64,000 nt of DNA from Solibacillus palustris (GTDB taxonomy: Bacteria > Bacillota > Bacilli > Bacillales_A > Planococcaceae). The notes under the pieces are model-generated. The model saw nothing but the letters and a program-made list of their open reading frames with translations. It was not told the DNA's origin and made no database searches. The stretch lies in assembly GCF_022549215.1 (NCBI RefSeq), contig NZ_JAKZFC010000004.1, positions 124,001-188,000 of the forward strand. The letters are read 5' to 3'. A program made the translations under genes and the position numbers. Positions 1 through 64,000 of the stretch are shown here, in pieces. The stretch's first letter is position 1; each line of letters starts with the position of its first letter.

Positions 1-1673
1 GCTGTAGCACTAAGCTCGGTATTTGCTGCAGTATTCTCAGCTATGGCTGAAACATAGATGAACGAAGAAGTGACATCTTGAGAATGTTTTAATGTTTGTT
101 CGATTTGAATGCCCATATAACTTAAAATTTCCGATGTTTTCTCCGTTTGTTGCAAGATGTTGTGTAAAGATTCGGTTGTTTCATTCGTTACTTCCACACC
201 GCGAATTACTTTTTGAACTCCGGTTTCATTTTGCGTGATAATAGAGTTAACCTCAGTTTGAATAGATCGAACTATTGATGAAACTTCACTAGCAGCCTGT
301 TGTGATTGTTCGGCTAACTTTCGAACTTCTTTTGCGACTACAGCAAAGCCTCGCCCATGTTCACCAGCGCGTGCAGCTTCAATTGCCGCGTTTAGGGCTA
401 ACAGGTTCGTTTGTTCAGCAATTGCTGTAATTGTGCTGATAATAGACGTAATATCATCCGATTTACGCCCTAATTTTTCAACGGTTGCCGAAGTAGAAGC
501 CATTGTTTCCTCGATTTCAAGCATTACATTGGAAGATTGCGTGACTGAATTGCTTCCTAATTGTGCCGATTGTTGCATCGCAGTAGCTGCTAGTTGTACT
601 TCAAATGCTTTGTTGTTTAATTCGTGAATCGAAATTTCAAGCTTATTCATTTCGTTTGCTGATTTACTAATGCTTGTCAAAATTTCGTTGCTGTCATTGG
701 CGATATCTAGTGTTGAGTTTGCTATTGAGTCGATTGTGCGAGCATTTTCTTCTGCTAATCCCATTAACCCTTGAGAGCTGCTAGATACGTTTTCCGCTAG
801 GTTCGACACACGTTTCACAAGCTTTGATATCGATTCGATTAAAATATTTGTAGAATATGCGATATGTGCGAATTCATCTTTCGTCTTTACTTCAACGCGA
901 CGTGTTAAATCACCACCGGCTTGTGCAATATCTAAAATCGAGTGATTAATAGCATTTGTATTACGGAGAATAGATTTCCATAAAATATAGCCTAAAGTCA
1001 CGGAAATAAACAATGCGATCCCTGAAAGTACGAAAAATGAAATTTTCGAAGCAAGTGCAAACTGCTCAAGATCAGACAAAGTTTCCTCGTTACGCTGTTG
1101 TAGCATTTTAATAAGCTTAGATGTATTTTCATCGATATAGTTTTTAAAGCTTTGACTTCCACTTGTTTTAAACATGATTGCCGCGTTTTCATAGCCATAC
1201 TTTTGACGGACTTCTATCGTCGATTTAGAATAAGATAAGTAATTGTCATAAAATTGCTGAATAAGCACTACTAACTTTATTTCCTCCTCTTGATTTTCAA
1301 GGGAGCTTTGTATGGTAGATAAATTTGCATTGATTGTTTCCTTCAAGTCTTCGTAGGATGTTAAATGATAATTATCACCAGTAATGATATACCCTTGTTC
1401 ATGGCTAGAAAGCTTGGCGATATCAGTGACTAAGGTATTAATGAGCATTTGCTGTTCTAAATTTTCATCTGAAAACTCCCGTAGGTTATTTTGCAAATTC
1501 GTAATATTGATGTACGATAAAATTTGCATAGCAATTATAATAGTCATCAAAACTGAAAATGCGAGGACAATTCTTCCTCTAATGAGATGAATAAATTTGA
1601 AATTGGATTTTTTGCTTTTTTTCTCTTTTGCTTTTTTAGCTTCTATAGGTATTGAATTACTTCTTTTAAGCAA
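1..1673 (-). CDS. Methyl-accepting chemotaxis protein, 3' end beyond window
   Basis: A transmembrane chemoreceptor that would pass ligand signals to CheA/CheW. Reading the minus strand from a TTG at 1673-1671 (upstream GGTGAT) gives one open frame to the window edge, about 557 codons. A lysine-rich N-terminus is followed by a first membrane helix, an extracellular helical region, a second membrane helix near nt 985-1050, a HAMP-like segment and the signalling domain. The hairpin tip is clear near nt 300-410 ([18 protein letters not shown], then [16 protein letters not shown]). The C-terminal end lies outside the window. The ligand cannot be read from the sequence. The start is uncertain because no ATG sits close to the first helix. 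Confidence 0.9.
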
Positions 1674-1776
1674 AATAATCACCAACTTTCTGAAAAATCA
1701 ATTTTTTAATATTTTACTACATTGAGGATATTATTACACTATTAAATGGAAAATTTATAAAATAGGGGGAATTTTA

Positions 1777-2001
1777 TTGAAAAAGTCATTTTATCATTAT
1801 GCTTTGACGTTTAGAGGGGGAGATTGGAATGACAATAAAGTACGTTTTGCGGAAAGTATGTTTATAGATCATGGGTTTCCGAAAATGTCTGAAGATTTTC
1901 AAGAACTATCTGACTATATAGAAATGCAATCTGATGAGTATTTGACAACAGAAGCATTCGATTCGCTGTGGGCACTGTACGAGCTGAAATTCCAATGTTA
2001 A
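1777..2001 (+). CDS. YozE family protein (SAM-like fold)
   Basis: A 74-residue protein resembling the YozE/UPF0346 family, small single-domain Bacillales proteins with a sterile-alpha-motif-like fold and no settled role. The family pattern is visible: an N-terminal [12 protein letters not shown] segment, a central [18 protein letters not shown] segment and a C-terminal FDSLWALYE. It begins with TTG, 6 nt after a GGGGGA ribosome binding site. It stands alone between the divergent chemoreceptor gene and deoD. Length matches the family. Confidence 0.8.
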
Positions 2002-2196
2002 TTTAGTATTTGCAGGATTTAATGAACAGTGGGTATAGTAGAATTAATATAATTCGTTCGAATAAATCAAAGTGAAATTAAGAAGTAGTGAACAAAAATG
2101 TTCGATTTTTTCAGTGAAGAAAGACGTCTAACGATTGAATATTTATACGAAACCGTTTACAATTAAATAGAATGATGATGAAAAGAGGTTATTTAA

Positions 2197-2904
2197 ATGA
2201 GTGTTCATATTAGTGCCAAACAAGGCGAAATCGCAGAAATCGTATTATTACCAGGAGATCCCCTACGTGCAAAGTATATTGCTGAAACGTTTTTAGAAGA
2301 CGTAGTACAATACAACGAAGTACGTAATATCTTAGGCTACACAGGTACTTACAAGGGCAAACGCATTTCAGTTCAAGGTACGGGAATGGGTGTACCTTCT
2401 ATTTCAATTTACGCTACAGAGCTTATGCAAGAATACGGTGTACAAAAATTAATCCGTGTTGGTACTTGTGGTGCGATTCAAAAGGATGTAAAGGTTCGTG
2501 ACGTAATCATCGCACAAACTTCATCTACTGACTCGAATTTAAACCGCGTAATTTTCGGCGGAAACATTGACTATGCACCAACTGCAGACTTTGATTTATT
2601 ATTAAAAGCTTACAACGCTGCAAAAGAAGCAGAATTAAATGTACGTGTAGGTAACATCTTCACGGCAGATATGTTCTATTCAGATGAAGAACAAAACGAA
2701 AAATTAGCACAATACGGAGTACTAGCTGTTGAGATGGAAACAGCTGCGCTATATACTCTTGCTGCAAAGTTTGGACGTAAAGCATTAACTGTTCTAACAG
2801 TATCTGACCACATCATTACAGGTGAGGTAACAACTTCTGAAGAACGTCAAACGACTTTCAATGACATGATGCTAATTGCACTAGAAGCGGCGATCCAAGA
2901 CTAG
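2197..2904 (+). CDS. deoD: Purine nucleoside phosphorylase, DeoD type
   Basis: Cytosolic hexameric phosphorylase that splits purine (deoxy)nucleosides into base and (deoxy)ribose 1-phosphate for salvage. At 235 residues it has the usual length. Phosphate-binding GDPLRAK is at 20-26, RVGTCGAI at 87-94, the ribose-binding VEMET at 178-182, and the catalytic aspartate in SDH at 203-205 (D204). ATG follows AAAAGAGG. A strong terminator follows. The last 40 codons and about 20 bp beyond are repeated at 4066-4211 with 4 mismatches in 146 bp, so the present 3' end may have been brought in by an integrating element. Confidence 0.97.
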
Positions 2905-2925
2905 TCATAGCAATGGTTTGTGAGA
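2780..2925 (+). repeat. Direct repeat copy 1: deoD 3' end plus flank
   Basis: This 146-bp stretch matches 4066-4211 at 142 positions (offset 1286). It starts inside codon 195 of deoD and runs about 20 bp past the stop. It looks like the element-borne or restored copy of an integration target. Confidence 0.95.
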
Positions 2926-2973
2926 TGGGTATTTTAAACAAGTTTCCAAAAGTGCCCAAAACCTATTTTAGAA

Positions 2974-3013
2974 GTGCCTAACAAGTGAAAAAAACTTGTT
3001 AGGTGCTTTTTAT
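2974..3013 (+). terminator. Intrinsic terminator of deoD
   Basis: A 13-bp stem including two G-U pairs (2974-2986 with 2994-3006; core CCTAACAAGT/ACTTGTTAGG) is followed by a T-rich tract. Related but diverged terminators follow the other deoD-flank copies at 4271 and about 6570. Confidence 0.85.
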
Positions 3014-3123
3014 TTTAGTGTGTCTAACAAGGTGCTTGCTAGTTCCTTTTGCTCCATTATCACATGCGAAAACATGTTTATATTTCTTAAGGTTAATAAT
3101 GGTTTGAAGGCATACTTGTTTAA

Positions 3124-3234
3124 GTGTGCTATTTTTATTTCCAAAAGCTCAGTGCAAAACACATGAACCGTACTGAGGTGCAAGATATGGATGATTGGTT
3201 ACGTGGATTAATCTCACAGAGCGATTCTAAGTAG
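3124..3234 (+). other. Possible gene remnant, 36 codons, in the gap after deoD
   Basis: The 446-bp gap 2905-3350 holds the deoD terminator, this short open frame and hairpin element R1. From GTG 3124 to TAG 3232 the frame reads a charged sequence containing NRTEVQDMDDWLRGL. It has no ribosome binding site and could be the C-terminal stump of a lost gene. I do not recognise the family. Its end (CTCACAGAGC at about 3213) matches a motif repeated at 4484 and 6530. Confidence 0.25.
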
Positions 3235-3260
3235 CGTTCCTGTGAGTGTGTGAAGGGGAG

Positions 3261-3320
3261 CATAACAAAAGGACTTGCATATATGGAGTTTAATCATAAA
3301 CACAAGTCCTGCACTTATTA
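3261..3320. repeat. Hairpin element R1 (3' to DinB-like gene)
   Basis: Imperfect hairpin with outer arms AGGACTTG (3270-3277) and CAAGTCCT (3303-3310). It is shared with R2 (9451), R3 (9989) and, degenerately, R4 (8927). The outer arm ends 41 bp before the stop codon of the minus-strand gene. It may also act as that gene's terminator. Confidence 0.75.
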
Positions 3321-3350
3321 GGCTAGTAATATCTTTATTATAAGTCAATA

Positions 3351-3899
3351 TTAATGTAAATTATAATATTTTTTGCATAATAAAAAATGTTGTTTTTCAT
3401 GTATACCTAATATGTTAATACATTGAATTAAATTTGGATAATGTGCTATTGGGTCGGGGTAACGTATATGTCCAGCTACGTTATCGCTAATATTAGAAAG
3501 CATTTTTTCTAAATACCTAGTTTCAATATCTAGCTCGTTTACTAACCATTTAAATGAAATTTTCTCTTTAATATTCTTTGGTGGCACTAAAACAAAAGGT
3601 GCTTTCATAGGTTTATTATGTTTTTCTTTATATTCAGTAAATATATCGTCACTCTTAATGTTGTACGGCTTTCCACTTCTTATAGTAGCAATAGGCTTAG
3701 AAATCGGTAAATATGATTTGTTTAACTGTCTAAATAGTCTAATCATTAAATATAAATGATAATAGGTTTCTCCAAAAGACCACTTATCATCTTGAGGACG
3801 TTCCCATTCTTTATCTTTAAAATCTTTTAGCACATTAGCAAATTCTTCTCGTTGCTCATATATGATGGTGAAATGATTTTTCATGTAACTACTTTCCAT
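3351..3899 (-). CDS. DinB-superfamily protein
   Basis: A 182-residue protein of the DinB/YfiT four-helix-bundle superfamily, which includes metal-dependent thiol transferases and many members of unknown role. The candidate metal ligands are H48 (in GETYYHLYL) and the HEKQH motif at 167-171, matching the family's three-histidine pattern. An inner ATG (MKNHF, 15 nt further in) is an alternative start. The gene sits inside the 1286-bp interval between the two deoD 3' ends, on the opposite strand. It is flanked by R1 downstream and a conserved element E upstream, so it looks acquired. Substrate unknown. Confidence 0.75.
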   Translation of the reverse strand: MESSYMKNHFTIIYEQREEFANVLKDFKDKEWERPQDDKWSFGETYYHLYLMIRLFRQLNKSYLPISKPIATIRSGKPYNIKSDDIFTEYKEKHNKPMKAPFVLVPPKNIKEKISFKWLVNELDIETRYLEKMLSNISDNVAGHIRYPDPIAHYPNLIQCINILGIHEKQHFLLCKKYYNLH

Positions 3900-3934
3900 A
3901 ACGTCACCTCTGAATATTATCTAATGTTTATTTA

Positions 3935-3985
3935 TCATTAGTATAGTGTAACACATTTACAAATATTAGGGTATATCGGTGTGTA
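3935..3985. repeat. Conserved element E, copy 1 (5' to DinB-like gene)
   Basis: Contains TTAGTATAGTGTAACACATT followed by TACAAATATT and a GGTGTGTA tail. Copies lie at 10345-10396 and, more diverged, at 9389-9440, each upstream of a minus-strand gene whose 3' side carries an R hairpin. It may hold the promoter (TATACT on the minus strand) or be an element end. Confidence 0.6.
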
Positions 3986-4065
3986 TTACTAGTAAAAAAG
4001 ATTGACTGTTCCCACAGACGATACGACAACGCCTAATCCGCTCTTTATTAATCTACTGTCATATC

Positions 4066-4211
4066 AAGCATTAACTGTTCTAACAGTATCTGACCACATC
4101 ATTACAGGTGAGGTAACAACCTCTGAAGAACGTCAAACGACTTTCAATGACATGATGCTAATTGCACTAGAAGCGGCGATTCAAGACTAGCCATAGCAAA
4201 GGTTTGTGAGA
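4066..4211 (+). pseudogene. Orphan duplicate of the deoD 3' end
   Basis: This stretch repeats deoD codons 196-235, the stop and about 20 bp of flank (142 of 146 bp identical to 2780-2925). Upstream coding sequence is unrelated; an accidental in-frame start at 4002 gives a 62-codon frame whose first 22 residues are not DeoD. Lacking the phosphate and ribose sites, it cannot be a phosphorylase. It is best read as the displaced original 3' end left by an insertion at deoD, carrying its own terminator just downstream. A plain segmental duplication is the alternative. Confidence 0.9.
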
Positions 4212-4270
4212 CTCCAAATTTTACAAAGGGACTAAAAAGGGGTTTTAACCTTTGAAATGTACATTTGATG

Positions 4271-4305
4271 CCTACTAAACGAGCAATTGTTTAGTAGGTT
4301 TTTTT
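4271..4305 (+). terminator. Terminator behind the orphan deoD end
   Basis: Perfect 10-bp stem CCTACTAAAC/GTTTAGTAGG (4271-4280, 4289-4298) with an 8-nt loop and a run of seven T. The 60 bp that follow resemble the sequence after 6570-6600. Confidence 0.85.
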
Positions 4306-4778
4306 AGTATAATGAATCAAATAAAGAGGTCGCATTTTGCTTCTGTTCTATTGTGACATGAGAATAAGTGTTAAGGTTGTTTAAACCATAATTTATAAGC
4401 ATTGGAAAAGAACCAACTTTTAGTTGAAATTAAGTGTGTAGTAAAGCTCAACCGCTTCAATTTTTGAACAACAATCATAGCAAGCTCACAGAGCCATTTA
4501 ACGAGCCTAAGAGTTGATAGATTTGGCTTGGGCTTTTTTCAATGGACTTTAGGAAACTTACTTATTTCACAAAAAGGTAAAAATCCAACAATCACTATTT
4601 ACAACCCTTTAACCGAATCAATATTAAACAATATATGTGAGAAATATAATTTTTCACTCAATTCTGTTAAATTAAAGAAACATTGGATATTACCCCTATC
4701 TCAAATATTTGGTTTATGTTAACATATATCTGAATATCTAAAATTTAGGAGATATGAAAAGGAGTGTAATAATCAGAT
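4306..4778. other. Gap with repeat motif and a weak hairpin
   Basis: No convincing gene. It holds a 20-bp stretch, AAGCTCACAGAGCCATTTA at 4482-4500, repeated at about 6528-6546. It also holds a weak stem (GAGCC/GGCT) with a T-tract near 4503-4537, and a 64-codon open frame from TTG 4528 that starts inside that hairpin and lacks a ribosome binding site. AAGGAGTG at about 4759 serves the next gene. Confidence 0.4.
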
Positions 4779-6296
4779 ATGAAAAAGATATTGAAACCAT
4801 TGATTAGTGTTATTGCGATTGGTGCCATCTCTCTATCTGTCAATACAGATAAAAATATATCTGCTAATAATATTGCAAATACATGTGAGTATGATTCGGC
4901 ATCGAAAGGAAACCCTGATTATTCCACAATGAACTGTTTGTTAACCGAAACAGCATTGATTTATGATGTTCCTCCTGAAATTGTGAAGGCAATAGCGGAA
5001 GGTGAAAGTGGAAATTGGCGTCATTTCGATAAGAATGGTGAGGCGATTGTGACAGCTGATAATGGAATTGGCATTATGCAAATTACAAATCAAGCAGGCT
5101 ACAATCAAGATAGACTAAAAAGTGATCTTGTCTATAATATTCAAGCTGGTGTAGAGACTCTAGATAAAATGTTTAAGCGGAAGGATTTGCCTAGCATCAA
5201 CGGTGGGGAAAGAGATATACTGGAACATTGGTACTTCGCTGTCATGGCTTATAACGGTACTAAGCCAGTCAACAGTCCAATTGTCCAGGCAACTGGTGAA
5301 AGAAATGCAAATGCCTATCAAGAGAGAATTTTCAGGATTATCGAGGAAATGGGGCTAATTGACTTAACAGTGCTGCCATTTTCACGCGAACATTTTCAAT
5401 ATGACTCTAACAACAAGGAAAATATTAAATTTTCAGCGATGAACTATGATTTTGATTTACCAGTAAAAAAATCAAAGCACTTATTTGAAACAAATCAAAA
5501 AGTTAATACCACTACGAATGCAAATTTAAGGACAAGACCTACTACGGATAGTCCTTCTATGGGTACTTTACGTGAAGGTGAAACGATTACCATTACGGGT
5601 CCTTTTGAATATGATGAAGCGGCAACGAGGAAAAACCATTTTGTTTGGTATCCTGTGAAAAGAAGTGATGGGACAAAGGGGTATGTAGCATCAAGTTATT
5701 TAAACTACGCCGCTTCAACGCAAACACCTCCAGTTTCCACTACACCAGACTACTCAGCTTACGCTAAAAAGTTTGCTGACTTTAGTAGTACAGAATGGTG
5801 GGCAAATGATATGATTTGGGCAATCGAACGAGGTTTAATTAATGGTTATAGTGATGTATGGAATGCAAAAACAAAGAAATACGAAACACAATTACAACCG
5901 AACACACAATTAACTGAAGCTCACTTCCTAACAATCTTCTTCCGTTTCGCACAAAAAGATGAATTAGCAAATGTAAAAAACACAACGTCTTGGAACAAAA
6001 GTGGTTTATACAACATGGCGAAGAAATACAACATGCCTGTACTAGCAAATGAAGAATCCACAGCTTCTAAAGGTCTTGCGGATAAAGGCATTAGACGTGG
6101 TAAATTGGCACAACTGATGGCATCTTACTACTATGAGAAAACAGTAAGTGAAAACGAATCTATTCAATTTTTCATAGATAATGGGATTACCACAGCTACA
6201 TCAATCGGTGGCTATACTCCTGATAAAATTTTAACTCGTTCTGAAATATCAGCGTTTATTCAAAGGTATGAATCATTGGAGTTAAAGCAAAATTAA
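4779..6296 (+). CDS. Secreted lytic transglycosylase-like protein with SH3b and SLH-like domains
   Basis: A 505-residue exported protein likely to act on or bind the cell wall. A signal peptide (residues 1 to about 30) is followed by a lysozyme-like SLT domain (about 52-195) with the ESGN motif at 76-79, GIGIMQIT (96-103) and a later VMAYNG. Next are an SH3b domain (about 236-305, NANLRTRP start, GYVASSYLN end) and two or three SLH-like repeats (about 318-500; FADFSSTEWWANDMIWAIER, GYTPDKILTRSEISAFIQR), which may anchor it to secondary wall polymer. It lies alone between two deoD-flank-like copies, so it is probably accessory cargo. Substrate specificity is inferred from the fold only. Confidence 0.8.
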   Translation: MKKILKPLISVIAIGAISLSVNTDKNISANNIANTCEYDSASKGNPDYSTMNCLLTETALIYDVPPEIVKAIAEGESGNWRHFDKNGEAIVTADNGIGIMQITNQAGYNQDRLKSDLVYNIQAGVETLDKMFKRKDLPSINGGERDILEHWYFAVMAYNGTKPVNSPIVQATGERNANAYQERIFRIIEEMGLIDLTVLPFSREHFQYDSNNKENIKFSAMNYDFDLPVKKSKHLFETNQKVNTTTNANLRTRPTTDSPSMGTLREGETITITGPFEYDEAATRKNHFVWYPVKRSDGTKGYVASSYLNYAASTQTPPVSTTPDYSAYAKKFADFSSTEWWANDMIWAIERGLINGYSDVWNAKTKKYETQLQPNTQLTEAHFLTIFFRFAQKDELANVKNTTSWNKSGLYNMAKKYNMPVLANEESTASKGLADKGIRRGKLAQLMASYYYEKTVSENESIQFFIDNGITTATSIGGYTPDKILTRSEISAFIQRYESLELKQN

Positions 6297-6307
6297 ATGA
6301 ACTTAGA

Positions 6308-6390
6308 AAAGGGAGTGTCCGAGTTTTTCTGGGACACTCCCTTTGCGCCGAGGATGGTGAGAATTTATTCTGACCACCGCAGAAGCACCG
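6308..6390. repeat. Dispersed structured repeat, copy C (internally deleted)
   Basis: Starts with a palindrome (AAGGGAGTGTCC/GGGACACTCCCTT, 6308-6344), then CGCCGAGGATGG, then jumps to TATTCTGACCACCGC (6366-6380). The copy at 59612-59752 has both ends plus a nested hairpin between them, so this copy lost the middle. Without a T-tract, the palindrome is a poor classical terminator for the preceding gene. Confidence 0.75.
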
Positions 6391-6423
6391 CCTAAAGCGG
6401 ATTATTACTACACGAGGTTTGCA

Positions 6424-6462
6424 CTGTCCAAAAAGTTTTGACTTTTTGGACAGCCCCTTTTC
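6424..6462 (+). terminator. Strong hairpin, probable terminator
   Basis: A 13-bp perfect stem, CTGTCCAAAAAGT/ACTTTTTGGACAG (6424-6436, 6441-6453), is followed by CCCCTTTT. It probably ends the transcript of the secreted transglycosylase. The rest of the 6297-6802 gap holds repeat sequence (TTACGGCTGAGGC at about 6469, like 39645) and a degenerate deoD-flank copy at 6521-6660. Confidence 0.65.
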
Positions 6463-6520
6463 TGATTTTACGGCTGAGGCAATTCAATAAAAGCTAAGTT
6501 GAATTAGCTTACCGTAATAA

Positions 6521-6660
6521 TTGTTACAAGCTCACAGAGCCATTTATAGAGATTGTGAGCGTTAGACAGATTGTTACGAGCGATTATTTAGTGGGTTTTT
6601 TTAGTTAAAGGACTCGAATAATGAAGGTGGCATTTTCCTACTGCAACGGTTGCACAAGCT
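6521..6660 (+). repeat. Degenerate copy of the deoD 3' flank
   Basis: The segment from GAGCGATTATTTAGTGGG through the T-run and a later GGCATTTTCCTACTG aligns with 4281-4360 (GAGCAATTGTTTAGTAGG, T-run, CGCATTTTGCTTCTG). The AAGCTCACAGAGCCATTTA motif within it is also at 4482. Judged by eye; no alignment score was computed. Confidence 0.5.
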
Positions 6661-6745
6661 ATCAAGTATGTATACCAAACCTTATTATCATAAAAATACA
6701 TGTTTCATTTTTATTACATTCAGCTCTTATTTATCAAACAAAACT

Positions 6746-6770
6746 GTTTAATATGGAGAAGGAAGGGCAA
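6746..6770 (+). promoter_or_regulatory. Possible sigma-B promoter
   Basis: GTTTAA (6746-6751) and GGGCAA (6765-6770), separated by 13 bp, resemble the sigma-B pattern (GTTTAA, GGGTAW). The gene behind it is of the general-stress PNPOx type, which is sigma-B controlled in Bacillus subtilis. A single-site match is weak evidence. Confidence 0.3.
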
Positions 6771-6802
6771 GTTAATAGTGTAACTTGAAAGGATGGGGTG
6801 AA

Positions 6803-7222
6803 ATGACTTCTGTACGTGATGAAATACTAGAGGTATTAAATCGTGAAAAAATTGGTACTATGGCAACTGTTCGGAATGGAAAACCGTATTCTCGTTATAT
6901 GACATTTCAACATGAGGACTTCGTGTTATATACGGTAACAAGCAAACATTCTGAAAAAGTAGAAGAACTGCAACAAAATCCGTATACACATATTTTATAT
7001 GGCTACGAAAATAATGGATTTGGTGATGCTTATGTAGAAATCGAAGGCAAAGTGACAGCGTTTGAAGATGAGAGCATAAAAAACAAGTTAGCGGAAATTT
7101 TTTCGGGTATTTTTACCGGATCAAAAGATGAAATGGTAACGCTGAAAATTGAGCCGATTCGCATGCGATTGATGAATAAAAAAGGCGAGCCACCGAAAGA
7201 ATTAGAATTTACAGCTAAGTAG
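6803..7222 (+). CDS. Pyridoxamine 5'-phosphate oxidase-fold general stress protein
   Basis: A 139-residue single-domain protein of the PNPOx-like split-barrel family (general stress protein 26 / YdaG-like), whose members bind flavin and have uncertain substrates. The fold signature is visible: VLNREKIGTMATVRNGKPYS, then the YTVTSKHSEKVEEL strand-helix and a C-terminal TLKIEPIRMRLMN. I chose ATG 6803 because GGGGTG lies 7 nt upstream; an earlier TTG at 6785 would add six residues and lacks a site. It stands alone after an accessory gap. Confidence 0.8.
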   Translation: MTSVRDEILEVLNREKIGTMATVRNGKPYSRYMTFQHEDFVLYTVTSKHSEKVEELQQNPYTHILYGYENNGFGDAYVEIEGKVTAFEDESIKNKLAEIFSGIFTGSKDEMVTLKIEPIRMRLMNKKGEPPKELEFTAK

Positions 7223-7598
7223 TTTAAACGAATTAATTTATGCGATGCTTTGACATAGTGAGAGAGGTGCTTGCATAACTTTAACTATCTCAGTAAATTT
7301 TTCTATAGTTTCATCTATTATAAAACATGCTACATTGCTTTTAATAAGAGTCATTTTAACCTTAAACTGGGGAAATGCTTTTATTAGGAATGTCGTATGT
7401 TTTTTTCTGTTTCTGTCATACGTTTTGAGCATTATGTCCACCGTATGTTTAACAAATCTTACTGTCATTTAAAGTGTACGATGTAAAATATTGATTTGCT
7501 TGTGAACATACGTTTGGAATGTATGTTCTCTTTTTGTTTAAATTATGATAAATTTAAAGTGTAATATTTATTTTATAGGCAAGGAGAATTAAAGACGA
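7223..7598. other. Intergenic region upstream of the YdjM-like gene
   Basis: No supported gene. A 76-codon minus-strand frame (7238-7468) has no ribosome binding site. Several ACATACG/CGTATGT words cluster at about 7388, 7417, 7440, 7505 and 7521; the last two form the LexA-like palindrome listed separately. Confidence 0.4.
7503..7528 (+). promoter_or_regulatory. LexA-like box and 8-bp inverted repeat
   Basis: TGAACATACGTTTG (7503-7516) matches the Bacillus LexA/DinR pattern CGAAC-N4-GTTCG at all but two positions. It overlaps a perfect inverted repeat GAACATAC (7504-7511) / GTATGTTC (7521-7528). It is about 70 bp upstream of the YdjM-like start; ydjM of E. coli is LexA-controlled. Confidence 0.45.
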
Positions 7599-8087
7599 AT
7601 GCTAGGGAACACACACATCGTAGGAGGCATCACAGCAAGTCTTGCTTTTGCACAAATTTCAAATGAAAATCCCCTCATATTGCTAGGGGCAGGCATTGTC
7701 GGTGCACTATTGCCGGACATATGCCACGGTGGGAGTAAAATGGGGAGGACGTTTCCCATTAGTTCGAAAATTGTCAATAAACTTTTTGGGCATCGGTCTT
7801 TCACTCATAGTTTGCTCTTTTTATTTTGTATAGCGGTACTGATGAATGCTTTCGTACCCTATAAGGCATTCACAATAGGGCTGCTCTTAGGAATGGTTAG
7901 TCATTTTATTCTTGATATGGGAACGAGACAGGGAATTAAGTTGTTTTTTCCGATAAATTTTAAAGTACGTTTCCCCCTCACAATCAAAACGGGTGGCAAA
8001 GTGGAAAAGTATATTTTCGCTGGGCTATGTTTGTTATCGTTGTATTTTGGTTTTGAAATTATTATTGGAATTGTGAATATTACGTAA
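7599..8087 (+). CDS. YdjM-type membrane-bound metal-dependent hydrolase
   Basis: A 162-residue membrane protein resembling the YdjM/LexA-binding inner membrane family, annotated as metal-dependent hydrolases. It has the conserved HIVGGI start (H6), ALLPDICHGGSKMGR (about 46-60), HRSFTHSLLF (about 66-75) and GMVSHFILDMGTRQGIKLFFP (about 104-124), with four or five hydrophobic helices. The histidines and aspartates face where the family places its metal. ATG follows AAGGAG. A LexA-like box upstream suggests SOS control. Its in-cell substrate is unknown. Confidence 0.8.
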   Translation: MLGNTHIVGGITASLAFAQISNENPLILLGAGIVGALLPDICHGGSKMGRTFPISSKIVNKLFGHRSFTHSLLFLFCIAVLMNAFVPYKAFTIGLLLGMVSHFILDMGTRQGIKLFFPINFKVRFPLTIKTGGKVEKYIFAGLCLLSLYFGFEIIIGIVNIT

Positions 8088-8093
8088 AATCAA

Positions 8094-8128
8094 CCCTGCA
8101 TGTGGATAAATTCATGCAGGGATTTTTG
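8094..8128 (+). terminator. Terminator of the YdjM-like gene
   Basis: Stem CCCTGCATG/CATGCAGGG (8094-8102, 8113-8121) followed by ATTTTTGTT. Confidence 0.85.
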
Positions 8129-8221
8129 TTATTCAAAATTAAAAAATTCTTTACCAAGGTGTACTGCTAATATTGAATATAGCTACATTGGGTTGGAATA
8201 TTTGCCTAATGGGACATTAAT

Positions 8222-8255
8222 ATAAAAGGAGCTATAAAATTGCCTTTTTTAATGC
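8222..8255 (-). terminator. Probable terminator of the uridine-kinase-like gene
   Basis: Read on the minus strand, AAAAGG and CCTTTT arms enclose a short loop just past the stop and are followed by a T-rich stretch. The stem is short. Confidence 0.4.
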
Positions 8256-8257
8256 TT

Positions 8258-8872
8258 CTAACAGTAGTGCATGATTGTATGAGCAAGCTTAAAAGGATTT
8301 TGCATTTTTAAATAATAGTCTTCTGCTACCCAATATCTATTTTGGTATTTCATTAATCGTTCTTCTAAATTACCGATGTATGTGTCACGGTGAAGTACAC
8401 GCTCATATCTTACTTCTTTAGGGCAATCAAGGAAAATTATATAATCGTAAAATGCTTTCCATTCCTCTCTCAAAAGAAATATCCCCTCGATGATTACTAT
8501 GCTTTTAGGTGGTATTTGAATTGATTTGCTTATATGGATATCTTTTTCTTTGTCGTAAAACGGCAAGTGTAACTGCTTTTCGTTTTGATGAAGTTTTTTA
8601 TACAAACGTTCTTTTAGATAATTGGTATCCCATTGTAATTGATAATATTCAAACCACTCATCATGACCTGTGTTATATCTCATTTCTCTTTTAACAATAT
8701 GGTCGTCAATATGAAGAATCACTACATTTTCAATTTCATTTACAAGTTGGTTTACAATCGTAGTTTTTCCTGCACCACTTAGTCCGTCGATAGCTACAAT
8801 AAAAGGTCTATCTAAGTAATGCTTATTATATTCTTCTTCTATTTTTTGCTTTAAAGTACGGATCATTTCCAT
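8258..8872 (-). CDS. Uridine-kinase-like P-loop kinase
   Basis: A 204-residue nucleotide kinase of the uridine kinase/phosphoribulokinase superfamily. Walker A GLSGAGKT is at 30-37, an HIDDHIVKREMRYNTGHDEW segment after strand 2 carries the substrate-side acid residues, IIEGIFLL is the Walker-B-like strand and RVLHRD the lid arginine region. These bacterial homologues are often annotated uridine kinase without proof. The gene is monocistronic on the minus strand. Sequence past the lid (RYWVAEDYYLKMQNP) is typical of the family in Bacillales. Confidence 0.75.
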   Translation of the reverse strand: MEMIRTLKQKIEEEYNKHYLDRPFIVAIDGLSGAGKTTIVNQLVNEIENVVILHIDDHIVKREMRYNTGHDEWFEYYQLQWDTNYLKERLYKKLHQNEKQLHLPFYDKEKDIHISKSIQIPPKSIVIIEGIFLLREEWKAFYDYIIFLDCPKEVRYERVLHRDTYIGNLEERLMKYQNRYWVAEDYYLKMQNPFKLAHTIMHYC

Positions 8873-8926
8873 GTAAATTACCTTTCGTATATTGAATAAA
8901 TTTCTATAAATGTAGCATGCAGTAGG

Positions 8927-8985
8927 ACGAAATAAAAGGACTTGTGATTATGTATATGAAACAAAATCATAAGGCTATTTCTTAT
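8927..8985. repeat. Hairpin element R4 (degenerate)
   Basis: Begins GAAATAAAAGGACTTGTGAT and continues TATATGAAACAAAATCATAA, matching the left two thirds of R1-R3, but the closing AAGTCCT arm is lost. It lies 3' of the small membrane protein gene at 9020-9337. Confidence 0.5.
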
Positions 8986-9019
8986 CGAATAAAAGCTACC
9001 TATAATGGAATAGAGGTTT

Positions 9020-9337
9020 TTATAAATAGCTATTCTTTTTATTTCCATAAATTTCATAAGCGAAATATCCAATTAATAAGCCAATCCCTGAACTGAAACT
9101 TAATGTGGATAATAATGAAATTGAGAAAAACATGCTAAGAAGCAAGCCTACTGTACAACCAAAAAGCATTCCAAGTGGTATTAAACTGTCTAATAAATTT
9201 TGAGCTGCTTTTGATTTTTTCTTACCTAATTTCCCTTGCTTATGTTTATGTTCGAGCCTTTTAACAATGAAGATCGCAATGCCTCCATTGAATCCAAGGG
9301 GGAGTATAATACCTACAAGTTCCATGAAAAACTCCAA
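9020..9337 (-). CDS. Small membrane protein, unknown function
   Basis: A 105-residue protein with three hydrophobic segments (about 6-24, 50-68 and 72-95) and a basic cytoplasmic loop (KRLEHKHKQGKLGKKKSK). I do not recognise the family. The TTG at 9337 is preferred because AAAGGAG lies 8 nt upstream on the minus strand; the ATG at 9325 is an alternative. It is one of the minus-strand genes flanked by R-type (degenerate R4) and E-type (9389-9440) elements. Confidence 0.6.
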   Translation of the reverse strand: MEFFMELVGIILPLGFNGGIAIFIVKRLEHKHKQGKLGKKKSKAAQNLLDSLIPLGMLFGCTVGLLLSMFFSISLLSTLSFSSGIGLLIGYFAYEIYGNKKNSYL

Positions 9338-9388
9338 GCTGTAATCTCCTTTCGTTTACATCCTATTACATTAATTACGTAATATTCA

Positions 9389-9440
9389 GTTATTTAGTGA
9401 AGTGTATCATAATTTTATTTTATAGCGCGGTATGTGTGTA
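9389..9440. repeat. Conserved element E, copy 2 (diverged)
   Basis: TTTAGTGAAGTGTATCATAA and a GGTATGTGTGTA tail align with 3935-3985 and 10345-10396. Its right edge abuts R2, so one cassette ends where the next begins. Confidence 0.5.
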
Positions 9441-9450
9441 TATGAGATGC

Positions 9451-9510
9451 AGAACAAAAGGACTTACATACATGAAAAAAATTCATACATGCAAGTCCTA
9501 TTTTAAATAA
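9451..9510. repeat. Hairpin element R2
   Basis: Arms AGGACTT (9459-9465) and AAGTCCT (9493-9499), with near-complementary CATACATGA/TCATACATG inside. The outer arm ends 41 bp before the stop codon of the minus-strand gene at 9540. Confidence 0.75.
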
Positions 9511-9539
9511 TCATTAATACCGATCCTTCAATAAGCCAT

Positions 9540-10022
9540 TTATTTCTTATGCACTTTTACATAAACACTTCCAAATAATCTATCTCCAATGTAAGCATCT
9601 AACCTCCACATTCCACTTTTAGACAACATCATATTTGTTGGAATGTGATGATTTGCTCCATTATTAGGGCTAAGAAAAGAAATTTCAACTTTTGGAACAA
9701 TTATTATTTCCTCGTTACTGTTTTCATGAGTTCCTAAAACTTCAAAGTTACCAGTCAACTCGTCTTCTTTTCCCCAAAAATGCCACATGTACTTTTGTAT
9801 TTTATTTGGATAGAATCTACTTTCTTCATTATCATCGTAAAGAAAGCCTAAATGCCCTTCTTCTCCAATCATTGTATAACCATCTGATTTAAAAAGGGGA
9901 CTTTCATGCCATTTGTTTTGAAATAAGCAATTGAGATTTGACTTGATGGATAGTTGGTCACATGAAACGCTCTCAGGTCGGTTTGAGAACATAACAAAAG
10001 GACTTTCATATATGAAACCCAA
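9540..10022 (-). pseudogene. DUF4871-like protein, probably 5'-truncated
   Basis: The open frame gives 160 residues. From about residue 36 (WHESPLFKSDGYTMIGEEG) to the end (SGMWRLDAYIGDRLFGSV) it resembles, from memory, the secreted DUF4871 family of Bacillales. The first 10 or so codons are translated from hairpin R3, and no signal peptide or lipobox is present although the family is usually exported. The ORF start at 10022 lies inside R3 and has no ribosome binding site. The simplest reading is that R3 and the next cassette replaced the true 5' end. If expressed, the product would stay in the cytosol. Confidence 0.6.
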
Positions 10023-10050
10023 TCATACACGCAAGTCCTATTCTTATTAA
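9989..10050. repeat. Hairpin element R3
   Basis: Starts CATAACAAAAGGACTTTCAT; the closing arm AAGTCCT ends at 10039, 40 bp before the stop codon of the minus-strand gene at 10079. It is almost identical in layout to R1. It overlaps the apparent 5' end of the truncated DUF4871-like gene. Confidence 0.75.
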
Positions 10051-10078
10051 ACAAAATTGTACGTTATTTATATAGAAA

Positions 10079-10282
10079 CTACTTTTTCTCTTTTAATAGT
10101 GAAATAATCTTTTCATTTTGTTCTATTAACATATCGAGTTTTTTTCCAATCTCATTAGCATTATTAGTTCTTGCTGAAGAATTTATTAGTAACTTTTTTA
10201 TAAAGTGAGTAAAAGAAATAAAAAATAAAATAATAAGCCCAAATACAGCGATTATGGGGATTAGTTGTAGAATTGCTTCCAT
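10079..10282 (-). CDS. Small single-pass membrane protein, DUF4083-like
   Basis: A 67-residue protein with an N-terminal membrane helix (about 5-28) and a cytoplasmic amphipathic or coiled-coil tail (IGKKLDMLIEQNEKIISLLKEKK). The arrangement and tail fit the DUF4083 family of small Bacillales proteins, function unknown. ATG follows GAGGAGGG with good spacing. The gene is flanked by R3 downstream and element E upstream. Confidence 0.7.
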   Translation of the reverse strand: MEAILQLIPIIAVFGLIILFFISFTHFIKKLLINSSARTNNANEIGKKLDMLIEQNEKIISLLKEKK

Positions 10283-10344
10283 TGTATTCCCTCCTCATGA
10301 TTCATATTAACCTGCATAATTGATTTAATGACTGAGTAATCAAT

Positions 10345-10396
10345 CGTTTAGTTCAGTGTAACATATTTCCAAATATTGACGGTAGGTGAATGTGTA
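10345..10396. repeat. Conserved element E, copy 3
   Basis: TTTAGTTCAGTGTAACATAT followed by TTCCAAATATT and GAATGTGTA; the closest match to copy 1 at 3935. The remainder of the 10283-10583 gap shows no gene. Confidence 0.6.
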
Positions 10397-10583
10397 AGGC
10401 AAATGGGGCAGGATAGATGTGCGAAATGTTTCTAGCTTAAATAGAAATGGTCACATTACTAAGGTAAGGGCTAGAAAGTATTGTTGGAACTGAACAATCA
10501 GATTTAAGAATGAAGGGGATTCAGAAACCTTTATTGAATTAGTATTACAGGAATACATATTCTTAAAAAAGGATGAGACTCTT

Positions 10584-11213
10584 ATGAAAATACAAAAGTA
10601 TACACCAAAATATGAAGATAGCTGGCTCCGTTGTAGAGTGTTAGCGTATTTGTATACATCTATGTACGAAGATGTTGAAACTTCAAAACCAACATTTGAA
10701 GGGCGTCCTTCCATTGAGTTGATAGCAATAGAAGATGGGATTGTTGTCGGGCTGCTAGATATGGTACTTGATACAGAAGAATTAAAAACATCATTTTTAG
10801 CAAAAGGCTTAGGTGCGTTTTTAAAAGTCATTGCTGTTCATCCAGATTACCAATCTAAAGGAATTGGGCGTAAATTATATGAAACGGCTTTAAATGAACT
10901 CGAAAGTACTCCTATTGAATTCATAGAATTGTACACACGGGGAGATGAACAAGCTAATAATTTTTATAAAAAATTAGGGTTTGAATTATTAGCAGAAACA
11001 TATGACGTATTTGGAGTGGAAAAAAGTTTAAGTAAACCTATTTCTATAAATGGAATAGAAAATAAAATGCTTAAGGCAACATATGAAAACGGTGAGCCGT
11101 GTGATTATATCCTAGTCGATGGTGTATATGAAGTATACGATTTAAAAGCATTAGATAATATTGAATATGACCGTTATTATCCAGCACGAGGATATTACAA
11201 AAAAGTAAAATAA
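10584..11213 (+). CDS. GNAT family N-acetyltransferase
   Basis: A 209-residue acetyl-CoA-dependent acetyltransferase. Motif A is clear: FLKVIAVHPDYQSKGIGRKL at about 80-99, with the QSKGIG pyrophosphate loop, followed by a FYKKLGFELL motif B at about 127-136. The last 60 residues (from about 150) form an extra domain ending DRYYPARGYYKK, not typical of a minimal GNAT. Substrate unknown. ATG follows AAAAGGATGAG. Confidence 0.8.
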   Translation: MKIQKYTPKYEDSWLRCRVLAYLYTSMYEDVETSKPTFEGRPSIELIAIEDGIVVGLLDMVLDTEELKTSFLAKGLGAFLKVIAVHPDYQSKGIGRKLYETALNELESTPIEFIELYTRGDEQANNFYKKLGFELLAETYDVFGVEKSLSKPISINGIENKMLKATYENGEPCDYILVDGVYEVYDLKALDNIEYDRYYPARGYYKKVK

Positions 11214-11382
11214 TTTATTTGATTTAAGTTTCATAAAACAATTCATTTGGCAATCTGAAACTGCAAATTACAGTGAATTGTCCGTAAAAGAATTTCATTT
11301 AATTAAGGAATATCACTCAAATAATCCTACTGTGTATTATAATTACTTTCCTAAATTTAAAAGATTAATGCTTGATACATAA
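11209..11382 (+). pseudogene. Gene remnant lacking a start
   Basis: A frame of about 57 codons from just after the GNAT stop to TAA 11380-11382 reads like real protein (SFIKQFIWQSETANYSEL, then YHSNNPTVYYNYFPKFK). It has no start codon near its beginning and no ribosome binding site. It may be the C-terminal stump of a deleted gene. I do not recognise the family. The rest of the 11214-11548 gap is AT-rich with no other signal. Confidence 0.3.
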
Positions 11383-11548
11383 GGTTTTATGGCAAGTTCA
11401 ATACTTCTGATATAAGATATAAAATCATTTTTCATCAATCATTAATTAGTGATTTCAAAAATTTAATTAAATAAAAGCATGAAAACGAGTAATTATGGAG
11501 CTGTGAAAGATACATGCTATGAAAAGCTTGTTAAAGGAGCTAAAGGAA

Positions 11549-11875
11549 ATGCCAGTGTATAATAAGTTAGTAAGAGATAAGATTTTAGAAATTATCGAAG
11601 CAGATGAGTTAGCTTATAACGCTCGAAAATTGGAGCATAATGAACTTTTATATGAAGTTAAGGCGAAAATGATTGAAGAAGCTAAAGAGTTTCATACGGC
11701 AAATACTACTCATGAGAGCGTTGAAGAATTAGCTGATGTATTAGAGTTAGTACATACAGCTCTTAGTGCATTAGGTGTGACCTTTGAAGAACTAGAAGTA
11801 GTGCGGCAGCAAAAAAAGGAAAAACGTGGAGGTTTTGAAAAAGCAATTTACTTGGTTGATGTAGAAGACAAGTAA
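11549..11875 (+). CDS. MazG-like phosphoribosyl-ATP pyrophosphohydrolase family protein
   Basis: A 108-residue all-alpha NTP pyrophosphohydrolase of the MazG superfamily, likely a house-cleaning enzyme rather than HisE, as no his genes are near. The metal-binding pattern is visible as KMIEEAKEF and ESVEELADVLELV (EExxE ... ExxD). The N-terminal YNKLVRDKI is typical of the phage/Bacillus subgroup. I chose ATG 11549 because AAAGGAG lies 10 nt upstream; the frame stays open to an ATG at 11519. Confidence 0.8.
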   Translation: MPVYNKLVRDKILEIIEADELAYNARKLEHNELLYEVKAKMIEEAKEFHTANTTHESVEELADVLELVHTALSALGVTFEELEVVRQQKKEKRGGFEKAIYLVDVEDK

Positions 11876-11977
11876 TTTGTGTCAAAGAGAAGTGTATATG
11901 AATAGTTACTTGGATAATGATAATTCTTAAGAATTTAGTTTCCATTGGAGATACTTGTTTAGTAGGAATGTTGCTAT

Positions 11978-12100
11978 TCAAGTGTAGTCATAGCAAGGGT
12001 TTAAGCATTACATAATTTCAAAAGGGACATAAACTTATTTTATTGACCGTCCAAGCGCTCTAGACAAGAATTTGTTAAGTGTGCTTTTTTATGAATGGAA
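11978..12100 (+). repeat. Degenerate deoD-flank-like copy
   Basis: TAGTCATAGCAAGGGTTT at 11982 and TTTCAAAAGGGACATAAA further on align with the sequence after the orphan deoD end (TAGCCATAGCAAAGGTTT, TTTTACAAAGGGACTAAA). A degenerate GTTAAGTGTGCTTTTTT near 12075 mirrors the deoD terminator. It has no coding part of deoD. It occupies most of the 11876-12251 gap, where no gene is seen. Confidence 0.5.
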
Positions 12101-12251
12101 AAAATATAAGTTTTTAATGTAATCTATAAAATAATAACGGACTTGAAAAAAATCGGCAACTTCTATTGTATACGCGCCAAAAAATATTATTAATTAGATG
12201 TTATGGATTCTCCCTCTTCATCAAATAATGATGGAGAAGGAGATGAAAAAA

Positions 12252-12716
12252 ATGAGTAAAGAAGTAGGGAAAATATTTGTAGAAAGATTAACGACGAATA
12301 GCGACCCATTATCAAATATTGTGACCGTGCACCTTTTTTGTGAAAATGCGATTAACTGCTTAATAAAAGCAAGGGCAATCGGTGTAGAAGATTATTCTAA
12401 AAGAAATAGAGGCGAAACCTACATCCCCATATTAGATTCAAATTATTCTACAAAATTATATTTCGTATTCTCGATGGGGTTCATTGATCAAAAACTGTAT
12501 GATAATTTACGGTTGCTCAATCATTGGAGAAATAAAGCAGCCCACAATATACATGAAGAAATAAAAAAGCTACCCATGGATTTTCATATTTCGAGCGATA
12601 ATGAGAAGAAAATTGCTCCGGAATCTACTGAAAATGAAATAGTGATTGGTGTCGCTTTTGCAACTTATGTTGAATTACATAAGTTTATTGAAGAAAACTA
12701 TGATATCAAATTATAG
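12252..12716 (+). CDS. HEPN-like protein, unknown function
   Basis: A 154-residue, mostly helical protein. It contains RNKAAH at about residues 113-118 in LRLLNHWRNKAAHNIHEE, which fits the R-x4-6-H motif of HEPN ribonuclease or nucleotide-binding domains. An upstream helix with HLFCENAINCLIKAR resembles DUF4145/MltR-type HEPN members. No nucleotidyltransferase (MNT) partner is adjacent, so a classical HEPN-MNT toxin-antitoxin pair is not supported. I chose ATG 12252, 9 nt after GGAGAAGGAG. The gene lies just beyond the last deoD-flank-like repeat. Confidence 0.5.
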   Translation: MSKEVGKIFVERLTTNSDPLSNIVTVHLFCENAINCLIKARAIGVEDYSKRNRGETYIPILDSNYSTKLYFVFSMGFIDQKLYDNLRLLNHWRNKAAHNIHEEIKKLPMDFHISSDNEKKIAPESTENEIVIGVAFATYVELHKFIEENYDIKL

Positions 12717-12784
12717 ATGTTTGTTAAAATATGCAAACAATTTTCTTTGCCAAGGTGACAACCTAAGACTCCCATACCATTAGA

Positions 12785-12818
12785 AAGCCCTCTACATTCA
12801 TGTAAGAAGGGCTTTTCG
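12785..12818 (+). terminator. Terminator of the HEPN-like gene
   Basis: AAGCCC/GGGCTT outer arms with CTACA/TGTA inside, then TTTTCG. The rest of the 12717-13127 gap contains a TATAAT at about 12984 but no gene. Confidence 0.65.
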
Positions 12819-13127
12819 TGTGCCGAAATATTGTGAATATACAATATTAGAATGGTATAAATTGCATCAACACCGTAACTGAATCACTTTGTGAGTGGAT
12901 ATTTGTGAATTTTAAAAGATAATTGCGAATACCCAAAAATATCCTTTTGTTAATGTGAATGTTCATGTACTTTCGCTCATGAAATATAATTGTATCTCTA
13001 TTATATAATGACGAAACAGTAAAATATTAACCTACATAAAACTGTAATAAATTACACGCTTCTATAATACGATAATAATCTACGAAACCGCGTATTTTTA
13101 TTTACTGATTAAAAGGAGTTGGCGTTT

Positions 13128-13970
13128 TTGAAGAAACGGTACACTCTCGCTATATTGGCGTTGGTTGTGTTTGTACTAGCTGCATTTGGTTATTTTGCGA
13201 CATCACTTATTGACACGCAAGGAGAATCAAACTTAACACTCCATCAGGTTTTTAAAAAAGCAATTAAGCGTCAACAAACATTGAAAAATGTACATGCTGA
13301 TGTTGATATGGAACAACAAACGGAAATGATTGTAGACGGGGTAATAGTTCAATTTTCAACTTCTTCTGATTTAGCAATGGAAATTCAGCAAAAACCAATG
13401 GCGATGTATACGAAGGGAACGGTCGCGATGGAGATGGAAGGCGAATCGATGGAAATGCCAATGGAAATGTATATGAGCGAATCTGATGGCTTTTATTTGT
13501 TAACTGGTGAAGAAAATCAATGGGCCAAAATTCCAGATAACGAATATGAACAAGTACTTGCGCAAACAGGAGCAAAAGCAGATGCGACAGCCCAGCTTAA
13601 AAAATTGAAGCGGTTCATTAATGATTTTGAGTTCAAACAAGACGATACGAGCTATTTATTAACACTGAATATTGAAGGGGATAAATTAAAAGAATTTATT
13701 GTCGGTCAACTTGGTTCGGTAATTGAGGGAACAGTTGAAATGACGAGTGAGACAGTAAAAGCTATGTCGTTCGAGGACTCGAAATATGAGCTTGTTATTA
13801 ACAAAGAAACCTTTGATACAAACGAGATTAATATGGATATCACCATATTAATGGACATTGAAGACCAGCAAGCGCAAATTAAAAATGATGCATCTATTAA
13901 ATACTCGAAATTTGATGAATTAGATGAAATTACTGTACCAAAAGAAGTAAAGGATAACGCGGTTTTTTAA
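13128..13970 (+). CDS. Exported DUF6612-like protein
   Basis: A 280-residue protein with an uncleaved or cleaved N-terminal hydrophobic segment (about 5-25) and an extracytoplasmic beta-rich domain. The LppX/LolA-like layout (TLKNVHADVDMEQQTEM, then SDGFYLLTGEENQWAKIPD) fits the DUF6612 family, whose role is not established. No lipobox cysteine is present. TTG 13128 is preferred because AAAGGAG ends 9 nt before it; an earlier TTG at 13119 overlaps the ribosome binding site. Confidence 0.65.
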   Translation: MKKRYTLAILALVVFVLAAFGYFATSLIDTQGESNLTLHQVFKKAIKRQQTLKNVHADVDMEQQTEMIVDGVIVQFSTSSDLAMEIQQKPMAMYTKGTVAMEMEGESMEMPMEMYMSESDGFYLLTGEENQWAKIPDNEYEQVLAQTGAKADATAQLKKLKRFINDFEFKQDDTSYLLTLNIEGDKLKEFIVGQLGSVIEGTVEMTSETVKAMSFEDSKYELVINKETFDTNEINMDITILMDIEDQQAQIKNDASIKYSKFDELDEITVPKEVKDNAVF

Positions 13971-13976
13971 TAAGAT

Positions 13977-14019
13977 AAGCAGTGCAGCAGTAGAAATTTA
14001 CTAAAATGCACTGCTTTTT
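13977..14019 (+). terminator. Terminator
   Basis: Stem AAGCAGTGCA/TGCACTGCTT (13977-13986, 14007-14016) with a short T-tract. Confidence 0.8.
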
Positions 14020-14141
14020 CCTTTGAAATGAAAAACTAAATAAAAAAGTTGGCGTCTATTCTTTTCTAGTGGCTTGGAAACTGCTATTATTGGTATATGT
14101 GTGAATCAGTCACGGCAAATATGAGAGTGGTGAAAATTTAA

Positions 14142-15641
14142 ATGGATGATCAAAATCAAAATGGGCTACAACCCGAAAACAACGAGCAGCAAGTAAAAGT
14201 AAAACCTGCGGGGAAATATTTACGCATGAAGCCATTTGCGTTCATTATGCTCATTTTTTTAACAATTTTACTTACGGCAGCTTTAACAATCTTTGCGCTA
14301 ACGTTTGGTGAGCAAAAGGTTGTTGAAGTAAAAGTTCCAGTGGAACGTACAGAGTTTAAACAGCTTTATGAAGCGTATGACGCATTAAAGGAAAAGTACT
14401 ATGAAGATATTGATGAAGATCAAGTAATTCACGGTGCTATCAATGGATTATTCGATTCATTAGGCGACCCATATTCTGATTATATGGACAAAGAAGAAGC
14501 AACATCGTTCAACGATAGCTTATCATCAAGCTTCCAAGGCATTGGTGCTGAGATTTCGGCGCGAAACGGCTATATAATGATTGTTTCACCGATCAAAAAC
14601 ACACCTGCTGAAAAAGCAGGATTACAGCCTAAAGATATGGTACTTTCAGTAGACGGCAAAAGCGTAAAAGGCTTGAGCTCTACAGAAGCGGTATTATTAA
14701 TTCGTGGTGAAAAAGGTACTGAGGTAACCTTATCTATTCAACGTGGGGAAGCAGAAGCGTTTGATGTAACAATCGAACGTGATGATATTCCAGTTGAAAC
14801 GGTATATGGTGATATTGACGAAAATGGTATCGCACACTTCCAAATTACATCATTTAGCGAAAATACAGCTAAAGAGCTTGAGAAGCTACTTGAGGAATTT
14901 GAAAAACAAGGCATGACTTCTATCATTTTAGATGTGCGTCAAAATCCAGGTGGTTATTTAAAAGCTGCGATTGATATTTCAAACTTGTTTGTTGAATCTG
15001 GCAAACCAATTGTCCAAATTCAAGAAAAAGGTCAAGAACCATCAATTGTTGCGGCGGATAACCGTACAAAATACAACTTGCCGATAACAGTATTAATCGA
15101 TGAAGGTAGTGCGTCAGCTTCGGAAATTTTAGCGGGTGCGTTAAAAGAATCAGTTGGTGCAAAACTTATTGGTTTAACATCATTCGGTAAAGGCACAATG
15201 CAAGAAGTTGTTTATATGGAAGATGGTGCAAACCTAAAATTCACAACAGGTAAATGGTTAACGCCAAATGGTAACTGGGTGAACGAAAAAGGAATTAAAC
15301 CAGACGTTGAGGTAAAATACCCTGATTATGCGTCATTACCATATATAGATCCTTCACAAACATTTGAAGTTGGGGCAACAAATCCAATGATTCAAACAGC
15401 AGAACGTATATTAGAAGTGCTTGGCTACACTCCTGGTACAGTTGATACAACGTTCACGGAAGAATCAGCGGACGCGTTAAAACAATACCAACAAGATAAT
15501 AAATTTGAAGTAACAGGTGTTTTAACGGGTGAAACAACGTTTGCATTAATGGATGCAATTAGCGAAAAGCTAAAAACGGATGATCCACAAATTTTAAAGG
15601 CAAAAGAATTATTAGGTACTACAGAAGCAACAAAAGAATAA
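14142..15641 (+). CDS. Carboxyl-terminal processing protease, CtpA/CtpB type
   Basis: A membrane-anchored S41 serine protease of 499 residues acting outside the membrane. A cytoplasmic N-tail leads to a helix at 33-55, the cap region, a PDZ domain (about 130-205, with GIGAEI), the S41 domain and a C-terminal peptidoglycan-binding domain (about 410-485). The dyad is S325 in EGSASASEI and K350 in SFGKGTMQ, 25 apart as in CtpB. In Bacillus, CtpB trims SpoIVFA during sporulation, but other paralogues exist, so the substrate here is open. Confidence 0.93.
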   Translation: MDDQNQNGLQPENNEQQVKVKPAGKYLRMKPFAFIMLIFLTILLTAALTIFALTFGEQKVVEVKVPVERTEFKQLYEAYDALKEKYYEDIDEDQVIHGAINGLFDSLGDPYSDYMDKEEATSFNDSLSSSFQGIGAEISARNGYIMIVSPIKNTPAEKAGLQPKDMVLSVDGKSVKGLSSTEAVLLIRGEKGTEVTLSIQRGEAEAFDVTIERDDIPVETVYGDIDENGIAHFQITSFSENTAKELEKLLEEFEKQGMTSIILDVRQNPGGYLKAAIDISNLFVESGKPIVQIQEKGQEPSIVAADNRTKYNLPITVLIDEGSASASEILAGALKESVGAKLIGLTSFGKGTMQEVVYMEDGANLKFTTGKWLTPNGNWVNEKGIKPDVEVKYPDYASLPYIDPSQTFEVGATNPMIQTAERILEVLGYTPGTVDTTFTEESADALKQYQQDNKFEVTGVLTGETTFALMDAISEKLKTDDPQILKAKELLGTTEATKE

Positions 15642-15647
15642 AACTAT

Positions 15648-15681
15648 TGGGCTGGTCTTGGGTATATCCTAAGCCAGCCCA
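15648..15681 (+). terminator. Hairpin after the Ctp gene
   Basis: Stem TGGGCTGG/CCAGCCCA (15648-15655, 15674-15681) with only a weak T-rich tail, so read-through into the GTPase gene 20 bp on is possible. Confidence 0.55.
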
Positions 15682-15702
15682 TTGTGTTAAGGACGTGACG
15701 AT

Positions 15703-16602
15703 ATGAAAGATGTATATTTATTTAGCGGATTTTTAGGGAGTGGCAAAACGTCGATGTTAACGGATGTCATTCGTCAATTGAAAGAAGCTGGTTTAAAGCC
15801 AGCTGTTATTATGAACGAGCTAGGTAAACTGCCATTTGATTCGCAAGCAGTAGAAGAAGACGTACCATTAAAAGAAATGTTGGAGGGCTGTATTTGTTGT
15901 AGCGGCGCTGAAAAAACAGAGGCTCAGATTCAATCATTATTACATGACCAAGAATTTGATGTATTAATTATTGAAACAACGGGCGCAGCTCACCCAGTTG
16001 AAGCATTAGATGCCGTGTATTCACCGTTATTTGCCGATAAATTAAATATTAAAGGCATTGTCACTGTAGCGGATAGTAAACTATGGCTAGACCGCGCAAG
16101 CTTAACTCCACAAGTGCGCTCATTATTTATGGAGCAAATTCGCCACGCACATTTACTATTAGCAAACAAATCTGATCTATTATCAGAATCAGAGCAAGCG
16201 CAAGTAGTATATGAATTACAAGGTTTTAACGCAAAAGCATTCATTTTACAAACGACGAACGGGCGCGTGCCATTAAAGCTTTTACAAAACATGCAGTCAA
16301 CTGCGCAAATTTCTAAAGATGATATCGTGTCAGCACGCATTGGCGACAGCTTTAACTTAGGCTCACGTTTAATTGCGTTTCAAACAAGCTTCACCCAAGA
16401 GCAGTTCGAAAACTGGGTGCGCGACTTACCAGAAACAGTGTATCGTATGAAGGGCTATGTGCCGATTGAAGGAATTAAAAACCCGATGCTTTTCCAATAT
16501 GCGTATGGAATGGTGCAATGGCTGCCAGAGTACGTGAAAATGGCACCGAATTTAGTGATGATTGGAGAAAATATTAAAGACGTTACGGTAATTGGTGAAT
16601 AG
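15703..16602 (+). CDS. COG0523 GTPase (CobW/YjiA family metallochaperone)
   Basis: A 299-residue G3E-family GTPase. Walker A GFLGSGKTS (9-17), the metal-binding CICC motif at 63-66 inside EGCICCSGAE, Walker-B-like LIIETTGAAHP and the base-binding NKSD near 150 are all present, plus a CobW C-terminal domain from about 220. Family members insert or traffic zinc or other metals. No Zur-type operator was seen upstream, so the metal is unassigned. ATG follows AAGGACGTG. Confidence 0.88.
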   Translation: MKDVYLFSGFLGSGKTSMLTDVIRQLKEAGLKPAVIMNELGKLPFDSQAVEEDVPLKEMLEGCICCSGAEKTEAQIQSLLHDQEFDVLIIETTGAAHPVEALDAVYSPLFADKLNIKGIVTVADSKLWLDRASLTPQVRSLFMEQIRHAHLLLANKSDLLSESEQAQVVYELQGFNAKAFILQTTNGRVPLKLLQNMQSTAQISKDDIVSARIGDSFNLGSRLIAFQTSFTQEQFENWVRDLPETVYRMKGYVPIEGIKNPMLFQYAYGMVQWLPEYVKMAPNLVMIGENIKDVTVIGE

Positions 16603-16683
16603 TCGTCAATAGCTTTTTACATGAAAGTGTTGCGTAAGTTGGATAAATTTACGTAAATTATGTTCGAATAAACCCCTAATACA

Positions 16684-16736
16684 AGGCTTATAGATTGGTA
16701 GTTGGACAACTTACCAAATTATAGGCCGTTTTTTTG
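16684..16736 (+). terminator. Terminator of the COG0523 gene
   Basis: A bulged stem built from GGC..ATA / TAT..GGCC with an inner GGTA/TACC, ending in GTTTTTTTG. Confidence 0.6.
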
Positions 16737-16780
16737 TGATTTTTTCATGTACGATGAAATCACGAAAGGAGATGTACCAA

Positions 16781-17680
16781 ATGAAAAAATCAGTATTAAC
16801 ATTTTGTACAGTATTACTTTTAGCAACGCAAGCACCCGTTGCAAATGCAGAGGGGGGCAATACTGAAGCTAAAGCGAAATACTTCCAATCGGCTTCTGAA
16901 TATCAATTGCAAATTAATGCAGCTAATTTTAAAATTCAATGGCCATTCGAAAATATTAAAATCGGGGATATAGAAACGATCATCAAGACATTCCCAAAAC
17001 CAGAAGTTAAACCAGTGCCAAAGCCAGAAACAAAACCGGAAGTAAAACCAGTACCGAAACCGGAAACAAAACCAGAAGTTAAACCAGTGCCAAAGCCAGA
17101 AACAAAACCGGAAGTAAAACCAGTACCGAAACCGGAAACAAAGCCAGAAGTAAAACCAGTACCGAAACCGGAAACAAAACCGGAAGTAAAACCAGTACCA
17201 AAACCGGAAACAAAACCAGAGCAAAAACCAACAACGCCACCAAATCAAGTGACAGACTCAGAAAAACCAAATCAGCCAGGTAATAATACAAATGATGCTG
17301 ATGTTGCTGCGATCGAAAAGCAAGTAGTTGAATTAACGAATAAAGAACGTGCGAAATTTGGTTTAGCAGCACTTGAAATGGATCAACCATTAATGGCTGC
17401 TGCTCGTGAAAAATCTCAAGATATGAAAAATAACAATTACTTCTCTCATACTTCGCCAACATTCGGTAGTCCATTCGATCGTATGAAAGCGTTAGGTATT
17501 TCTTATAAATCAGCTGGTGAAAATATTGCAAAAGGTCAAACAAGTGCGGCACAAGTTGTCGAAGCATGGATGAACTCAGAAGGCCACCGAGCTAATATTT
17601 TAAATAAAGACTTTACGCATATTGGTGTTGGTTATGTGAAGTCAGGTAATATTTGGACACAACAATTTATTAAAAAATAA
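16781..17680 (+). CDS. Secreted CAP/SCP-domain protein, YkwD-like
   Basis: A 299-residue exported protein. A signal peptide ends near ANA (22), followed by a short unique region, a Pro/Lys/Glu-rich spacer of six identical 12-residue units ([12 protein letters not shown]) and a C-terminal CAP domain (about 178-299). CAP motifs are clear: [22 protein letters not shown] and [12 protein letters not shown]. Bacillus homologues (YkwD, YlbC) are secreted or spore-associated with unclear activity. The spacer is likely to span or bind the wall. ATG 16781 is preferred: GAAAGGAG precedes it. Confidence 0.88.
17003..17218 (+). repeat. Six tandem 36-bp coding repeats
   Basis: Six in-frame copies of a 36-bp unit encode [12 protein letters not shown]. 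Units differ only at synonymous sites (CCAGTGCCAAAGCC or CCAGTACCGAAACC), in an alternating order suggesting growth by a 72-bp step. A site prone to length change by slippage. Confidence 0.95.
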
Positions 17681-17688
17681 TGATATTA

Positions 17689-17716
17689 CCTACCCTCTAT
17701 TTAGGGTAGGTTTTTT
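17689..17716 (+). terminator. Terminator of the CAP-domain gene
   Basis: Stem CCTACCCT/AGGGTAGG followed by six T. Confidence 0.9.
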
Positions 17717-18094
17717 ATATGAATAAAGAACTCAATAAATAATATTATCCATATAATAATTTTTTTCTTTATTAGATAATAAGAAGATATGGATATCAAG
17801 TTTACAGTTGTGATTTTTAGATGAAATGTTTTCTAAGTTCATGAAATATGCTACAATAAACAGAGTAGTTCATATGTTTAAAATGAAATATTGTTTGATT
17901 TCACTAGGAGCTTATGTTTATACATAACTAATTCCTAAATTTAAAGAAAACATTACTATCATAAAAACATATCCTTACTTGATAAATTAATTATATAAAT
18001 ATAGTAAGTGACATTATGACAATAAAAGAAAATGCATGAAATGCAATGATGTTGCATAAAATGGAATACTCATATTGTTTGTTAGGAGAAACTT
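17717..18094. other. AT-rich gap upstream of the MurG-like gene
   Basis: No gene seen. GCTACAATAAAC near 17850 could be a -10 region. GTTAGGAGAAAC at about 18080 is the ribosome binding site of the next gene. Confidence 0.4.
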
Positions 18095-19171
18095 ATGAAA
18101 GCAAAATCAATTATTTTAACCGGTGGGGGTACGGCTGGGCACGTCTCGTTAAATGAAGCGATTATCCCATCATTAATCGATGCAGACTATGATGTGCATT
18201 ATATCGGATCACATGATGGCATCGAAAAAGAGTTAATCGGCAACGCATTCCCTGAGTTACCGTATCATAGTATTTCAAGTGGGAAATTACGTCGTTACTT
18301 TTCGATACAAAATTTTACGGATCCATTTAAAGTGTTAGTCGGCATAGGGCAAGCATTTTCAACTATTAAAAAGGTAAAGCCAAGCGTTATTTTTTCTAAA
18401 GGCGGCTTTGTTTCAGTACCGGTAGTGATTGCTGCAAAATTAGCAAATATTCCCGTTGTTGTTCATGAATCAGATGTAACGCCCGGATTAGCAAATAAAA
18501 TTGCCCTGCCATTTGCATCACATATTTTTACGGTATTCAAGGAAACGGTCAAACATTTGCCAAGTGACAAAGCGACTTGTACCGGCTCGATTATTCGCCA
18601 GCAGTTATTTGAAGGCAATCGCGAACAAGGACTTGCCTGCTGCGACTTTACAACAGATAAAAAAGTGCTACTAATAATGGGCGGAAGCTTAGGGTCTGTT
18701 GTTGTAAACGATGCTGTGCGAGAGAACCTAACGAAATTACGTGAAAAATATCAAATTATCCATTTATGTGGTAAAGGGAATATAGATTCATCTTTGCTAA
18801 ATTTAGAGGGCTATCGACAGTTTGAATATGTAACAGATGAATTACCTGATTTGCTATATGCAGCCGATTTCATTGTTTCACGTGCGGGTTCGAATTCAAT
18901 TTTTGAATTTTTAGCGCTTCATAAACCGATGCTATTAATTCCATTATCAGCTGCAAAAAGTCGTGGTGACCAAATTTTAAACGCTCGTTTATTTAAGCAG
19001 CAGGGCTTTGCGCATGTACTTGATGAAGATACGATGACAAAAGAGTCATTTTACAGGGCGGTCGAAACACTAGCAGCTAATGCCGATGAAATGATCGACA
19101 AAATGCTAGATGTAGAACAGCCAAAGACACCGTCAGAAATGGTTTCATTAATCACACAATACGAAAAATAA
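18095..19171 (+). CDS. murG: MurG-like UDP-GlcNAc:undecaprenyl-PP-MurNAc-pentapeptide GlcNAc transferase
   Basis: A 358-residue GT-B glycosyltransferase of the MurG family, which makes lipid II from lipid I at the inner face of the membrane. GGGTAGHV (10-17) is the first glycine loop (usually GGGTGGH); FSKGGFVSVP, HESDVTPGLANK and MGGSLGS match MurG motifs, and SRAGSNSIFEFLALHKPMLLIP is the UDP-GlcNAc site. It is not in a division/cell-wall cluster, so it may be a second MurG paralogue as in some bacilli. ATG follows TTAGGAG. Confidence 0.85.
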   Translation: MKAKSIILTGGGTAGHVSLNEAIIPSLIDADYDVHYIGSHDGIEKELIGNAFPELPYHSISSGKLRRYFSIQNFTDPFKVLVGIGQAFSTIKKVKPSVIFSKGGFVSVPVVIAAKLANIPVVVHESDVTPGLANKIALPFASHIFTVFKETVKHLPSDKATCTGSIIRQQLFEGNREQGLACCDFTTDKKVLLIMGGSLGSVVVNDAVRENLTKLREKYQIIHLCGKGNIDSSLLNLEGYRQFEYVTDELPDLLYAADFIVSRAGSNSIFEFLALHKPMLLIPLSAAKSRGDQILNARLFKQQGFAHVLDEDTMTKESFYRAVETLAANADEMIDKMLDVEQPKTPSEMVSLITQYEK

Positions 19172-19206
19172 AAATCGCCGAGGCAAAATGCCTTGGCGAT
19201 TTTTTA
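19171..19206. terminator. Bidirectional terminator
   Basis: Stem AATCGCCGAGGCA/TGCCTTGGCGATT with T-runs on both strands, between the convergent MurG-like and GNAT genes. Confidence 0.9.
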
Positions 19207-19752
19207 CATTGCTTGCTCTTCGTCTTCGCTTTGCGTATACGCAGTTGTTAAGTAGAACAAGTCTCTTGGGATTTTAAATAGAAGAAATTTCGTTTCACCT
19301 TGATTGATTTCATTAAATAATGATGGATTTGAGTGCTCAGCATCGACCACATAAGGTAATTTTAGCGCGGCAGCTTGAGAGCGAGCGTTTTCTTTGCGAA
19401 TTCGTAAAAATACCGTACTAAAATTATAGTCATAAAACAACTCATTTAAAAAAGCTAACTTTGCTTTTTGGTTATAGCCAATGCCTTGGAAAGGTTGACC
19501 GATCCAAGTGCCTAAAAAGCCGGCACCATCTTGAATATCGAAAATACTAATTGTACCGATTGGCGTACCCCATTCATCGATAATCGTTCGTGATATTGTT
19601 AAGCCGTTTTGCTCTTCTTCCATTAACTGCTTCGTCATAAATAAATATTCTTCGGCAGATGTTGCTTTTTGACGTACATAAGGAAACACAGACGGATGAC
19701 GTAGTAACTCGTACAGTTCTGCAGTTTCGTGAAGTTCTCTTTGTTTTAACAT
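19204..19752 (-). CDS. GNAT acetyltransferase, RimJ/RimL type
   Basis: A 182-residue acetyltransferase. The order of motifs (TIISRTIIDEWGTPIGTISIFD, FLGTWIGQPFQGIGYNQKAKL, then a VFLRIRKENARSQAAALKL segment) fits the RimJ/RimL-like N-acetyltransferase_3 group; the pyrophosphate loop QGIGYN is slightly unusual. ATG follows AAAAGGAGGCG on the minus strand. Substrate unknown. Confidence 0.82.
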   Translation of the reverse strand: MLKQRELHETAELYELLRHPSVFPYVRQKATSAEEYLFMTKQLMEEEQNGLTISRTIIDEWGTPIGTISIFDIQDGAGFLGTWIGQPFQGIGYNQKAKLAFLNELFYDYNFSTVFLRIRKENARSQAAALKLPYVVDAEHSNPSLFNEINQGETKFLLFKIPRDLFYLTTAYTQSEDEEQAM

Positions 19753-20148
19753 GAGAAACGCCTCCTTTTAAGAAGAAAATGGTAGAGCCTAATGTGAAAA
19801 TTAAAAAACCTTATTCAAAAGGAAATGAAAAAGGTTTTATATCCAAAGGCAGCGGTCATTTCGAACTTGATTCAACCTAAAAGAATCTGACGTTAAACTA
19901 TTTGTACGTTAGTCGTATGTCTCGCTCTAAACTAGACTATGAAAAGCAATATCGAAATAAATTTATTATCTACATTTTATTATAATAACTTCTATTTATG
20001 CAACATTCAAGCACGAAAAAAACATATTTTTCTCATTAATTGCATATTAATTCTGAACAATCTTAATATTCTCTTCTTTATTGTCAGAAGTAATTTTAGC
20101 GAAGTATAATAAACTAATCGATAGAGTAAAGAGGGAGCGTTTAAAACG
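19753..20148. other. Divergent intergenic region
   Basis: 396 bp between the GNAT (minus) and dapF (plus). It holds a small hairpin (AACCTTATTC near 19805 with GGTTTTATA) and AT-rich promoter-like sequence, and GAGGGAGCG before dapF. No gene or known riboswitch was seen. Confidence 0.4.
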
Positions 20149-21105
20149 ATGAAACTACTAAAAGTACATGGCTCAAGCAATACATTTTATTTATTCGAAG
20201 CATTATATGATAATGAAGTAAATTATGTGCAATTAACAAAGTGGCTATGTGATAAATCCAATGAAGGTGGTGCAGATGGATTATTGTTAGTCCTTCCATC
20301 TCAAATAGCGGATGCAAAAATGCGGGTTATTAATGCAGATGGTTCAGAAGCATCTATGTGTGGCAATGGCCTTCGATGTGTTGCCCGTTATATTTGTGAA
20401 AAACTTGATATTGAAGAGGCGGTAATTGAAACGATGCATGCCAACTTACATGTGAAAAAAGCACAATCGATTTTTGAAGAGCTGCCAACCTATGCAGTCG
20501 AAATTTCACCCGTATCATTTGATTTAAATACATTGCCGATGCACTATGATGACAAAAACCAAATTCGACATGAAAATTTAGCGAAGTTTTCAGACGATAT
20601 TTTATTTACAGCTGTATCAGTGCCGAACCCACATTTAGTAGGGATTGTGCAGTCTTCTCATATTATGGATACAACTCATCAACAACAACTGGCTTCATAT
20701 TTGAACGGCAAAAATGATATTTGTCCGGATGGGGTAAATGTGTCCTATGTTTATCCGATTTCTGAGCATGAAATTTTCGTTCGTACATATGAACGAGGTG
20801 TAGGCTTTACAAATGCATGTGGTACAGCAATGACAGCATCTGCGTTAATTGCCAATGTTGAGAATTATGTAAGTAACCAGGTTGTGACGGTATACAATCC
20901 TGGTGGCTTCGTTCAATGCAGCGTTCAAATGTGTGAAAATCAATATGAATTATTATTAATCGGCAATGCGACAATTATCGGATATTATGAAGTTGAATCT
21001 AAAGCGGATAAATTTGAATTTATAAATTGTTTTTTAACAATAGAACCGTTACAATATGAAAAATGTAATATTTATGTAAAAGAAAAGTTAGGACAATATA
21101 ATTAG
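20149..21105 (+). CDS. dapF: Diaminopimelate epimerase
   Basis: Cofactor-independent epimerase turning LL- into meso-diaminopimelate for peptidoglycan and lysine. At 318 residues it is of the longer Listeria/Bacillales form. The N-terminal LLKVHGSSNTF, first catalytic cysteine in ASMCGNGLRC (C near 75) and second in ERGVGFTNACGTA are all present, with the ERG glutamate nine residues before the second cysteine as in known enzymes. The usual GET reads GFT here, and GTG reads GTA. ATG follows AGGGAGCG. Confidence 0.9.
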   Translation: MKLLKVHGSSNTFYLFEALYDNEVNYVQLTKWLCDKSNEGGADGLLLVLPSQIADAKMRVINADGSEASMCGNGLRCVARYICEKLDIEEAVIETMHANLHVKKAQSIFEELPTYAVEISPVSFDLNTLPMHYDDKNQIRHENLAKFSDDILFTAVSVPNPHLVGIVQSSHIMDTTHQQQLASYLNGKNDICPDGVNVSYVYPISEHEIFVRTYERGVGFTNACGTAMTASALIANVENYVSNQVVTVYNPGGFVQCSVQMCENQYELLLIGNATIIGYYEVESKADKFEFINCFLTIEPLQYEKCNIYVKEKLGQYN

Positions 21106-21131
21106 CGTTAAATGCTATAGGGAGGGATTTC

Positions 21132-23174
21132 ATGAGCTCGGTATTTTCCGTTGAGCAATTCGAGTTATTATTTGGCAAAAGTCATGATGCCGTGTTCTTT
21201 ATGGAAAAAGTTAATGAGGATTATCGCTATGTCCATGTAAATGAAGTAGCGAAAAAACTAATTAACATGGAACCTACAGGGAAATTCGTTGGGCAAGTTG
21301 TGTCACCGCATATAGCGAAGAACATTTTACAGAATTATAACTTAACACTTCAAAACTGTGAGCAAGTGGATTTTGAGGATTATACCTATGCTGAAATGGA
21401 AGTACGAAAACAGCGCACATCAACAATTCCGATAATTGAAGCGGACAAGCAATATATTTTGGCCATTACAAAAGAAGTGCACTTGAGTCGAGATATGGAA
21501 GACAAATATTTGTTTATGCGCTCAGTATTTTTAAAATCGTTTTTATCGACGATTTTAATTTCAAATGAAATGTGTCTAATTGAGGCCGATCCGAAATTTG
21601 CTGATGATTTCAATTTAAGGCCAGAAATCATGAAGGGTAAAACCATTTTTGATATTCCATTTGTGGATGAAAAGACTGCACCACATTTGCGAGAATACTT
21701 ACAGCTTGCGCAAAAAGGTGAAAATATTACATCAAAAATGTTGCATTTAATCGATAAAAATGGACAAACCCGCCATTATAGCGCTACTTTTTCTTCACTG
21801 ACGAGCAATGATGAAATATTTGCGGTCTTTATTATTTTGCAAGAAATTACAAGTTTAATTAAACAAGGTCAGGCTTTAAAAACTGCATCGCACGGCTTAG
21901 AAACGTTTAAGAATGCGATTAGTTCGGTTGCAGATGTATTATTTACGAGTATAGATGGAACAATTTTGGATGTGAATGAGCGAGTTTTAAAAAATACTGG
22001 TTACCAACGTGAGGAACTAATTGGACATAATCACCGTATTTTCAACTCGGGGCATCATGAACCAGAATTTTTTGTGAAGCTTTGGGATACCATTAAAAAC
22101 GGTTATATTTGGCGTAATGATGTATGTAATCGTAAAAAGAATGGTGATATTTACTGGATGGATATGACAATTATTCCGTTGAAAAATATAAAAGGTGAAA
22201 TTGAACAATTTTTATCGATACACTACAACATTTCTTCAGAAAAACGTTTGATGTCTGAGCTTTATAAAATTGAACAGACATTCCGTGCGATTACAGAAAA
22301 TACCAATGATTTTATTGTCATAACCAATCAATCTGGTGAAATCAAATATGCATCCCCATCCTATATGCGTAAGCTTGGTTACAGGTCCGACGAATTAATC
22401 GGATTGCCATATGAGTGCTTGCTAACTTCTGATAGTATTGATACTTGGCGTGATGTAATTGAACAGCCTCAACACAGTGCGATACAAGAACAAAAAATTG
22501 AATTACAACTGCGCTCAAAATTCAGTGGAGACATCTGGACAGAGGGCAACTACACAATTTCTTTAGAGCTGATGGAACAGGAAGTAGCTGAAATTGTCAT
22601 GGTTTCGCGTGAAATTACAGAACGTAAGGAGTTAGAAACTCGCCTTACGTATTTAGCGTATCACGACAGTTTAACGCAATTGGGAAATAGACGTAAGCTA
22701 TATAAAGAATTTCCAAAAATTGAAGAACGGGCAAAAGTTTCACAAACAAGCATAGCGATCTTCTATTTAGATGGTGACAATTTCAAGCGAATTAACGATC
22801 AGTATGGGCATGATGTAGGTGATGAATTTTTAAAGTGCTTTGGCCAATCTATAGTAAGTAGTGTGCGTCATGATGATTTAGTCATTCGATTAGGTGGCGA
22901 TGAGTTTTTAATTGTTGTGACGGGCTTGTCTTTAGAGGAATTTGAGAGAATGGAACAAATCCAACACATTATTGACCGTATAAAAACCCAGTTAGCAATT
23001 GGTTGGAAAATTAATAACGTTCACTTTTCACCGACAATAACGATTGGTATATCGATTTTTCCAGATCATAGCTCGAGTTTAGATGAACTAATCGATTTAG
23101 CTGACCAAGCTTTATATGAAGCCAAACAAAAATCGAGAAATTCATTTCGACTATGCCAAGAATCTCAATTCTAA
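21132..23174 (+). CDS. PAS-domain diguanylate cyclase (GGDEF)
   Basis: A 680-residue soluble signalling protein likely to make cyclic di-GMP. Three or four PAS domains (about 10-120, 130-240, 255-370, 380-500) are followed by a GGDEF domain (about 510-670). LAYHDSLTQLGNRR opens the cyclase, INDQYGHDVGDEFL carries substrate residues and LGGDEFLIV is the intact active-site motif. No EAL domain. PAS segments contain typical NTGYQREELIGHNHRIFNSG and YRSDELIGLPY. It starts 27 bp after dapF with GGGAGGG, so co-transcription is likely. Confidence 0.93.
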   Translation: MSSVFSVEQFELLFGKSHDAVFFMEKVNEDYRYVHVNEVAKKLINMEPTGKFVGQVVSPHIAKNILQNYNLTLQNCEQVDFEDYTYAEMEVRKQRTSTIPIIEADKQYILAITKEVHLSRDMEDKYLFMRSVFLKSFLSTILISNEMCLIEADPKFADDFNLRPEIMKGKTIFDIPFVDEKTAPHLREYLQLAQKGENITSKMLHLIDKNGQTRHYSATFSSLTSNDEIFAVFIILQEITSLIKQGQALKTASHGLETFKNAISSVADVLFTSIDGTILDVNERVLKNTGYQREELIGHNHRIFNSGHHEPEFFVKLWDTIKNGYIWRNDVCNRKKNGDIYWMDMTIIPLKNIKGEIEQFLSIHYNISSEKRLMSELYKIEQTFRAITENTNDFIVITNQSGEIKYASPSYMRKLGYRSDELIGLPYECLLTSDSIDTWRDVIEQPQHSAIQEQKIELQLRSKFSGDIWTEGNYTISLELMEQEVAEIVMVSREITERKELETRLTYLAYHDSLTQLGNRRKLYKEFPKIEERAKVSQTSIAIFYLDGDNFKRINDQYGHDVGDEFLKCFGQSIVSSVRHDDLVIRLGGDEFLIVVTGLSLEEFERMEQIQHIIDRIKTQLAIGWKINNVHFSPTITIGISIFPDHSSSLDELIDLADQALYEAKQKSRNSFRLCQESQF

Positions 23175-23184
23175 TAAATTTCAC

Positions 23185-23210
23185 GGATGCGATTATTTCG
23201 CATCCCTTTT
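23185..23210 (+). terminator. Terminator of the GGDEF gene
   Basis: Stem GGATGCGA/TCGCATCC followed by CTTTTTC. Confidence 0.85.
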
Positions 23211-23281
23211 TCGTGGGTTAATAGTAGCCCTCATGGTACACTGTAAATAAGTTTCATGTACAAAAGAAAGAAGGAGTTTTT

Positions 23282-23953
23282 TTGAAGCAAAAAATTTTAA
23301 TTGTTGAAGATGAAAAAAGCATCGCTCGTTTTTTAGAGTTAGAATTGCAACATGAACAATTTGAAACGGCTCAGGCACATGATGGTCGAAGTGGGCTTGA
23401 TGTTGCACTTTCACAAAATTTTGATTGTATTTTACTGGATGTAATGCTGCCAGAACTAAATGGAATCGAGGTTTGTCGACGTATTCGCAAAGTAAGCGAT
23501 GTCCCAATTTTGCTATTGACAGCTCGTGATGCAGTCATGGATCGTGTGGCAGGTCTTGATGCAGGGGCAGATGATTACATCGTAAAACCATTTGCAATTG
23601 AGGAGCTTTTAGCGAGAATTCGTTCAATTTTGCGTCGTGTTAAACCAATAGAGCAAAAGGATATTCTTAAAATCCGAAATTTAGAAATGGATGTCAATGC
23701 CTATGAAGTCGTATTTGAAGGAAGAAAGCTGGAACTTACAAGAACAGAGTATGATTTACTAAAGCTACTTGTAGAAAATAATAACCACGTTTGCACGCGT
23801 GAATCGATTTTAGAACGTGTATGGGGCTTTGAAACGGAAGTTGAAACGAATGTTGTTGATGTGTATATTCGCCATTTACGGTCTAAACTACAAACTGACG
23901 ATGAGCCATACATAGAGACGGTACGTGGGGTTGGCTATGTGGTACGTGTATGA
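23282..23953 (+). CDS. OmpR-family response regulator, ArlR-like
   Basis: A 223-residue response regulator. The receiver has the acidic pair E9-D10, phosphoacceptor D53 in LLDVMLP and lysine 102 in DDYIVKPF. The C-terminal winged helix shows [12 protein letters not shown] and the recognition segment [12 protein letters not shown]. It starts with TTG after AAGAAGGAG, and its end overlaps the kinase start by four bases. With its partner it resembles the ArlRS system of staphylococci, which tunes surface and virulence genes; targets here are unknown. Confidence 0.93.
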
Positions 23954-25347
23954 AACGATTGGAGGAAAGCTTCTTAAAGACATCGTTAAAATCAAAGTGG
24001 ATACTTGCAGTTGGTGCTACAATATTTATTAGCTACGCCATCATTTCGGTTGTACTCTATATTGCACTGCAAACGTGGCTATTAAACAATGAAGAAAAAA
24101 ATGCAATGCGTACAGTAGATGATATGACGAGTTTTTTTTACGCGCAGGAAAGATCTGTTACAATACAGAATTTGCAAAATAATAGTGCACTGATGAAGGC
24201 GATTTTAACACAAGAACAAACGGTACGAATTTTTAATATGGACGGTATTGAAGTATTAAGCATTAATGACATTACGTCGGTTGCGGATTTTCCTAATAAC
24301 GCTAATATCAATGAAACGAATATTAGTGAACAAACAGTAGATGGGAAAGATTCCTTTGTTGTCCATCAACTTGTACAAATTGGTCCATTCCAAGGGATTA
24401 TGCAGCTTATTCATCCATTAACGACCTTCCATTCGATGATGAAGTATATATTAACTACTATTATTATTGTTGGGATAGGTGCGTTATTATTTTCGGTTTC
24501 AATTAGTTATTATTTGGCAAATCTATTAATGAAGCCGCTTGTGCAACTTCGAGATGCCATGAATTTAGTGCGTAATGACGGCTTCAAGGCACAACCAGAG
24601 TTTCAATATAAAGCCGACGATGAAATAGGAGACTTGCTTCATATGTATAGGACGTTAATGAATGAGCTCGAAATTTCGTTTACAAAGCAACAGCAATTTG
24701 TTGCCGATGCTTCACATGAGCTACGAACGCCAATCCAAGTAATTGAAGGTCATTTATCGCTTCTTTCGCGTTGGGGAAAGAATGACCCACAGGTGTTGGA
24801 AGAATCGTTACATACATCCCTTGCAGAAATTACACGTATGAAAAAAATGATTGAAGAGCTACTACAGCTTGCACGGAATGAAGAAGCAGATGAAACCAAA
24901 AGCGCGGATGTCGAAGTCGTCTATAACCAAGTAAGCAAAGAGTTGAAGCAACTTTATCCAAATGCAAATTTTGAATTAACTGTTATAGGGCAGATAGGAA
25001 ATGCGGTTATAACTGAACATGCACTAACGCAAATCTTTAGAAATATTATGAGTAATGGAATTCGATATAACATTAACGAACCAATATTACAAACAACGAT
25101 ACAATATACAAAAAGCGCTATTTTTGTGACGATAGAGGATAACGGGATCGGCATCGCACAGGAGCATTTACCACATATCTTTGATCGTTTTTACCGTATT
25201 GACGCATCGCGAACAAACGCAATTTCGGGTACAGGGTTAGGATTGAGCATTACAAAAATGCTCCTAGAAAAATACCAAGGGGAGATTAATGTCGAAAGTA
25301 CACTAAATAATGGCACGGCATTTGTAATTAAGTTATTTAAAAAATAG
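23950..25347 (+). CDS. Sensor histidine kinase, ArlS-like
   Basis: A 465-residue membrane kinase. Two helices (about 18-42 and 165-192) flank an extracytoplasmic sensor, then HAMP (about 190-245). The HisKA box is H256 in [19 protein letters not shown], and the catalytic domain has [25 protein letters not shown] and GTGLGLSI. The stretch [20 protein letters not shown] is close to what I recall of ArlS. The ATGA overlap with the regulator gene shows translational coupling. Confidence 0.93.
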
Positions 25348-25668
25348 AGTGAATTTAGTGCATATTCGTGTAATTTTGATGGTTCAAGAAAAAAATTGCT
25401 TATTTTTATAAAAATAGTTGTATTTTTTGTGAAGAGTAGTAAGATTGAGATGGAAAAAATGTTCTTTAGCGCGCTCAAACAATGTGCTTTCAGTCTGCGA
25501 TAAAGAATGGTAAAATATTATTTGATTTATTTTGGTAGATAAATAAAGAAATTCTTTATTATCGTCAGCAGATAAAACAACATTTGGGATAGTATTAATA
25601 TTATTCAAATATGTTTTTCAAAGTAAATTATTGGAACAGCCATAAGGCGAAATTTGGAGGTTATTTTC
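25348..25668. other. Gap upstream of odhA
   Basis: No gene seen. ATGGTAAAATATT near 25508 is a possible -10. GGAGG at 25656-25660 is the odhA ribosome binding site. No clear operator was recognised. Confidence 0.4.
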
Positions 25669-28482
25669 ATGTCGAACAATGTATTACCTGCAGGTTCTCC
25701 ATGGTCAGCATTCTCTGGTCCTAACTTAGGTTACGTATTAGAGCAATATGACTTATTCCTGCAGTCTCCTGAAGAAGTTGAACCGGAATTAGTACAATTA
25801 TTCCAAGCTTACGGTGGTCCTGTATTTGTGAATGGTCAAGCGCCAGTTGCAACGACTACTGCTGCAGTAGCAGGTTCTGGAGACTACAAAAAAGTATTAG
25901 CTGCAGTTAAACTAGCAGCGTCAATTCGTGAAAACGGTCACTTAGCTGCGGATTTATATCCACTTAAAAACCGAAAATTAGACACTACTCGCATTGAAGA
26001 AAGCGTATTCAATTTAACAGATGCAGACCTTGCTGCTATTCCTGCTGAAGTATTCTTTGCTACAGTACCAGCAGGTGTTACAAATGGTAAGCAAGCAATC
26101 GATTACTTAAAATCAGTTTATGCTGATAAAGTTGGTGTTGAAGTAGCTCACTTACAAAATGCTGAAGAGCGAGCTTGGATTGAAGCACAAGTTGAATCAG
26201 GTGCCTTTAAACAAACATTAGCTGCTGACCAAAAGAAAGCGGTTTTAGAGCGTTTAACTCGTATCGAAAACTTTGAAAAGTTTATTCACAAAACATTTGT
26301 AGGTCAAAAACGTTTCTCAGGTGAAGGTTTAGACTCTCAAATTATTTTATTAGATGAAATCATTAAGGGTTCAGAACAACAAGGCGTTAAAAATGTACGT
26401 ATCGGTATGGCTCACCGTGGCCGTTTAAATGTATTAACACACGTATTAAACAAACCATATGACATGATGTTCTCTGACTTTGCACATGTTTCTAATGATC
26501 TTTTCTTACCAGAAGACGGTAAATTAGAAATTACAAAAGGTTGGACTGGCGACGTTAAATACCACATGGGTGCATCTTACACGTACGATTCTGGTTTAAA
26601 CGTTAAATTAGCATACAACCCATCTCACTTAGAAGTGGGTAACCCATTAGTAATCGGTGGCGTTCGTGCTGCTCAAGATGATACTTCGGCACCAGGCTTT
26701 GCAAAACATGATGATTCTAAAGCTATGGGTATCTTATTACATGGTGATGCTGCTTTCGCAGGTCAAGGTATCGTAACTGAAGGCTTCAACTTCTCACAAG
26801 TTAATGGCTTCAAAACAGGTGGTACTGTACAAATTATCGCCAACAACATGATTGGTTTCACAACGGAATTATTCGATTCACGTTCTTCTAACTACGCATC
26901 TGACCCTGCAAAAGGTTATGATATCCCAGTAGTTCACGTGAATGCGGATAGCCCTGAAACTGTTGCTGCTGTTGGTCGCTTCGTAGCGGCATACCGTGCG
27001 AAGTTCAAAAAAGATATCGTAATCGACCTTATTGGTTACCGTCGTTATGGTCACAATGAAACAGATGATCCGACAGTAACAAACCCAGAAACATATAAAT
27101 TAGTTTCTAAACACGAACCAATTCGTGCTTTATACGGTGCTGAGTTAGCAGCAGCAGGTGTATTATCAGCGGAGGAAGTAAAAGCTATAGATACTAAAAT
27201 CTATGCTGAAATGCAAGCTTCTTACGATTACGTAAAAGCGATGGCAGAAAAAGACGAGCACAAATCGCTTGAAATGCCAGAAGAATTAAAAGTTGAATTC
27301 CCAGCAATCGACACGACTGTTACTGCTGAGCGTTTAGCAAAAGTGAATGAAGATTTACTTGTATTTGCTGATGGTTTCGAGCCACAAAACAAATTAGGTA
27401 AAATTTTAGAAAAACGTCGCGATGCATTTGCAACTGCGAAAATTGACTGGGGTCATGCTGAAACATTAGCATACGCTACAATTACGCAAGACGGCACACC
27501 AGTTCGTTTCACTGGTCAAGATGCACAACGTGGTACGTTCTCTCAACGACACTTAGTATTACATGACAAAAACAACGGTTCTGAGTTCACACCATTACAC
27601 CATGTAGATGGCGTAAAAGCTTCATTCACAGTTTACAACTCGCCACTTACAGAAGCAGGGGTTGTAGGTTATGAATATGGCTACAACTTAGAAAACGAAA
27701 ATATTTTATCTGTATGGGAAGCACAATTCGGTGACTTCGCGAACATGGCACAAGTAATGTTCGATAACTTTATCTCAAGTGCTCGTTCTAAGTGGGGTCA
27801 AAAATCTGGTTTCGTTCTTCTTTTACCACATGGTTATGAAGGTCAAGGCCCAGAACACTCATCTAGCCGTATGGAACGTTTCTTACAATTATCAGCTGAA
27901 AACAACTGGTTCGTAGCAAACTGTTCAAACGCAGGTAACTATTACCACTTATTACGTCGTCAAGCAGGTCTACTTTGTACTGAAGGCGTTCGTCCATTAG
28001 TAGTTGTTTCACCTAAATCGTTATTACGTCACCCATTAGCTGCAGCATCTGCTGAGCAACTTGCAACTGGTCGCTTCCAAGAAGTAATCGAGCAAGAAGG
28101 CTTAGGTAAAAACGTAAAAGCAGTAGAAAAAGTAGTACTTGGTTCAGGTAAAGTAATGATCGACCTTGCTGAACGTGTAAAAGATGGAGAAGGTTTGGAC
28201 CACTTACACATCGTTCGTGTTGAACAAATCTATCCATTCCCAGCAGAGCAAGTGAAAGAAATCATCGCTCGTTTCCCTAACGTAAAAGAAATCGTTTGGG
28301 TACAAGAAGAGCCGAAAAACCAAGGTTCTTGGACATATGTTCTTGAAACATTATATGATATCGCTGAAGGTAAAAAAGTTCGCTATGTAGGTCGTCCTGC
28401 AATGAGCTCAACTTCTGAAGGTGATGGAGATTCACATAAAGCAGCTCAAGCTAAATTAGTGAATGAAGCACTTGAAAAATAA
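25669..28482 (+). CDS. odhA: 2-oxoglutarate dehydrogenase E1 component
   Basis: Thiamine-diphosphate-dependent E1 of the TCA-cycle 2-oxoglutarate dehydrogenase complex, decarboxylating 2-oxoglutarate and passing the succinyl group to E2. It is 937 residues from ATG 25669 (GGAGG 8 nt upstream). An N-terminal E2-docking segment (SAFSGPNLGYVLEQYDLF) is followed by the E1 core: RIGMAHRGRLNVLTHV, HGDAAFAGQGIVTEGFNFS for Mg-ThDP binding, and YRRYGHNETDDP. The C-terminal pyrimidine-binding part has TGQDAQRGTFSQRHLVLHD. odhB follows 91 bp later. Confidence 0.97.
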   Translation: MSNNVLPAGSPWSAFSGPNLGYVLEQYDLFLQSPEEVEPELVQLFQAYGGPVFVNGQAPVATTTAAVAGSGDYKKVLAAVKLAASIRENGHLAADLYPLKNRKLDTTRIEESVFNLTDADLAAIPAEVFFATVPAGVTNGKQAIDYLKSVYADKVGVEVAHLQNAEERAWIEAQVESGAFKQTLAADQKKAVLERLTRIENFEKFIHKTFVGQKRFSGEGLDSQIILLDEIIKGSEQQGVKNVRIGMAHRGRLNVLTHVLNKPYDMMFSDFAHVSNDLFLPEDGKLEITKGWTGDVKYHMGASYTYDSGLNVKLAYNPSHLEVGNPLVIGGVRAAQDDTSAPGFAKHDDSKAMGILLHGDAAFAGQGIVTEGFNFSQVNGFKTGGTVQIIANNMIGFTTELFDSRSSNYASDPAKGYDIPVVHVNADSPETVAAVGRFVAAYRAKFKKDIVIDLIGYRRYGHNETDDPTVTNPETYKLVSKHEPIRALYGAELAAAGVLSAEEVKAIDTKIYAEMQASYDYVKAMAEKDEHKSLEMPEELKVEFPAIDTTVTAERLAKVNEDLLVFADGFEPQNKLGKILEKRRDAFATAKIDWGHAETLAYATITQDGTPVRFTGQDAQRGTFSQRHLVLHDKNNGSEFTPLHHVDGVKASFTVYNSPLTEAGVVGYEYGYNLENENILSVWEAQFGDFANMAQVMFDNFISSARSKWGQKSGFVLLLPHGYEGQGPEHSSSRMERFLQLSAENNWFVANCSNAGNYYHLLRRQAGLLCTEGVRPLVVVSPKSLLRHPLAAASAEQLATGRFQEVIEQEGLGKNVKAVEKVVLGSGKVMIDLAERVKDGEGLDHLHIVRVEQIYPFPAEQVKEIIARFPNVKEIVWVQEEPKNQGSWTYVLETLYDIAEGKKVRYVGRPAMSSTSEGDGDSHKAAQAKLVNEALEK

Positions 28483-28505
28483 TTCGTAATTACTTAATTG
28501 AAATA

Positions 28506-28551
28506 CGGCTACTTCAAAAAAAGGAGTAGCCGGCTATACGAAATGTATAGC
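28506..28551 (+). other. Paired hairpins between odhA and odhB
   Basis: CGGCTACT/AGTAGCCG (28506-28532) and GCTATAC/GTATAGC (28533-28551) lie back to back, ending just before the odhB ribosome binding site. There is no T-tract, so they look like mRNA processing or stability hairpins rather than terminators. Confidence 0.5.
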
Positions 28552-28573
28552 GTTATTAAAGGAGGATATTAAC

Positions 28574-29827
28574 GTGGCTGATATTAAAGTCCCTGAGTTA
28601 GCAGAATCAATTACTGAAGGTACAATTGCCCAGTGGGTGAAAAAAGTTGGAGATCGCGTAGAAAAAGGCGAATTCATCGTAGAATTAGAAACAGATAAAG
28701 TAAACGCTGAAATTATCTCTGAAGAAGCAGGCGTATTAACACAAATTTTAGCTGAAGAAGGCGACACTGTACTTGTAGGTCAAGTAATCGCAGTAGTTGA
28801 AGCTGGCGAAGGCGCAGCACCTGCTCCAGCAGCACCAGCTAAAGAAGAAGCGGCTGCCCCAGCTCCAGCACAAGAAGCTCCAAAAGCAGCAGCACCTGCT
28901 CCAGTAGTAGTTGAAGAAACTTCTGGTGAGCGCGTAATCGCATCTCCAGCAGCTCGTAAATTAGCTCGTGAAAAAGGAATCGACTTAGCTGCGATCTCTC
29001 CAGTAGATCCACAAGGTCGCGTACGTGTACAAGATGTTGCAGCTCACGGTACAGCTCCAGTTGTACAAGCAGCTGCACCAGTAGCAGCTACAGCGGGTCC
29101 AATGATCTTCACGCCAGCTGGTGAAACTGACCGCGTAACAGTTGAAAAAATGTCTCGTCGTCGTCAAACAATTGCAAAACGTTTATTAGAAGTTAAACAA
29201 TCAACTGCAATGTTAACTACATTCAACGAAATCGACATGACGAACATCATGGCATTACGTAAACGTAAACAAGACCAATTCGTGAAAGCAAACGACATCA
29301 AATTAGGTTTCATGTCATTCTTCACTAAAGCTGTAGTTGCAGCACTTAAAAAATATCCATACGTTAACGCTCAAATCAATGGTGATGAAATTCACTTAAA
29401 CAACTTCTTCGATATCGGTATTGCGGTATCAACTGAAGAAGGTTTAGTAGTACCAGTGGTTCGTGATGCTAACGCTAAGAACTTCGCTGAAATCGAGAAA
29501 AACATTGCTGAATTAGCAGGTAAAGCTCGCGACAAAAAATTAGGCTTAAACGACATGGCTGGTGGATCATTCACTATCACAAACGGTGGTGTATTCGGTT
29601 CATTAATGTCTACACCAATCATGAACGGTACACAAGCTGGTATTTTAGGAATGCACTCAATCGTTAACCGCCCTGTAGCTGTAAACGGTGAAGTACAAAT
29701 CCGTCCAATGATGTACGTGGCATTATCTTATGACCACCGTATTATCGATGGTAAAGATTCTGTAGGCTTCTTAAAAACAGTTAAAGAAATGATCGAAAAC
29801 CCAGAAGATTTATTATTAAACTCATAA
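28574..29827 (+). CDS. odhB: Dihydrolipoamide succinyltransferase (E2 of 2-oxoglutarate dehydrogenase)
   Basis: Forms the 24-meric core of the complex and transfers succinyl to CoA. In its 417 residues, a lipoyl domain (1-76) with lipoyl-lysine K42 in [11 protein letters not shown] leads to an Ala/Pro-rich linker (about 78-115), the E1/E3-binding domain (about 123-160, [17 protein letters not shown]) and the acyltransferase domain with H388 and D392 in [13 protein letters not shown] start after AAAGGAGG. The E3 gene is not adjacent, as is usual in Bacillales. Confidence 0.97.
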
Positions 29828-29836
29828 TTAACACGG

Positions 29837-29879
29837 AACCCCACAAACACTGTAATATAAGTGTTTGTGGGGTTTTTTT
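29837..29879 (+). terminator. Terminator of the odh operon
   Basis: A 14-bp perfect stem AACCCCACAAACAC/GTGTTTGTGGGGTT followed by seven T. Confidence 0.95.
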
Positions 29880-29922
29880 GTTTGTTTTATAAAGGGGGAA
29901 AAAATCACCTAATAATAGGTGA

Positions 29923-30468
29923 TTAAACAAGATTGATTTTAAGTTCTCTTTTAATTAAAAGCACTCCAGTACCATACACAATAGATATTGCAAAAGGTAC
30001 AAGTATGAAAGCATGATCAACAAAGAAGCCACCTAATATTAGAGCAGAGAAACAGGTTCCTAAAGTAACAAATAAGTAAGATTTACTTTTATAAATCCAT
30101 ATATAAGGTAGAAAATGAGAGCCTGCAAGCAAACCAATTGTGAATGGAAGGTATTCAGGTATGTTCATATACACAATTATAAATACAGGTATATAAAAAG
30201 CTTGAGGAGCTGCAACTATTCCCCCTAAAGTGCCTAAAGGATTGTTAGTAGCGTTTAAATTAACGCCAAGAATTTTACTGATGAAAATGCCAAGAGGAAA
30301 AATGACACCTAAACCAAATATCCAAATTAAATGTACAATTTCTATTGGGAAAACAAAGTACATTAGCATGAAAATTAAAAAGACGACAGCTCCAGATAGC
30401 AAAATTGGGAATCCTTTTTTTGCTTCAAAAATAATTTCTTGTTGTAAACTATCAAGTGTTTTACTCAT
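29923..30468 (-). CDS. Integral membrane protein, DUF7010-like
   Basis: A 181-residue protein with six predicted hydrophobic helices and an N-terminal amphipathic SKTLDSLQQEIIFEAKKGFP. The order of helices and the NNPLGTLGGIVAAPQAFYIP loop fit the DUF7010 family of unknown function. ATG 30468 is preferred over the upstream GTG because AAAGGTG precedes it by 8 nt. A small hairpin (AATCACCT/AGGTGATT, 29895-29916) lies at its 3' end. Alone on the minus strand between two plus-strand operons. Confidence 0.65.
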   Translation of the reverse strand: MSKTLDSLQQEIIFEAKKGFPILLSGAVVFLIFMLMYFVFPIEIVHLIWIFGLGVIFPLGIFISKILGVNLNATNNPLGTLGGIVAAPQAFYIPVFIIVYMNIPEYLPFTIGLLAGSHFLPYIWIYKSKSYLFVTLGTCFSALILGGFFVDHAFILVPFAISIVYGTGVLLIKRELKINLV

Positions 30469-30611
30469 ATACACATCACCTTTCTAAAAATTAGTAGATT
30501 GTCTAAATAATATAACTATTAACTAATATTACCATATATAAACGATTGATGGTAATTAATGTATTATCTTTTTTCGAAGGTTAAGAGGAATTTACAATAG
30601 AAGGGATATTT

Positions 30612-30794
30612 ATGATTCATATAACTAATGTATTTCCAGATTCATTTTGCAGAATATTTAGAAAATATTGCGCGGGAAATAAGTATAGAAATTTCAAAAT
30701 ATTCTGTGCGAAAAATAAAATTCAATTTATTAAAGATAGCTACTACGGAACCGTAATGTGTACTTTATGTAAAAGACATTTAATAAAAGAATAG
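30612..30794 (+). CDS. Small hypothetical protein
   Basis: A 60-residue basic, cysteine-containing protein with a possible C-x2-C (CTLCKRH near the end). ATG has AGAAGGG 7 nt upstream. I do not recognise a family. A weak hairpin with a T-tract (about 30806-30843) follows. Confidence 0.4.
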   Translation: MIHITNVFPDSFCRIFRKYCAGNKYRNFKIFCAKNKIQFIKDSYYGTVMCTLCKRHLIKE

Positions 30795-31167
30795 GTAAGA
30801 TGATGAAGCAACAGTCTGTATTTTGCATGCAGTAGCTTTTTTTATGGTTAAAAACAGAATATTGAATTTCGCATAAAAATCTATTTCGATAGGAAATCGA
30901 AGTCGAACAATCATTGAATTCGATTCACGTAAAGCCTCGCAACAATGAGTGTCAGCACTTATTTTCGTATGACATTAGTATTGTCCGCAGTCAACACGCG
31001 ATAATTTCGACTTTTGGCGTAATGCAATCGGGACATTTTTTTAAGTAGAGAAGCATAATGTATTAGAAGAAATATCGATTTCAAATGTAAGTGTTCATGA
31101 GCGCCGTATATTTAGTTGGGAAAATTGCGTATTCTTAGAAAATCGTTAACTATCTGAAAATTGCTTA
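30795..31167. other. Gap upstream of the lysine riboswitch
   Basis: Weak terminator at the left edge, then about 330 bp of AT-rich sequence with no gene seen. Confidence 0.4.
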
Positions 31168-31196
31168 TTGACGGATATATAACATTAATGTAATAT
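31168..31196 (+). promoter_or_regulatory. Predicted sigma-A promoter of the lysine transporter operon
   Basis: TTGACG (31168-31173) and TAATAT (31191-31196) with a 17-bp spacer, about 40 bp upstream of the riboswitch. Confidence 0.65.
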
Positions 31197-31234
31197 AAAC
31201 ATATCAATTTCATATCAAAACCTCACAAACTCGT

Positions 31235-31412
31235 GAGGTAGAGGCGCGATATTTATTAGTTTTTTATGGAGCCATTGAGCTGGCTAAGAAGTTTGAAAGA
31301 AGGAAATGTCGCCGAAGTGTTGTTAACGCTCGAATTAATAATGCTGGGTCTGTAGTGAATAATTGCAGAACTGTCTCAATCATCATCCCGGATGATTGAG
31401 TTGTGCTATCTC
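31235..31412 (+). ncRNA. Lysine riboswitch (L box)
   Basis: The conserved core is recognisable: GAGGTAGAGGCGC at the 5' side of P1, an AGTTTTTTATGGAGCC arm, TCGCCGAAGTG, AATGCTGGGTCTG and AACTGTC, then helix P5 TCAATCATC/GATGATTGA. P1 is closed by GCTATCTC: GAGGTAG (31235-31241) pairs with CTATCTC (31406-31412). A downstream terminator (31454-31486) is the expected off-switch when lysine binds. An extra hairpin CCTCAC/GTGAGG lies immediately 5' and could compete with P1. Confidence 0.9.
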
Positions 31413-31453
31413 AAAATGGGAATGTAGAGGATTTGGGCTAACTGTACACGTAT

Positions 31454-31486
31454 AACGACCTAAAGACTTCTTTTAGGTCGTTTTTA
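31454..31486 (+). terminator. Riboswitch-controlled terminator
   Basis: Stem AACGACCTAAA/TTTAGGTCGTT (31454-31464, 31472-31482) followed by a T-run, 42 nt after P1 and 45 nt before the first gene. Confidence 0.85.
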
Positions 31487-31530
31487 GTATCTGTAAAACC
31501 CAAAAATTATAAAAAAAGGAGAGATTTGCT

Positions 31531-32361
31531 ATGAAAAAGAAATTATTAATTTTCCTAACAGCGATGATGACAATGCTAGTATTAGCAGCTTGTGGATCAG
31601 GTGATGAAAAAACAGGCGAATCAGGTAAAAAGGTTTTAAAAGTAGGGATGGAGGCAGCATATGCACCATTCAACTGGTCACAAAAAGATGATTCAAACGG
31701 CGGCGTAGCAATTAAAGACTCTAAAGAATATGCAGCAGGTTATGACGTAGAATTCGCGAAAAAAATCGCGGAAGGTTTAGATATGGAATTACAAATTGTT
31801 AAAACAGACTGGGACGGTTTAATCCCATCATTACAATCAGGTGCGATTGATGTAGTAATTGCAGGTATGTCACCAACAGCTGAACGTAAAGATACAATTG
31901 ATTTTTCGGAAAACTATTATACCAGTGATTATGTAATCGTTGTAAAAGCAGATGGACCATATGCAAACGCCACATCATTAGCAGACTTCTCAGGTGCAAA
32001 AATTACAGGTCAGCAAGCTACAACACACTATGATGTAATTGACCAAATTCCTGGCGTAAAAAAACAAGTGGCAGGTACTGACTTTGGTGCAATGCGCGTA
32101 CAATTACAATCAGGTGCAATTGATGCCTATGTATCAGAGCGTCCTGAAGGGATCTCTGCTGAAATGGCTCTTAAAAACATTAAATACATCGTACCAGAGC
32201 CAAACTTCGAAGCTGACCCATCTGCAACAGCTGTAGCAGTAGGTCTAAAAAAAGGCTCAGATTTAACGGAACAAATCAACAAAGTTTTAGCTGAAATTTC
32301 GGAAGAAGAGCGTCAAAAGATAATGGAAGACGCTATTGCAAACCAACCAGCAGCCGAGTAA
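31531..32361 (+). CDS. Lysine-type ABC transporter substrate-binding lipoprotein
   Basis: A 276-residue lipoprotein, exported and anchored at C21 of the LVLAAC lipobox. It is a family 3 solute-binding protein: KVGMEAAYAPFNW at the start of the mature fold, YDVEFAKKIAEGL, WDGLIPSLQSGAIDVVIAGM and ERKDTIDFSENYY. It belongs to the polar amino acid group; the lysine riboswitch upstream points to lysine as substrate (inference). ATG after AAAGGAGAG. The permease and ATPase genes follow. Confidence 0.92.
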   Translation: MKKKLLIFLTAMMTMLVLAACGSGDEKTGESGKKVLKVGMEAAYAPFNWSQKDDSNGGVAIKDSKEYAAGYDVEFAKKIAEGLDMELQIVKTDWDGLIPSLQSGAIDVVIAGMSPTAERKDTIDFSENYYTSDYVIVVKADGPYANATSLADFSGAKITGQQATTHYDVIDQIPGVKKQVAGTDFGAMRVQLQSGAIDAYVSERPEGISAEMALKNIKYIVPEPNFEADPSATAVAVGLKKGSDLTEQINKVLAEISEEERQKIMEDAIANQPAAE

Positions 32362-32375
32362 GCTGCTAAACAAAT

Positions 32376-32413
32376 AGGTTGTCTTGCCGGCAAACGAGCG
32401 AGACAGCCTTTTG
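32376..32413 (+). terminator. Intercistronic attenuating hairpin
   Basis: AGGTTGTCT/AGACAGCCT arms with a TGCCGGCA loop and CTTTTG tail. It likely lowers transcription past the binding-protein gene, giving more of it than of the permease. Confidence 0.6.
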
Positions 32414-32470
32414 TGATTTTTAGGTAAAATTTAATCATGTGAAGTGTGAAAGTATAAGGAGGACTACTCG

Positions 32471-33217
32471 ATGGTATTTTTAGAGTCAGTATGGAGCTTG
32501 TTTACTAACAACTGGGATTTATTCCTACGCGGTGCATGGACAGCATTACTACTTGCAATTATCGGGACAATTTGTGGTACGTTGATCGGATTTTTCATTG
32601 GCATTATGCATACAATTCCACAGCGTAAACGCAATGCAAAAACAGTTATTATAAAAATCTTTAACTTTATTTTGACAGCGTATGTAGAAATTTTCCGTGG
32701 AACGCCAATGATGGTTCAAGCAATGGTAGTATTCTATGGTTTAGTATATTTAGGTGTTGATATTGACCGATTCTTAGCAGCGTCAATTGTAATTAGTTTA
32801 AACACAGGTGCCTATATGGCAGAGTATGTGCGCGGTGGGATTGTGTCAATCGACAAGGGGCAATTTGAAGCAGCACAAGCAATTGGTATGAATCACTTAC
32901 AAACAATGATTCACATCGTTATTCCACAAGTTGCACGAAATATTTTACCGGCAACAGGGAACCAATTCGTAATGAATATTAAAGATTCCTCTGTATTAAG
33001 TGTTATCTCGGTTGTAGAGCTATTCTTCACAGCGAACTCAGTAGCCGGCAGTAACTACCGCTATATCGAATCATTTTTCATCGCAACGGTGCTATACTTC
33101 ATTATGACGTTTGCTGTAACGCGTATTTTACTAATGTTCGAGAAGAAAATGGACGGTCCAGAGAGCTACAAAGTGGAGCTTATTACTGGGAACAAGCTAG
33201 AAAAGGGTGGTGAATAA
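32471..33217 (+). CDS. Lysine-type ABC transporter permease
   Basis: A 248-residue permease of the HisM/GlnP type with about five helices. The coupling-helix motif [20 protein letters not shown] then AQAIGM matches the EAA loop. The subfamily signature [17 protein letters not shown] is present. A homodimer is likely since a single permease gene is found. ATG after AAGGAGG, and its stop lies 1 nt before the ATPase start. Confidence 0.93.
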
Positions 33218-33218
33218 C

Positions 33219-33953
33219 ATGTCAGTCGTTATTGATATTCAACATTTGAACAAAAAATTTGGTACAAACGAAGTATTAAAAGATATGAATTTCCAAGTAA
33301 ACAAAGGTGAGGTAGTAACGTTAATTGGTTCATCAGGCTCTGGTAAATCAACACTTTTACGCTGCATTAACTTACTAGAAACTCCATCAGCTGGTTCGAT
33401 TATTTACAATGGTGAAAACATCTTAAATGAAGGCCACAATATCGAAAATTACCGTACACATTTAGGCATGGTATTCCAGCAGTTCAACTTATTTAACAAC
33501 TTAGATGTGTTAAACAACTGCATGGTTGGCCAAATGAAAGTATTAAAGCGTTCAAAAGAACAAGCTCAGCAAAATGCGATGAAATATCTTGAATTAGTGG
33601 GTATGTCTGCTTATAAAAATGCCAAGCCAAAGCATTTATCTGGTGGACAGAAGCAGCGTGTTGCAATCGCTCGTGCGCTTGCAATGGATCCAGATGTCAT
33701 GTTGTTCGACGAGCCAACTTCAGCTCTTGACCCAGAAATGGTAGGGGAAGTATTAAAAGTAATGCGTCATTTAGCGGATCAGGGGAACACAATGTTAATT
33801 GTAACGCATGAAATGGAATTCGCAAAAGAAGTTTCAGACCGAATTGTTTTCATGGATAAGGGTGTAATTGTTGAAGAAGGTCATCCATATGACGTACTTG
33901 TAAACCCACAGCATGACCGTACAAAAGAATTCTTAAAACGAACATTACGGTAA
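33219..33953 (+). CDS. Lysine-type ABC transporter ATP-binding protein
   Basis: A 244-residue ABC ATPase of the polar amino acid (GlnQ/HisP) group, powering import. Walker [10 protein letters not shown] (about 36-44), Q-loop MVFQQFNLF, signature [14 protein letters not shown], Walker [15 protein letters not shown] and H-loop THEMEFA are all intact. ATG 33219 is preferred; AAGGGTGG precedes it and an in-frame GTG lies at 33207. The operon ends at the terminator 33982-34010. Confidence 0.95.
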
Positions 33954-33981
33954 AGTAATTCTAGCTAATATATTAATATAA

Positions 33982-34010
33982 ATAAGCTCGCAAAATTGCG
34001 AGCTTATTTT
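33982..34010. terminator. Bidirectional terminator
   Basis: Perfect 11-bp stem ATAAGCTCGCA/TGCGAGCTTAT with T-tracts on both strands, between the lysine transporter operon and a convergent small gene. Confidence 0.88.
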
Positions 34011-34099
34011 CGTGAGTTGTATTCGCTTATAAGTATAAAAACAATTGCAAAGGCAATCGCAATGGCGAAAAACCACATCGGAAGGCTACCAAATGCCAT
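34004..34099 (-). CDS. 31-residue single-pass membrane protein
   Basis: Minus-strand frame ATG 34099 to TAA 34004: MAFGSLPMWFFAIAIA, then further hydrophobic residues to ILISEYNSRK. It is one membrane helix with a short polar tail. GAGAGGTGG lies 6-7 nt before the ATG, and its stop overlaps the bidirectional terminator, so it has the layout of a real gene. Function unknown. Confidence 0.6.
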   Translation of the reverse strand: MAFGSLPMWFFAIAIAFAIVFILISEYNSRK

Positions 34100-34247
34100 T
34101 TAATATCCACCTCTCGCTTGTGAGTGTAACACGGAGTATAGAGCCAAATCAAACTTCCAAAAGTAAATTTGACTCTAGACTTTCATCTAGTATGAAAATC
34201 GTATAAAATAAGATAGAATTCATTTACGTAAAAGTGAGGTATTTTTA

Positions 34248-34445
34248 ATGTTACATTTAAAATGGAAAGATGCACCGACAATCCGCACAGTAAAATGTGT
34301 CCACACGAACGCATCAAAATATTTAGTATCAAATGTATTAACAGTTGGTAAAGAGTATGCAGTAAAAAACGAAACAGAAGAGTTCGTATTCGTCATCGAT
34401 AACACAGGCGAAGTTGGCGGTTATTACAAAGAATACTTCGCATAA
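34248..34445 (+). CDS. DUF6501-like small protein
   Basis: A 65-residue protein. Segments VKCVHTNASKYLVSNVLT, GKEYAVKNETEEFVFVIDN and VGGYYKEYF fit the DUF6501 family of small Bacillales proteins, function unknown. ATG follows GTGAGGT. Monocistronic with its own terminator. Confidence 0.75.
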   Translation: MLHLKWKDAPTIRTVKCVHTNASKYLVSNVLTVGKEYAVKNETEEFVFVIDNTGEVGGYYKEYFA

Positions 34446-34458
34446 TGAAACGAAAAAT

Positions 34459-34495
34459 AACACCATTTCTCAAATTTGAGGATTGGTGTTTTTTT
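34459..34495 (+). terminator. Terminator
   Basis: AACACCA/TGGTGTT outer arms and TCAAA/TTTGA inner arms, seven T after. The rest of the 34446-34741 gap holds degenerate repeat copy D. Confidence 0.8.
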
Positions 34496-34527
34496 AAATT
34501 CACTCTGTAGTTTTCCTTTAAAGTGAG

Positions 34528-34580
34528 TCTTGTCACGCACGCGTTGTGATATTTTTAGCATTCGTACTATTATTGCCTAG
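34528..34580. repeat. Dispersed structured repeat, copy D (degenerate)
   Basis: CTTGTCACGCACGCGTTGTGA and ATTTTTAGCATTCGTACTATT align with GTTGTCACACGATGTGACG and ATTTTAGCATTCGTTCCTATT at 59692-59730. The left outer arm is lost. Confidence 0.5.
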
Positions 34581-34741
34581 GTACAGCTCCAACATTTTCC
34601 TCGTACAGACACTTTTTATTGGATATTTATGTTAATGTTGTATTAAAGATTGTGAAGAAATTCCCTTAAACAAATCCAAGTAGGCTAGTTGCATTGAAGA
34701 GGACTAATATCAAAAATATTAACTGAAAAAGGTGACTATAA

Positions 34742-35104
34742 ATGGCGTATAAATCTTTAAAAGAACAGTTATTACAACTAGAGGAAAAATTATTGAAACC
34801 AGAAATCAGGACATCAAAAGAAGAGCTATCTAATCTACTAGCAGACAATTTTTTTGAATTCGGAAGCTCAGGAAAAGTATTATACAAAGACGAAAACATT
34901 GGAGAGATGAGTCTTAGCGTAGTACAAATGAAGTTGAGTGATTTTGAAATTCATCCAATGTCAGAAGAAATCGTTTTAACAACCTATCGAATTTATAACG
35001 AAATGAATAACGAACATTCATTACGCAGTTCGATATGGAAATTAATTGACGGACATTGGAAGATGCATTTTCACCAAGGGACAAAAATTACTTCTTCGCT
35101 CTAA
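34742..35104 (+). CDS. DUF4440 (NTF2-like) domain protein
   Basis: A 120-residue protein of the SnoaL/NTF2-like superfamily, DUF4440 type. An N-terminal helix (LLQLEEKLLKPEIRTSKEEL) is followed by LLADNFFEFGSSGKV and paired strands ending SSIWKLIDGHWKMHFHQGT. Members bind small ligands or act as isomerases; none is assigned here. The ATG at 34742 has AAAGGTG about 6 nt upstream. Confidence 0.78.
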   Translation: MAYKSLKEQLLQLEEKLLKPEIRTSKEELSNLLADNFFEFGSSGKVLYKDENIGEMSLSVVQMKLSDFEIHPMSEEIVLTTYRIYNEMNNEHSLRSSIWKLIDGHWKMHFHQGTKITSSL

Positions 35105-35118
35105 TTAAAATAAGAGTT

Positions 35119-35160
35119 TAAAAAAGCCGAAACCTTGATAAATCAACATTTCGGCTTTTA
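35119..35160. terminator. Bidirectional terminator
   Basis: Stem AAAAGCCGAAA/TTTCGGCTTTT (35122-35132, 35149-35159) between the DUF4440 gene and the convergent telA. Confidence 0.85.
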
Positions 35161-35199
35161 GTAAAATTCAGGCTCAAACACCCTTTTTGGAGCATTCCC

Positions 35200-36309
35200 T
35201 TAATTGTGTTCCAAAATCGTATGCTCAATCTCGTTGCGTTTTTCGTCGGTGCTTACCTGCATGCGTAGGGTATCCTCAATATCTTGTAACAGTTGCATTT
35301 GGGTTGCTTTGAAGCGGTCTACGTCTGTATGTGATAGGGTAGGGCGCTTGCTGTTTTTTTGTACTTCAAGCATTTTTCCACCTTTGCGCATCATTTGTTC
35401 TGAAGCGTTCATTAAACGTTCTTGAGACTGCATAGCACGGCGTTGGTTGTTCATGCTAAGAAGCATACTAATTTGCTGCTGCCAGAGCGGGATAGTGGTC
35501 ATAATCGACGTTTGAATCTTTTCAATAAGCATTTGATTGGTCTGCTGAATTAACCGGATTTGAGGAGCATATTGAATGGCCACCTCTCGTGATAATTCTA
35601 AATCATACATACGGCGGTCAAGCCATTCGATTTGCATTTGAATATCTTTTAATTCATGTTGCTTAAACGGATCAGCATCTTCAGAAATAGCTTTTTCAAT
35701 AGATGGCAATACGACATCGGAAATATGCTGTTTTTTTATTTCTAATGTGGCGATGAAAACGTTGATTTCTTGAAAGTAGTCTTCGTTCATCGCATAAAGC
35801 TCATTTAGAAATTGGTAATCGCTTAGTAAGGCATGTTGGTTATGCTCGAGTTGGATGCTTAAACGGTCAATACGCTTAGAAAGCTTATTATATTGTGTCA
35901 TCACTTCTTGAATCGATTGCTTTGGTCTACTGAAAATCTTTGCAAAAAAGCCCTTTTTCTGCTCAATTAACGCATCCGGATCAATGAGCTCTAAGTGGTG
36001 CAGTAAATCGTTTAACACATCGCCAACTTTGCGCACATCTTTTCGCTGTATGTAATTGAGCATTTGTGAGGTGAATTTTTTTAGCGCTTCTTGTGATGGT
36101 AGACCAAAAGCAAGCACATCTTCATATTGTTTAGGTTCTAAATGGAGTGCCAGCTTTAATGAACGCTGCTTCATATCGTTTGAAAGTGACGCGAAAAGCG
36201 GTGATGTTGCATTGTTCGCAACATTCACCGCAAAATGATCTTTACTAACTTGAATATCCACATTGTCACTTGTTGTGAACGCTTCAAATGGATTATGGTT
36301 ATTTGTCAT
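35200..36309 (-). CDS. TelA/YaaN family toxic anion resistance protein
   Basis: A 369-residue cytoplasmic, almost wholly alpha-helical protein of the TelA family (Bacillus YaaN). The family hallmark region is present: LNYIQRKDVRKVGDVLNDLL, then KKGFFAKIFSRPKQSIQEVM and later VAIQYAPQIRLIQQTNQMLIEKIQTS. The name comes from tellurite resistance on plasmids, but chromosomal roles are unclear and link to envelope stress. It follows the XpaC-like gene by 3 bp, as in many Bacillales. Confidence 0.9.
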   Translation of the reverse strand: MTNNHNPFEAFTTSDNVDIQVSKDHFAVNVANNATSPLFASLSNDMKQRSLKLALHLEPKQYEDVLAFGLPSQEALKKFTSQMLNYIQRKDVRKVGDVLNDLLHHLELIDPDALIEQKKGFFAKIFSRPKQSIQEVMTQYNKLSKRIDRLSIQLEHNQHALLSDYQFLNELYAMNEDYFQEINVFIATLEIKKQHISDVVLPSIEKAISEDADPFKQHELKDIQMQIEWLDRRMYDLELSREVAIQYAPQIRLIQQTNQMLIEKIQTSIMTTIPLWQQQISMLLSMNNQRRAMQSQERLMNASEQMMRKGGKMLEVQKNSKRPTLSHTDVDRFKATQMQLLQDIEDTLRMQVSTDEKRNEIEHTILEHN

Positions 36310-36312
36310 AGC

Positions 36313-36960
36313 TTATTCACCGCCGATTTTTAATCGATCTTTTCGCTTTTCGTTCGACATTTTTGCAAAATCTAACTCGATTTTTAAATTTTCAATGTCT
36401 GAAGATAGAGCGCTTTTTAAATCATCTTCTATTGTTACTTGTAGCTCTTTTAATGTTCTACGTGTATCTTCTAGTGCTAAATGAATATCTGTACCAGGAA
36501 TTTGTTCTTTTGTAAGTAACGTATATTTATCAGAAAGCTGCACCGCTGATGGTAGGTGAGCATAGAAGAAATCTTCTACCGCATAAAATTTTTGCGGATT
36601 TGATTGTACGATATTGATGATGCGCTTTGCTAGTTTGGACATTTCGTTAATTTGTTTGAACGAACGAACTGAACGTACTCGTACATATTGTTGGTTCAGT
36701 GCTTGTACATGTGATTTTGCTTGTTTCAATTGGGCCTCGATTAACTTATACTCTGATTTCGAAAAGCCGATTTTTTTACTTTGGCTTGATTTTTGGATGA
36801 ACAATGTAATTTTGTTACTTGCGTAGTATGCTACAATAGCAAGAGGTAGCGATAATAGGCTAGCCATGCTAGGTATATTAATAATCGCAACAACAAGTGC
36901 AGTAGTAGCTACTAAAAAGTTGAGTATGTGTCTTGTTAAAAAATTGGTAGGACCAAGCAT
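36313..36960 (-). CDS. XpaC-like protein
   Basis: A 215-residue protein with two N-terminal membrane helices (about 10-48) and a long helical cytoplasmic region. It matches the XpaC family, named for hydrolysis of 5-bromo-4-chloroindolyl phosphate in Bacillus, and pairs with TelA as xpaC-yaaN do. KSEYKLIEAQLKQAKSHVQAL and AVEDFFYAHLPSAVQLSDKY are family-like. ATG after AGGAGGT. It leads the two-gene operon. Confidence 0.88.
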   Translation of the reverse strand: MLGPTNFLTRHILNFLVATTALVVAIINIPSMASLLSLPLAIVAYYASNKITLFIQKSSQSKKIGFSKSEYKLIEAQLKQAKSHVQALNQQYVRVRSVRSFKQINEMSKLAKRIINIVQSNPQKFYAVEDFFYAHLPSAVQLSDKYTLLTKEQIPGTDIHLALEDTRRTLKELQVTIEDDLKSALSSDIENLKIELDFAKMSNEKRKDRLKIGGE

Positions 36961-37064
36961 TTTCGTACCTCCTTTACTGGTTACTAATTTTACGAATGAA
37001 ACTGAAAAAGGTTTCGTTTTCCTATATCTATCGTAACAATTTTTTTCATGCGAAAAAAGTAAAA

Positions 37065-37170
37065 GGCTTAGGCCAACACGATGTTGGTCATCAGGCGTTG
37101 CCGCACGATGCGGCGTTCTTAGCCTGAGTTCCCCTATTCAGTCGGGGTTTGAACCCCACTGAATCAAGTT
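37065..37170. repeat. Dispersed structured repeat, copy A
   Basis: Three hairpins in a row: CCAACA-CGA-TGTTGG (37073-37087); outer TCAGGC/GCCTGA (37091-37096, 37122-37127) enclosing GCCGCA-CGA-TGCGGC (37100-37114); and ATTCAGT/ACTGAAT (37136-37142, 37158-37164) enclosing GGGGTT/AACCCC. The nested pair matches copy B at 59686-59722 with compensatory changes; the third matches 39532-39573. Confidence 0.85.
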
Positions 37171-37172
37171 AA

Positions 37173-37206
37173 AAAGAAGCAAAACTATCCTGCTTTGCTT
37201 CTTTCA
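37173..37206 (-). terminator. Terminator of the globin-coupled chemoreceptor
   Basis: AAAGAAGCAAA/TTTGCTTCTTT stem (37173-37183, 37194-37204) with a T-run when read on the minus strand. Confidence 0.75.
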
Positions 37207-37212
37207 TGAGTA

Positions 37213-38940
37213 TTAATGCATTAAACGCTCTTTTTCAATTGCGGCAATTAAATCATTAATATAGCTAATTACTTGTTTTGAAGCAGCTTCAATATTATGT
37301 AGATGCTGTTCGGCCTTTCCTAAATTACCGGCGTTATACGCTTCAACTGCTGCTCTAGCAGAAATATGTACCTGTTCATGGTGATGATCTAATTCGTGGT
37401 AAGCATGGTGGTCGCTAAAGCGCAATTTCGTTTTTTCTGATGAATACCATTTACCTAGACGACAATCACGATGTGAAGAAACATCAGATGGTGAAAGCTT
37501 TTCTAAACCTAAGAACATGTTGTATACTCGCCATTTCCATAAAATATGGTCGGCTTTTGATAATAATAATAAAGAAATGCTAGATAGCTGTACGTTGGTC
37601 GATGTTGTTACTTCATTTCGGAAGCGTGTTATTTCTTGACCTAATTTATGAATGTCACGGGATGTGTCATTTCCGAAACCTCGAATATCTTCCTGTAAGT
37701 TAGAAATTTGTACCATGCGTACTGAAATTTCATCGATGGAAGCGGCTTGTTCTTGCGAAGCAGCGGCAGTTGTCGTGACATCCATATTGATGCTTTCAAT
37801 AATTTCAACGATGGAATTGAGCAAAGGTAAAGATTCCTTTGCTTCACCTGTCGCTTCACGAATAATCGTTGTTGTTTCAGAAATGGATGATGCAACATTG
37901 TTTGAATACGATTTTAATGATTGAACATTCGCTGATACTTTAGTTAATGCTGAAACAGTGTTTTCTGCAAGCTTACGTACTTCCTGTGCTACAACCGCGA
38001 AGCCTTTACCATGATCACCTGCTCGGGCAGCCTCGATCGAAGCATTTAAAGCTAATAAATTTGTTTGATCTGCAATTTGGTTAATAAGTGTTACTACACT
38101 TTCAATATCGTCTACATGTTTTTGTAATTCTTTGAAGCTATGTACAATTTCAGTGAATGTTTCTTCGGTTGTGAAGATTTCCTGAAGGGCATGTTCGATG
38201 GCATGCTTACCTAGCGCGGCATTATTAACGGATTCATTTGTTTTTTCGGCAATATTCGATGAAGTACGGGCAATTTCTGCAATAGAAGCAGCTAGTTGTT
38301 GGGACGCTGCAGTCGAGCTAGCAATATCATCAGACTGTCTATCTAAGCGTTGAACTAAATCCTTCATATACATAATATTAGCGTTTGCATCGGTTAAGGA
38401 AGCTAATTCTTCAATGATATTTTCAAGTAAACGCTCTTGCATGACTTCAATTAATATTTCCTGCTCGATATTGACTGCTGCTGATACAGATTTCATATAT
38501 TGGAATGCAACATGTGGCTTCATACCAAAATGATGCAGTACTAGCGTTGTAATGTAAAATGAAAATTGATTGAAGACAACAATTAATTTACCAGATTCAA
38601 ATTTATTTTCACGTAGTAAATTGAAAAATTTTATTGTTTGGTCAACGTATTCATGGTTTCGCTCAGCTAAGAAGAAATTCTGTAAATAACGATCTATTTG
38701 ACTATTTGAGATATTATTTTGGCCATTAGGTGAAATCTCGATTAAATACTTGTTGAATATTTCTTGCATTGTTGGTGATACATCCGCAACACGCTCAAAT
38801 AAATTTTTTAAGTCTTCTTGATTTTTTAATTTGAAATTATTGAATGCTAATGTTTCTTTAAAACGGCCAGTAGCAGTTATATCTGTACCACGTTCAAATA
38901 AGTCATGTAATTCAGCTTTTGGTTTTAATGCAGAAAACAT
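37213..38940 (-). CDS. Soluble globin-like chemoreceptor with C-terminal CZB-like domain
   Basis: A 575-residue cytoplasmic chemoreceptor. No membrane helix is seen. The N-terminal 170 residues resemble the globin-coupled sensor of Hem[16 protein letters not shown] has histidines where the proximal ligand is expected, but heme binding is unproven. The signalling domain tip is [18 protein letters not shown] with [13 protein letters not shown]. The last 120 residues look like a CZB zinc domain ([34 protein letters not shown]), an addition not in classical HemAT. ATG 38940 is preferred: AAGGAGG is 8 nt upstream. Confidence 0.85.
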
Positions 38941-39057
38941 TGTAAATATCCTCCTTAGATTTGACACTCCCATAATTTTATCATACACAAATGTTCAATA
39001 ATAGACATAATTGTTCGGGTTGTTTTAATATATAGGGAAGAAGAGGTGTTAGAAATT

Positions 39058-39348
39058 ATGTATAAAATTATCTATATGAAAGCAGATTACGAGCCCTGGT
39101 GGCAGTTTGAGGGCTGGGAAGAGTTCATTGTTTCAGAGCAATTTTTTGAAACCGACGAACAGCTCCAAGCAACTTTACAGTCCACATTACAAAAGTTTCG
39201 TGCAAATTATGAAAATGAAACATGCAAAAATGAGCTCTTTTATGCCTTTTGGTCAGAAGATGAATGTGAATTTTGCGAGGCGTGTGATGAGGAAGCGCAA
39301 ATTTATCATGGCATTATTGTACTTACACCGGAAAATATACAAATCTAA
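39058..39348 (+). CDS. DUF1033 family protein
   Basis: A 96-residue protein of the DUF1033 family of Firmicutes, function unknown. The N-terminal MYKIIYMKADYEPWWQFEGW and later FYAFWSEDECEFCEACDEE are typical. ATG 39058 follows GAGGTG by 10 nt. A strong terminator lies about 110 bp downstream. Confidence 0.82.
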   Translation: MYKIIYMKADYEPWWQFEGWEEFIVSEQFFETDEQLQATLQSTLQKFRANYENETCKNELFYAFWSEDECEFCEACDEEAQIYHGIIVLTPENIQI

Positions 39349-39455
39349 AATGATTTACGTTAAAATTGGTAGAATTCAAAATAATGTAATTGACATCCAT
39401 AAAATTGGATTTTATACTTAATTTAACAATTTAAATTGCAATGCCGAACAAGTAG

Positions 39456-39520
39456 ATTCACATATTACAAAAAGTAATCGATTTAGTTGAACGGTACTTT
39501 CTGTAATATGTGAATTTTTT
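39456..39520 (+). terminator. Long terminator hairpin
   Basis: ATTCACATATTACA/TGTAATATGTGAAT, extended by AAAGTA/TACTTT, followed by six T. It ends the DUF1033 transcript. Confidence 0.85.
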
Positions 39521-39531
39521 ATTTGCTTTTT

Positions 39532-39680
39532 AACTTGATTCAGCGGGGGGTCAAACCCCGGCTGAATCAAGTTAAGCCCCGGCGGATGTCACAGATTTTT
39601 TAGGTGAATTTTTCAAGCGAGCTTGAAAAAATCTGGACGCAATTACGCTGAGGCGTATTTGAATTGTTCACTTTTATTTT
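39532..39680. repeat. Dispersed structured repeat in the csp leader
   Basis: A 13-bp stem AACTTGATTCAGC/GCTGAATCAAGTT (39532-39544, 39561-39573) encloses GGGGT/ACCCC, a relative of the third hairpin of copy A. It is followed by TTTTCAAG-CGAG-CTTGAAAA (39610-39629), which competes with CAGATTTTTT/AAAAAATCTG, then TTACGCTGAGGC (also near 6469). It forms most of the 39349-39695 gap and may be in the csp leader RNA. Confidence 0.75.
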
Positions 39681-39695
39681 TGGGGGTTTTCACAA

Positions 39696-39896
39696 ATGAA
39701 ACAAGGTAAAGTAAAATGGTTTAACTCAGAAAAAGGTTTTGGCTTCATCGAAATTGAAGGAGAAAACGATGTATTCGTACATTTCTCAGCAATCCAAGGT
39801 GAAGGTTTCAAAACATTAGAAGAAGCACAACAAGTGGAATTCGAAGTGGTTGAAGGCAATCGTGGACCTCAAGCTGCTAACGTTACGAAATTATAA
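39696..39896 (+). CDS. Cold-shock protein, CspA/CspB family
   Basis: A 66-residue RNA-binding OB-fold protein. RNP1 is KGFGFIEI and RNP2 is [12 protein letters not shown] near the N-terminus completes the nucleic-acid face. ATG is preceded by GGGGG at 39681-39685. It would act as an RNA chaperone in the cytosol. Upstream leader structure is derived from a dispersed repeat, which may affect its expression. Confidence 0.95.
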
Positions 39897-39909
39897 TCCA
39901 TATTAATTC

Positions 39910-39943
39910 AAAAGCCACACAAAAATGATTGTGTGGCTTTTTA
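39910..39943 (+). terminator. Terminator of csp
   Basis: AAAGCCACAC/GTGTGGCTTT stem with T-tail. It overlaps an open frame from 39933, showing that the next gene starts later. Confidence 0.9.
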
Positions 39944-39986
39944 TAATATTGTAAAAAGTGTTTATAAATGCATTGGGGTGGGGGTA

Positions 39987-41795
39987 TTGAATAATTTGAA
40001 TAACAATGATCTTTTTTCAAAGGGGACATCGAAGCGAAATAAGCCTTTCATTTATATGGGCGTTATTGTGGTGTGTATTGTATTAGTGACTTTAACAATT
40101 ACAAGGCAATCACAAGTAGTAAAACAAAATATTGAATCTGAACCAACGAAAGACGCTCAACCAGTCGTTGAAAATCCAATCAGCGAAATTTATTTAAATA
40201 TTGCCCAATATGAATACTTTTATCGAAATTGGGTAATAGAGTCAAAAGAATCGGCTACATTCAATGCACTCAGTCAGGGAATTCGGATGTATTCACTATT
40301 CGATTACCTTAAACAGCAAGGTATTGAACTATCCTCAGAAAAAGAGCAATTACAGCGAAAACTTATAGCAGAACAGCTATCCTATGATTTACAAGATCCG
40401 CAATTTAAAGCATATTTCGATACAATGCTTGCAAAATTAAAAATAAAAGAACAGGATTACATAGATCATTACTTGTTTATTGATAAAAAGTATGAAATTT
40501 TAGAACGTGAAATGTTTGAAACAGGGAAAGGTCTAACTGATGATGGTTCAGGATTTATGAGCTATCCAAGTGGCGAGCAAGAAGAAAAATTCAAAAATAA
40601 AGTAGGCATATCCATTGATTATTTAGAATATTTAGTGCTACAAAAACCAATCCGCCTTCAGCCTATGGAGCCACAACCAGCACTTATGTCTGGCGGACAT
40701 CGATTTGAGTTTGCAAGAGGTAAGAATGGTGAACTTATTTTTACGACAGAGGAATTTCCTCCGATGAATTTTCCTGATGCACAAAGAGATTTGTTATTAG
40801 AACTGAAATATCAGCATTCATTAACGGATTTATCGAGATATAATTATAAGCAGTATCAAGAACTGCTAGAACAAATAGCCGAAACAAATGATCAGCAATC
40901 AGTAATTGCCAAAGATATACTTGTTTTATTTGATATTGCGCATGATATATTAGAGATGGATTTTGGTCAGCCTGTAACATATCATTTCGATGAAATTCCT
41001 ACATTTGATAAAAATACATTGAGAAAGCATAAAGAAATAACGCTCAAAATCTATGAACATGAATATTTATTCCGAACGGAAGGTATTCCTCAGCAATTTT
41101 ATGCTTACCGAATGGCCAATGAGCAAATGGTTGAGATATATGGTTTATTTAATTATTTGGAACAAAATTTTGACGTCACATTAGATGAAGAAACGGTAGA
41201 TGCGCTTCGTGTAAAGGCAAATGAAACTCTACAACAGCAAATGCAAAATGCATATTTTAAAAAGTATATCGAGGCATTACTAACTAAGTTTGACATAACT
41301 ATTGATACTTATATTGATGATTACTTATTAGTTCTGGCAGAATACGAAACACTTAAAGAAAAGATGTATGAGCAACATATTGGTCTTGATATAAAGGGGC
41401 GTTACAATATTGGGGAAGTATATGCTAGTTACCGGAATGCAGCGAACTTTTCTTGGAAAGAGCTGTATTCAACAATGGATACGCTCAATAACGCTGAATT
41501 GATTGAAGCACTCGATCCACAGCCTGAACTGCCATTTGACTTACCTGAATATCCATTACAAGTAGGGATTAATGCAAAAGGGGATTATGTATTTATTGGC
41601 GTAGATACACTAGAAATGTGGTTAACAGAGCAGCAGCTACAATTTTTAAAAGAGCTTGTTACAAACAACTCACTACCACCTTTATCACGCTACTCAATCC
41701 AGCAATATCAAGATGTATTAAAACAAATGGATCCAAACAATACGATGAGAAATCAACTTATAGAAATTTTGGGTATCTATAGTAATTCGATATAA
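39987..41795 (+). CDS. Membrane-anchored protein with internal duplication, unknown function
   Basis: A 602-residue protein with an N-terminal helix (about 22-40, YMGVIVVCIVLVTLTI) and a large extracytoplasmic region made of two similar halves. Half 1 has YEYFYRNW, MYSLFDYLKQQGIELSSE, FDTMLAKLKIKEQDYIDHYL and LSRYNYKQYQELLEQI; half 2 has YEHEYLFRTEG, IYGLFNYLEQNFDVTLDE, IEALLTKFDITIDTYIDDYL and LSRYSIQQYQDVLKQM. The family is not recognised; the helical pattern faintly recalls SurA-type chaperone N-domains. TTG 39987 is chosen because a GGGGTGGGGG tract precedes it. Confidence 0.65.
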   Translation: MNNLNNNDLFSKGTSKRNKPFIYMGVIVVCIVLVTLTITRQSQVVKQNIESEPTKDAQPVVENPISEIYLNIAQYEYFYRNWVIESKESATFNALSQGIRMYSLFDYLKQQGIELSSEKEQLQRKLIAEQLSYDLQDPQFKAYFDTMLAKLKIKEQDYIDHYLFIDKKYEILEREMFETGKGLTDDGSGFMSYPSGEQEEKFKNKVGISIDYLEYLVLQKPIRLQPMEPQPALMSGGHRFEFARGKNGELIFTTEEFPPMNFPDAQRDLLLELKYQHSLTDLSRYNYKQYQELLEQIAETNDQQSVIAKDILVLFDIAHDILEMDFGQPVTYHFDEIPTFDKNTLRKHKEITLKIYEHEYLFRTEGIPQQFYAYRMANEQMVEIYGLFNYLEQNFDVTLDEETVDALRVKANETLQQQMQNAYFKKYIEALLTKFDITIDTYIDDYLLVLAEYETLKEKMYEQHIGLDIKGRYNIGEVYASYRNAANFSWKELYSTMDTLNNAELIEALDPQPELPFDLPEYPLQVGINAKGDYVFIGVDTLEMWLTEQQLQFLKELVTNNSLPPLSRYSIQQYQDVLKQMDPNNTMRNQLIEILGIYSNSI

Positions 41796-41846
41796 GATGC
41801 CTAATACTAAAAGGATTTTTAGAAATAGGTTTGGAAACTTGTTAAT

Positions 41847-41881
41847 GCTGCTGTCTGTAACTTGCAGGCAGCAGCTTTTTT
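41847..41881 (+). terminator. Terminator
   Basis: GCTGCTGTCTG/CAGGCAGCAGC stem (41847-41857, 41865-41875) and six T. Confidence 0.9.
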
Positions 41882-42032
41882 AGATTTATGAAGAAGATAA
41901 ACAATGAATGAAGCATGGTGTTCGAGTGTTTAAAATAGCTAACTATCCTAATAAAAGTTAGTTTACCATTCGTAGTTCGTACCGTAAAGATGTGCTATTT
42001 TTGATTCGGGTTTTACTTACCTTTGAACGAAA

Positions 42033-42078
42033 TAAAAATCCCCCAAATATCCCTAAAATTAGGGCATTTGGAGGATTT
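42033..42078 (-). terminator. Terminator of the ABC-F gene
   Basis: On the minus strand AAATCCTCCAAAT pairs with ATTTGGGGGATTT, with CCCT/AGGG inside, followed by TTATTT. Confidence 0.85.
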
Positions 42079-42089
42079 GAGAGCAGTGA

Positions 42090-43694
42090 TTATTTTAAGC
42101 CTTGCTCATCTTTCCAGTCTAGGAATTCATCGTAAGTTAATTGCTTATCTAAAATTGAACCGTCTTCACGGATTTCAATTACGCGGTTTGCAATTGTTTG
42201 AATGAATTGGTGGTCATGAGATGTGAAAATCATCGCACCTTTGAAACGGATTAAGCCTTCATTTAGCGCTTGAATTGATTCAAGGTCTAAGTGGTTCGTA
42301 GGCTCATCTAATAATAATACGTTCGAGTTCGATAACATCATTTTAGAAAGCATGCATCGTACTTTTTCGCCTCCTGAAAGAACTGCAGGTGACTTTTTCA
42401 CTTCTTCACCAGAGAATAACATACGACCTAAGAAGCCACGTAAGAAGCTTTCTGTTTCGTCTTCAGGTGAATATGGGCGTAACCAGTCTACTAATGATTT
42501 CTCGCTTCCAGTGAAGTATTGGTCATGATCCATTTCGAAGTAGCTTTGAGAAGTCGTAACACCCCATTTGAATGTACCAGCTTCAGCTTGTTGGTTTTCT
42601 GTTAAGATGTCCATTAATGTAGACTTCGCAATTGTGTTACCTATTAAAATGATTTTGTCATCTTTGTTCAATGAGAAACGAATGTCTTTGAATAACGTTG
42701 CGCCTTCGTGTGAAGCAGTTAAACCATCAACTGTTAATACGTCGTTACCGATTTCACGACCGATTTGGAAGTTGATGAATGGATATTTACGGCTTGATGG
42801 TTGGATATCATCTAGTTCAATTTTATCTAACATCTTTTTACGAGATGTTGCTTGAGAAGATTTTGATGCGTTTGCAGAGAAACGTGCAACGAATTCTTTT
42901 AACTCTTTAATTTTTTCTTCTTTTTTCGCATTTTGGTCAGCCATTAACTTTTGTGCTAATTGAGAAGACTCATACCAAAAGTCATAGTTACCAACATATA
43001 GCTTAATTTTACCGAAGTCTAAGTCAGCGATATGTGTACATACTTTGTTTAAGAAGTGACGGTCATGCGAAACAACGATTACAGTGTTTTCGAAGTTCAT
43101 TAAGAACTCTTCTAACCATTTGATTGCCTTAATGTCTAAGTGGTTGGTAGGCTCATCCAGTAAAAGAACATCTGGTTGACCAAATAAAGCTTGAGCAAGT
43201 AATATTTTTACTTTGTCAGAACCTTCTAAGTCAGCCATTTGCATATAGTGTAACTCATCGCCAATACCTAAACCGTTTAATAATGAAGCTGCATCTGATT
43301 CAGCTTCCCAACCGTTCATGTCTGCGAATTCGCCTTCAAGTTCAGCAGCACGCATCCCATCTTCATCTGTCATTTCTGGCAGCATGTAGATGGCATCTTT
43401 TTCTGCTTTTACTTTCCATAGACGTTTGTTACCCATAACAACAGTATCAAGTACTGTGAACTCATCGTACTCGAAGTGGTTTTGGCGTAATACAGATAAA
43501 CGCTCATCTTTACCCATTGATACGTTACCTTCTTGCGCCTCGATATCACCAGCTAAGATTTTTAAGAATGTTGATTTACCAGCACCGTTTGCTCCGATTA
43601 AGCCGTAACAGTTCCCTGGATTAAATTTAATATTTACATCGTCAAATAATTTACGGTCACCATATCGTAGACCAACGCCTGATACTTGAATCAT
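42090..43694 (-). CDS. ABC-F family ATPase (YkpA/YbiT type)
   Basis: A 534-residue soluble protein with two ABC domains and no membrane part, of the ABC-F group that acts on the ribosome E-site. Domain 1 has Walker A GANGAGKST and LLLDEPTNHLD; domain 2 has LSGGEKVRC and LLLDEPTNHLD. The second Walker A reads GNTIAKST, with alanine replacing the conserved glycine before lysine. The interdomain linker is about 260-330. ATG 43694 follows GGGAGG. It resembles YkpA rather than a known antibiotic-resistance ABC-F; role inferred. Confidence 0.88.
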   Translation of the reverse strand: MIQVSGVGLRYGDRKLFDDVNIKFNPGNCYGLIGANGAGKSTFLKILAGDIEAQEGNVSMGKDERLSVLRQNHFEYDEFTVLDTVVMGNKRLWKVKAEKDAIYMLPEMTDEDGMRAAELEGEFADMNGWEAESDAASLLNGLGIGDELHYMQMADLEGSDKVKILLAQALFGQPDVLLLDEPTNHLDIKAIKWLEEFLMNFENTVIVVSHDRHFLNKVCTHIADLDFGKIKLYVGNYDFWYESSQLAQKLMADQNAKKEEKIKELKEFVARFSANASKSSQATSRKKMLDKIELDDIQPSSRKYPFINFQIGREIGNDVLTVDGLTASHEGATLFKDIRFSLNKDDKIILIGNTIAKSTLMDILTENQQAEAGTFKWGVTTSQSYFEMDHDQYFTGSEKSLVDWLRPYSPEDETESFLRGFLGRMLFSGEEVKKSPAVLSGGEKVRCMLSKMMLSNSNVLLLDEPTNHLDLESIQALNEGLIRFKGAMIFTSHDHQFIQTIANRVIEIREDGSILDKQLTYDEFLDWKDEQGLK

Positions 43695-44067
43695 GTAAGT
43701 ACCTCCCAATAATTTTCGTTTAAATTTTAGATTGCTTTCAAAAGGAGATTTCTCTTTTGCACACAATGTTTCTATTATAGCACGTCCACTTGCTAAATTA
43801 AATAACAGTTGCTAGTTAAAAGTGGTGAAATGTTAATGAAAGGATTGACTTTTTAGTTATCTGAGGTAAAAGAATGTGAAAGAATGAACTGTTTAAATGG
43901 TATAAAGGTGAGTGAGGGTAAGAGAAGGCTCATTTCATCATATATTGTAAGATAGTGCTATTGATTGCTAAATAAATATCACTATTATTCTCCTCCTCCT
44001 ATAGGGACATATTAGTTATTGCAACGCTTGTAGGATTTGTAATTAAAAAAAGGAAGATCGACAAATA
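43695..44067. other. Gap upstream of the ABC-F gene
   Basis: A TATAAT on the minus strand at about 43775-43780 is the likely ABC-F promoter. A short plus-strand open frame near 44005-44069 (ILVIATLVGFVIKKRK) looks like the tail of a lost membrane protein. No intact gene. Confidence 0.35.
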
Positions 44068-44104
44068 GAAAAAGGGAATACCATCAGTTAAAAAAGGCAT
44101 TCCG
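44068..44104 (-). terminator. Terminator of the CopC-domain gene
   Basis: On the minus strand GGAATGCC and GGTATTCC (one mismatch) enclose an A/T loop and run into CTTTTTC. Confidence 0.75.
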
Positions 44105-44181
44105 CAATTAGATTAATTGAAAAACTTGATGAAATAATATAGGCAAAGATATAGAAAAAATTGGCTTATTTCGAAAAAAGA

Positions 44182-44760
44182 TTATTTATTTTTCTTGCGC
44201 TTTACATAAGTTCTCTTATAGCTATAGATAGTTACAACAGTTATTATAAGTAAAATAATAGTTATGACAATTATTAGTGACCATATAGAATTTCCATCTT
44301 CAGAATCGGTTTCAGTTTTTAATGTATCTACAATTTTTGTTACATCTGATGCTATTTGCTTACTGGTATCTGCTCCTGGAACCGTTTCGTTATTAGTATC
44401 AGAAGCAACCGCATTTATTGTAAATGAAAATGAACCTGATAATGGGTGTCCGTCTTCACTAATACTATCCCATTCAACCTTATAGGTGTCATTAGGAAGG
44501 GGAGAAGCTAATGTACCAGTTAATACACTATCATTTATAATAAATGATTCCATTGCCATTTCGGCCCCATCACTTGCAAGTACTTTAAAGATACTGCCTT
44601 CTTCAATTTTACCTGAATAGTTTAAATCAATCTTTTGTATTTCCTCTGTTATTGTCGCGCCATCTGTAGGATTTGTTGAATCTAAGTACGTGTGTGCGTA
44701 AGTCTTAGGAACAAAGAATAAAAATGCAGCAACAAGCGTAAATAATAGTTGTTTCAACAT
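44182..44760 (-). CDS. CopC-domain copper resistance protein
   Basis: A 192-residue exported protein. A signal peptide (1-22, ending TYA) precedes the mature HTYLDSTNPTDGATI, where the N-terminal histidine is the usual Cu(II) ligand of CopC. The domain ends at SEDGHPLSGSFSFTI, with a second ligand histidine. A low-complexity linker and a C-terminal membrane helix (about 160-182) with a KRTYVKRKKNK stop-transfer follow. Bacillus YcnJ has the same CopC module fused to CopD; here CopD is not adjacent. Confidence 0.9.
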   Translation of the reverse strand: MLKQLLFTLVAAFLFFVPKTYAHTYLDSTNPTDGATITEEIQKIDLNYSGKIEEGSIFKVLASDGAEMAMESFIINDSVLTGTLASPLPNDTYKVEWDSISEDGHPLSGSFSFTINAVASDTNNETVPGADTSKQIASDVTKIVDTLKTETDSEDGNSIWSLIIVITIILLIITVVTIYSYKRTYVKRKKNK

Positions 44761-45184
44761 TCGAATAACTTCCCTTCATAATCATTTTTACTCACTCCTA
44801 AATGTAGAGATAATGCCACTTTTACACATTTGGAAAAATAATTTCTTGTGAAGGAGTGATAATTTTAGTATGACCCAAAATATGTAGAAATATTTGGGGA
44901 CACTATTCTATGAACGGAAGTGGTTTTTATCTTTAAAGTTAAGAAAAATCTAAATCAATTTTTTATCCCTTTTTTGTATCCTTACTTCAAGCACCCCAAA
45001 AAGTAACCTGTTTCATACCAACTTTTTTAAAGCTGTGTTGCTATAATGGCAACATAGCTTTATTTATGTATGCGGTATGAAGCCATGCTAAAAGAGGTGT
45101 TCTTTAAATAATCTTTTTAATTGTCAGACATCTAAGGGTTATGTTTTACTAACTAACATAGGAATAAGAGAAAGAGGATATACG
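44761..45184. other. Divergent gap between CopC and MFS genes
   Basis: No gene seen. It contains the -10-centred inverted repeat described at 45028-45062. AGAAAGAGG at about 45170 is the ribosome binding site of the MFS gene. Confidence 0.4.
45028..45062 (+). promoter_or_regulatory. Inverted repeat centred on an extended -10 promoter
   Basis: A 14-bp inverted repeat (45028-45041 with 45049-45062; TAAAGCTGTGTTGC/GCAACATAGCTTTA, one G-T pair) has TATAAT (45042-45047) in its centre, preceded by TGC, giving TGnTATAAT. It lies about 120 bp before the MFS gene and could be an operator or a transcribed hairpin. Confidence 0.45.
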
Positions 45185-46366
45185 ATGAATCAGAAAAATA
45201 TAAGAAGTATACTACTTATTTTAATAGCAATCTTTCTGGTATCTATAAACTTGCGACCTTCTGTAACATCTGTTGGACCAATTTTATCTACAATTAGTGA
45301 GGCACTTAATGTTTCAAGCACACAAATAAGCTTATTAACGTCAATCCCAGTTTTCTGCATGGGGTTATTTGCACCACTTGCTGTACCATTTCAAAAAAAA
45401 TTCGGTTATAAATGGTCGATTACACTATTATTAGCGTTGATCGGTGTTGCAACGTCAGCACGTATCTTTTTTTCAAGCTATAGCGCACTGGTAATTACAA
45501 GCTTTTTAGCTGGTTTTGCAATTGCGATAATTAGTCCGATGATCAATGCTTTCATAAAAGAAAAATTTCCAACAAAAATAGCGCCGGTAATTGGGCTATA
45601 TTCATTTGCGATTGGCTTTGGTGCGACATTAAGCTCAGGCTTTACCGGAATTTTTTACGAAAGTTTTGAAGGTAACTGGGCATTAGCGCTTGGAGTATGG
45701 GGCGTACTTGCAGTTGTCGCAATGATTAGCTGGTTACTTACGGTCGATTCAGGACAAGCGAAACTGGCGCAAGAAGCTTCTACAGAGCCTGCACGTAATC
45801 CATGGAAAAACGGGCTTGCCTGGACAATATTAATATACTTTGGTTTTCAAACGTCGCTGTTCTTTAGCTTAACGACATGGTTAGTATCGATTGCAGAAGA
45901 GCAGGGGATGAGCTTACTTACAGCAGGTTCTGTATTAACATTAATGACGATAGTGCAATTAGTTGGTAATATTGTAATTCCATCAATGATTAACAAATTC
46001 CCAAATCGTATTGCGTGGCTATTTGGATTAGTCTTTATGGGATTAATTGGCTCAGTATTCTTCTTTATCGATGTTAATTGGGCGATTTGGGTTGGCACGG
46101 TTATTTACGGGGCAGTTTTAAGTGGATTATTTCCAATTGGCTTAATGCTGCCACTTGATGAAGCGAAAAATAATCAAGAGGCAAATGAATGGAGTTCAAT
46201 GGTGCTTTCAGGCGGCTTTATGATGAGCGCGGTTATACCTCTTGTCATTGGCTATGTATTCGACATAACTGGAAATCACTTTATAACTAAGCTAATTTTC
46301 GTAACTTTATTCATTCTGATGTCAATTTCGATTTTCGTAATGCAAAAAATGAAGAAATCCTTATAA
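45185..46366 (+). CDS. MFS transporter, CynX/NimT (YycB) type
   Basis: A 393-residue, 12-helix major facilitator. The N-terminal helix with SINLRPSVTSVGPILSTI is characteristic of the CynX/NimT group (cyanate permease-like; Bacillus YycB). GFAIAIISPMINAFIKEKFP carries the motif around helices 4-5. Substrate not deducible; the group includes nitroimidazole and cyanate transporters. Terminator 46372-46399 follows. Confidence 0.87.
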   Translation: MNQKNIRSILLILIAIFLVSINLRPSVTSVGPILSTISEALNVSSTQISLLTSIPVFCMGLFAPLAVPFQKKFGYKWSITLLLALIGVATSARIFFSSYSALVITSFLAGFAIAIISPMINAFIKEKFPTKIAPVIGLYSFAIGFGATLSSGFTGIFYESFEGNWALALGVWGVLAVVAMISWLLTVDSGQAKLAQEASTEPARNPWKNGLAWTILIYFGFQTSLFFSLTTWLVSIAEEQGMSLLTAGSVLTLMTIVQLVGNIVIPSMINKFPNRIAWLFGLVFMGLIGSVFFFIDVNWAIWVGTVIYGAVLSGLFPIGLMLPLDEAKNNQEANEWSSMVLSGGFMMSAVIPLVIGYVFDITGNHFITKLIFVTLFILMSISIFVMQKMKKSL

Positions 46367-46371
46367 TGAGT

Positions 46372-46399
46372 AAGTAGTCGAGTATTCGGCTACTTTTTA
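46372..46399 (+). terminator. Terminator of the MFS gene
   Basis: AAGTAGTCGA/TCGGCTACTT stem with T-rich tail. Confidence 0.75.
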
Positions 46400-46410
46400 T
46401 TTGAATAGAG

Positions 46411-46433
46411 TTAAGTTTACATAATCTTATTAT
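46411..46433 (+). repeat. 23-bp exact repeat, copy 1
   Basis: TTAAGTTTACATAATCTTAT plus TAT; identical to 50568-50590. It lies 17 bp before the lipoprotein start, so it may be part of a promoter region. Confidence 0.8.
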
Positions 46434-46449
46434 TGTAAAGGAGTACATT

Positions 46450-47574
46450 GTGAAAAAATTCATATTAATTTGTATTGTGTTGCTTCTTGCTGCCTGTTCG
46501 GATTCAACTGAAAAGGCAACATGGGTAGCACAAAATATCCCGAACGAAAAAAAGGACCTTGCACCGACGTATCCAGATGAAGTAGCTGTCTATTCACCAA
46601 ATGTAAACACAACTGGACAGGTCATTAAGCAAAAAGAGCGCGAAAAATGGATTTTAGTAAATGCACAAGAGGTTGCAGGGCATCCAAATGTTCTTGTACA
46701 TAATAAAATGCTTACACTTGGAGAAGTTGTAGCGGTTGATGCGGTCAACAATATTTCACTCATCCATATCCGAAATAGTACTAAATATGAAGTTGCAGAA
46801 ATTGTGCCATTTACAACAACAAGAAAAGGTGAGCAAGTTACGGCAACCTCTCAGCAAATTGAAGCACTCCTTCAACAAGCAATAGATGAGCCGATTGACT
46901 GGCAACAGCGCTATGAGAAAAACCGCACTCTGCTTGAAGGATTAGAGCGGAAGACGCATGAGAATTTTACAACGTACTATAGCAAAAACTTATTTACGTA
47001 TAATAGCGATGAACTAAAGTATGCCGCAATGCAGCTTATCGACACGCTTAATAAAGCTATTAATCAACATCATTTTGATGAGCTTAATCTACTTATTAGT
47101 TCAGATGATGTGAAAGAGGAAATGACGTATGTAACAAACCCAATTAATGGTTTTAAAATTAAAGAAGCGAAAAGAGATGGTGTCTATTATTTTGTAAATG
47201 GAGTGGATGAAAACAAAGAAGATGTTCGATTAACTTTTATTCTTGAAGACCAATTATACAAACTAATTGGCGCGAATATTATCAACACAGATGACATAAT
47301 AGATGAAAAAATTGTTACGATTGACGTTATCGAACAAAAAAAGCTGAGTGAAGTACCAGCACTTGAAATGTTTGCAAACAAACATCTTACAAATATCAAA
47401 ATTAAAACACCAGACTTAACTTGGCAACTTTCGTATAAAGATAACAAAATTGCAGTTCAAAAAGATGGCAAAGCAAGCTATAGCTGTAGTGAGGCCAAAA
47501 TTCAGAACAATGTACTCACTTTAATCGGCTGTGGACCACAAAATGTGAGCGTACCGCTTGTGAAATTGAAGTAA
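46450..47574 (+). CDS. Lipoprotein, unknown function
   Basis: A 374-residue lipoprotein anchored at the cysteine of LLLAACSDS (C16). The mature part has two halves: a beta-rich N-terminal segment (VYSPNVNTTGQVIKQKEREK, LHIRNSTKYEVAEIVPF-like) and a C-terminal region with an unusual closing pair of cysteines (SYSCSEAKIQNN, LIGCGPQN) that could form a disulphide. No family was recognised. GTG start after AAAGGAG. Confidence 0.7.
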   Translation: MKKFILICIVLLLAACSDSTEKATWVAQNIPNEKKDLAPTYPDEVAVYSPNVNTTGQVIKQKEREKWILVNAQEVAGHPNVLVHNKMLTLGEVVAVDAVNNISLIHIRNSTKYEVAEIVPFTTTRKGEQVTATSQQIEALLQQAIDEPIDWQQRYEKNRTLLEGLERKTHENFTTYYSKNLFTYNSDELKYAAMQLIDTLNKAINQHHFDELNLLISSDDVKEEMTYVTNPINGFKIKEAKRDGVYYFVNGVDENKEDVRLTFILEDQLYKLIGANIINTDDIIDEKIVTIDVIEQKKLSEVPALEMFANKHLTNIKIKTPDLTWQLSYKDNKIAVQKDGKASYSCSEAKIQNNVLTLIGCGPQNVSVPLVKLK

Positions 47575-47583
47575 AACCAGGAG

Positions 47584-47612
47584 AGATTTGCTACATTGCA
47601 AGTCTCTTTAAT
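47584..47612 (+). terminator. Weak terminator
   Basis: GAGA..TTGC/GCAA..TCTC stem with a short T-tract after the lipoprotein gene. Confidence 0.45.
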
Positions 47613-47778
47613 CATTTGTAACATATTATCAGACACTATATATTATTGATTAATAAATTATAATAAGCCAACAAGGCAATAACAAATCAACATGAACTAA
47701 TCAAATATATGGAACTTTATTTGGAAATTTTAGTTACACTATATAGATACAAGAAAAAACAAAAGGGGCGTATACAAA

Positions 47779-48435
47779 TTGAACATTGCTATCATTTTTG
47801 ATATGGACGGAACATTATTTCAAACAAATCGAATTTTAGAACCTGCACTTGAAGTCACTTTTCAGCAATTACGTGAAATGGAATTATGGGAAGGCATTAC
47901 TCCAATAGAAAAATATCGTGACATTATGGGCGTGCCACTAACAGTCGTGTGGGAAACTTTATGTCCACAGCACACAGATGAAATGCGTGAAAATACTAAT
48001 CGTATTTTCCAAAGTGCACTTATTAAACTGATTGAAAATGGAAATGGCGCATTGTATGAAGGTATCGAATATACACTAGAAAAATTAGAGCAAGACTATC
48101 CATTATTCATTGCTAGCAATGGACAAACAGCTTATTTACAAGCAATTGTCGAATACTACCAATTATCACGTTGGATTAAAGGGGTTTATAGTATTGATCG
48201 TATCGCATCAGGTAACAAATCTGAGCTTGTAGCGCTTGTCATAAAAGAACATAGTATCAAACAAGGATTTGTAATTGGAGACCGAGCATCTGATATTAAA
48301 GCTGCTGCAGACAATCAACTAACATCAATTGGCGTAGATTTTGATTTTGCCCAGGAAAATGAACTGCAAAAGGCTGACTTTGTAGTGAAACGATTTGAAG
48401 AAATTAATACTATCGTAAAAGATAAAACAAGCTAA
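47779..48435 (+). CDS. HAD-family hydrolase
   Basis: A 218-residue phosphatase-like protein of the haloacid dehalogenase superfamily. Motif I is FDMDGTLF (8-15), motif II is FIASNGQT, motif III lysine lies in SGNKSELV and motif IV is VIGDRASDIKAA. The alpha-helical C1 cap (about 20-90) puts it with the phosphoglycolate phosphatase-like group. Substrate unknown. TTG start after AAAAGGGGCG. Confidence 0.9.
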   Translation: MNIAIIFDMDGTLFQTNRILEPALEVTFQQLREMELWEGITPIEKYRDIMGVPLTVVWETLCPQHTDEMRENTNRIFQSALIKLIENGNGALYEGIEYTLEKLEQDYPLFIASNGQTAYLQAIVEYYQLSRWIKGVYSIDRIASGNKSELVALVIKEHSIKQGFVIGDRASDIKAAADNQLTSIGVDFDFAQENELQKADFVVKRFEEINTIVKDKTS

Positions 48436-48553
48436 GATTAATATAAAAAAGTAGATATCAAATGTTAAATAAAGAGTTGAGAAGGATATCGAAGTAAATG
48501 GCTTACCAAGTTCATTTGATCTAGGAGGGTCATTTTTATCGGGAATCGGGAGG

Positions 48554-49555
48554 ATGAGCGATTTGGTTAAAGAAATAATAAAGGCAGTTGAAAATACATA
48601 CAAAACATTAAATTGTACTGGTGCAGCACTAATTCTATATCAAAATAATGAATTGAAAATAGAAAAATATTGGGGCTATCAAAGTGCAAAAGAGGATGCG
48701 AGAGCGGTTCAAGCAGATACGAAATTCCATCTTGCATCATGCCGTAAAAGTTATGTAGCTTTTGCTGTGGCCTATGCGTTACATGGAGGTTTTATCCGTT
48801 CTCTAGATGATGAAATACTTCAATATCTACCATCTAATCAACAGCTTACCGTGTATAAGGGAACAACGATTCGCCATCTTGTTACACATTCACATGGTTT
48901 AAATGACAATACTGGAGAAGTAATAAGAGAGTTCAATTCAGGTACTAGCTGGGCTTATCGCGGTATAAACGTTGAGTTAATCTCACAAATTATTCAACAT
49001 TCGACTAAACGCACGATAGCTGAAATCCTGCAAACAGAAGTATTTTTGCCATTAAGTTTAAAAGAAACAAATTGGCACAACACATATGACAAAACATTTG
49101 TCGAAGTAATCGGAATAGATACAAATCCACATTGGTCAGCATCTCAAAATGTAGATGGTAGTAAAATGAATATGTATGCCTCTGCTAGGGATTTTGCACA
49201 GTGGGGCTTACTGCATATTAACGAGGGAAGTTACGACGGACAAGCTATTATAAATCCAGAATTATTAAAGCTCGCGACAACGATACAAAGCCCGAGGTTT
49301 TCAAACAAGGAACTACCAGAGAATGGAATCTTCTGGTTTGTAAAAGGTTCTCAAGTAGCTGCATCTGAAATCGGTGAAAATGTTCCAAATGATGCTTATC
49401 AAATACTTGGTTATACAACCGTTACGCTACTAGTAATTCCAAGCGAAAATATTGTAGCAGTACGTGCGTTTAATAGCTTTGGTAATCCAAAAGGCTATGA
49501 TTATCTACGTGATGTGAAAGACTTTGGAAACGTAATTGTACAATGTTTTCAATAG
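48554..49555 (+). CDS. Beta-lactamase-fold serine hydrolase
   Basis: A 333-residue cytoplasmic-looking enzyme of the class C beta-lactamase/esterase family. The SxxK motif is SCRK in FHLASCRKSYVAFAVAY (S near 64), TIRHLVTHSHGL is the typical downstream motif, and the tyrosine motif is WAYRGINVELI in place of the usual YSN. No signal peptide. Likely an esterase or peptidase. GGGAGG abuts the ATG at 48554, so the in-frame TTG at 48563 (9 nt spacing) may be the true start. Confidence 0.85.
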   Translation: MSDLVKEIIKAVENTYKTLNCTGAALILYQNNELKIEKYWGYQSAKEDARAVQADTKFHLASCRKSYVAFAVAYALHGGFIRSLDDEILQYLPSNQQLTVYKGTTIRHLVTHSHGLNDNTGEVIREFNSGTSWAYRGINVELISQIIQHSTKRTIAEILQTEVFLPLSLKETNWHNTYDKTFVEVIGIDTNPHWSASQNVDGSKMNMYASARDFAQWGLLHINEGSYDGQAIINPELLKLATTIQSPRFSNKELPENGIFWFVKGSQVAASEIGENVPNDAYQILGYTTVTLLVIPSENIVAVRAFNSFGNPKGYDYLRDVKDFGNVIVQCFQ

Positions 49556-49576
49556 ATAGGTGGAGGCAAATTATTA

Positions 49577-49606
49577 TTGACATGAAACCAAATGGTTTTA
49601 TATAAT
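49577..49606 (+). promoter_or_regulatory. Sigma-A promoter with embedded operator
   Basis: TTGACA (49577-49582) and TATAAT (49601-49606) with an 18-bp spacer. The spacer holds the first operator AAACCA-AA-TGGTTT, so a bound repressor would block RNA polymerase. Confidence 0.85.
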
Positions 49607-49635
49607 GTGGGAAGTGAAACCAAATGGTTTTATAT
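49583..49635 (+). promoter_or_regulatory. Two identical palindromic operators, likely ArsR-type
   Basis: A 21-bp sequence, TGAAACCAAATGGTTTTATA plus T, occurs at 49583-49603 and 49615-49635, 32 bp apart (about three helical turns). Each contains the perfect inverted repeat AAACCA/TGGTTT. The second copy lies at or past the transcription start. The ArsR gene at 50080 is the natural candidate regulator. Confidence 0.75.
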
Positions 49636-49659
49636 TCGAAGAGAAAAGTAGGGGAATTA

Positions 49660-50079
49660 ATGGAAAAAACATTACAAGATATAAAACAGACTGTTGTCAT
49701 TGAAGCACAGATTCAAAAGGTATGGGAACAAGTATCTACTGCTGAGGGCATTGCAGCATGGTTCATGCCTAATGATTTTCTAGCACAAGTAGGACATGAA
49801 TTCCATTTTCAATCACCTTTTGGACCTTCTCCTTGTAAAGTGATAGAAATCCAGCCGCCAAATCGTCTTTCTTTTTCATGGGATGTGGAAGGATGGTTTG
49901 TTACCTTTATTTTAAAAGAGCTGGGAGAAAAGACTGAGTTCACACTTATTCATGGAGGTTGGAAACAGTCAGATGAACTAATAGGGAAAGCGAACGAAAA
50001 GGCTTCGGTTATTCACGATAGAATGTCTGGTGGCTGGATTAACATTATCGGAAATCTTCGTAAGTCATTGGAGAGCTAA
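49660..50079 (+). CDS. SRPBCC/AHSA1-family protein
   Basis: A 139-residue START-like (AHSA1/Aha1-C) protein with a hydrophobic ligand cavity. [36 protein letters not shown] and the closing helix [16 protein letters not shown] are typical. In Bacillales such proteins are often paired with an ArsR regulator, as here (stop directly followed by the next ATG). Ligand unknown. ATG 49660 follows AGGGGAA. Confidence 0.88.
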
Positions 50080-50454
50080 ATGTCCGCATCTCAACAAAAG
50101 TATGATGTATTTCAAGCGATTGCTGACCCAACGCGAAGAGAAGTTCTAAGATTACTTGCAGTTAAAGAATTACCTATTTCAGAAATTACATCCCATTTTC
50201 CAATCAGTCGTACCGCAATCGCCAAACATCTCCGCATCCTTTCAGAAGCTGAACTAGTAAGTGGACATAAGGTAGGAAGAGAAAAAATATTCCGACTGCA
50301 TCCTGAGCCGTTAACGGAACTAAAGCAATGGCTTGCTTTTTACGAGCAATTTTGGGAAAACAAACTTTCTATATTGAAGCATATTGTGGAAGGTCACGGG
50401 GAAAATAGGCTAAAAGTGATAAAATCTGAATCTACAGGAGACCGTCATATTTAA
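50080..50454 (+). CDS. ArsR-family transcriptional regulator
   Basis: A 124-residue winged-helix repressor. FQAIADPTRREVLRLLA is the family N-terminal helix, and ISEITSHFPISRTAIAKHLR the helix-turn-helix (recognition helix SRTAIAKHLRIL). The metal box ELCVCD is absent, so it is likely a non-metal sensor of the SdpR/AHSA1-linked type. The ATG follows the SRPBCC stop with no gap, implying coupling. It probably represses its own operon through the twin operators at 49583-49635. Confidence 0.92.
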   Translation: MSASQQKYDVFQAIADPTRREVLRLLAVKELPISEITSHFPISRTAIAKHLRILSEAELVSGHKVGREKIFRLHPEPLTELKQWLAFYEQFWENKLSILKHIVEGHGENRLKVIKSESTGDRHI

Positions 50455-50471
50455 TTGCCGGTCTTCTTTAT
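50438..50471 (+). terminator. Weak terminator overlapping the arsR end
   Basis: GAGACCG/CGGTCTT arms, partly inside the coding sequence, with TCTTT after. The rest of the 50455-50779 gap holds the 23-bp repeat and a TATAAT near 50741; no gene. Confidence 0.5.
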
Positions 50472-50567
50472 GTATCAAATAGAAGAATGGGTTTCCGCCG
50501 AAAATAAGTAACACTGAGTAAATTCATCTTTTGTAACGGATTTCCTCAGAGTTGGATATTAATAAAA

Positions 50568-50590
50568 TTAAGTTTACATAATCTTATTAT
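50568..50590 (+). repeat. 23-bp exact repeat, copy 2
   Basis: Identical to 46411-46433. It lies about 190 bp before the FAD oxidoreductase gene. Confidence 0.8.
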
Positions 50591-50779
50591 GGATTATTCT
50601 CATTCTTATTCTTGATGGCTATCATTATGAAATGGCAGCAACGATATGAAAAGATTGGTTATTACTTGAAGTTGTCAAATCAATTTACTTATACAAAAGT
50701 AACTTTCTCAACATATCCATAGAATTTCTTCTGTACTAATGTATAATTTGAAAAGAGATAACATTCAACAGGGGGCATC

Positions 50780-52648
50780 ATGAAAAATAAAAAACTACTC
50801 TTATCTATCGCTATTATAGCCGTAATCATCACAGCAATATATGTTATTTATGTCATTACCAAACCAAAAATATTAAAACAATCATACGAAACGCCGATCA
50901 CACTTCAAACATTTGATAACGAATATGATGTCATTGTTATTGGGGGGGAACCAGAGGGCGTTGCTGCAGCGGTAATGGCTGCCCGTAGTGGTTCGAAGAC
51001 ATTGCTCATCGAAAAGCGCGAAGATTTAGGCGGCCTGTTTACATTTGGTATGCTCAATTTTTTAGATATTCCCAAAAGCAAAAACGAAAGAAACATAAGC
51101 AGAGGCGTATTTGAGGATTGGCATGAATTAGTTGGGAACGGTAACGGATTTGATATTCAAGATGCAAAGGCAGCTTTTAAACAACTCGTTTATGCTGAAG
51201 AAAATTTAACATTAGCAGTTAATACAACTGTTAATAATGCAATGATGCACAATAATACCGTAACCGGGGTCGAAGTTGAAAATCAATATGGAGCTTTTCC
51301 AATTAAAGGCAAGGTGTTTATCGATGCCACTCAAGATGCAGATTTTGCAGTAATGGCACAGGCACCATACTTTGTAGGTGGTAGAGATATTGGCATAGAA
51401 GATAAAAAAATGGCTGTCACTTTAATGCTTCATTTGAAAAATATTGAATGGCGTGGCGTTAAAAAGGCCGCGAAATCTGAAAAGTTTGGTCCTGCAACGG
51501 TAACACGTTCTGTTGCTTGGGGGTTTTCGGATCTACATAGTATGTATCAGCCTGTAGAAAGCAATACACGCTTACGGGGATTGAATTTAGTAAAACAAGG
51601 CGAGGATTATTATATTAATGCATTACAAATTTTTGATGTCGATGGGCTGGATGAAGCAGCTAAAGTAGCAGCGATTGAAAAAGGAAAACGCGAGACGCTA
51701 CATATTGTCGATTATTTGCGCAAAGAATTTAGTGGATTTGAAAATGCTGAAATTGTCAGTAATCCAACTGAGTTATACGTTCGTGAAACGAGACATATTT
51801 TAGCAGAATACCAACTTCAGATGTCAGATATTTGGACAAACATGGATCATTGGGACAATATAGGGTATGGTGCTTATCCAGTAGATGTCCAAGCACAAAC
51901 TCCACAGGATTATGGCTATGTCTTATCAACACCAGAGCAATATGCGATTCCGTTTCGTTCGCTAGTGCCATTAGAAATTGATGGACTACTTGTTGTAGGA
52001 CGTTCTTCAGGCTATTCGTCTCTAGCAGCGGGGAGTGCACGAATTGTCCCAACTGGAATGGTGACAGGCGATGCAGCTGGTATTGCAGCTTCACTTGCTA
52101 TTCATGAAGGGATTACGGTCAGAGAATTAAGTAAGGATGAAGAGTTAATTGAACAGTTGCGCACCAATTTGAAGCAGCAAGGTGCATTTGTCGATCATAT
52201 AACTTCTACTTACCCTTATCAGGATGAATGGTTCGATCAATCTATTCAATTGTTAATGGATTATGGATTAGTAGTTGCAGGCTATCAAAATGAATTGCCC
52301 ATTGAAAAAGAAGTAACCATGCATAATTTTATGAATATGCTGATGAGCGCATCGAAACGAATGGCATTAGAAAATTCAGCAGCTTTCAGTGACCAGCTAC
52401 AAATAAGCTATGATGTCATGTATAGTAAAGAAAATAGAGTGCTTGATTTACAGGAAGCAAGTGACGTAATAGCATTTATTTTTCTAAATGAATCAACGTC
52501 AAAAGACAATTGGGCTAGCCTAATTGATGCCGAAATAATTAGTGAAAAAACCGCAAAACATATCGAATTAACAAAGCATCCTTTAACTATGAAGGAGCTT
52601 TACGCAATTTGTGCAGATGTAATGCGCTACATGGAATCTCACGAGTAA
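50780..52648 (+). CDS. Membrane-anchored FAD-dependent oxidoreductase
   Basis: A 622-residue protein with an N-terminal membrane helix (about 5-26) and a FAD-dependent oxidoreductase domain (PF12831-like). The dinucleotide fold is VIVIGGEPEGVAAAVMAARSG, changed from GxGxxG to GGEPEG, followed by LLIEKREDLGGLFTFGML. A second FAD-contact region is VVGRSSGYSSLAAGSARIVP and ATG-like motif MVTGDAAGIAASLAI. The final 150 residues are SLH- or helical-repeat-like. Substrate unknown. ATG follows CAGGGGGC. Confidence 0.85.
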   Translation: MKNKKLLLSIAIIAVIITAIYVIYVITKPKILKQSYETPITLQTFDNEYDVIVIGGEPEGVAAAVMAARSGSKTLLIEKREDLGGLFTFGMLNFLDIPKSKNERNISRGVFEDWHELVGNGNGFDIQDAKAAFKQLVYAEENLTLAVNTTVNNAMMHNNTVTGVEVENQYGAFPIKGKVFIDATQDADFAVMAQAPYFVGGRDIGIEDKKMAVTLMLHLKNIEWRGVKKAAKSEKFGPATVTRSVAWGFSDLHSMYQPVESNTRLRGLNLVKQGEDYYINALQIFDVDGLDEAAKVAAIEKGKRETLHIVDYLRKEFSGFENAEIVSNPTELYVRETRHILAEYQLQMSDIWTNMDHWDNIGYGAYPVDVQAQTPQDYGYVLSTPEQYAIPFRSLVPLEIDGLLVVGRSSGYSSLAAGSARIVPTGMVTGDAAGIAASLAIHEGITVRELSKDEELIEQLRTNLKQQGAFVDHITSTYPYQDEWFDQSIQLLMDYGLVVAGYQNELPIEKEVTMHNFMNMLMSASKRMALENSAAFSDQLQISYDVMYSKENRVLDLQEASDVIAFIFLNESTSKDNWASLIDAEIISEKTAKHIELTKHPLTMKELYAICADVMRYMESHE

Positions 52649-52663
52649 AAACTTATACGAAAT

Positions 52664-52707
52664 GCCACAAACATTGATTTAACTTGATTAAAGTTTGTGG
52701 CTTTTTT
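52664..52707 (+). terminator. Terminator
   Basis: GCCACAAAC/GTTTGTGGC stem (52664-52672, 52693-52701) and six T. Confidence 0.88.
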
Positions 52708-52779
52708 ATTGTTTCTGAACGCTTTTACGAACAAGTATTTCCATGTATAATAAGCTAACAGCACTATTCGGGAGGTATT

Positions 52780-54543
52780 ATGAATACACAAGCATTGCTA
52801 CATTTAAAAACATATTTTGGTTATGACTCATTTCGACCTGGCCAAACACAAATAATTGAAAACGTACTAGAAAGCAAAGATACGCTCGTGATCATGCCTA
52901 CTGGTGGTGGGAAATCATTATGCTATCAAATCCCAGCACTATGTCTAGATGGGACAACACTTGTTATTTCTCCACTTATTTCACTTATGAAAGACCAAGT
53001 AGATATGCTTACGAATAGTGGAATTCCAGCAGCATTTATTAATAGCTCGCTAAGCTTTGATGAAGTACAAGACGTTTTATACGCGGTACGTAGCGGCAAA
53101 ATTAAGCTATTATATATTGCACCAGAGCGTTTAGAAAATGAGCGCTTTTGTATGGAATTATCGCAAATAAAAGTACCACTATTAGCCATTGATGAAGCGC
53201 ATTGTATTTCGCAATGGGGACATGATTTCCGCCCAAGCTATCGAACGATTCAAGGATTAGCAAATTTATGGGAGCAAAAGCCAACTGTGATTGCACTTAC
53301 AGCAACGGCTACTGAAGAGGTAAGTGCGGATATACAACAACTGCTGTCAATTGACAAAGAAAATACCTTCATTACAGGCTTTGCACGTGAAAATTTAGCG
53401 TTTTCGGTATTGCTTGGTGAAAATAAAGAAGCCTATGTGAAGCAATATGTAAAAGCAAATTCCAATGAAGCCGGTATCATTTACGCAGCTACGCGAAAAT
53501 CAGTAGAAGCCGTTTATGAAATGCTATCACGTGCAGGAGTTGCTGTTGCAAAATATCATGGAGGGATGTTTGAGGAAGACCGCACATATGAACAAAATCG
53601 CTTTTTAAACGATGAAGTACAAGTAATGGTCGCAACAAACGCCTTTGGAATGGGTATTAATAAAACGAACGTGCGTTATGTGCTTCACTACAATATGCCA
53701 CGCAATATGGAAAGCTATTATCAAGAGGCTGGTCGTGCAGGGCGAGATGGTTTAGAAAGTGAATGTATACTGCTTTATGCATCATCTGATGAGCAAACGC
53801 AGCGCTTTTTAATCGATCAAGCGCAGGACCGTTCCCGCATTCCGTTAGAGCTAGAGAAGCTACATAAGATGATTGATTATTGTCATACTGAGCGTTGTTT
53901 ACAAAGCTATATTATCGATTATTTTAGTGATCCAACGAGCTCAAATTGCGGTAAATGTGGCAACTGTACGGATGATCGGCCACAGCAAGATGTCACAACT
54001 GATGCACAAAAGGTTTTATCGTGTATTGTCCGCATGGGGCAAAAATTTGGTAAGCAGCTAACTGCCTCTGTTTTAGCTGGTTCACGAAGTAAGAAGGTAA
54101 CAGACTTCAATTTTCACAAGCTACCGACATACGGTATTTTAAAAACGATGAATGCAAAGGAAATTGCCAACTTTATTGAATTTTTGATTGCAGAAAAGTT
54201 AATTATTGTTCATAACGGTCAATTTCCGACACTTGCAATATCAGATTTAGGGAAGGATGTATTACTTGGCAAACACGCCGTACTCCGAAAACAGGCGCGT
54301 ATTATTAAAGCACAAGTAGATACTAATGATCCACTATTTGAAGTGCTACGCCAAATCCGTAAAGAAATCGCTGACCGTGAAAAAGTACCTCCTTTTGTTG
54401 TATTCTCGGATAAATCACTTAAAGATATGTGTATGCGCCGTCCAAAAAACAGCTCGCAATTTTTAGAAGTGAGCGGCGTTGGGGAAAGTAAACTCGAAAA
54501 ATACGGGAAAACATTTATCGACGCTATTATTGCAAATTCGTAA
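52780..54543 (+). CDS. recQ: ATP-dependent DNA helicase RecQ
   Basis: A 587-residue 3'-5' helicase for recombination and replication-fork repair. Motif 0 FRPGQTQII, Walker A TGGGKS (41-46), DEAHCISQWGHDFRP, motif VI QEAGRAGRDG, the zinc site (four cysteines around CHTERC, NCGKCGNC), winged helix and a C-terminal HRDC domain (about 515-587, REKVPPFVVFSDKSL) are all present, as in Bacillus RecQ. ATG after GGGAGG. Confidence 0.97.
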   Translation: MNTQALLHLKTYFGYDSFRPGQTQIIENVLESKDTLVIMPTGGGKSLCYQIPALCLDGTTLVISPLISLMKDQVDMLTNSGIPAAFINSSLSFDEVQDVLYAVRSGKIKLLYIAPERLENERFCMELSQIKVPLLAIDEAHCISQWGHDFRPSYRTIQGLANLWEQKPTVIALTATATEEVSADIQQLLSIDKENTFITGFARENLAFSVLLGENKEAYVKQYVKANSNEAGIIYAATRKSVEAVYEMLSRAGVAVAKYHGGMFEEDRTYEQNRFLNDEVQVMVATNAFGMGINKTNVRYVLHYNMPRNMESYYQEAGRAGRDGLESECILLYASSDEQTQRFLIDQAQDRSRIPLELEKLHKMIDYCHTERCLQSYIIDYFSDPTSSNCGKCGNCTDDRPQQDVTTDAQKVLSCIVRMGQKFGKQLTASVLAGSRSKKVTDFNFHKLPTYGILKTMNAKEIANFIEFLIAEKLIIVHNGQFPTLAISDLGKDVLLGKHAVLRKQARIIKAQVDTNDPLFEVLRQIRKEIADREKVPPFVVFSDKSLKDMCMRRPKNSSQFLEVSGVGESKLEKYGKTFIDAIIANS

Positions 54544-54776
54544 CACTATATTAAACATTTTATTGAACGATTAAACTTATATATATACTTCTAAATTTTT
54601 GTAGAAAAAGAAAATATACCCTTATTCATAAAGCCATCTTATTTTAATATTATTTTACAATACCAATTCGTAAATACTTCACCGAGTTTTCTGTATATTC
54701 ATTAAACTTTAAGTTAAGCTATTGTAAAAAAGTTGCATTCATAGTTTAATTAAAATATTCAGAAAAGAAGTGTGGT

Positions 54777-56030
54777 GTGGATTTGGAGACTTTAGGTACT
54801 CGTATCAAAAGGCTTAGAAAACAAAAGAAATTAACGCAAACTGAGCTAGCAAAAGACCGTTTAACAAAGGGAATGCTTAGTTTAATTGAAAATGATAAAG
54901 CAAAGCCTTCGATGGAAAGCCTACGCTTCATTGCCCAACAGTTAAATGTTGAGGTAAGCTACTTAATAGACGATGGAACTTTAGCTCGGCTGCGAGAATT
55001 GTACTTAGATATAGAAGAAGATATGGAACGTAGAAAGATCATTCGTGATCCAGATGAGCTACAGTCTTTAACGGTTAAGATGATTGAAAAAATCGAACCG
55101 CACTTAGCGCAAATTCAAGGGACTAATTATGAGCAAATTCGTTTACGAGAAGTCTACTTTTTAATGAACCGTACGATTAATAATGCAAAATCACTTGATG
55201 AATATTGGAAGTTTATTGATCAATATGAGGCGATACATGTATATAGTAGAATGTTGCGTTGTTATTTCTATTTATGTTCAGCCGCAATAGAACAGCGAAA
55301 TTATGCAAAAACACTAGCTATTCTAAAACAGGGCGAGGAACGTATTATGCCCTATGAGCTAATTATTGACCCGATTGTTCGTTTAGATTTGTATTACAAT
55401 TTGACGATTTCTTATTCGGCTGTAGATGATGTTAAAATGTCGAATTATTATTTGCAAAAAGCTTTAGAACTGGCTCAGAAAAAACAAATCTTATATCGTA
55501 TGGACCGCTTTTACGAAATTTTATTTGTACAATCTGTTGCAAATGAAGAGTATGAGAAGAGCAAGCTATATATCGAAAAGCTGAGCTTATTATCGCAATT
55601 TGCGGATGAACCGTCCATTACTATTCATTATGTGTATAATTACTTACATTATTTAAACAATGTCGAATTACAGTTCGAAACAGTTGAGCCAATGATTGAG
55701 CGTACAAAAGAAAAATTTAAGGCAAGCTTATTTTTATTTAAAAACCCTATTTTTCTTGGTGAACAAATGTACGCTCAATATCAAATGCAAAACTTTGAGA
55801 AAGTGATCGAAATTGGTACTAATTTTGAAATTCCTTCTTATTTACATCATCCAATTGACTTAGCGAAATATTATCGTTATTTTGCAATACGCGCTTTAAC
55901 ATATTTCCATTTACACGATGAAGTAGCTGCAAAACGAGATATAATTTTTGCAAAAAATGGGGTAGAAGATTACCCTGAAACCATTTACAAAAAATTTATT
56001 TACGAAGCATTCCATACTATTTTCAAATAA
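54777..56030 (+). CDS. XRE-type regulator with TPR-like domain
   Basis: A 417-residue protein. An N-terminal helix-turn-helix (GTRIKRLRKQKKLTQTELA, LIENDKAKPSMESLRFIAQ) is followed from about 80 by helical repeats of TPR type (YDLTISYSAVDDVKMSNYYLQKAL region). This is the layout of Rgg/PlcR/NprR-like peptide-sensing regulators, but no small export peptide gene was found beside it. GTG start with no clear ribosome binding site; TTG 54783 is an alternative. Targets unknown. Confidence 0.82.
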   Translation: MDLETLGTRIKRLRKQKKLTQTELAKDRLTKGMLSLIENDKAKPSMESLRFIAQQLNVEVSYLIDDGTLARLRELYLDIEEDMERRKIIRDPDELQSLTVKMIEKIEPHLAQIQGTNYEQIRLREVYFLMNRTINNAKSLDEYWKFIDQYEAIHVYSRMLRCYFYLCSAAIEQRNYAKTLAILKQGEERIMPYELIIDPIVRLDLYYNLTISYSAVDDVKMSNYYLQKALELAQKKQILYRMDRFYEILFVQSVANEEYEKSKLYIEKLSLLSQFADEPSITIHYVYNYLHYLNNVELQFETVEPMIERTKEKFKASLFLFKNPIFLGEQMYAQYQMQNFEKVIEIGTNFEIPSYLHHPIDLAKYYRYFAIRALTYFHLHDEVAAKRDIIFAKNGVEDYPETIYKKFIYEAFHTIFK

Positions 56031-56033
56031 AAA

Positions 56034-56070
56034 GATAGCAGCGCCCTGGAGGGAACGTTGCTATCCGATT
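56034..56070. terminator. Bidirectional terminator
   Basis: GATAGCAGCG/CGTTGCTATC stem between the XRE regulator gene and convergent msrA. Confidence 0.7.
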
Positions 56071-56073
56071 TAA

Positions 56074-56589
56074 TTATTTCCAATGTGTATCAATAAACGA
56101 ATCTCGGCCCGATTTTTCACGATCTTCTTTATAATGCGCTTGTTCTTTTTTATAATAATCTTGGTGATAGTCTTCAGCTGGCCAAAATGTAGCCGCCTCC
56201 TGAATTTCTGTAACAATTGGCTTTTTAAAACGACCACTATCAGCTAGTTGCTGCTTGGACTTATGAGCAGCCTCATGTTGCTGATTACTATGTGTAAAAA
56301 TTACAGTTTTATAAGATTCACCGCGGTCGTGGAATTGACCACCTGCATCAGTTGGATCAATTTGCATCCAATAAATTTCAAGCAAACGCTCATAACTAAA
56401 TATTGTTGGCTCAAATTCAATTTGAACAACCTCAGCATGGCCGGAATCACCGCGCTTTACATCTTCATATGTTGGGTTTTCAATATGGCCACCCATATAA
56501 CCACTTGTTACTTTATTTATACCATCCCACTCTACAAATGGCTTAACCATACACCAAAAACAGCCACCAGCAAATGTTGCTTTTTTCAT
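56074..56589 (-). CDS. msrA: Peptide methionine sulfoxide reductase MsrA
   Basis: A 171-residue repair enzyme reducing methionine-S-sulfoxide. The active-site GGCFWC is at 8-13 (nucleophile C10), followed by [27 protein letters not shown] and the substrate motif of the family, [17 protein letters not shown] trailing C13 could be a resolving cysteine. MsrB is not adjacent. Divergent promoter region shared with the LCP gene. Confidence 0.96.
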
Positions 56590-56771
56590 CTAAACACACT
56601 CCCAGTTGCTAATAAATATAGTTATTGTATCCTGTTCAAGTCATTCAAGCAATGAATTTTTTGAAAGTAATACAAGTGAATTCATAATAATTGTTGCCAT
56701 TCATAGAGATTTGCAACTAATTCCATCATTATTCGTCTATACTTCATGTAAATAGAAAGGAAGTTTTTTTT

Positions 56772-57710
56772 ATGGAAGAGCAACCACGTCAAGCGCGCTA
56801 TCAAAAGAAACGGTTAAGGAAAGGGCGAACACTGTTTGTTGCCTTATTAATTATTATTATCGGTTTATCAACCTATAGTTATTTCCAATACAAAAGCGGT
56901 TATAATTTAGCATCTGAAACTAAAATTCCCGTAGAGCAATTTGAACCCGATGAAAACCATCGAACAGTTGAAAATTACCTTATTGCTGGGGTAGATAGTC
57001 GTGGGGAAGAGCATTCTCGATCAGATACGATGATGTTATTGTCATGGAACCGTGATACGAACGATATGAAACTCGTTTCATTCATGCGTGATATTTATGC
57101 AGATATTCCAGAATACAAATCATATAAGCTAAATACAGCATATTATTTAGGTGGCATCTCCTTATTAAAGGAAACGTTAAACAATATGTTCGATGTACCA
57201 ATCCATCATTATGCAATTATTGACTTTAAAAGCTTCGAAACATTAATCGATATTTTAGCGCCAAACGGTATCGAAATGGATGTTGAAAAGGACATGAGTG
57301 GGGACATTAAAGTCGAATTAGAAAAAGGATTGCAACATCTAAACGGGAAAGAATTACTTGGCTATGCCCGTTTCCGTTCAGATGCTGAAGGGGACTTTGG
57401 GCGTGTAGCACGTCAACAAAAAGTCATTGAAGCATTGAAGGAGGAACTAATATCTCCGAAAAACATCTTGAACATGCCAAAATTCGTCGGTGCAGCTGAG
57501 GGTTATATCACAACAGATTTAACAAGTAAAGAGCAATTATCAACGGTTTTAAAAGCTGTTTCTGGTGGAACAATGAATATAGAGAAGATGACAATACCAG
57601 CTGAGGGGACATACAGCTTTGGAAGTTATCGACATGCAGGTTCTGTATTAGAAATTGATGTTGACCAAAATAAACAATTATTACACGATTTTTTAAATTT
57701 AACCGAGTAA
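56772..57710 (+). CDS. LytR-CpsA-Psr (LCP) family protein
   Basis: A 312-residue membrane-anchored phosphotransferase of the LCP family, which attaches wall teichoic acid or other glycopolymers to peptidoglycan. A basic N-tail and a helix (about 20-38) precede the LCP domain. Key motifs are YLIAGVDSRGEEHSRSDTMM, LVSFMRDIYADIPEY and LGYARFRSDAEGDFGRVARQ, with the arginines and aspartates that bind the pyrophosphate. Like TagT/U/V. ATG after AAAGGAAG. Confidence 0.93.
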   Translation: MEEQPRQARYQKKRLRKGRTLFVALLIIIIGLSTYSYFQYKSGYNLASETKIPVEQFEPDENHRTVENYLIAGVDSRGEEHSRSDTMMLLSWNRDTNDMKLVSFMRDIYADIPEYKSYKLNTAYYLGGISLLKETLNNMFDVPIHHYAIIDFKSFETLIDILAPNGIEMDVEKDMSGDIKVELEKGLQHLNGKELLGYARFRSDAEGDFGRVARQQKVIEALKEELISPKNILNMPKFVGAAEGYITTDLTSKEQLSTVLKAVSGGTMNIEKMTIPAEGTYSFGSYRHAGSVLEIDVDQNKQLLHDFLNLTE

Positions 57711-57786
57711 CCATTAGTTCATAAGTTAATATTCATGCTAAAATAATGGATATAGTTTAATTTTGTCGATATATTGGGGTGGTCTT

Positions 57787-59016
57787 TTGGAAAAAGAAAG
57801 AGAAATAGACAGAGCTAATAAATTACCGCAAGAAAAATCAAACTTTTTTGCATCACATTTTATACGTTTTTTAGGTGGGAAAAATTTATTATTCTTGCTT
57901 GTGATCATCCTACTCGTTGGATGTATCATCTTTATGTACGATAAAATTTCTTTCATTTTTGAACCATTAAACGTCTTATTTGAAATGATTATTTTACCTG
58001 GTGTTCTCGGCGTCATATTATTTTATTTATTGCGTCCACCATTAAAGTTATTATTGCGTTGGAAGATACCTCGTGCATTAGCGATTTTATTATTATACCT
58101 AATCGTTATTGCGCTGATGGTGTTACTCGTTATTTTAGTTTTCCCTTTCCTACGTGATCAATTTACCAACTTAGTGCAAGAATTCCCGGTCGTATTAATG
58201 ACTTTTGCAAATGATATATTGACCTTTTTAAATAACTCGCAATTTGATGAGTATTTTGCAAAAATTAACTTTGATTATAATCAAATTTTGACGGACTTTA
58301 CGGATGACTTTATTAATACGGTAAAGGATACTTTGGCTGCTGTTGCAACAAGTATTGCGACAGGTATTACTGGATTTGTATCTGCTGTGACGGGCTTTGT
58401 GCTATCACTTGTCATTGTTCCATTTATTACTTTTTACTTATTATATGAAGGCGAAAAAATGCCGCGCTTCATCTTGCTTTTATTCCCACCGCGCATGCGT
58501 GAGGAAATTGGTGAAGTATTACATGATATGGATAAGCAAATTAGTTCATATATTCAAGGGCAAATTTTAGTGTCGTTTTGTATTGGGGTCATGATGACAA
58601 TTGGCTTCGTAATTATTGGTATGCCATATGCGCTTTTACTAGGGTTCTTGGCCATGATTACAAGCGTTGTACCATATTTAGGTCCAATGATTGCTGCAAC
58701 ACCCGCTGCTATTATCGCCATCGTTAATTCACCATGGCTACTTTTAAAGTTAGCGATTGTGTGGACAATTGTTCAATTAATCGAAGGTAAGTTTATTTCT
58801 CCACAAATTATGGGGAAATCACTAAGCATCCACCCAATCTCAATTATTTTCGTATTATTAACTTCTGGCGCATTATTTGGTGTTCCTGGAGTTGTCCTTG
58901 GTATTCCTGGTTATGCCATTATTAAAGTGATCGTAACCCATCTATATCGCTTATTTAAAGTACGCTACAATCGGTTCCAAACAGACGAATCAAATCGTTA
59001 TGAAAAAATTAATTAA
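57787..59016 (+). CDS. AI-2E family transporter (PerM/YtvI type)
   Basis: A 409-residue membrane protein of the AI-2E/PerM superfamily with about seven helices and a large central soluble loop (about 125-200). DMDKQISSYIQGQILVSFCI, the GMPYALLLGFLAMITSVVPY motif and VVQLIEGKFISPQIMGKSLS-like region IEGKFISPQIMGKSL are characteristic. Bacillus relatives are linked to Na+/H+ exchange or have no known role. TTG 57787 is preferred (GGGGTGG upstream). Confidence 0.9.
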   Translation: MEKEREIDRANKLPQEKSNFFASHFIRFLGGKNLLFLLVIILLVGCIIFMYDKISFIFEPLNVLFEMIILPGVLGVILFYLLRPPLKLLLRWKIPRALAILLLYLIVIALMVLLVILVFPFLRDQFTNLVQEFPVVLMTFANDILTFLNNSQFDEYFAKINFDYNQILTDFTDDFINTVKDTLAAVATSIATGITGFVSAVTGFVLSLVIVPFITFYLLYEGEKMPRFILLLFPPRMREEIGEVLHDMDKQISSYIQGQILVSFCIGVMMTIGFVIIGMPYALLLGFLAMITSVVPYLGPMIAATPAAIIAIVNSPWLLLKLAIVWTIVQLIEGKFISPQIMGKSLSIHPISIIFVLLTSGALFGVPGVVLGIPGYAIIKVIVTHLYRLFKVRYNRFQTDESNRYEKIN

Positions 59017-59024
59017 ACTTTTAG

Positions 59025-59060
59025 CTGTGCCAAAATGAATTTTTGGTACAGTTTTTTTTG
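59025..59060 (+). terminator. Terminator
   Basis: CTGTGCCAAAA/TTTTGGTACAG stem and eight T. Confidence 0.88.
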
Positions 59061-59219
59061 AAAAATTATGTGGTTTTGACCATTATTTCTAACTTCTACC
59101 ACATTAGGTTTAACATCTGAAGTAGCTAGGGAAAAATATAGAAGTAATTGTATAAATAAAATCTAGCTGAATATGTTAATAACAAACACATATTAGGCAA
59201 AACAATCGGGGGAGTATTT

Positions 59220-59609
59220 ATGTTAAGCAAATGGTTAATCACCATTGAGGAAAATGGCGTAAAGGTAGAAACTGTAATAGAAAAAACAGAGCTTGTTGAA
59301 GGGGGAACTTTAAATGGTTCTGTATATATTACGACTGAAGATGAAAATGATTTCGATAAGATTGATTTCATTGCATTAAATGTATTAATTGTGCAGGCAA
59401 ATGGTGTGCAAAATATTATTGCAAAACATTCTTTTCAATTAGTAGGCAACATTCATTCGAAAGATGCTGAAATTGTTCCTTTTGAACTTATTCCAGACGA
59501 TCGATGGATTTGTAATGAGGATGAGCACTTAATATTCAAAACGAAGGTTGTATTTTTAGACGGTAATGAATTTGAAGAGCAAGGATTTATTTATTATCAT
59601 ATGGAATAG
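59220..59609 (+). CDS. Short Spo0M-like (arrestin-fold) protein
   Basis: A 129-residue protein resembling the N-terminal arrestin-like half of Spo0M, a sporulation-control protein. KVETVIEKTELVEGGTLNGS aligns with the Spo0M opening strands, and VPFELIPDDRW with its next strand pair. Full Spo0M is about twice as long, so this is either a short paralogue or a single-domain form. ATG after GGGGGAG. Its stop is directly followed by repeat copy B. Confidence 0.6.
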   Translation: MLSKWLITIEENGVKVETVIEKTELVEGGTLNGSVYITTEDENDFDKIDFIALNVLIVQANGVQNIIAKHSFQLVGNIHSKDAEIVPFELIPDDRWICNEDEHLIFKTKVVFLDGNEFEEQGFIYYHME

Positions 59610-59611
59610 GG

Positions 59612-59752
59612 AAGGGAGTGTCCGAGTAGTATTTCTGGGACACTCCCTTTACGCCGAGGATGGAGTCCACCACGAAGCTGGTCATGAATGCGTTGTCACA
59701 CGATGTGACGATTTTAGCATTCGTTCCTATTCTGACCACCGCGAAAAGCAGC
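59612..59752. repeat. Dispersed structured repeat, copy B
   Basis: Left palindrome AAGGGAGTGTCC/GGACACTCCCTT (59612-59649), CGCCGAGGATGG, a decayed CCACCACGAAGCTGG hairpin, then outer GAATGC/GCATTC (59686-59691, 59717-59722) around GTCACA-CGA-TGTGAC (59695-59709), and right end TATTCTGACCACCGC (59728-59742). It lies between convergent genes and ends 13 bp before the aminotransferase stop. Confidence 0.85.
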
Positions 59753-59764
59753 CTCTTTCTTTAT

Positions 59765-60922
59765 TTATAATGTAGCTAAACGTGCTACCGCTTTTTGTAA
59801 CATTTCGACAGGCTGTACTAATGCTAAACGCATATAGCCTTCACCTTCAGAACCAAATACTGTTCCAGGGACCATGACAACTCCTGTCTCTTCGATGGCT
59901 TTAAAAGCAAAATCTACACAGTTCATATCTTGAGGATATTGCGCCCATACGAACATTCCTCCGTCACTCGGCGCTACCTCCCACCCAATTGACTGTAAGC
60001 CTTCCATTAATGCATTATGGCGCGCTGAGAACGTTTTACGAAGCTCTGCTGTTACATCTTCAGCATTATCAAGTGCTAGTGCAGCTACTTGCTGGATTGG
60101 CTCAAAAATACCGAAGTCCAAGTTTGATTTTAATTGCTTCATAATGCTAACTAGCTCAGCATTCCCAACGATGTAGGCAATACGAGTACCAGCTAAACTA
60201 AAACTTTTTGATAATGAGTTGATTTCAAGCCCAACTTCTTTTGCGCCAGGAGTTGCTAAGAAGCTAATCGGTGCATCGCCTTTGAAATAGAACTCTGAAT
60301 ATGCAGCATCATGTAACACGATGATGTTATAATTTTTCGCAAATGCTACGACTTCTTCAAAATATTCTAAGGAAGGCATTGCAGGTACTGGGTTACCTGG
60401 TAGGTTTAAAATTAGTAATTTTGCATTCTGTAAAACATCTTCAGGAACTGCTTTTAAATCTGGTAAATAGTTATTTTCTTTTGTTAATGGCATGTAGTAA
60501 GGTATAGCACCCGCTAAATGAATACCAGCATCATAAGCAACATACGCAGGGTTTGTAGTTAAAACAATATCTCCTGGATCACAGAAAGCGACTGGTAAAT
60601 GTACTAAGCCTTCTTGTGAGCCAATTGTTTGTACAACTTCAGTTTCTGGTATTAAATCCACACCATTTACGCGTTTATAATAGCGACAAACAGCTTCATT
60701 AAAAGTTTGAATACCCGTTAGTGTATAGCCGTAAGAAGATGAAAGCGCTGTTAACTCTGACATCTTTTTGCGTAAGTTTTCAGCAGGTGGAATATCAGGG
60801 CTACCTAAGCTAAGGTCGATTAATTCCATTCCTTTTTGCTGCTGTAATTTTGCATGATTTTTTAAGTCTCCAAAAATAGCAGGTGCAAATAGAGACATCT
60901 TTTTTGATGGTTGGATATTCAA
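59765..60922 (-). CDS. PLP-dependent aminotransferase (class I/II)
   Basis: A 385-residue fold-type I aminotransferase. The PLP lysine is in NSLSKSFSLAGTRIAY, SQEGLVHLPVAFCDPGD is the phosphate-side motif, and HDAAYSEFYF carries the aspartate and tyrosine contacting PLP. LNLPGNPVPA replaces the usual NxPxNPT. It is closest in feel to LL-diaminopimelate aminotransferase/PatA-like enzymes, but the substrate is inferred. TTG 60922 is preferred: AAGGAG is 9 nt upstream. Confidence 0.85.
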   Translation of the reverse strand: MNIQPSKKMSLFAPAIFGDLKNHAKLQQQKGMELIDLSLGSPDIPPAENLRKKMSELTALSSSYGYTLTGIQTFNEAVCRYYKRVNGVDLIPETEVVQTIGSQEGLVHLPVAFCDPGDIVLTTNPAYVAYDAGIHLAGAIPYYMPLTKENNYLPDLKAVPEDVLQNAKLLILNLPGNPVPAMPSLEYFEEVVAFAKNYNIIVLHDAAYSEFYFKGDAPISFLATPGAKEVGLEINSLSKSFSLAGTRIAYIVGNAELVSIMKQLKSNLDFGIFEPIQQVAALALDNAEDVTAELRKTFSARHNALMEGLQSIGWEVAPSDGGMFVWAQYPQDMNCVDFAFKAIEETGVVMVPGTVFGSEGEGYMRLALVQPVEMLQKAVARLATL

Positions 60923-61079
60923 TGTAAAACACTCCTTAAAAACTTTCAAATGTAAGCCCCATTTTATCACACTCATACAGTATAATGGGGATGAAATCAG
61001 AAAACAGAATTAATTTACTACACAAAAGCGTTAAAGTGAGATAGAAGAGCAAATTTCTACGTTTTAAAGGGGAATCATT

Positions 61080-61898
61080 ATGGAAATATATTCATTAAGT
61101 GGAGCAAGTGGCACAGGAAAAAGCACGAGTGCGCTTCAATTTGCGCACAACCATCATATACATGCGATCATTGACGATGGTTTACTAATTATTGATGGAG
61201 AAAAGGTAGCTGGTACTTCGGCAAAATTCGAAAAATCTGTATTACGCGCAGTGCGGCGTGCAATTTTTGACGAAGAAGCTCATCGAACGGAAGTACTTAA
61301 CGCTTTACAAAAATTCGAACTCCCTTCAATTTTACTTATCGGTACATCTACAAAAATGACGAAGAAAATTGCCGAACGCTTAGCATTAGGTCAAATTAAG
61401 TATTTTTATAAGGTAGAGGATGTTCGCAGTGAAAAAGATATTGAACGTGCACGCTTTGTTCGTGAAATTCAAGGACAGCATCTAATGCCTGTTCCTTTTC
61501 GCCAAGTGGAGCAAAACTTTTTCAAACGCTTTATACAGCGCGGTATGGATATTATTGCACCAAATCGTGTTAAGATTGGTGAAACGACACTGGTTCGTCC
61601 AGATTTCCATCAGCAAACGATTACCATTGCAAAATCGGTTTATACGGACATTGTAAAGCATGTTGTTGAATCCAATTCATTGGTTACACGCATTCAGCAT
61701 TTACAATGCATTGTCAAACAAGTGCCGCGTATATCATTCGAAATTTATTTAGCGGCTCCGGTAAATTATTCGATACCAGAGCAAATATTGGCGTTGCAGC
61801 AAGCCATAGCAAATAGCTTTTCAGTGCATTTCCACATGGAACCTGAACAAATTAATATTCATGTAATAGGAATAGAAAGGAAAACGCACTATAGTTAG
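61080..61898 (+). CDS. P-loop ATPase with Asp23-like C-terminus
   Basis: A 272-residue protein. Residues 1-150 are a P-loop domain (GASGTGKST at 8-16, IIDDGLLII as the Walker-B-like strand). The last 80 residues (IAKSVYTDIVKHVVESNSLV and QQAIANSFSVHFHMEPEQINIHV) resemble the Asp23/Gls24 envelope-stress fold. The combination suggests a regulatory ATPase of the cell envelope, by inference. ATG after AAAGGGG. It is divergent from the aminotransferase. Confidence 0.6.
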   Translation: MEIYSLSGASGTGKSTSALQFAHNHHIHAIIDDGLLIIDGEKVAGTSAKFEKSVLRAVRRAIFDEEAHRTEVLNALQKFELPSILLIGTSTKMTKKIAERLALGQIKYFYKVEDVRSEKDIERARFVREIQGQHLMPVPFRQVEQNFFKRFIQRGMDIIAPNRVKIGETTLVRPDFHQQTITIAKSVYTDIVKHVVESNSLVTRIQHLQCIVKQVPRISFEIYLAAPVNYSIPEQILALQQAIANSFSVHFHMEPEQINIHVIGIERKTHYS

Positions 61899-61937
61899 GG
61901 GTATCGCCAACATTTTCCGAAATGTTGACGATACCCC
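61898..61937 (+). terminator. Hairpin after the P-loop gene
   Basis: A 17-bp stem with one mismatch, GGGGTATCGCCAACATT / AATGTTGACGATACCCC (61898-61914, 61921-61937), with a weak T-tract. Confidence 0.7.
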
Positions 61938-61988
61938 TTAAAGCCTATGAAATACTGATGACATACGGTTTATAATAAAGGAGTTAAT

Positions 61989-63458
61989 ATGCAAGCAATA
62001 AAGGAATTATCTAAAAAACCATGGTTTCTTGGGAGTCTAGTTTTTGTTTTTGTTGTCGTGATTTTATGGAACATCCCGATTGAGAAAAGAAAATACGGAC
62101 TCTCTCAAGGTAATTTGGCAACGGACTATACAGGTCTTCTTCCAGAACGTGTTGAACGAGTAGTTAAAGCGGAAAATCGTATTGAATTACAAAAGATTGT
62201 AAAACAAGCAAACAAGAATGGCCAGCAAATATCAGTTGCTGGATTACAGCACTCACAAGGTGGCCATACGTATTTCAAAAATGGTGTTGTTCTTGATATG
62301 CGGACATTCAATGAGGTGTTAGAAATTGATAAGCAGGAAAAAACCATCCGTGTAGAAGGTGGAGCAACATGGGAAGATGTTCAAGAAGCCATAACACCTT
62401 ATGGTTTGGCATTAAAAGTAACCCAATCTCAGTCAATTTTTTCAGTAGGAGGTTCTCTTTCAGTAAATGCGCACGGGCGAGATATTCGCTTTGGCTCAAT
62501 GGCGAGTACAGTAAAAGAAATGACGTTATTAACCCCTATAGGAGAAATCAAGAAAGTAACCCGAGATAACTCAGAGGAATGGATGAAATACGTATTTGGC
62601 GGATATGGATTATTCGGTGTGATTTTAGATGTGACATTGGAATTAACGGAAAATGACGTATATACAATCCATACAGAAGAATTGAAAACAGATGAGTATG
62701 AATCCTACTTTAATAATTTATTAGATCATAATAATACAGCATTGCACTATGCAAGGCTTAGTGTTGCTCCAAATACCTTTTTAGACGAAATGTATGTGAT
62801 TGATTACAATTACACAGGAAAACAGGATCATAATTCGTCACTCAAAGGAGAACAAGGTGTACATCTTAGTAAGCTGGCGCTTGATCTTGGACGACAAGGC
62901 GGATTCTTTGAGGATGTTTTTTGGGAAACTCAAAAACTATATATTGATTCAATCGACGGTAATACGATTACAAGAAATAACGCTATGCGCTCGGAATCTA
63001 CATTCATGGAATTTACAAAACCTGGTCGAATCGAAGTGTTGCAAGAGTTTTTTGTTCCAGTCAATTCTTACGAAGAATACATAAATGATGTAAAGCAGTT
63101 GCTCTCACCTGACGACAAAAATGAAGATTTTAAAGTCCATAATATTACGGTGCGATATGTTGCTCAAGACAACCTCACCAGTTTGAACTATGCCAAGGAA
63201 GATATGTTTGGTCTAGTCATTTTGATTCAACATGGATTAAAAGAAAAAGAGATTGCTAATGCCCAAGAAATTATCCAAGATTGGACCAGTTTAACCCTTG
63301 AACATGGAGGAACCTATTACCTTCCTTATTATCGTTATCAATCAAAAGAACAATTCATAAAGTCTTATCCTGAATGGGGAAAGTTCCAGGAAGAAAAATT
63401 ACGAAGAGATCCAAATGAAGTCTTTCAAAATTTGTTTTATGACTATTACATCAAGTGA
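61989..63458 (+). CDS. Membrane-anchored FAD-linked oxidase
   Basis: A 489-residue protein with an N-terminal helix (about 13-30) and a PCMH-type FAD domain. VAGLQHSQGG, VEGGATWEDVQEAI and GGSLSVNAHGRDIRFGSM (the FAD loop) are typical of the GlcD/gulonolactone oxidase group. The C-terminal cap has VRYVAQDNLTSLNYA and the RYQSKEQFIKSYPEW segment. Substrate unknown. Its stop overlaps the GTG of the next frame, so the two genes are coupled. Confidence 0.88.
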   Translation: MQAIKELSKKPWFLGSLVFVFVVVILWNIPIEKRKYGLSQGNLATDYTGLLPERVERVVKAENRIELQKIVKQANKNGQQISVAGLQHSQGGHTYFKNGVVLDMRTFNEVLEIDKQEKTIRVEGGATWEDVQEAITPYGLALKVTQSQSIFSVGGSLSVNAHGRDIRFGSMASTVKEMTLLTPIGEIKKVTRDNSEEWMKYVFGGYGLFGVILDVTLELTENDVYTIHTEELKTDEYESYFNNLLDHNNTALHYARLSVAPNTFLDEMYVIDYNYTGKQDHNSSLKGEQGVHLSKLALDLGRQGGFFEDVFWETQKLYIDSIDGNTITRNNAMRSESTFMEFTKPGRIEVLQEFFVPVNSYEEYINDVKQLLSPDDKNEDFKVHNITVRYVAQDNLTSLNYAKEDMFGLVILIQHGLKEKEIANAQEIIQDWTSLTLEHGGTYYLPYYRYQSKEQFIKSYPEWGKFQEEKLRRDPNEVFQNLFYDYYIK

Positions 63459-63469
63459 AGGAGCACAAC

Positions 63470-63991
63470 ATGAAAAATAGAAGTGAAGAGTATATCCCTC
63501 TTGTTGTAACTGTTGGACAGGTCGCTATTTCCCCATATTATATTGTTTGGTTAAAAGAAGTATCTTTGACCTTCACATTATTTGCATGGTTATTTGCCGC
63601 ATTTTCTTTTGCGGCTGCTTGGGGCTATCGAGTCTTTCAATCGAAAAAGAATAAGAACAATTCTTATATGCCTTTTATTTATGTAGGAATGGGAATTGTA
63701 TACATACTAGTTGGTTGTATAAAGAATTCATTTGAAATCCTTCTCTATGCTGTACTCCTATTGCAAGTCATCTTAGGGTTTTTACAGGGTTTCTTTCGTG
63801 CATGGCATATTGAGCAGAAGGCCTATCATTTACAAACTGTTCACCATTATTTAATTGTCGGTGTTACCATGATTGGGCTTTCATTTGTAAAAATAATTTC
63901 CCCTGTTGTCTTTGTTACATTTTTTGGAATATTGTTGTGTGCGTGTGGATTTTGGACTCTTATTAGAAAAAAGGAAGCTGAACTTATCTAG
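63470..63991 (+). CDS. Membrane protein, partner of the FAD oxidase
   Basis: A 173-residue protein with about five hydrophobic helices (from about 8, 33, 62, 80 and 130) and charged KKNKNNS loops. No family recognised. GTGAAGGAG before ATG 63470 and the 12-bp distance from the oxidase stop suggest an operon, and it may hold the oxidase or carry its electrons. A further ribosome binding site (GGAGG, 63991-63995) follows, so the operon continues past the window. Confidence 0.6.
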   Translation: MKNRSEEYIPLVVTVGQVAISPYYIVWLKEVSLTFTLFAWLFAAFSFAAAWGYRVFQSKKNKNNSYMPFIYVGMGIVYILVGCIKNSFEILLYAVLLLQVILGFLQGFFRAWHIEQKAYHLQTVHHYLIVGVTMIGLSFVKIISPVVFVTFFGILLCACGFWTLIRKKEAELI

Positions 63992-64000
63992 GAGGTAGAC

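Follow-up and report, generated by a model that had tools for sequence, protein, structure and literature searches.

The window analysed here is the whole 64,000-nt stretch of Solibacillus palustris DNA at positions 124,001 to 188,000 of contig NZ_JAKZFC010000004.1 (assembly GCF_022549215.1; the genome itself is labelled G000), and its features are collected in Table 1. The genes next to the R hairpin are mutually unrelated (DinB_2, uridine-kinase-like, small membrane protein, DUF4871-like and DUF4083). The first-pass annotation had described three R hairpins and a worn fourth about 40 bp past the stop codons of unrelated minus-strand genes, and this arrangement is borne out: the stems end at 3310, 9499 and 10039 and the stop codons start at 3351, 9540 and 10079, leaving gaps of 40, 40 and 39 nt, so that the geometry holds while the values of 41, 41 and 40 given earlier each count one more. 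As a repeat (D3, at 3261, 9450 and 9990) R is 67-81% identical to the reference copy over 64 nt, and a strict R pattern finds three copies in the 4-Mb draft genome, all within the window's region.

Table 1. Features of the window; R scores refer to a covariance model built from 14 copies, the three window R hairpins among them.
Feature	Coordinates	Strand	Remarks
deoD	2197..2904	+	PF01048; 3' end is the island's integration site
R hairpin 1	3257..3312	-	3' of DinB-like gene; 74.6 bits; repeat D3
DinB_2-superfamily gene (unit 1), 182 aa	3351..3899	-	PF12867 1.2e-10
E1, promoter-like block 5' of unit 1	3937..3968	-	2/32 mismatches to E consensus; D12
Partial deoD 3'-end copy	4066..4211	+	97% identical; D2; closes DinB segment; junction common to G001 and G007
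X-part remnant of an R element	4453..4520	-	X profile match; D10
Uridine-kinase-like P-loop gene, 204 aa	8258..8872	-	PF00485 3.4e-11
Worn R hairpin	8924..8979	-	3' of 105-aa gene; 22.4 bits, E 0.049
Small membrane protein gene, 105 aa	9020..9337	-	ORF list
E2, as named in the first-pass annotation	9389..9420	-	weak; partial leader similarity to G001 and G070 copies
R hairpin 2	9446..9501	-	69.6 bits
DUF4871-like gene	9540..9944	-	PF16167 0.0034, below cut-off; start truncated relative to G001 (163 aa)
R hairpin 3	9986..10041	-	74.2 bits
P1 remnant between DUF4083 gene and R3	10044..10072	-	9/29 mismatches; G001 copy 7
DUF4083 small membrane protein gene, 67 aa	10079..10282	-	PF13314 6.1e-12
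E3, promoter-like block	10347..10378	-	6/32 mismatches to E consensus; D12
Decayed deoD 3'-end copy (30 nt)	11973..12002	+	D4; 83%

For the uridine-kinase-like gene no R of its own was found in the window, and its homologue in G072 (locus L101) is followed by R at a gap of 43 bp. The worn R has a counterpart in G001 that scores 33.2 bits, and the family of the 105-aa membrane protein has R downstream also in G001, G063 and G070. Of the three upstream E copies proposed earlier, those at 3935 and 10345 are clear, matching at 87% over 30 nt (3938-3967 and 10348-10377), but the one at 9389 is weak and is not counted here as confirmed, its G001 copy failing to match the E consensus at up to 11 mismatches. 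The DUF4871-like gene has no E because its start has been lost relative to G001. The abutment of E and R at 9440/9451 is real but secondary, and since G001, a genome of the same species, carries about 60 bp more between R and E, it probably reflects a local deletion.

The island in the window would have accreted at the 3' end of deoD via another integrase; in G007 a tyrosine integrase adjoins deoD. An array at the M42 peptidase gene is bracketed by a duplicate, 225 bp long, of that gene's 3' end; copies in other genomes stop at different points, so that no fixed site is established there. Serine resolvases are present in two islands that also hold R.

Chance does not account for R: across the family, its model matches 81 of 261 genomes at E 0.01 and 50 at 1e-4, and in the order-level search, again of 261 genomes, the matches listed all fall in the window's own family. 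The nearest upstream ORF lies on the same strand as R at 78 of 89 R places, and the 68 genes found just before R belong to 55 families. The same gene, together with E and R, occupies different loci when genomes are compared, and one chromosomal locus carries R elements in some genomes and lacks them in others; at a second locus, near an IscA-type gene, 6 of the 10 regions scanned match the R model at E 0.05. These comparisons of R places support the proposal that, in a Gram-positive chromosome, unrelated genes are carried in mobile units: R and E are neither confined to this genome nor found merely as ordinary terminator and promoter sequence with no variable gene between them. The E consensus fits 19 of the 68 R units, which is not an independent rate because the consensus was derived from those units. 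Pair counts in the R stem reveal no more covariation than shuffles do, and thus do not demonstrate selection for the RNA stem itself. In the X part of R elements, an ORF-like stretch running antisense has no Pfam or PHROG match and was not recognised as a full-length gene in 32 genomes of one genus. No known RNA family was matched over R or P (window at gathering scores; loci L224, L236 and L100 at E 1), and phage spread was rejected, the R consensus being unmatched in 50,697 phage records.

R and E had been taken as the limits of the units, but better-kept relatives suggest that the point of exchange is probably a pair of palindromes just inside them: there E ends in a palindrome, P2, and a second, P1, precedes R. 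Both are 26-27 bp long, with arms TTSAACTAA and TTAGTTGAA around a conserved, asymmetric centre (CGGGTGCT or CGGGGCAGG), and thus have the form of a putative Xer/dif-type site with a direction; several E blocks continue into a P2-like CAACTAACGGAGCAGGATAG. Of 68 R units, 14 have the half-site TTCAACTAACGG (at most 2 mismatches) close to the start of the gene, against 0.4 per shuffled set, and 14 have it between stop codon and R, against 0.05; only 5 have it both before and after the gene. Within the window a P1 can be made out only at R3, where an equal or better match is found in 2 of 2000 random windows, and at the worn R (10/29 mismatches). Outside it, P1 (3 mismatches) was detected in 32 of 398 sampled Bacilli genomes, with none for a reversed control, and in 23 of 146 sampled genera, the window's own genome holding 26 copies. 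In six sampled genera and on Peribacillus plasmids, P sites bound same-direction arrays of small genes. Among 273 P sites in 24 loci chosen from those fetched, adjacent sites point the same way in 244 of 249 cases, and of 121 P1 sites, 89 have a gene end on the same strand within 150 bp upstream, 3 have one on the opposite strand and 29 have none.

The earlier statement that no integrase is seen here is amended, in that a candidate exists in the same genome, outside the window: a XerA-like tyrosine recombinase gene (G000, contig C12, 7271-8110) lies between two P sites and matches PF00589 at 5.2e-40 in a scan with Pfam only, and the G090 copy scores 224.2 bits with the XerA-like model NF040815 (cut-off 220). 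At 1e-60 this recombinase was found in 28 of the 398 genomes, 11 of them with P1, against 21 with P1 among the 370 others (Fisher p 1.3e-6, in a test that ignores relatedness). All six genomes with at least five P1 copies carry it at 76% identity or more; 17 of the 28 recombinase genomes lack P1 at 3 mismatches, and 21 of the 32 P1 genomes lack the recombinase at 1e-60, each of these having one or two P1 copies. A P-like core lies within 150 bp after the recombinase stop codon at 8 of the 11 loci with at least 76% identity, as opposed to 5 of 148 control windows, and only 1 of 19 more distant loci passes the same test; by eye, TAACGGGCAG or TAAAGGGCAG follows the stop at 6 of 10 loci at 42-52% identity. 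The gene lies between P sites in G090 (two copies), G146 and G000, and the recombinase's own unit, from P to P, is 98.0% identical between G000 and G007. In the R-rich genus g8, searched among its members in the class sample, G071 has a homologue at 66% with an internal stop.

For several units the identity between genomes is 97-99.5%, against 80-95% for the backbone, and two units are 98.0 and 98.8% identical to those of another species where the deoD stretch is only 79.7% identical. Of 33 shared-segment ends, several belonging to copies of one unit, 22 have a P no more than 15 bp away in one genome or both, where about 11% would be expected, and 16 have one that near in both genomes (5.6% of sequence lies that close); the other 11 are farther than 15 bp from every P. 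An incomplete second copy of the recombinase gene (locus L277) ends away from P and counts against this pattern. Within one species, genomes share P half-sites at the same locus and differ in the cassettes between them. In duplicated R-form units the similarity continues leftward of E and for a short distance beyond R, outside the P-to-P interval, which may be family-level similarity; because of this shared outer sequence, exchange of R-form units at P is not proven. By comparing genomes we show the anatomy and distribution of the units, their transfer one by one with breaks at P, and the co-occurrence and adjacency of the recombinase.

These data support a model, drawn from sequence comparison, in which the elements probably constitute a gene-cassette system of Bacilli that is integron-like and works by site-specific recombination. 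A cassette would consist of P2, a gene, P1 and a terminator-like hairpin, with units set head to tail in same-strand arrays; the XerA-like recombinase presumably acts on P, recombining one P with another such that units are exchanged and the break falls in or near the palindrome, and its own gene could sit between P sites and travel as a cassette. In Planococcaceae (Lysinibacillus and relatives), R is the hairpin that follows P1, and the promoter-like E stands before P2, giving the order E-P2-gene-P1-R, and we infer that these R-form units also exchange at P. The best reading of the window is of a worn, lineage-specific form of what looks like a widespread system in relatives of Bacillus, its old E-P2-gene-P1-R copies having P1 and P2 mostly eroded and presumably being no longer mobile. 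On balance we favor the view that this is an independent counterpart of the integron in Bacilli, in which a dedicated, cassette-borne XerA-like recombinase shuffles genes between dif-like palindromes on chromosomes and plasmids, with E and R, as part of the same view, being lineage-specific additions in Planococcaceae.

An unlikely alternative in our judgment, for all that its lengths are adequate, is that the P1-hairpin-P2 repeat (about 90 bp) and the R-X sequence (about 290 bp) are mere homology, through which homologous recombination after DNA uptake swaps the enclosed gene. Repeats of 90-290 bp suffice for such recombination, units are common to different species, and direct repeats of 146-225 bp accompany accretion at both deoD and the M42 peptidase gene; however, breaks cluster at a 26-bp palindrome with a conserved asymmetric centre, at one locus the variable part lies between single P half-sites, and a recombinase family both co-occurs with P and adjoins it.

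R may well double as a terminator, and E as a promoter, roles consistent with their places at gene 3' and 5' ends and with the greater predicted stability of the three intact window R copies in the gene sense than in the opposite one. That they are nothing else, an intrinsic terminator and a promoter conserved in one family around orphan genes moved by general transfer, appears very improbable when R-X is conserved over about 290 bp, well past the stem, when both ends are common to unrelated genes, one unit is found, sharply bounded, at several loci and P half-sites lie on both sides of a gene, and when stem pairs do not covary beyond shuffles. Hairpins at both ends, together with a TnpB-family gene near one plasmid copy, could instead recall non-autonomous transposition with passenger genes (IS200/IS605-like hairpin ends or a REP/MITE-like element), to which we give scarcely any credence against head-to-tail arrays of nearly uniform direction, breaks at the palindrome and a Xer-type recombinase beside it.

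Returning to the cassette reading, several known systems offer points of comparison; limited searches of open-licence PMC literature, a collection without preprints and most subscription journals, turned up no paper whose title or start of abstract describes the arrays, P or R themselves, and seven papers that contain a 13-base piece of P. Islands are known to integrate at gene 3' ends, as do e14 and phage 21 in icd. The replaced deoD 3' end, with the old end pushed outward, resembles these, but such integration would be a separate layer that carries the cassettes and leaves E, R and P unexplained. In pdif modules the host XerC and XerD are used, and oppositely oriented sites bound each module. 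As described in the cited sections, dif (pdif) modules of Acinetobacter, found on plasmids and chromosome and thought to move between them, likewise hold genes between short Xer-type sites (PMC6449649). They differ in that here the sites point one way, in long arrays to which a recombinase of their own is linked; and next to sites of about 28 bp in those modules, P measures 26-27 bp, with a short asymmetric centre between its inverted arms, and the breaks fall there.

The closest parallel is with integrons, which share small, mostly uncharacterised genes in same-direction arrays (here seen in the orientation of neighbouring P sites), an apparently structured site after each gene, a gene for a tyrosine recombinase that points against the array and has, at most of the closely related loci, a site next to it, and unit-wise horizontal transfer. 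In attC the consensus RYYYAAC is partnered by GTTRRRY. The P core AACTAAC/GTTAGTT is one position off the RYYYAAC consensus given in the cited part of PMC8632094, and the best Rfam match over loci L224, L236 and L100 was to an unrelated family at E 0.36, though Rfam may lack attC. The integron as such was rejected, the G090 recombinase scoring 95.9 bits with the IntI-type model TIGR02249 (cut-off 265): here the enzyme fits a Xer-type model, short palindromes lie on both sides of the gene, the recombinase sits inside the array, and the hosts are Bacilli. The cited passages of PMC9024848 report only one complete integron across all Firmicutes and describe integrons as very rare there, for reasons called unclear. 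If the cassette reading is true, it would help to account for the way small genes turn over among Bacillus relatives and would provide a catalogue of transferable genes, many of them without known function; and, as a second cassette system equipped with an enzyme and sites of its own, it would mean that the integron design arose more than once.

The first-pass annotation had placed hairpins R beside unrelated small minus-strand genes, and three intact copies (R1 to R3) and one worn copy are indeed found there, with the nearly fixed distance to the stop codon that it described (39-40 nt for the three intact copies). The promoter-like block E, said to lie upstream of three of these genes, is clear at two and weak at the third, and the abutment of E and R at 9440/9451 is present but follows a loss of about 60 bp relative to G001, a genome of the same species. 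As a DUF4871-like gene has also lost its start relative to G001, we read the window array as worn. In the genus-mate G013 most of 8134-10480 is absent and a different small gene is found there.

Beyond the window, in a sample with mostly one genome per species, a covariance model of R (14 copies) matched 81 of 261 Planococcaceae genomes at E 0.01, in 12 of 19 genera and with as many as 21 rows in a single genome when both strands are counted; 50 of the 261 matched at 1e-4, and at 1e-6 the four carriers among 398 genomes of the class sample all belong to this family. The exact R pattern occurs in nine stretches from named carriers (seven Lysinibacillus records, Sporosarcina limicola and Bacillus ndiopicus). 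Pairing holds in 87.7% of cells of the aligned R copies, as compared with 87.2% in shuffles, and no covariation beyond shuffles was found, which does not establish R as a conserved RNA structure. The loci examined were best matches and clusters: 172 model matches came from 52 sources, and the best 150, aligned, gave 89 places, with ORFs of at least 50 codons called mechanically. The nearest upstream ORF lies on the strand of R at 78 of these places, and the 68 genes within 160 bp of R represent 55 families. Copies of R stand about 1 kb apart in same-strand clusters in several genomes, and homology past R (the stretch X) reaches about 200 bp, variably truncated. Single genes recur at different loci (two loci of G184, 90% identical; a 98-aa gene at five loci, one a fragment), with similarity running from near the left end of E to soon past R. 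An antisense ORF-like remnant, LTVTAGDTKGLNRFNFELAYNNNRSKLLEAFNEP, recurs within X; Pfam, PHROG and 32 genomes of one genus yielded neither a complete gene nor a family for it. In several genomes, R units have further tyrosine recombinase genes, or fragments of such genes, no more than a few kb away (L096, L062, L075, L078, L101 and L110).

Variable occupancy of a single locus, raised by the first-pass annotation, was also observed. In the region downstream of the M42 peptidase gene that neighbours rplT, seven of 32 genomes of an R-rich genus match the R-element profile (G066 several times, and G063, G061, G059, G064, G044 and G055) and the other 25 do not, with a weak R-model match in G068 (28.6 bits). 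At locus L223 the window's own genome (G000) and G001 share left and right half-sites, between which lie several cassettes in the former and a single GNAT cassette in the latter.

TTCAACTAACGG is shared by the terminal part of E and the sequence that precedes R, and is found with at most two mismatches in 14 of the 68 units on each side and in five on both (expectation 0.4 and 0.05 per shuffled set for the two sides). Five plasmid records from other Bacillaceae matched the 112-nt R consensus, four of them over nt 1-42, which are the palindrome, and one over nt 2-62; the 34-nt palindrome matched 17 plasmid records at E 0.01. The 26-27-bp palindrome P1, which precedes R or another hairpin, is present at up to three mismatches in 32 of 398 Bacilli genomes (23 of 146 genera; none for the reversed-pattern control), with 79 copies in G090 and 26 in G000. 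Regions fetched round P1 hold small-gene arrays in which many genes are followed by P1, a terminator-like hairpin, a palindrome P2 and the next gene. In 24 loci selected from those fetched, and chosen for P (273 sites at six mismatches), P1 is preceded within 150 bp by the end of a same-strand gene at 89 of 121 sites (opposite 3, none 29), P2 is followed within 150 bp by the start of one at 94 of 152 (opposite 9, none 49), and neighbouring P sites share direction in 244 of 249 cases. About 53 of 84 listed P1-to-P2 gaps measure 23-38 bp. Folded as single-stranded DNA, three P1-hairpin-P2 stretches, one of them taken on both strands, score better than shuffles (z -2.4 to -7.8; 6 of 200 shuffles equal or better at z -2.4), as palindromes would. 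One P array of G000 (L231) contains what looks like a broken gene, in the form of two overlapping frames that are each similar to parts of PDC-S49, a candidate defence protein in PADLOC.

Comparison between genomes indicates that P2-gene-P1-hairpin units move and break at P. One unit is present twice in G000 (97.7% over 436 bp), its limits running from the left end of P2 to directly past the hairpin behind P1. A histidine-phosphatase unit is 98.8% identical over 852 bp between G000 and G007, whereas their deoD stretches are only 79.7% identical; a DinB unit is shared with G001 at 99.5% identity and a different locus, and a GNAT unit occupies two G001 loci. Among shared segments of at least 250 bp and at least 93% identity (n = 19, two being the chromosomal flanks of one locus), 22 of 33 usable ends fall no more than 15 bp from a P in one genome or both (expectation 11%, binomial p 4e-14), and 16 do so in both genomes, where positions this close to a P make up 5.6% of the sequence (p 5e-12). 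The other 11 lie elsewhere, and the ends are not fully independent because several segments copy one unit.

Neither P1 nor P2 was found at the usual thresholds within the 64-kb window. A P1 remnant at R3 differs at 9 of 29 positions (a level reached by 2 of 2000 random windows; 7 of 29 in the G001 copy of R3) and one at the worn R at 10 of 29, while the stretches at R1 and R2 differ at 13 and 15, as does much of the background or less. P1 in the window is thus eroded, and the window units are relics of a system seemingly more intact elsewhere in G000. The Planococcaceae version has the order E-P2-gene-P1-R, and we infer that its units exchange at P. Overall, we consider a general cassette reading probable on these sequence comparisons.

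Coordinates of features in the window and at fetched loci
Feature	Location	Strand	Remark
deoD 3' end	window 2780-2925		146 nt
deoD 3' end, repeat	window 4066-4211		97% identical
deoD 3' end, relic	window 11973-12002		30 nt
Transglycosylase/SH3 gene	window 4779-6296		secreted-looking
Counterpart	L045 3083-4414
Counterpart	L058 15736-17097
Counterpart	L059 2103-3446
Counterpart	L099 3634-5136
Repeats, 12-bp period	window 16959-17282		coding region of secreted-looking protein; length slightly different in G001
S414 match	window 18631		borderline
Lysine riboswitch	window 31231
Bacillaceae-1 RNA	window 37073-37138	minus
Bacillaceae-1 RNA	window 59667-59733	minus
Antisense remnant in X	L100 5080-5260; also L111
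M42 peptidase 3' end, bracketing copies	L094 4506-4730, 8401-8625		G066
PDC-S49-like frames	L231 3995-5886
Own-genome recombinase	G000:C12:7271-8110		279 aa, no internal stop, PF00589 5e-40
Recombinase pair and DUF6262 gene beside P array	L236 8111-11716		Peribacillus plasmid NZ_CP084540

The gene deoD is present in all 16 genomes of the genus searched, and partial copies of its 3' end lie downstream of it in the window genome, G001, G007 and G011, with a worn one in G003. In each of the window, G001 and G007 one copy begins at a common codon and has an identical sequence on the element side (CTGTCATRTC before AAGCATTA), and in G007 a full-length tyrosine integrase gene directly follows deoD (PF00589 9e-27); these features make deoD a hotspot for site-specific integration, used recurrently and leaving partial 3' copies in series, and the units came in with accreted islands. 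This integration layer is in itself ordinary. A broken relative of the G007 integrase adjoins the R array of L100, and the near-identical 225-bp copy of the M42 peptidase 3' end that brackets the G066 array follows the same pattern as the deoD duplicate. The island also carries the transglycosylase/SH3 gene, whose DNA similarity to G001, G007 and G011 ends at about 5728, so that these genes diverge towards the C-terminus, which shows S-layer homology in the window copy.

A 279-aa tyrosine recombinase adjoins the array in G090 and fits the XerA-like model NF040815 (224.2 bits, cut-off 220); the integron integrase model does not fit it (95.9 bits, cut-off 265). At 1e-60, 28 of the 398 genomes carry this recombinase; P1 is present in 11 of these 28, as compared with 21 of the remaining 370 (Fisher p 1.3e-6, in a test that disregards relatedness), and all six genomes with at least five P1 copies have a recombinase of at least 76% identity. 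Its stop codon is followed within 150 bp by a P-like core at 8 of 11 loci of at least 76% identity and at 1 of 19 more distant ones, as compared with 5 of 148 control windows taken from within the gene; at 42-52% identity, 6 of 10 loci show TAACGGGCAG or TAAAGGGCAG after the stop by eye. The G000 copy is flanked by a P1 and a P2, and its unit, from P to P, is 98.0% identical to that of G007 over 1005 bp. By association, the recombinase appears linked to P. Finally, the P array of the Peribacillus plasmid adjoins a DUF6262 gene and a pair of tyrosine recombinase genes, a candidate second mover in what we take to be a Tn554-like arrangement.
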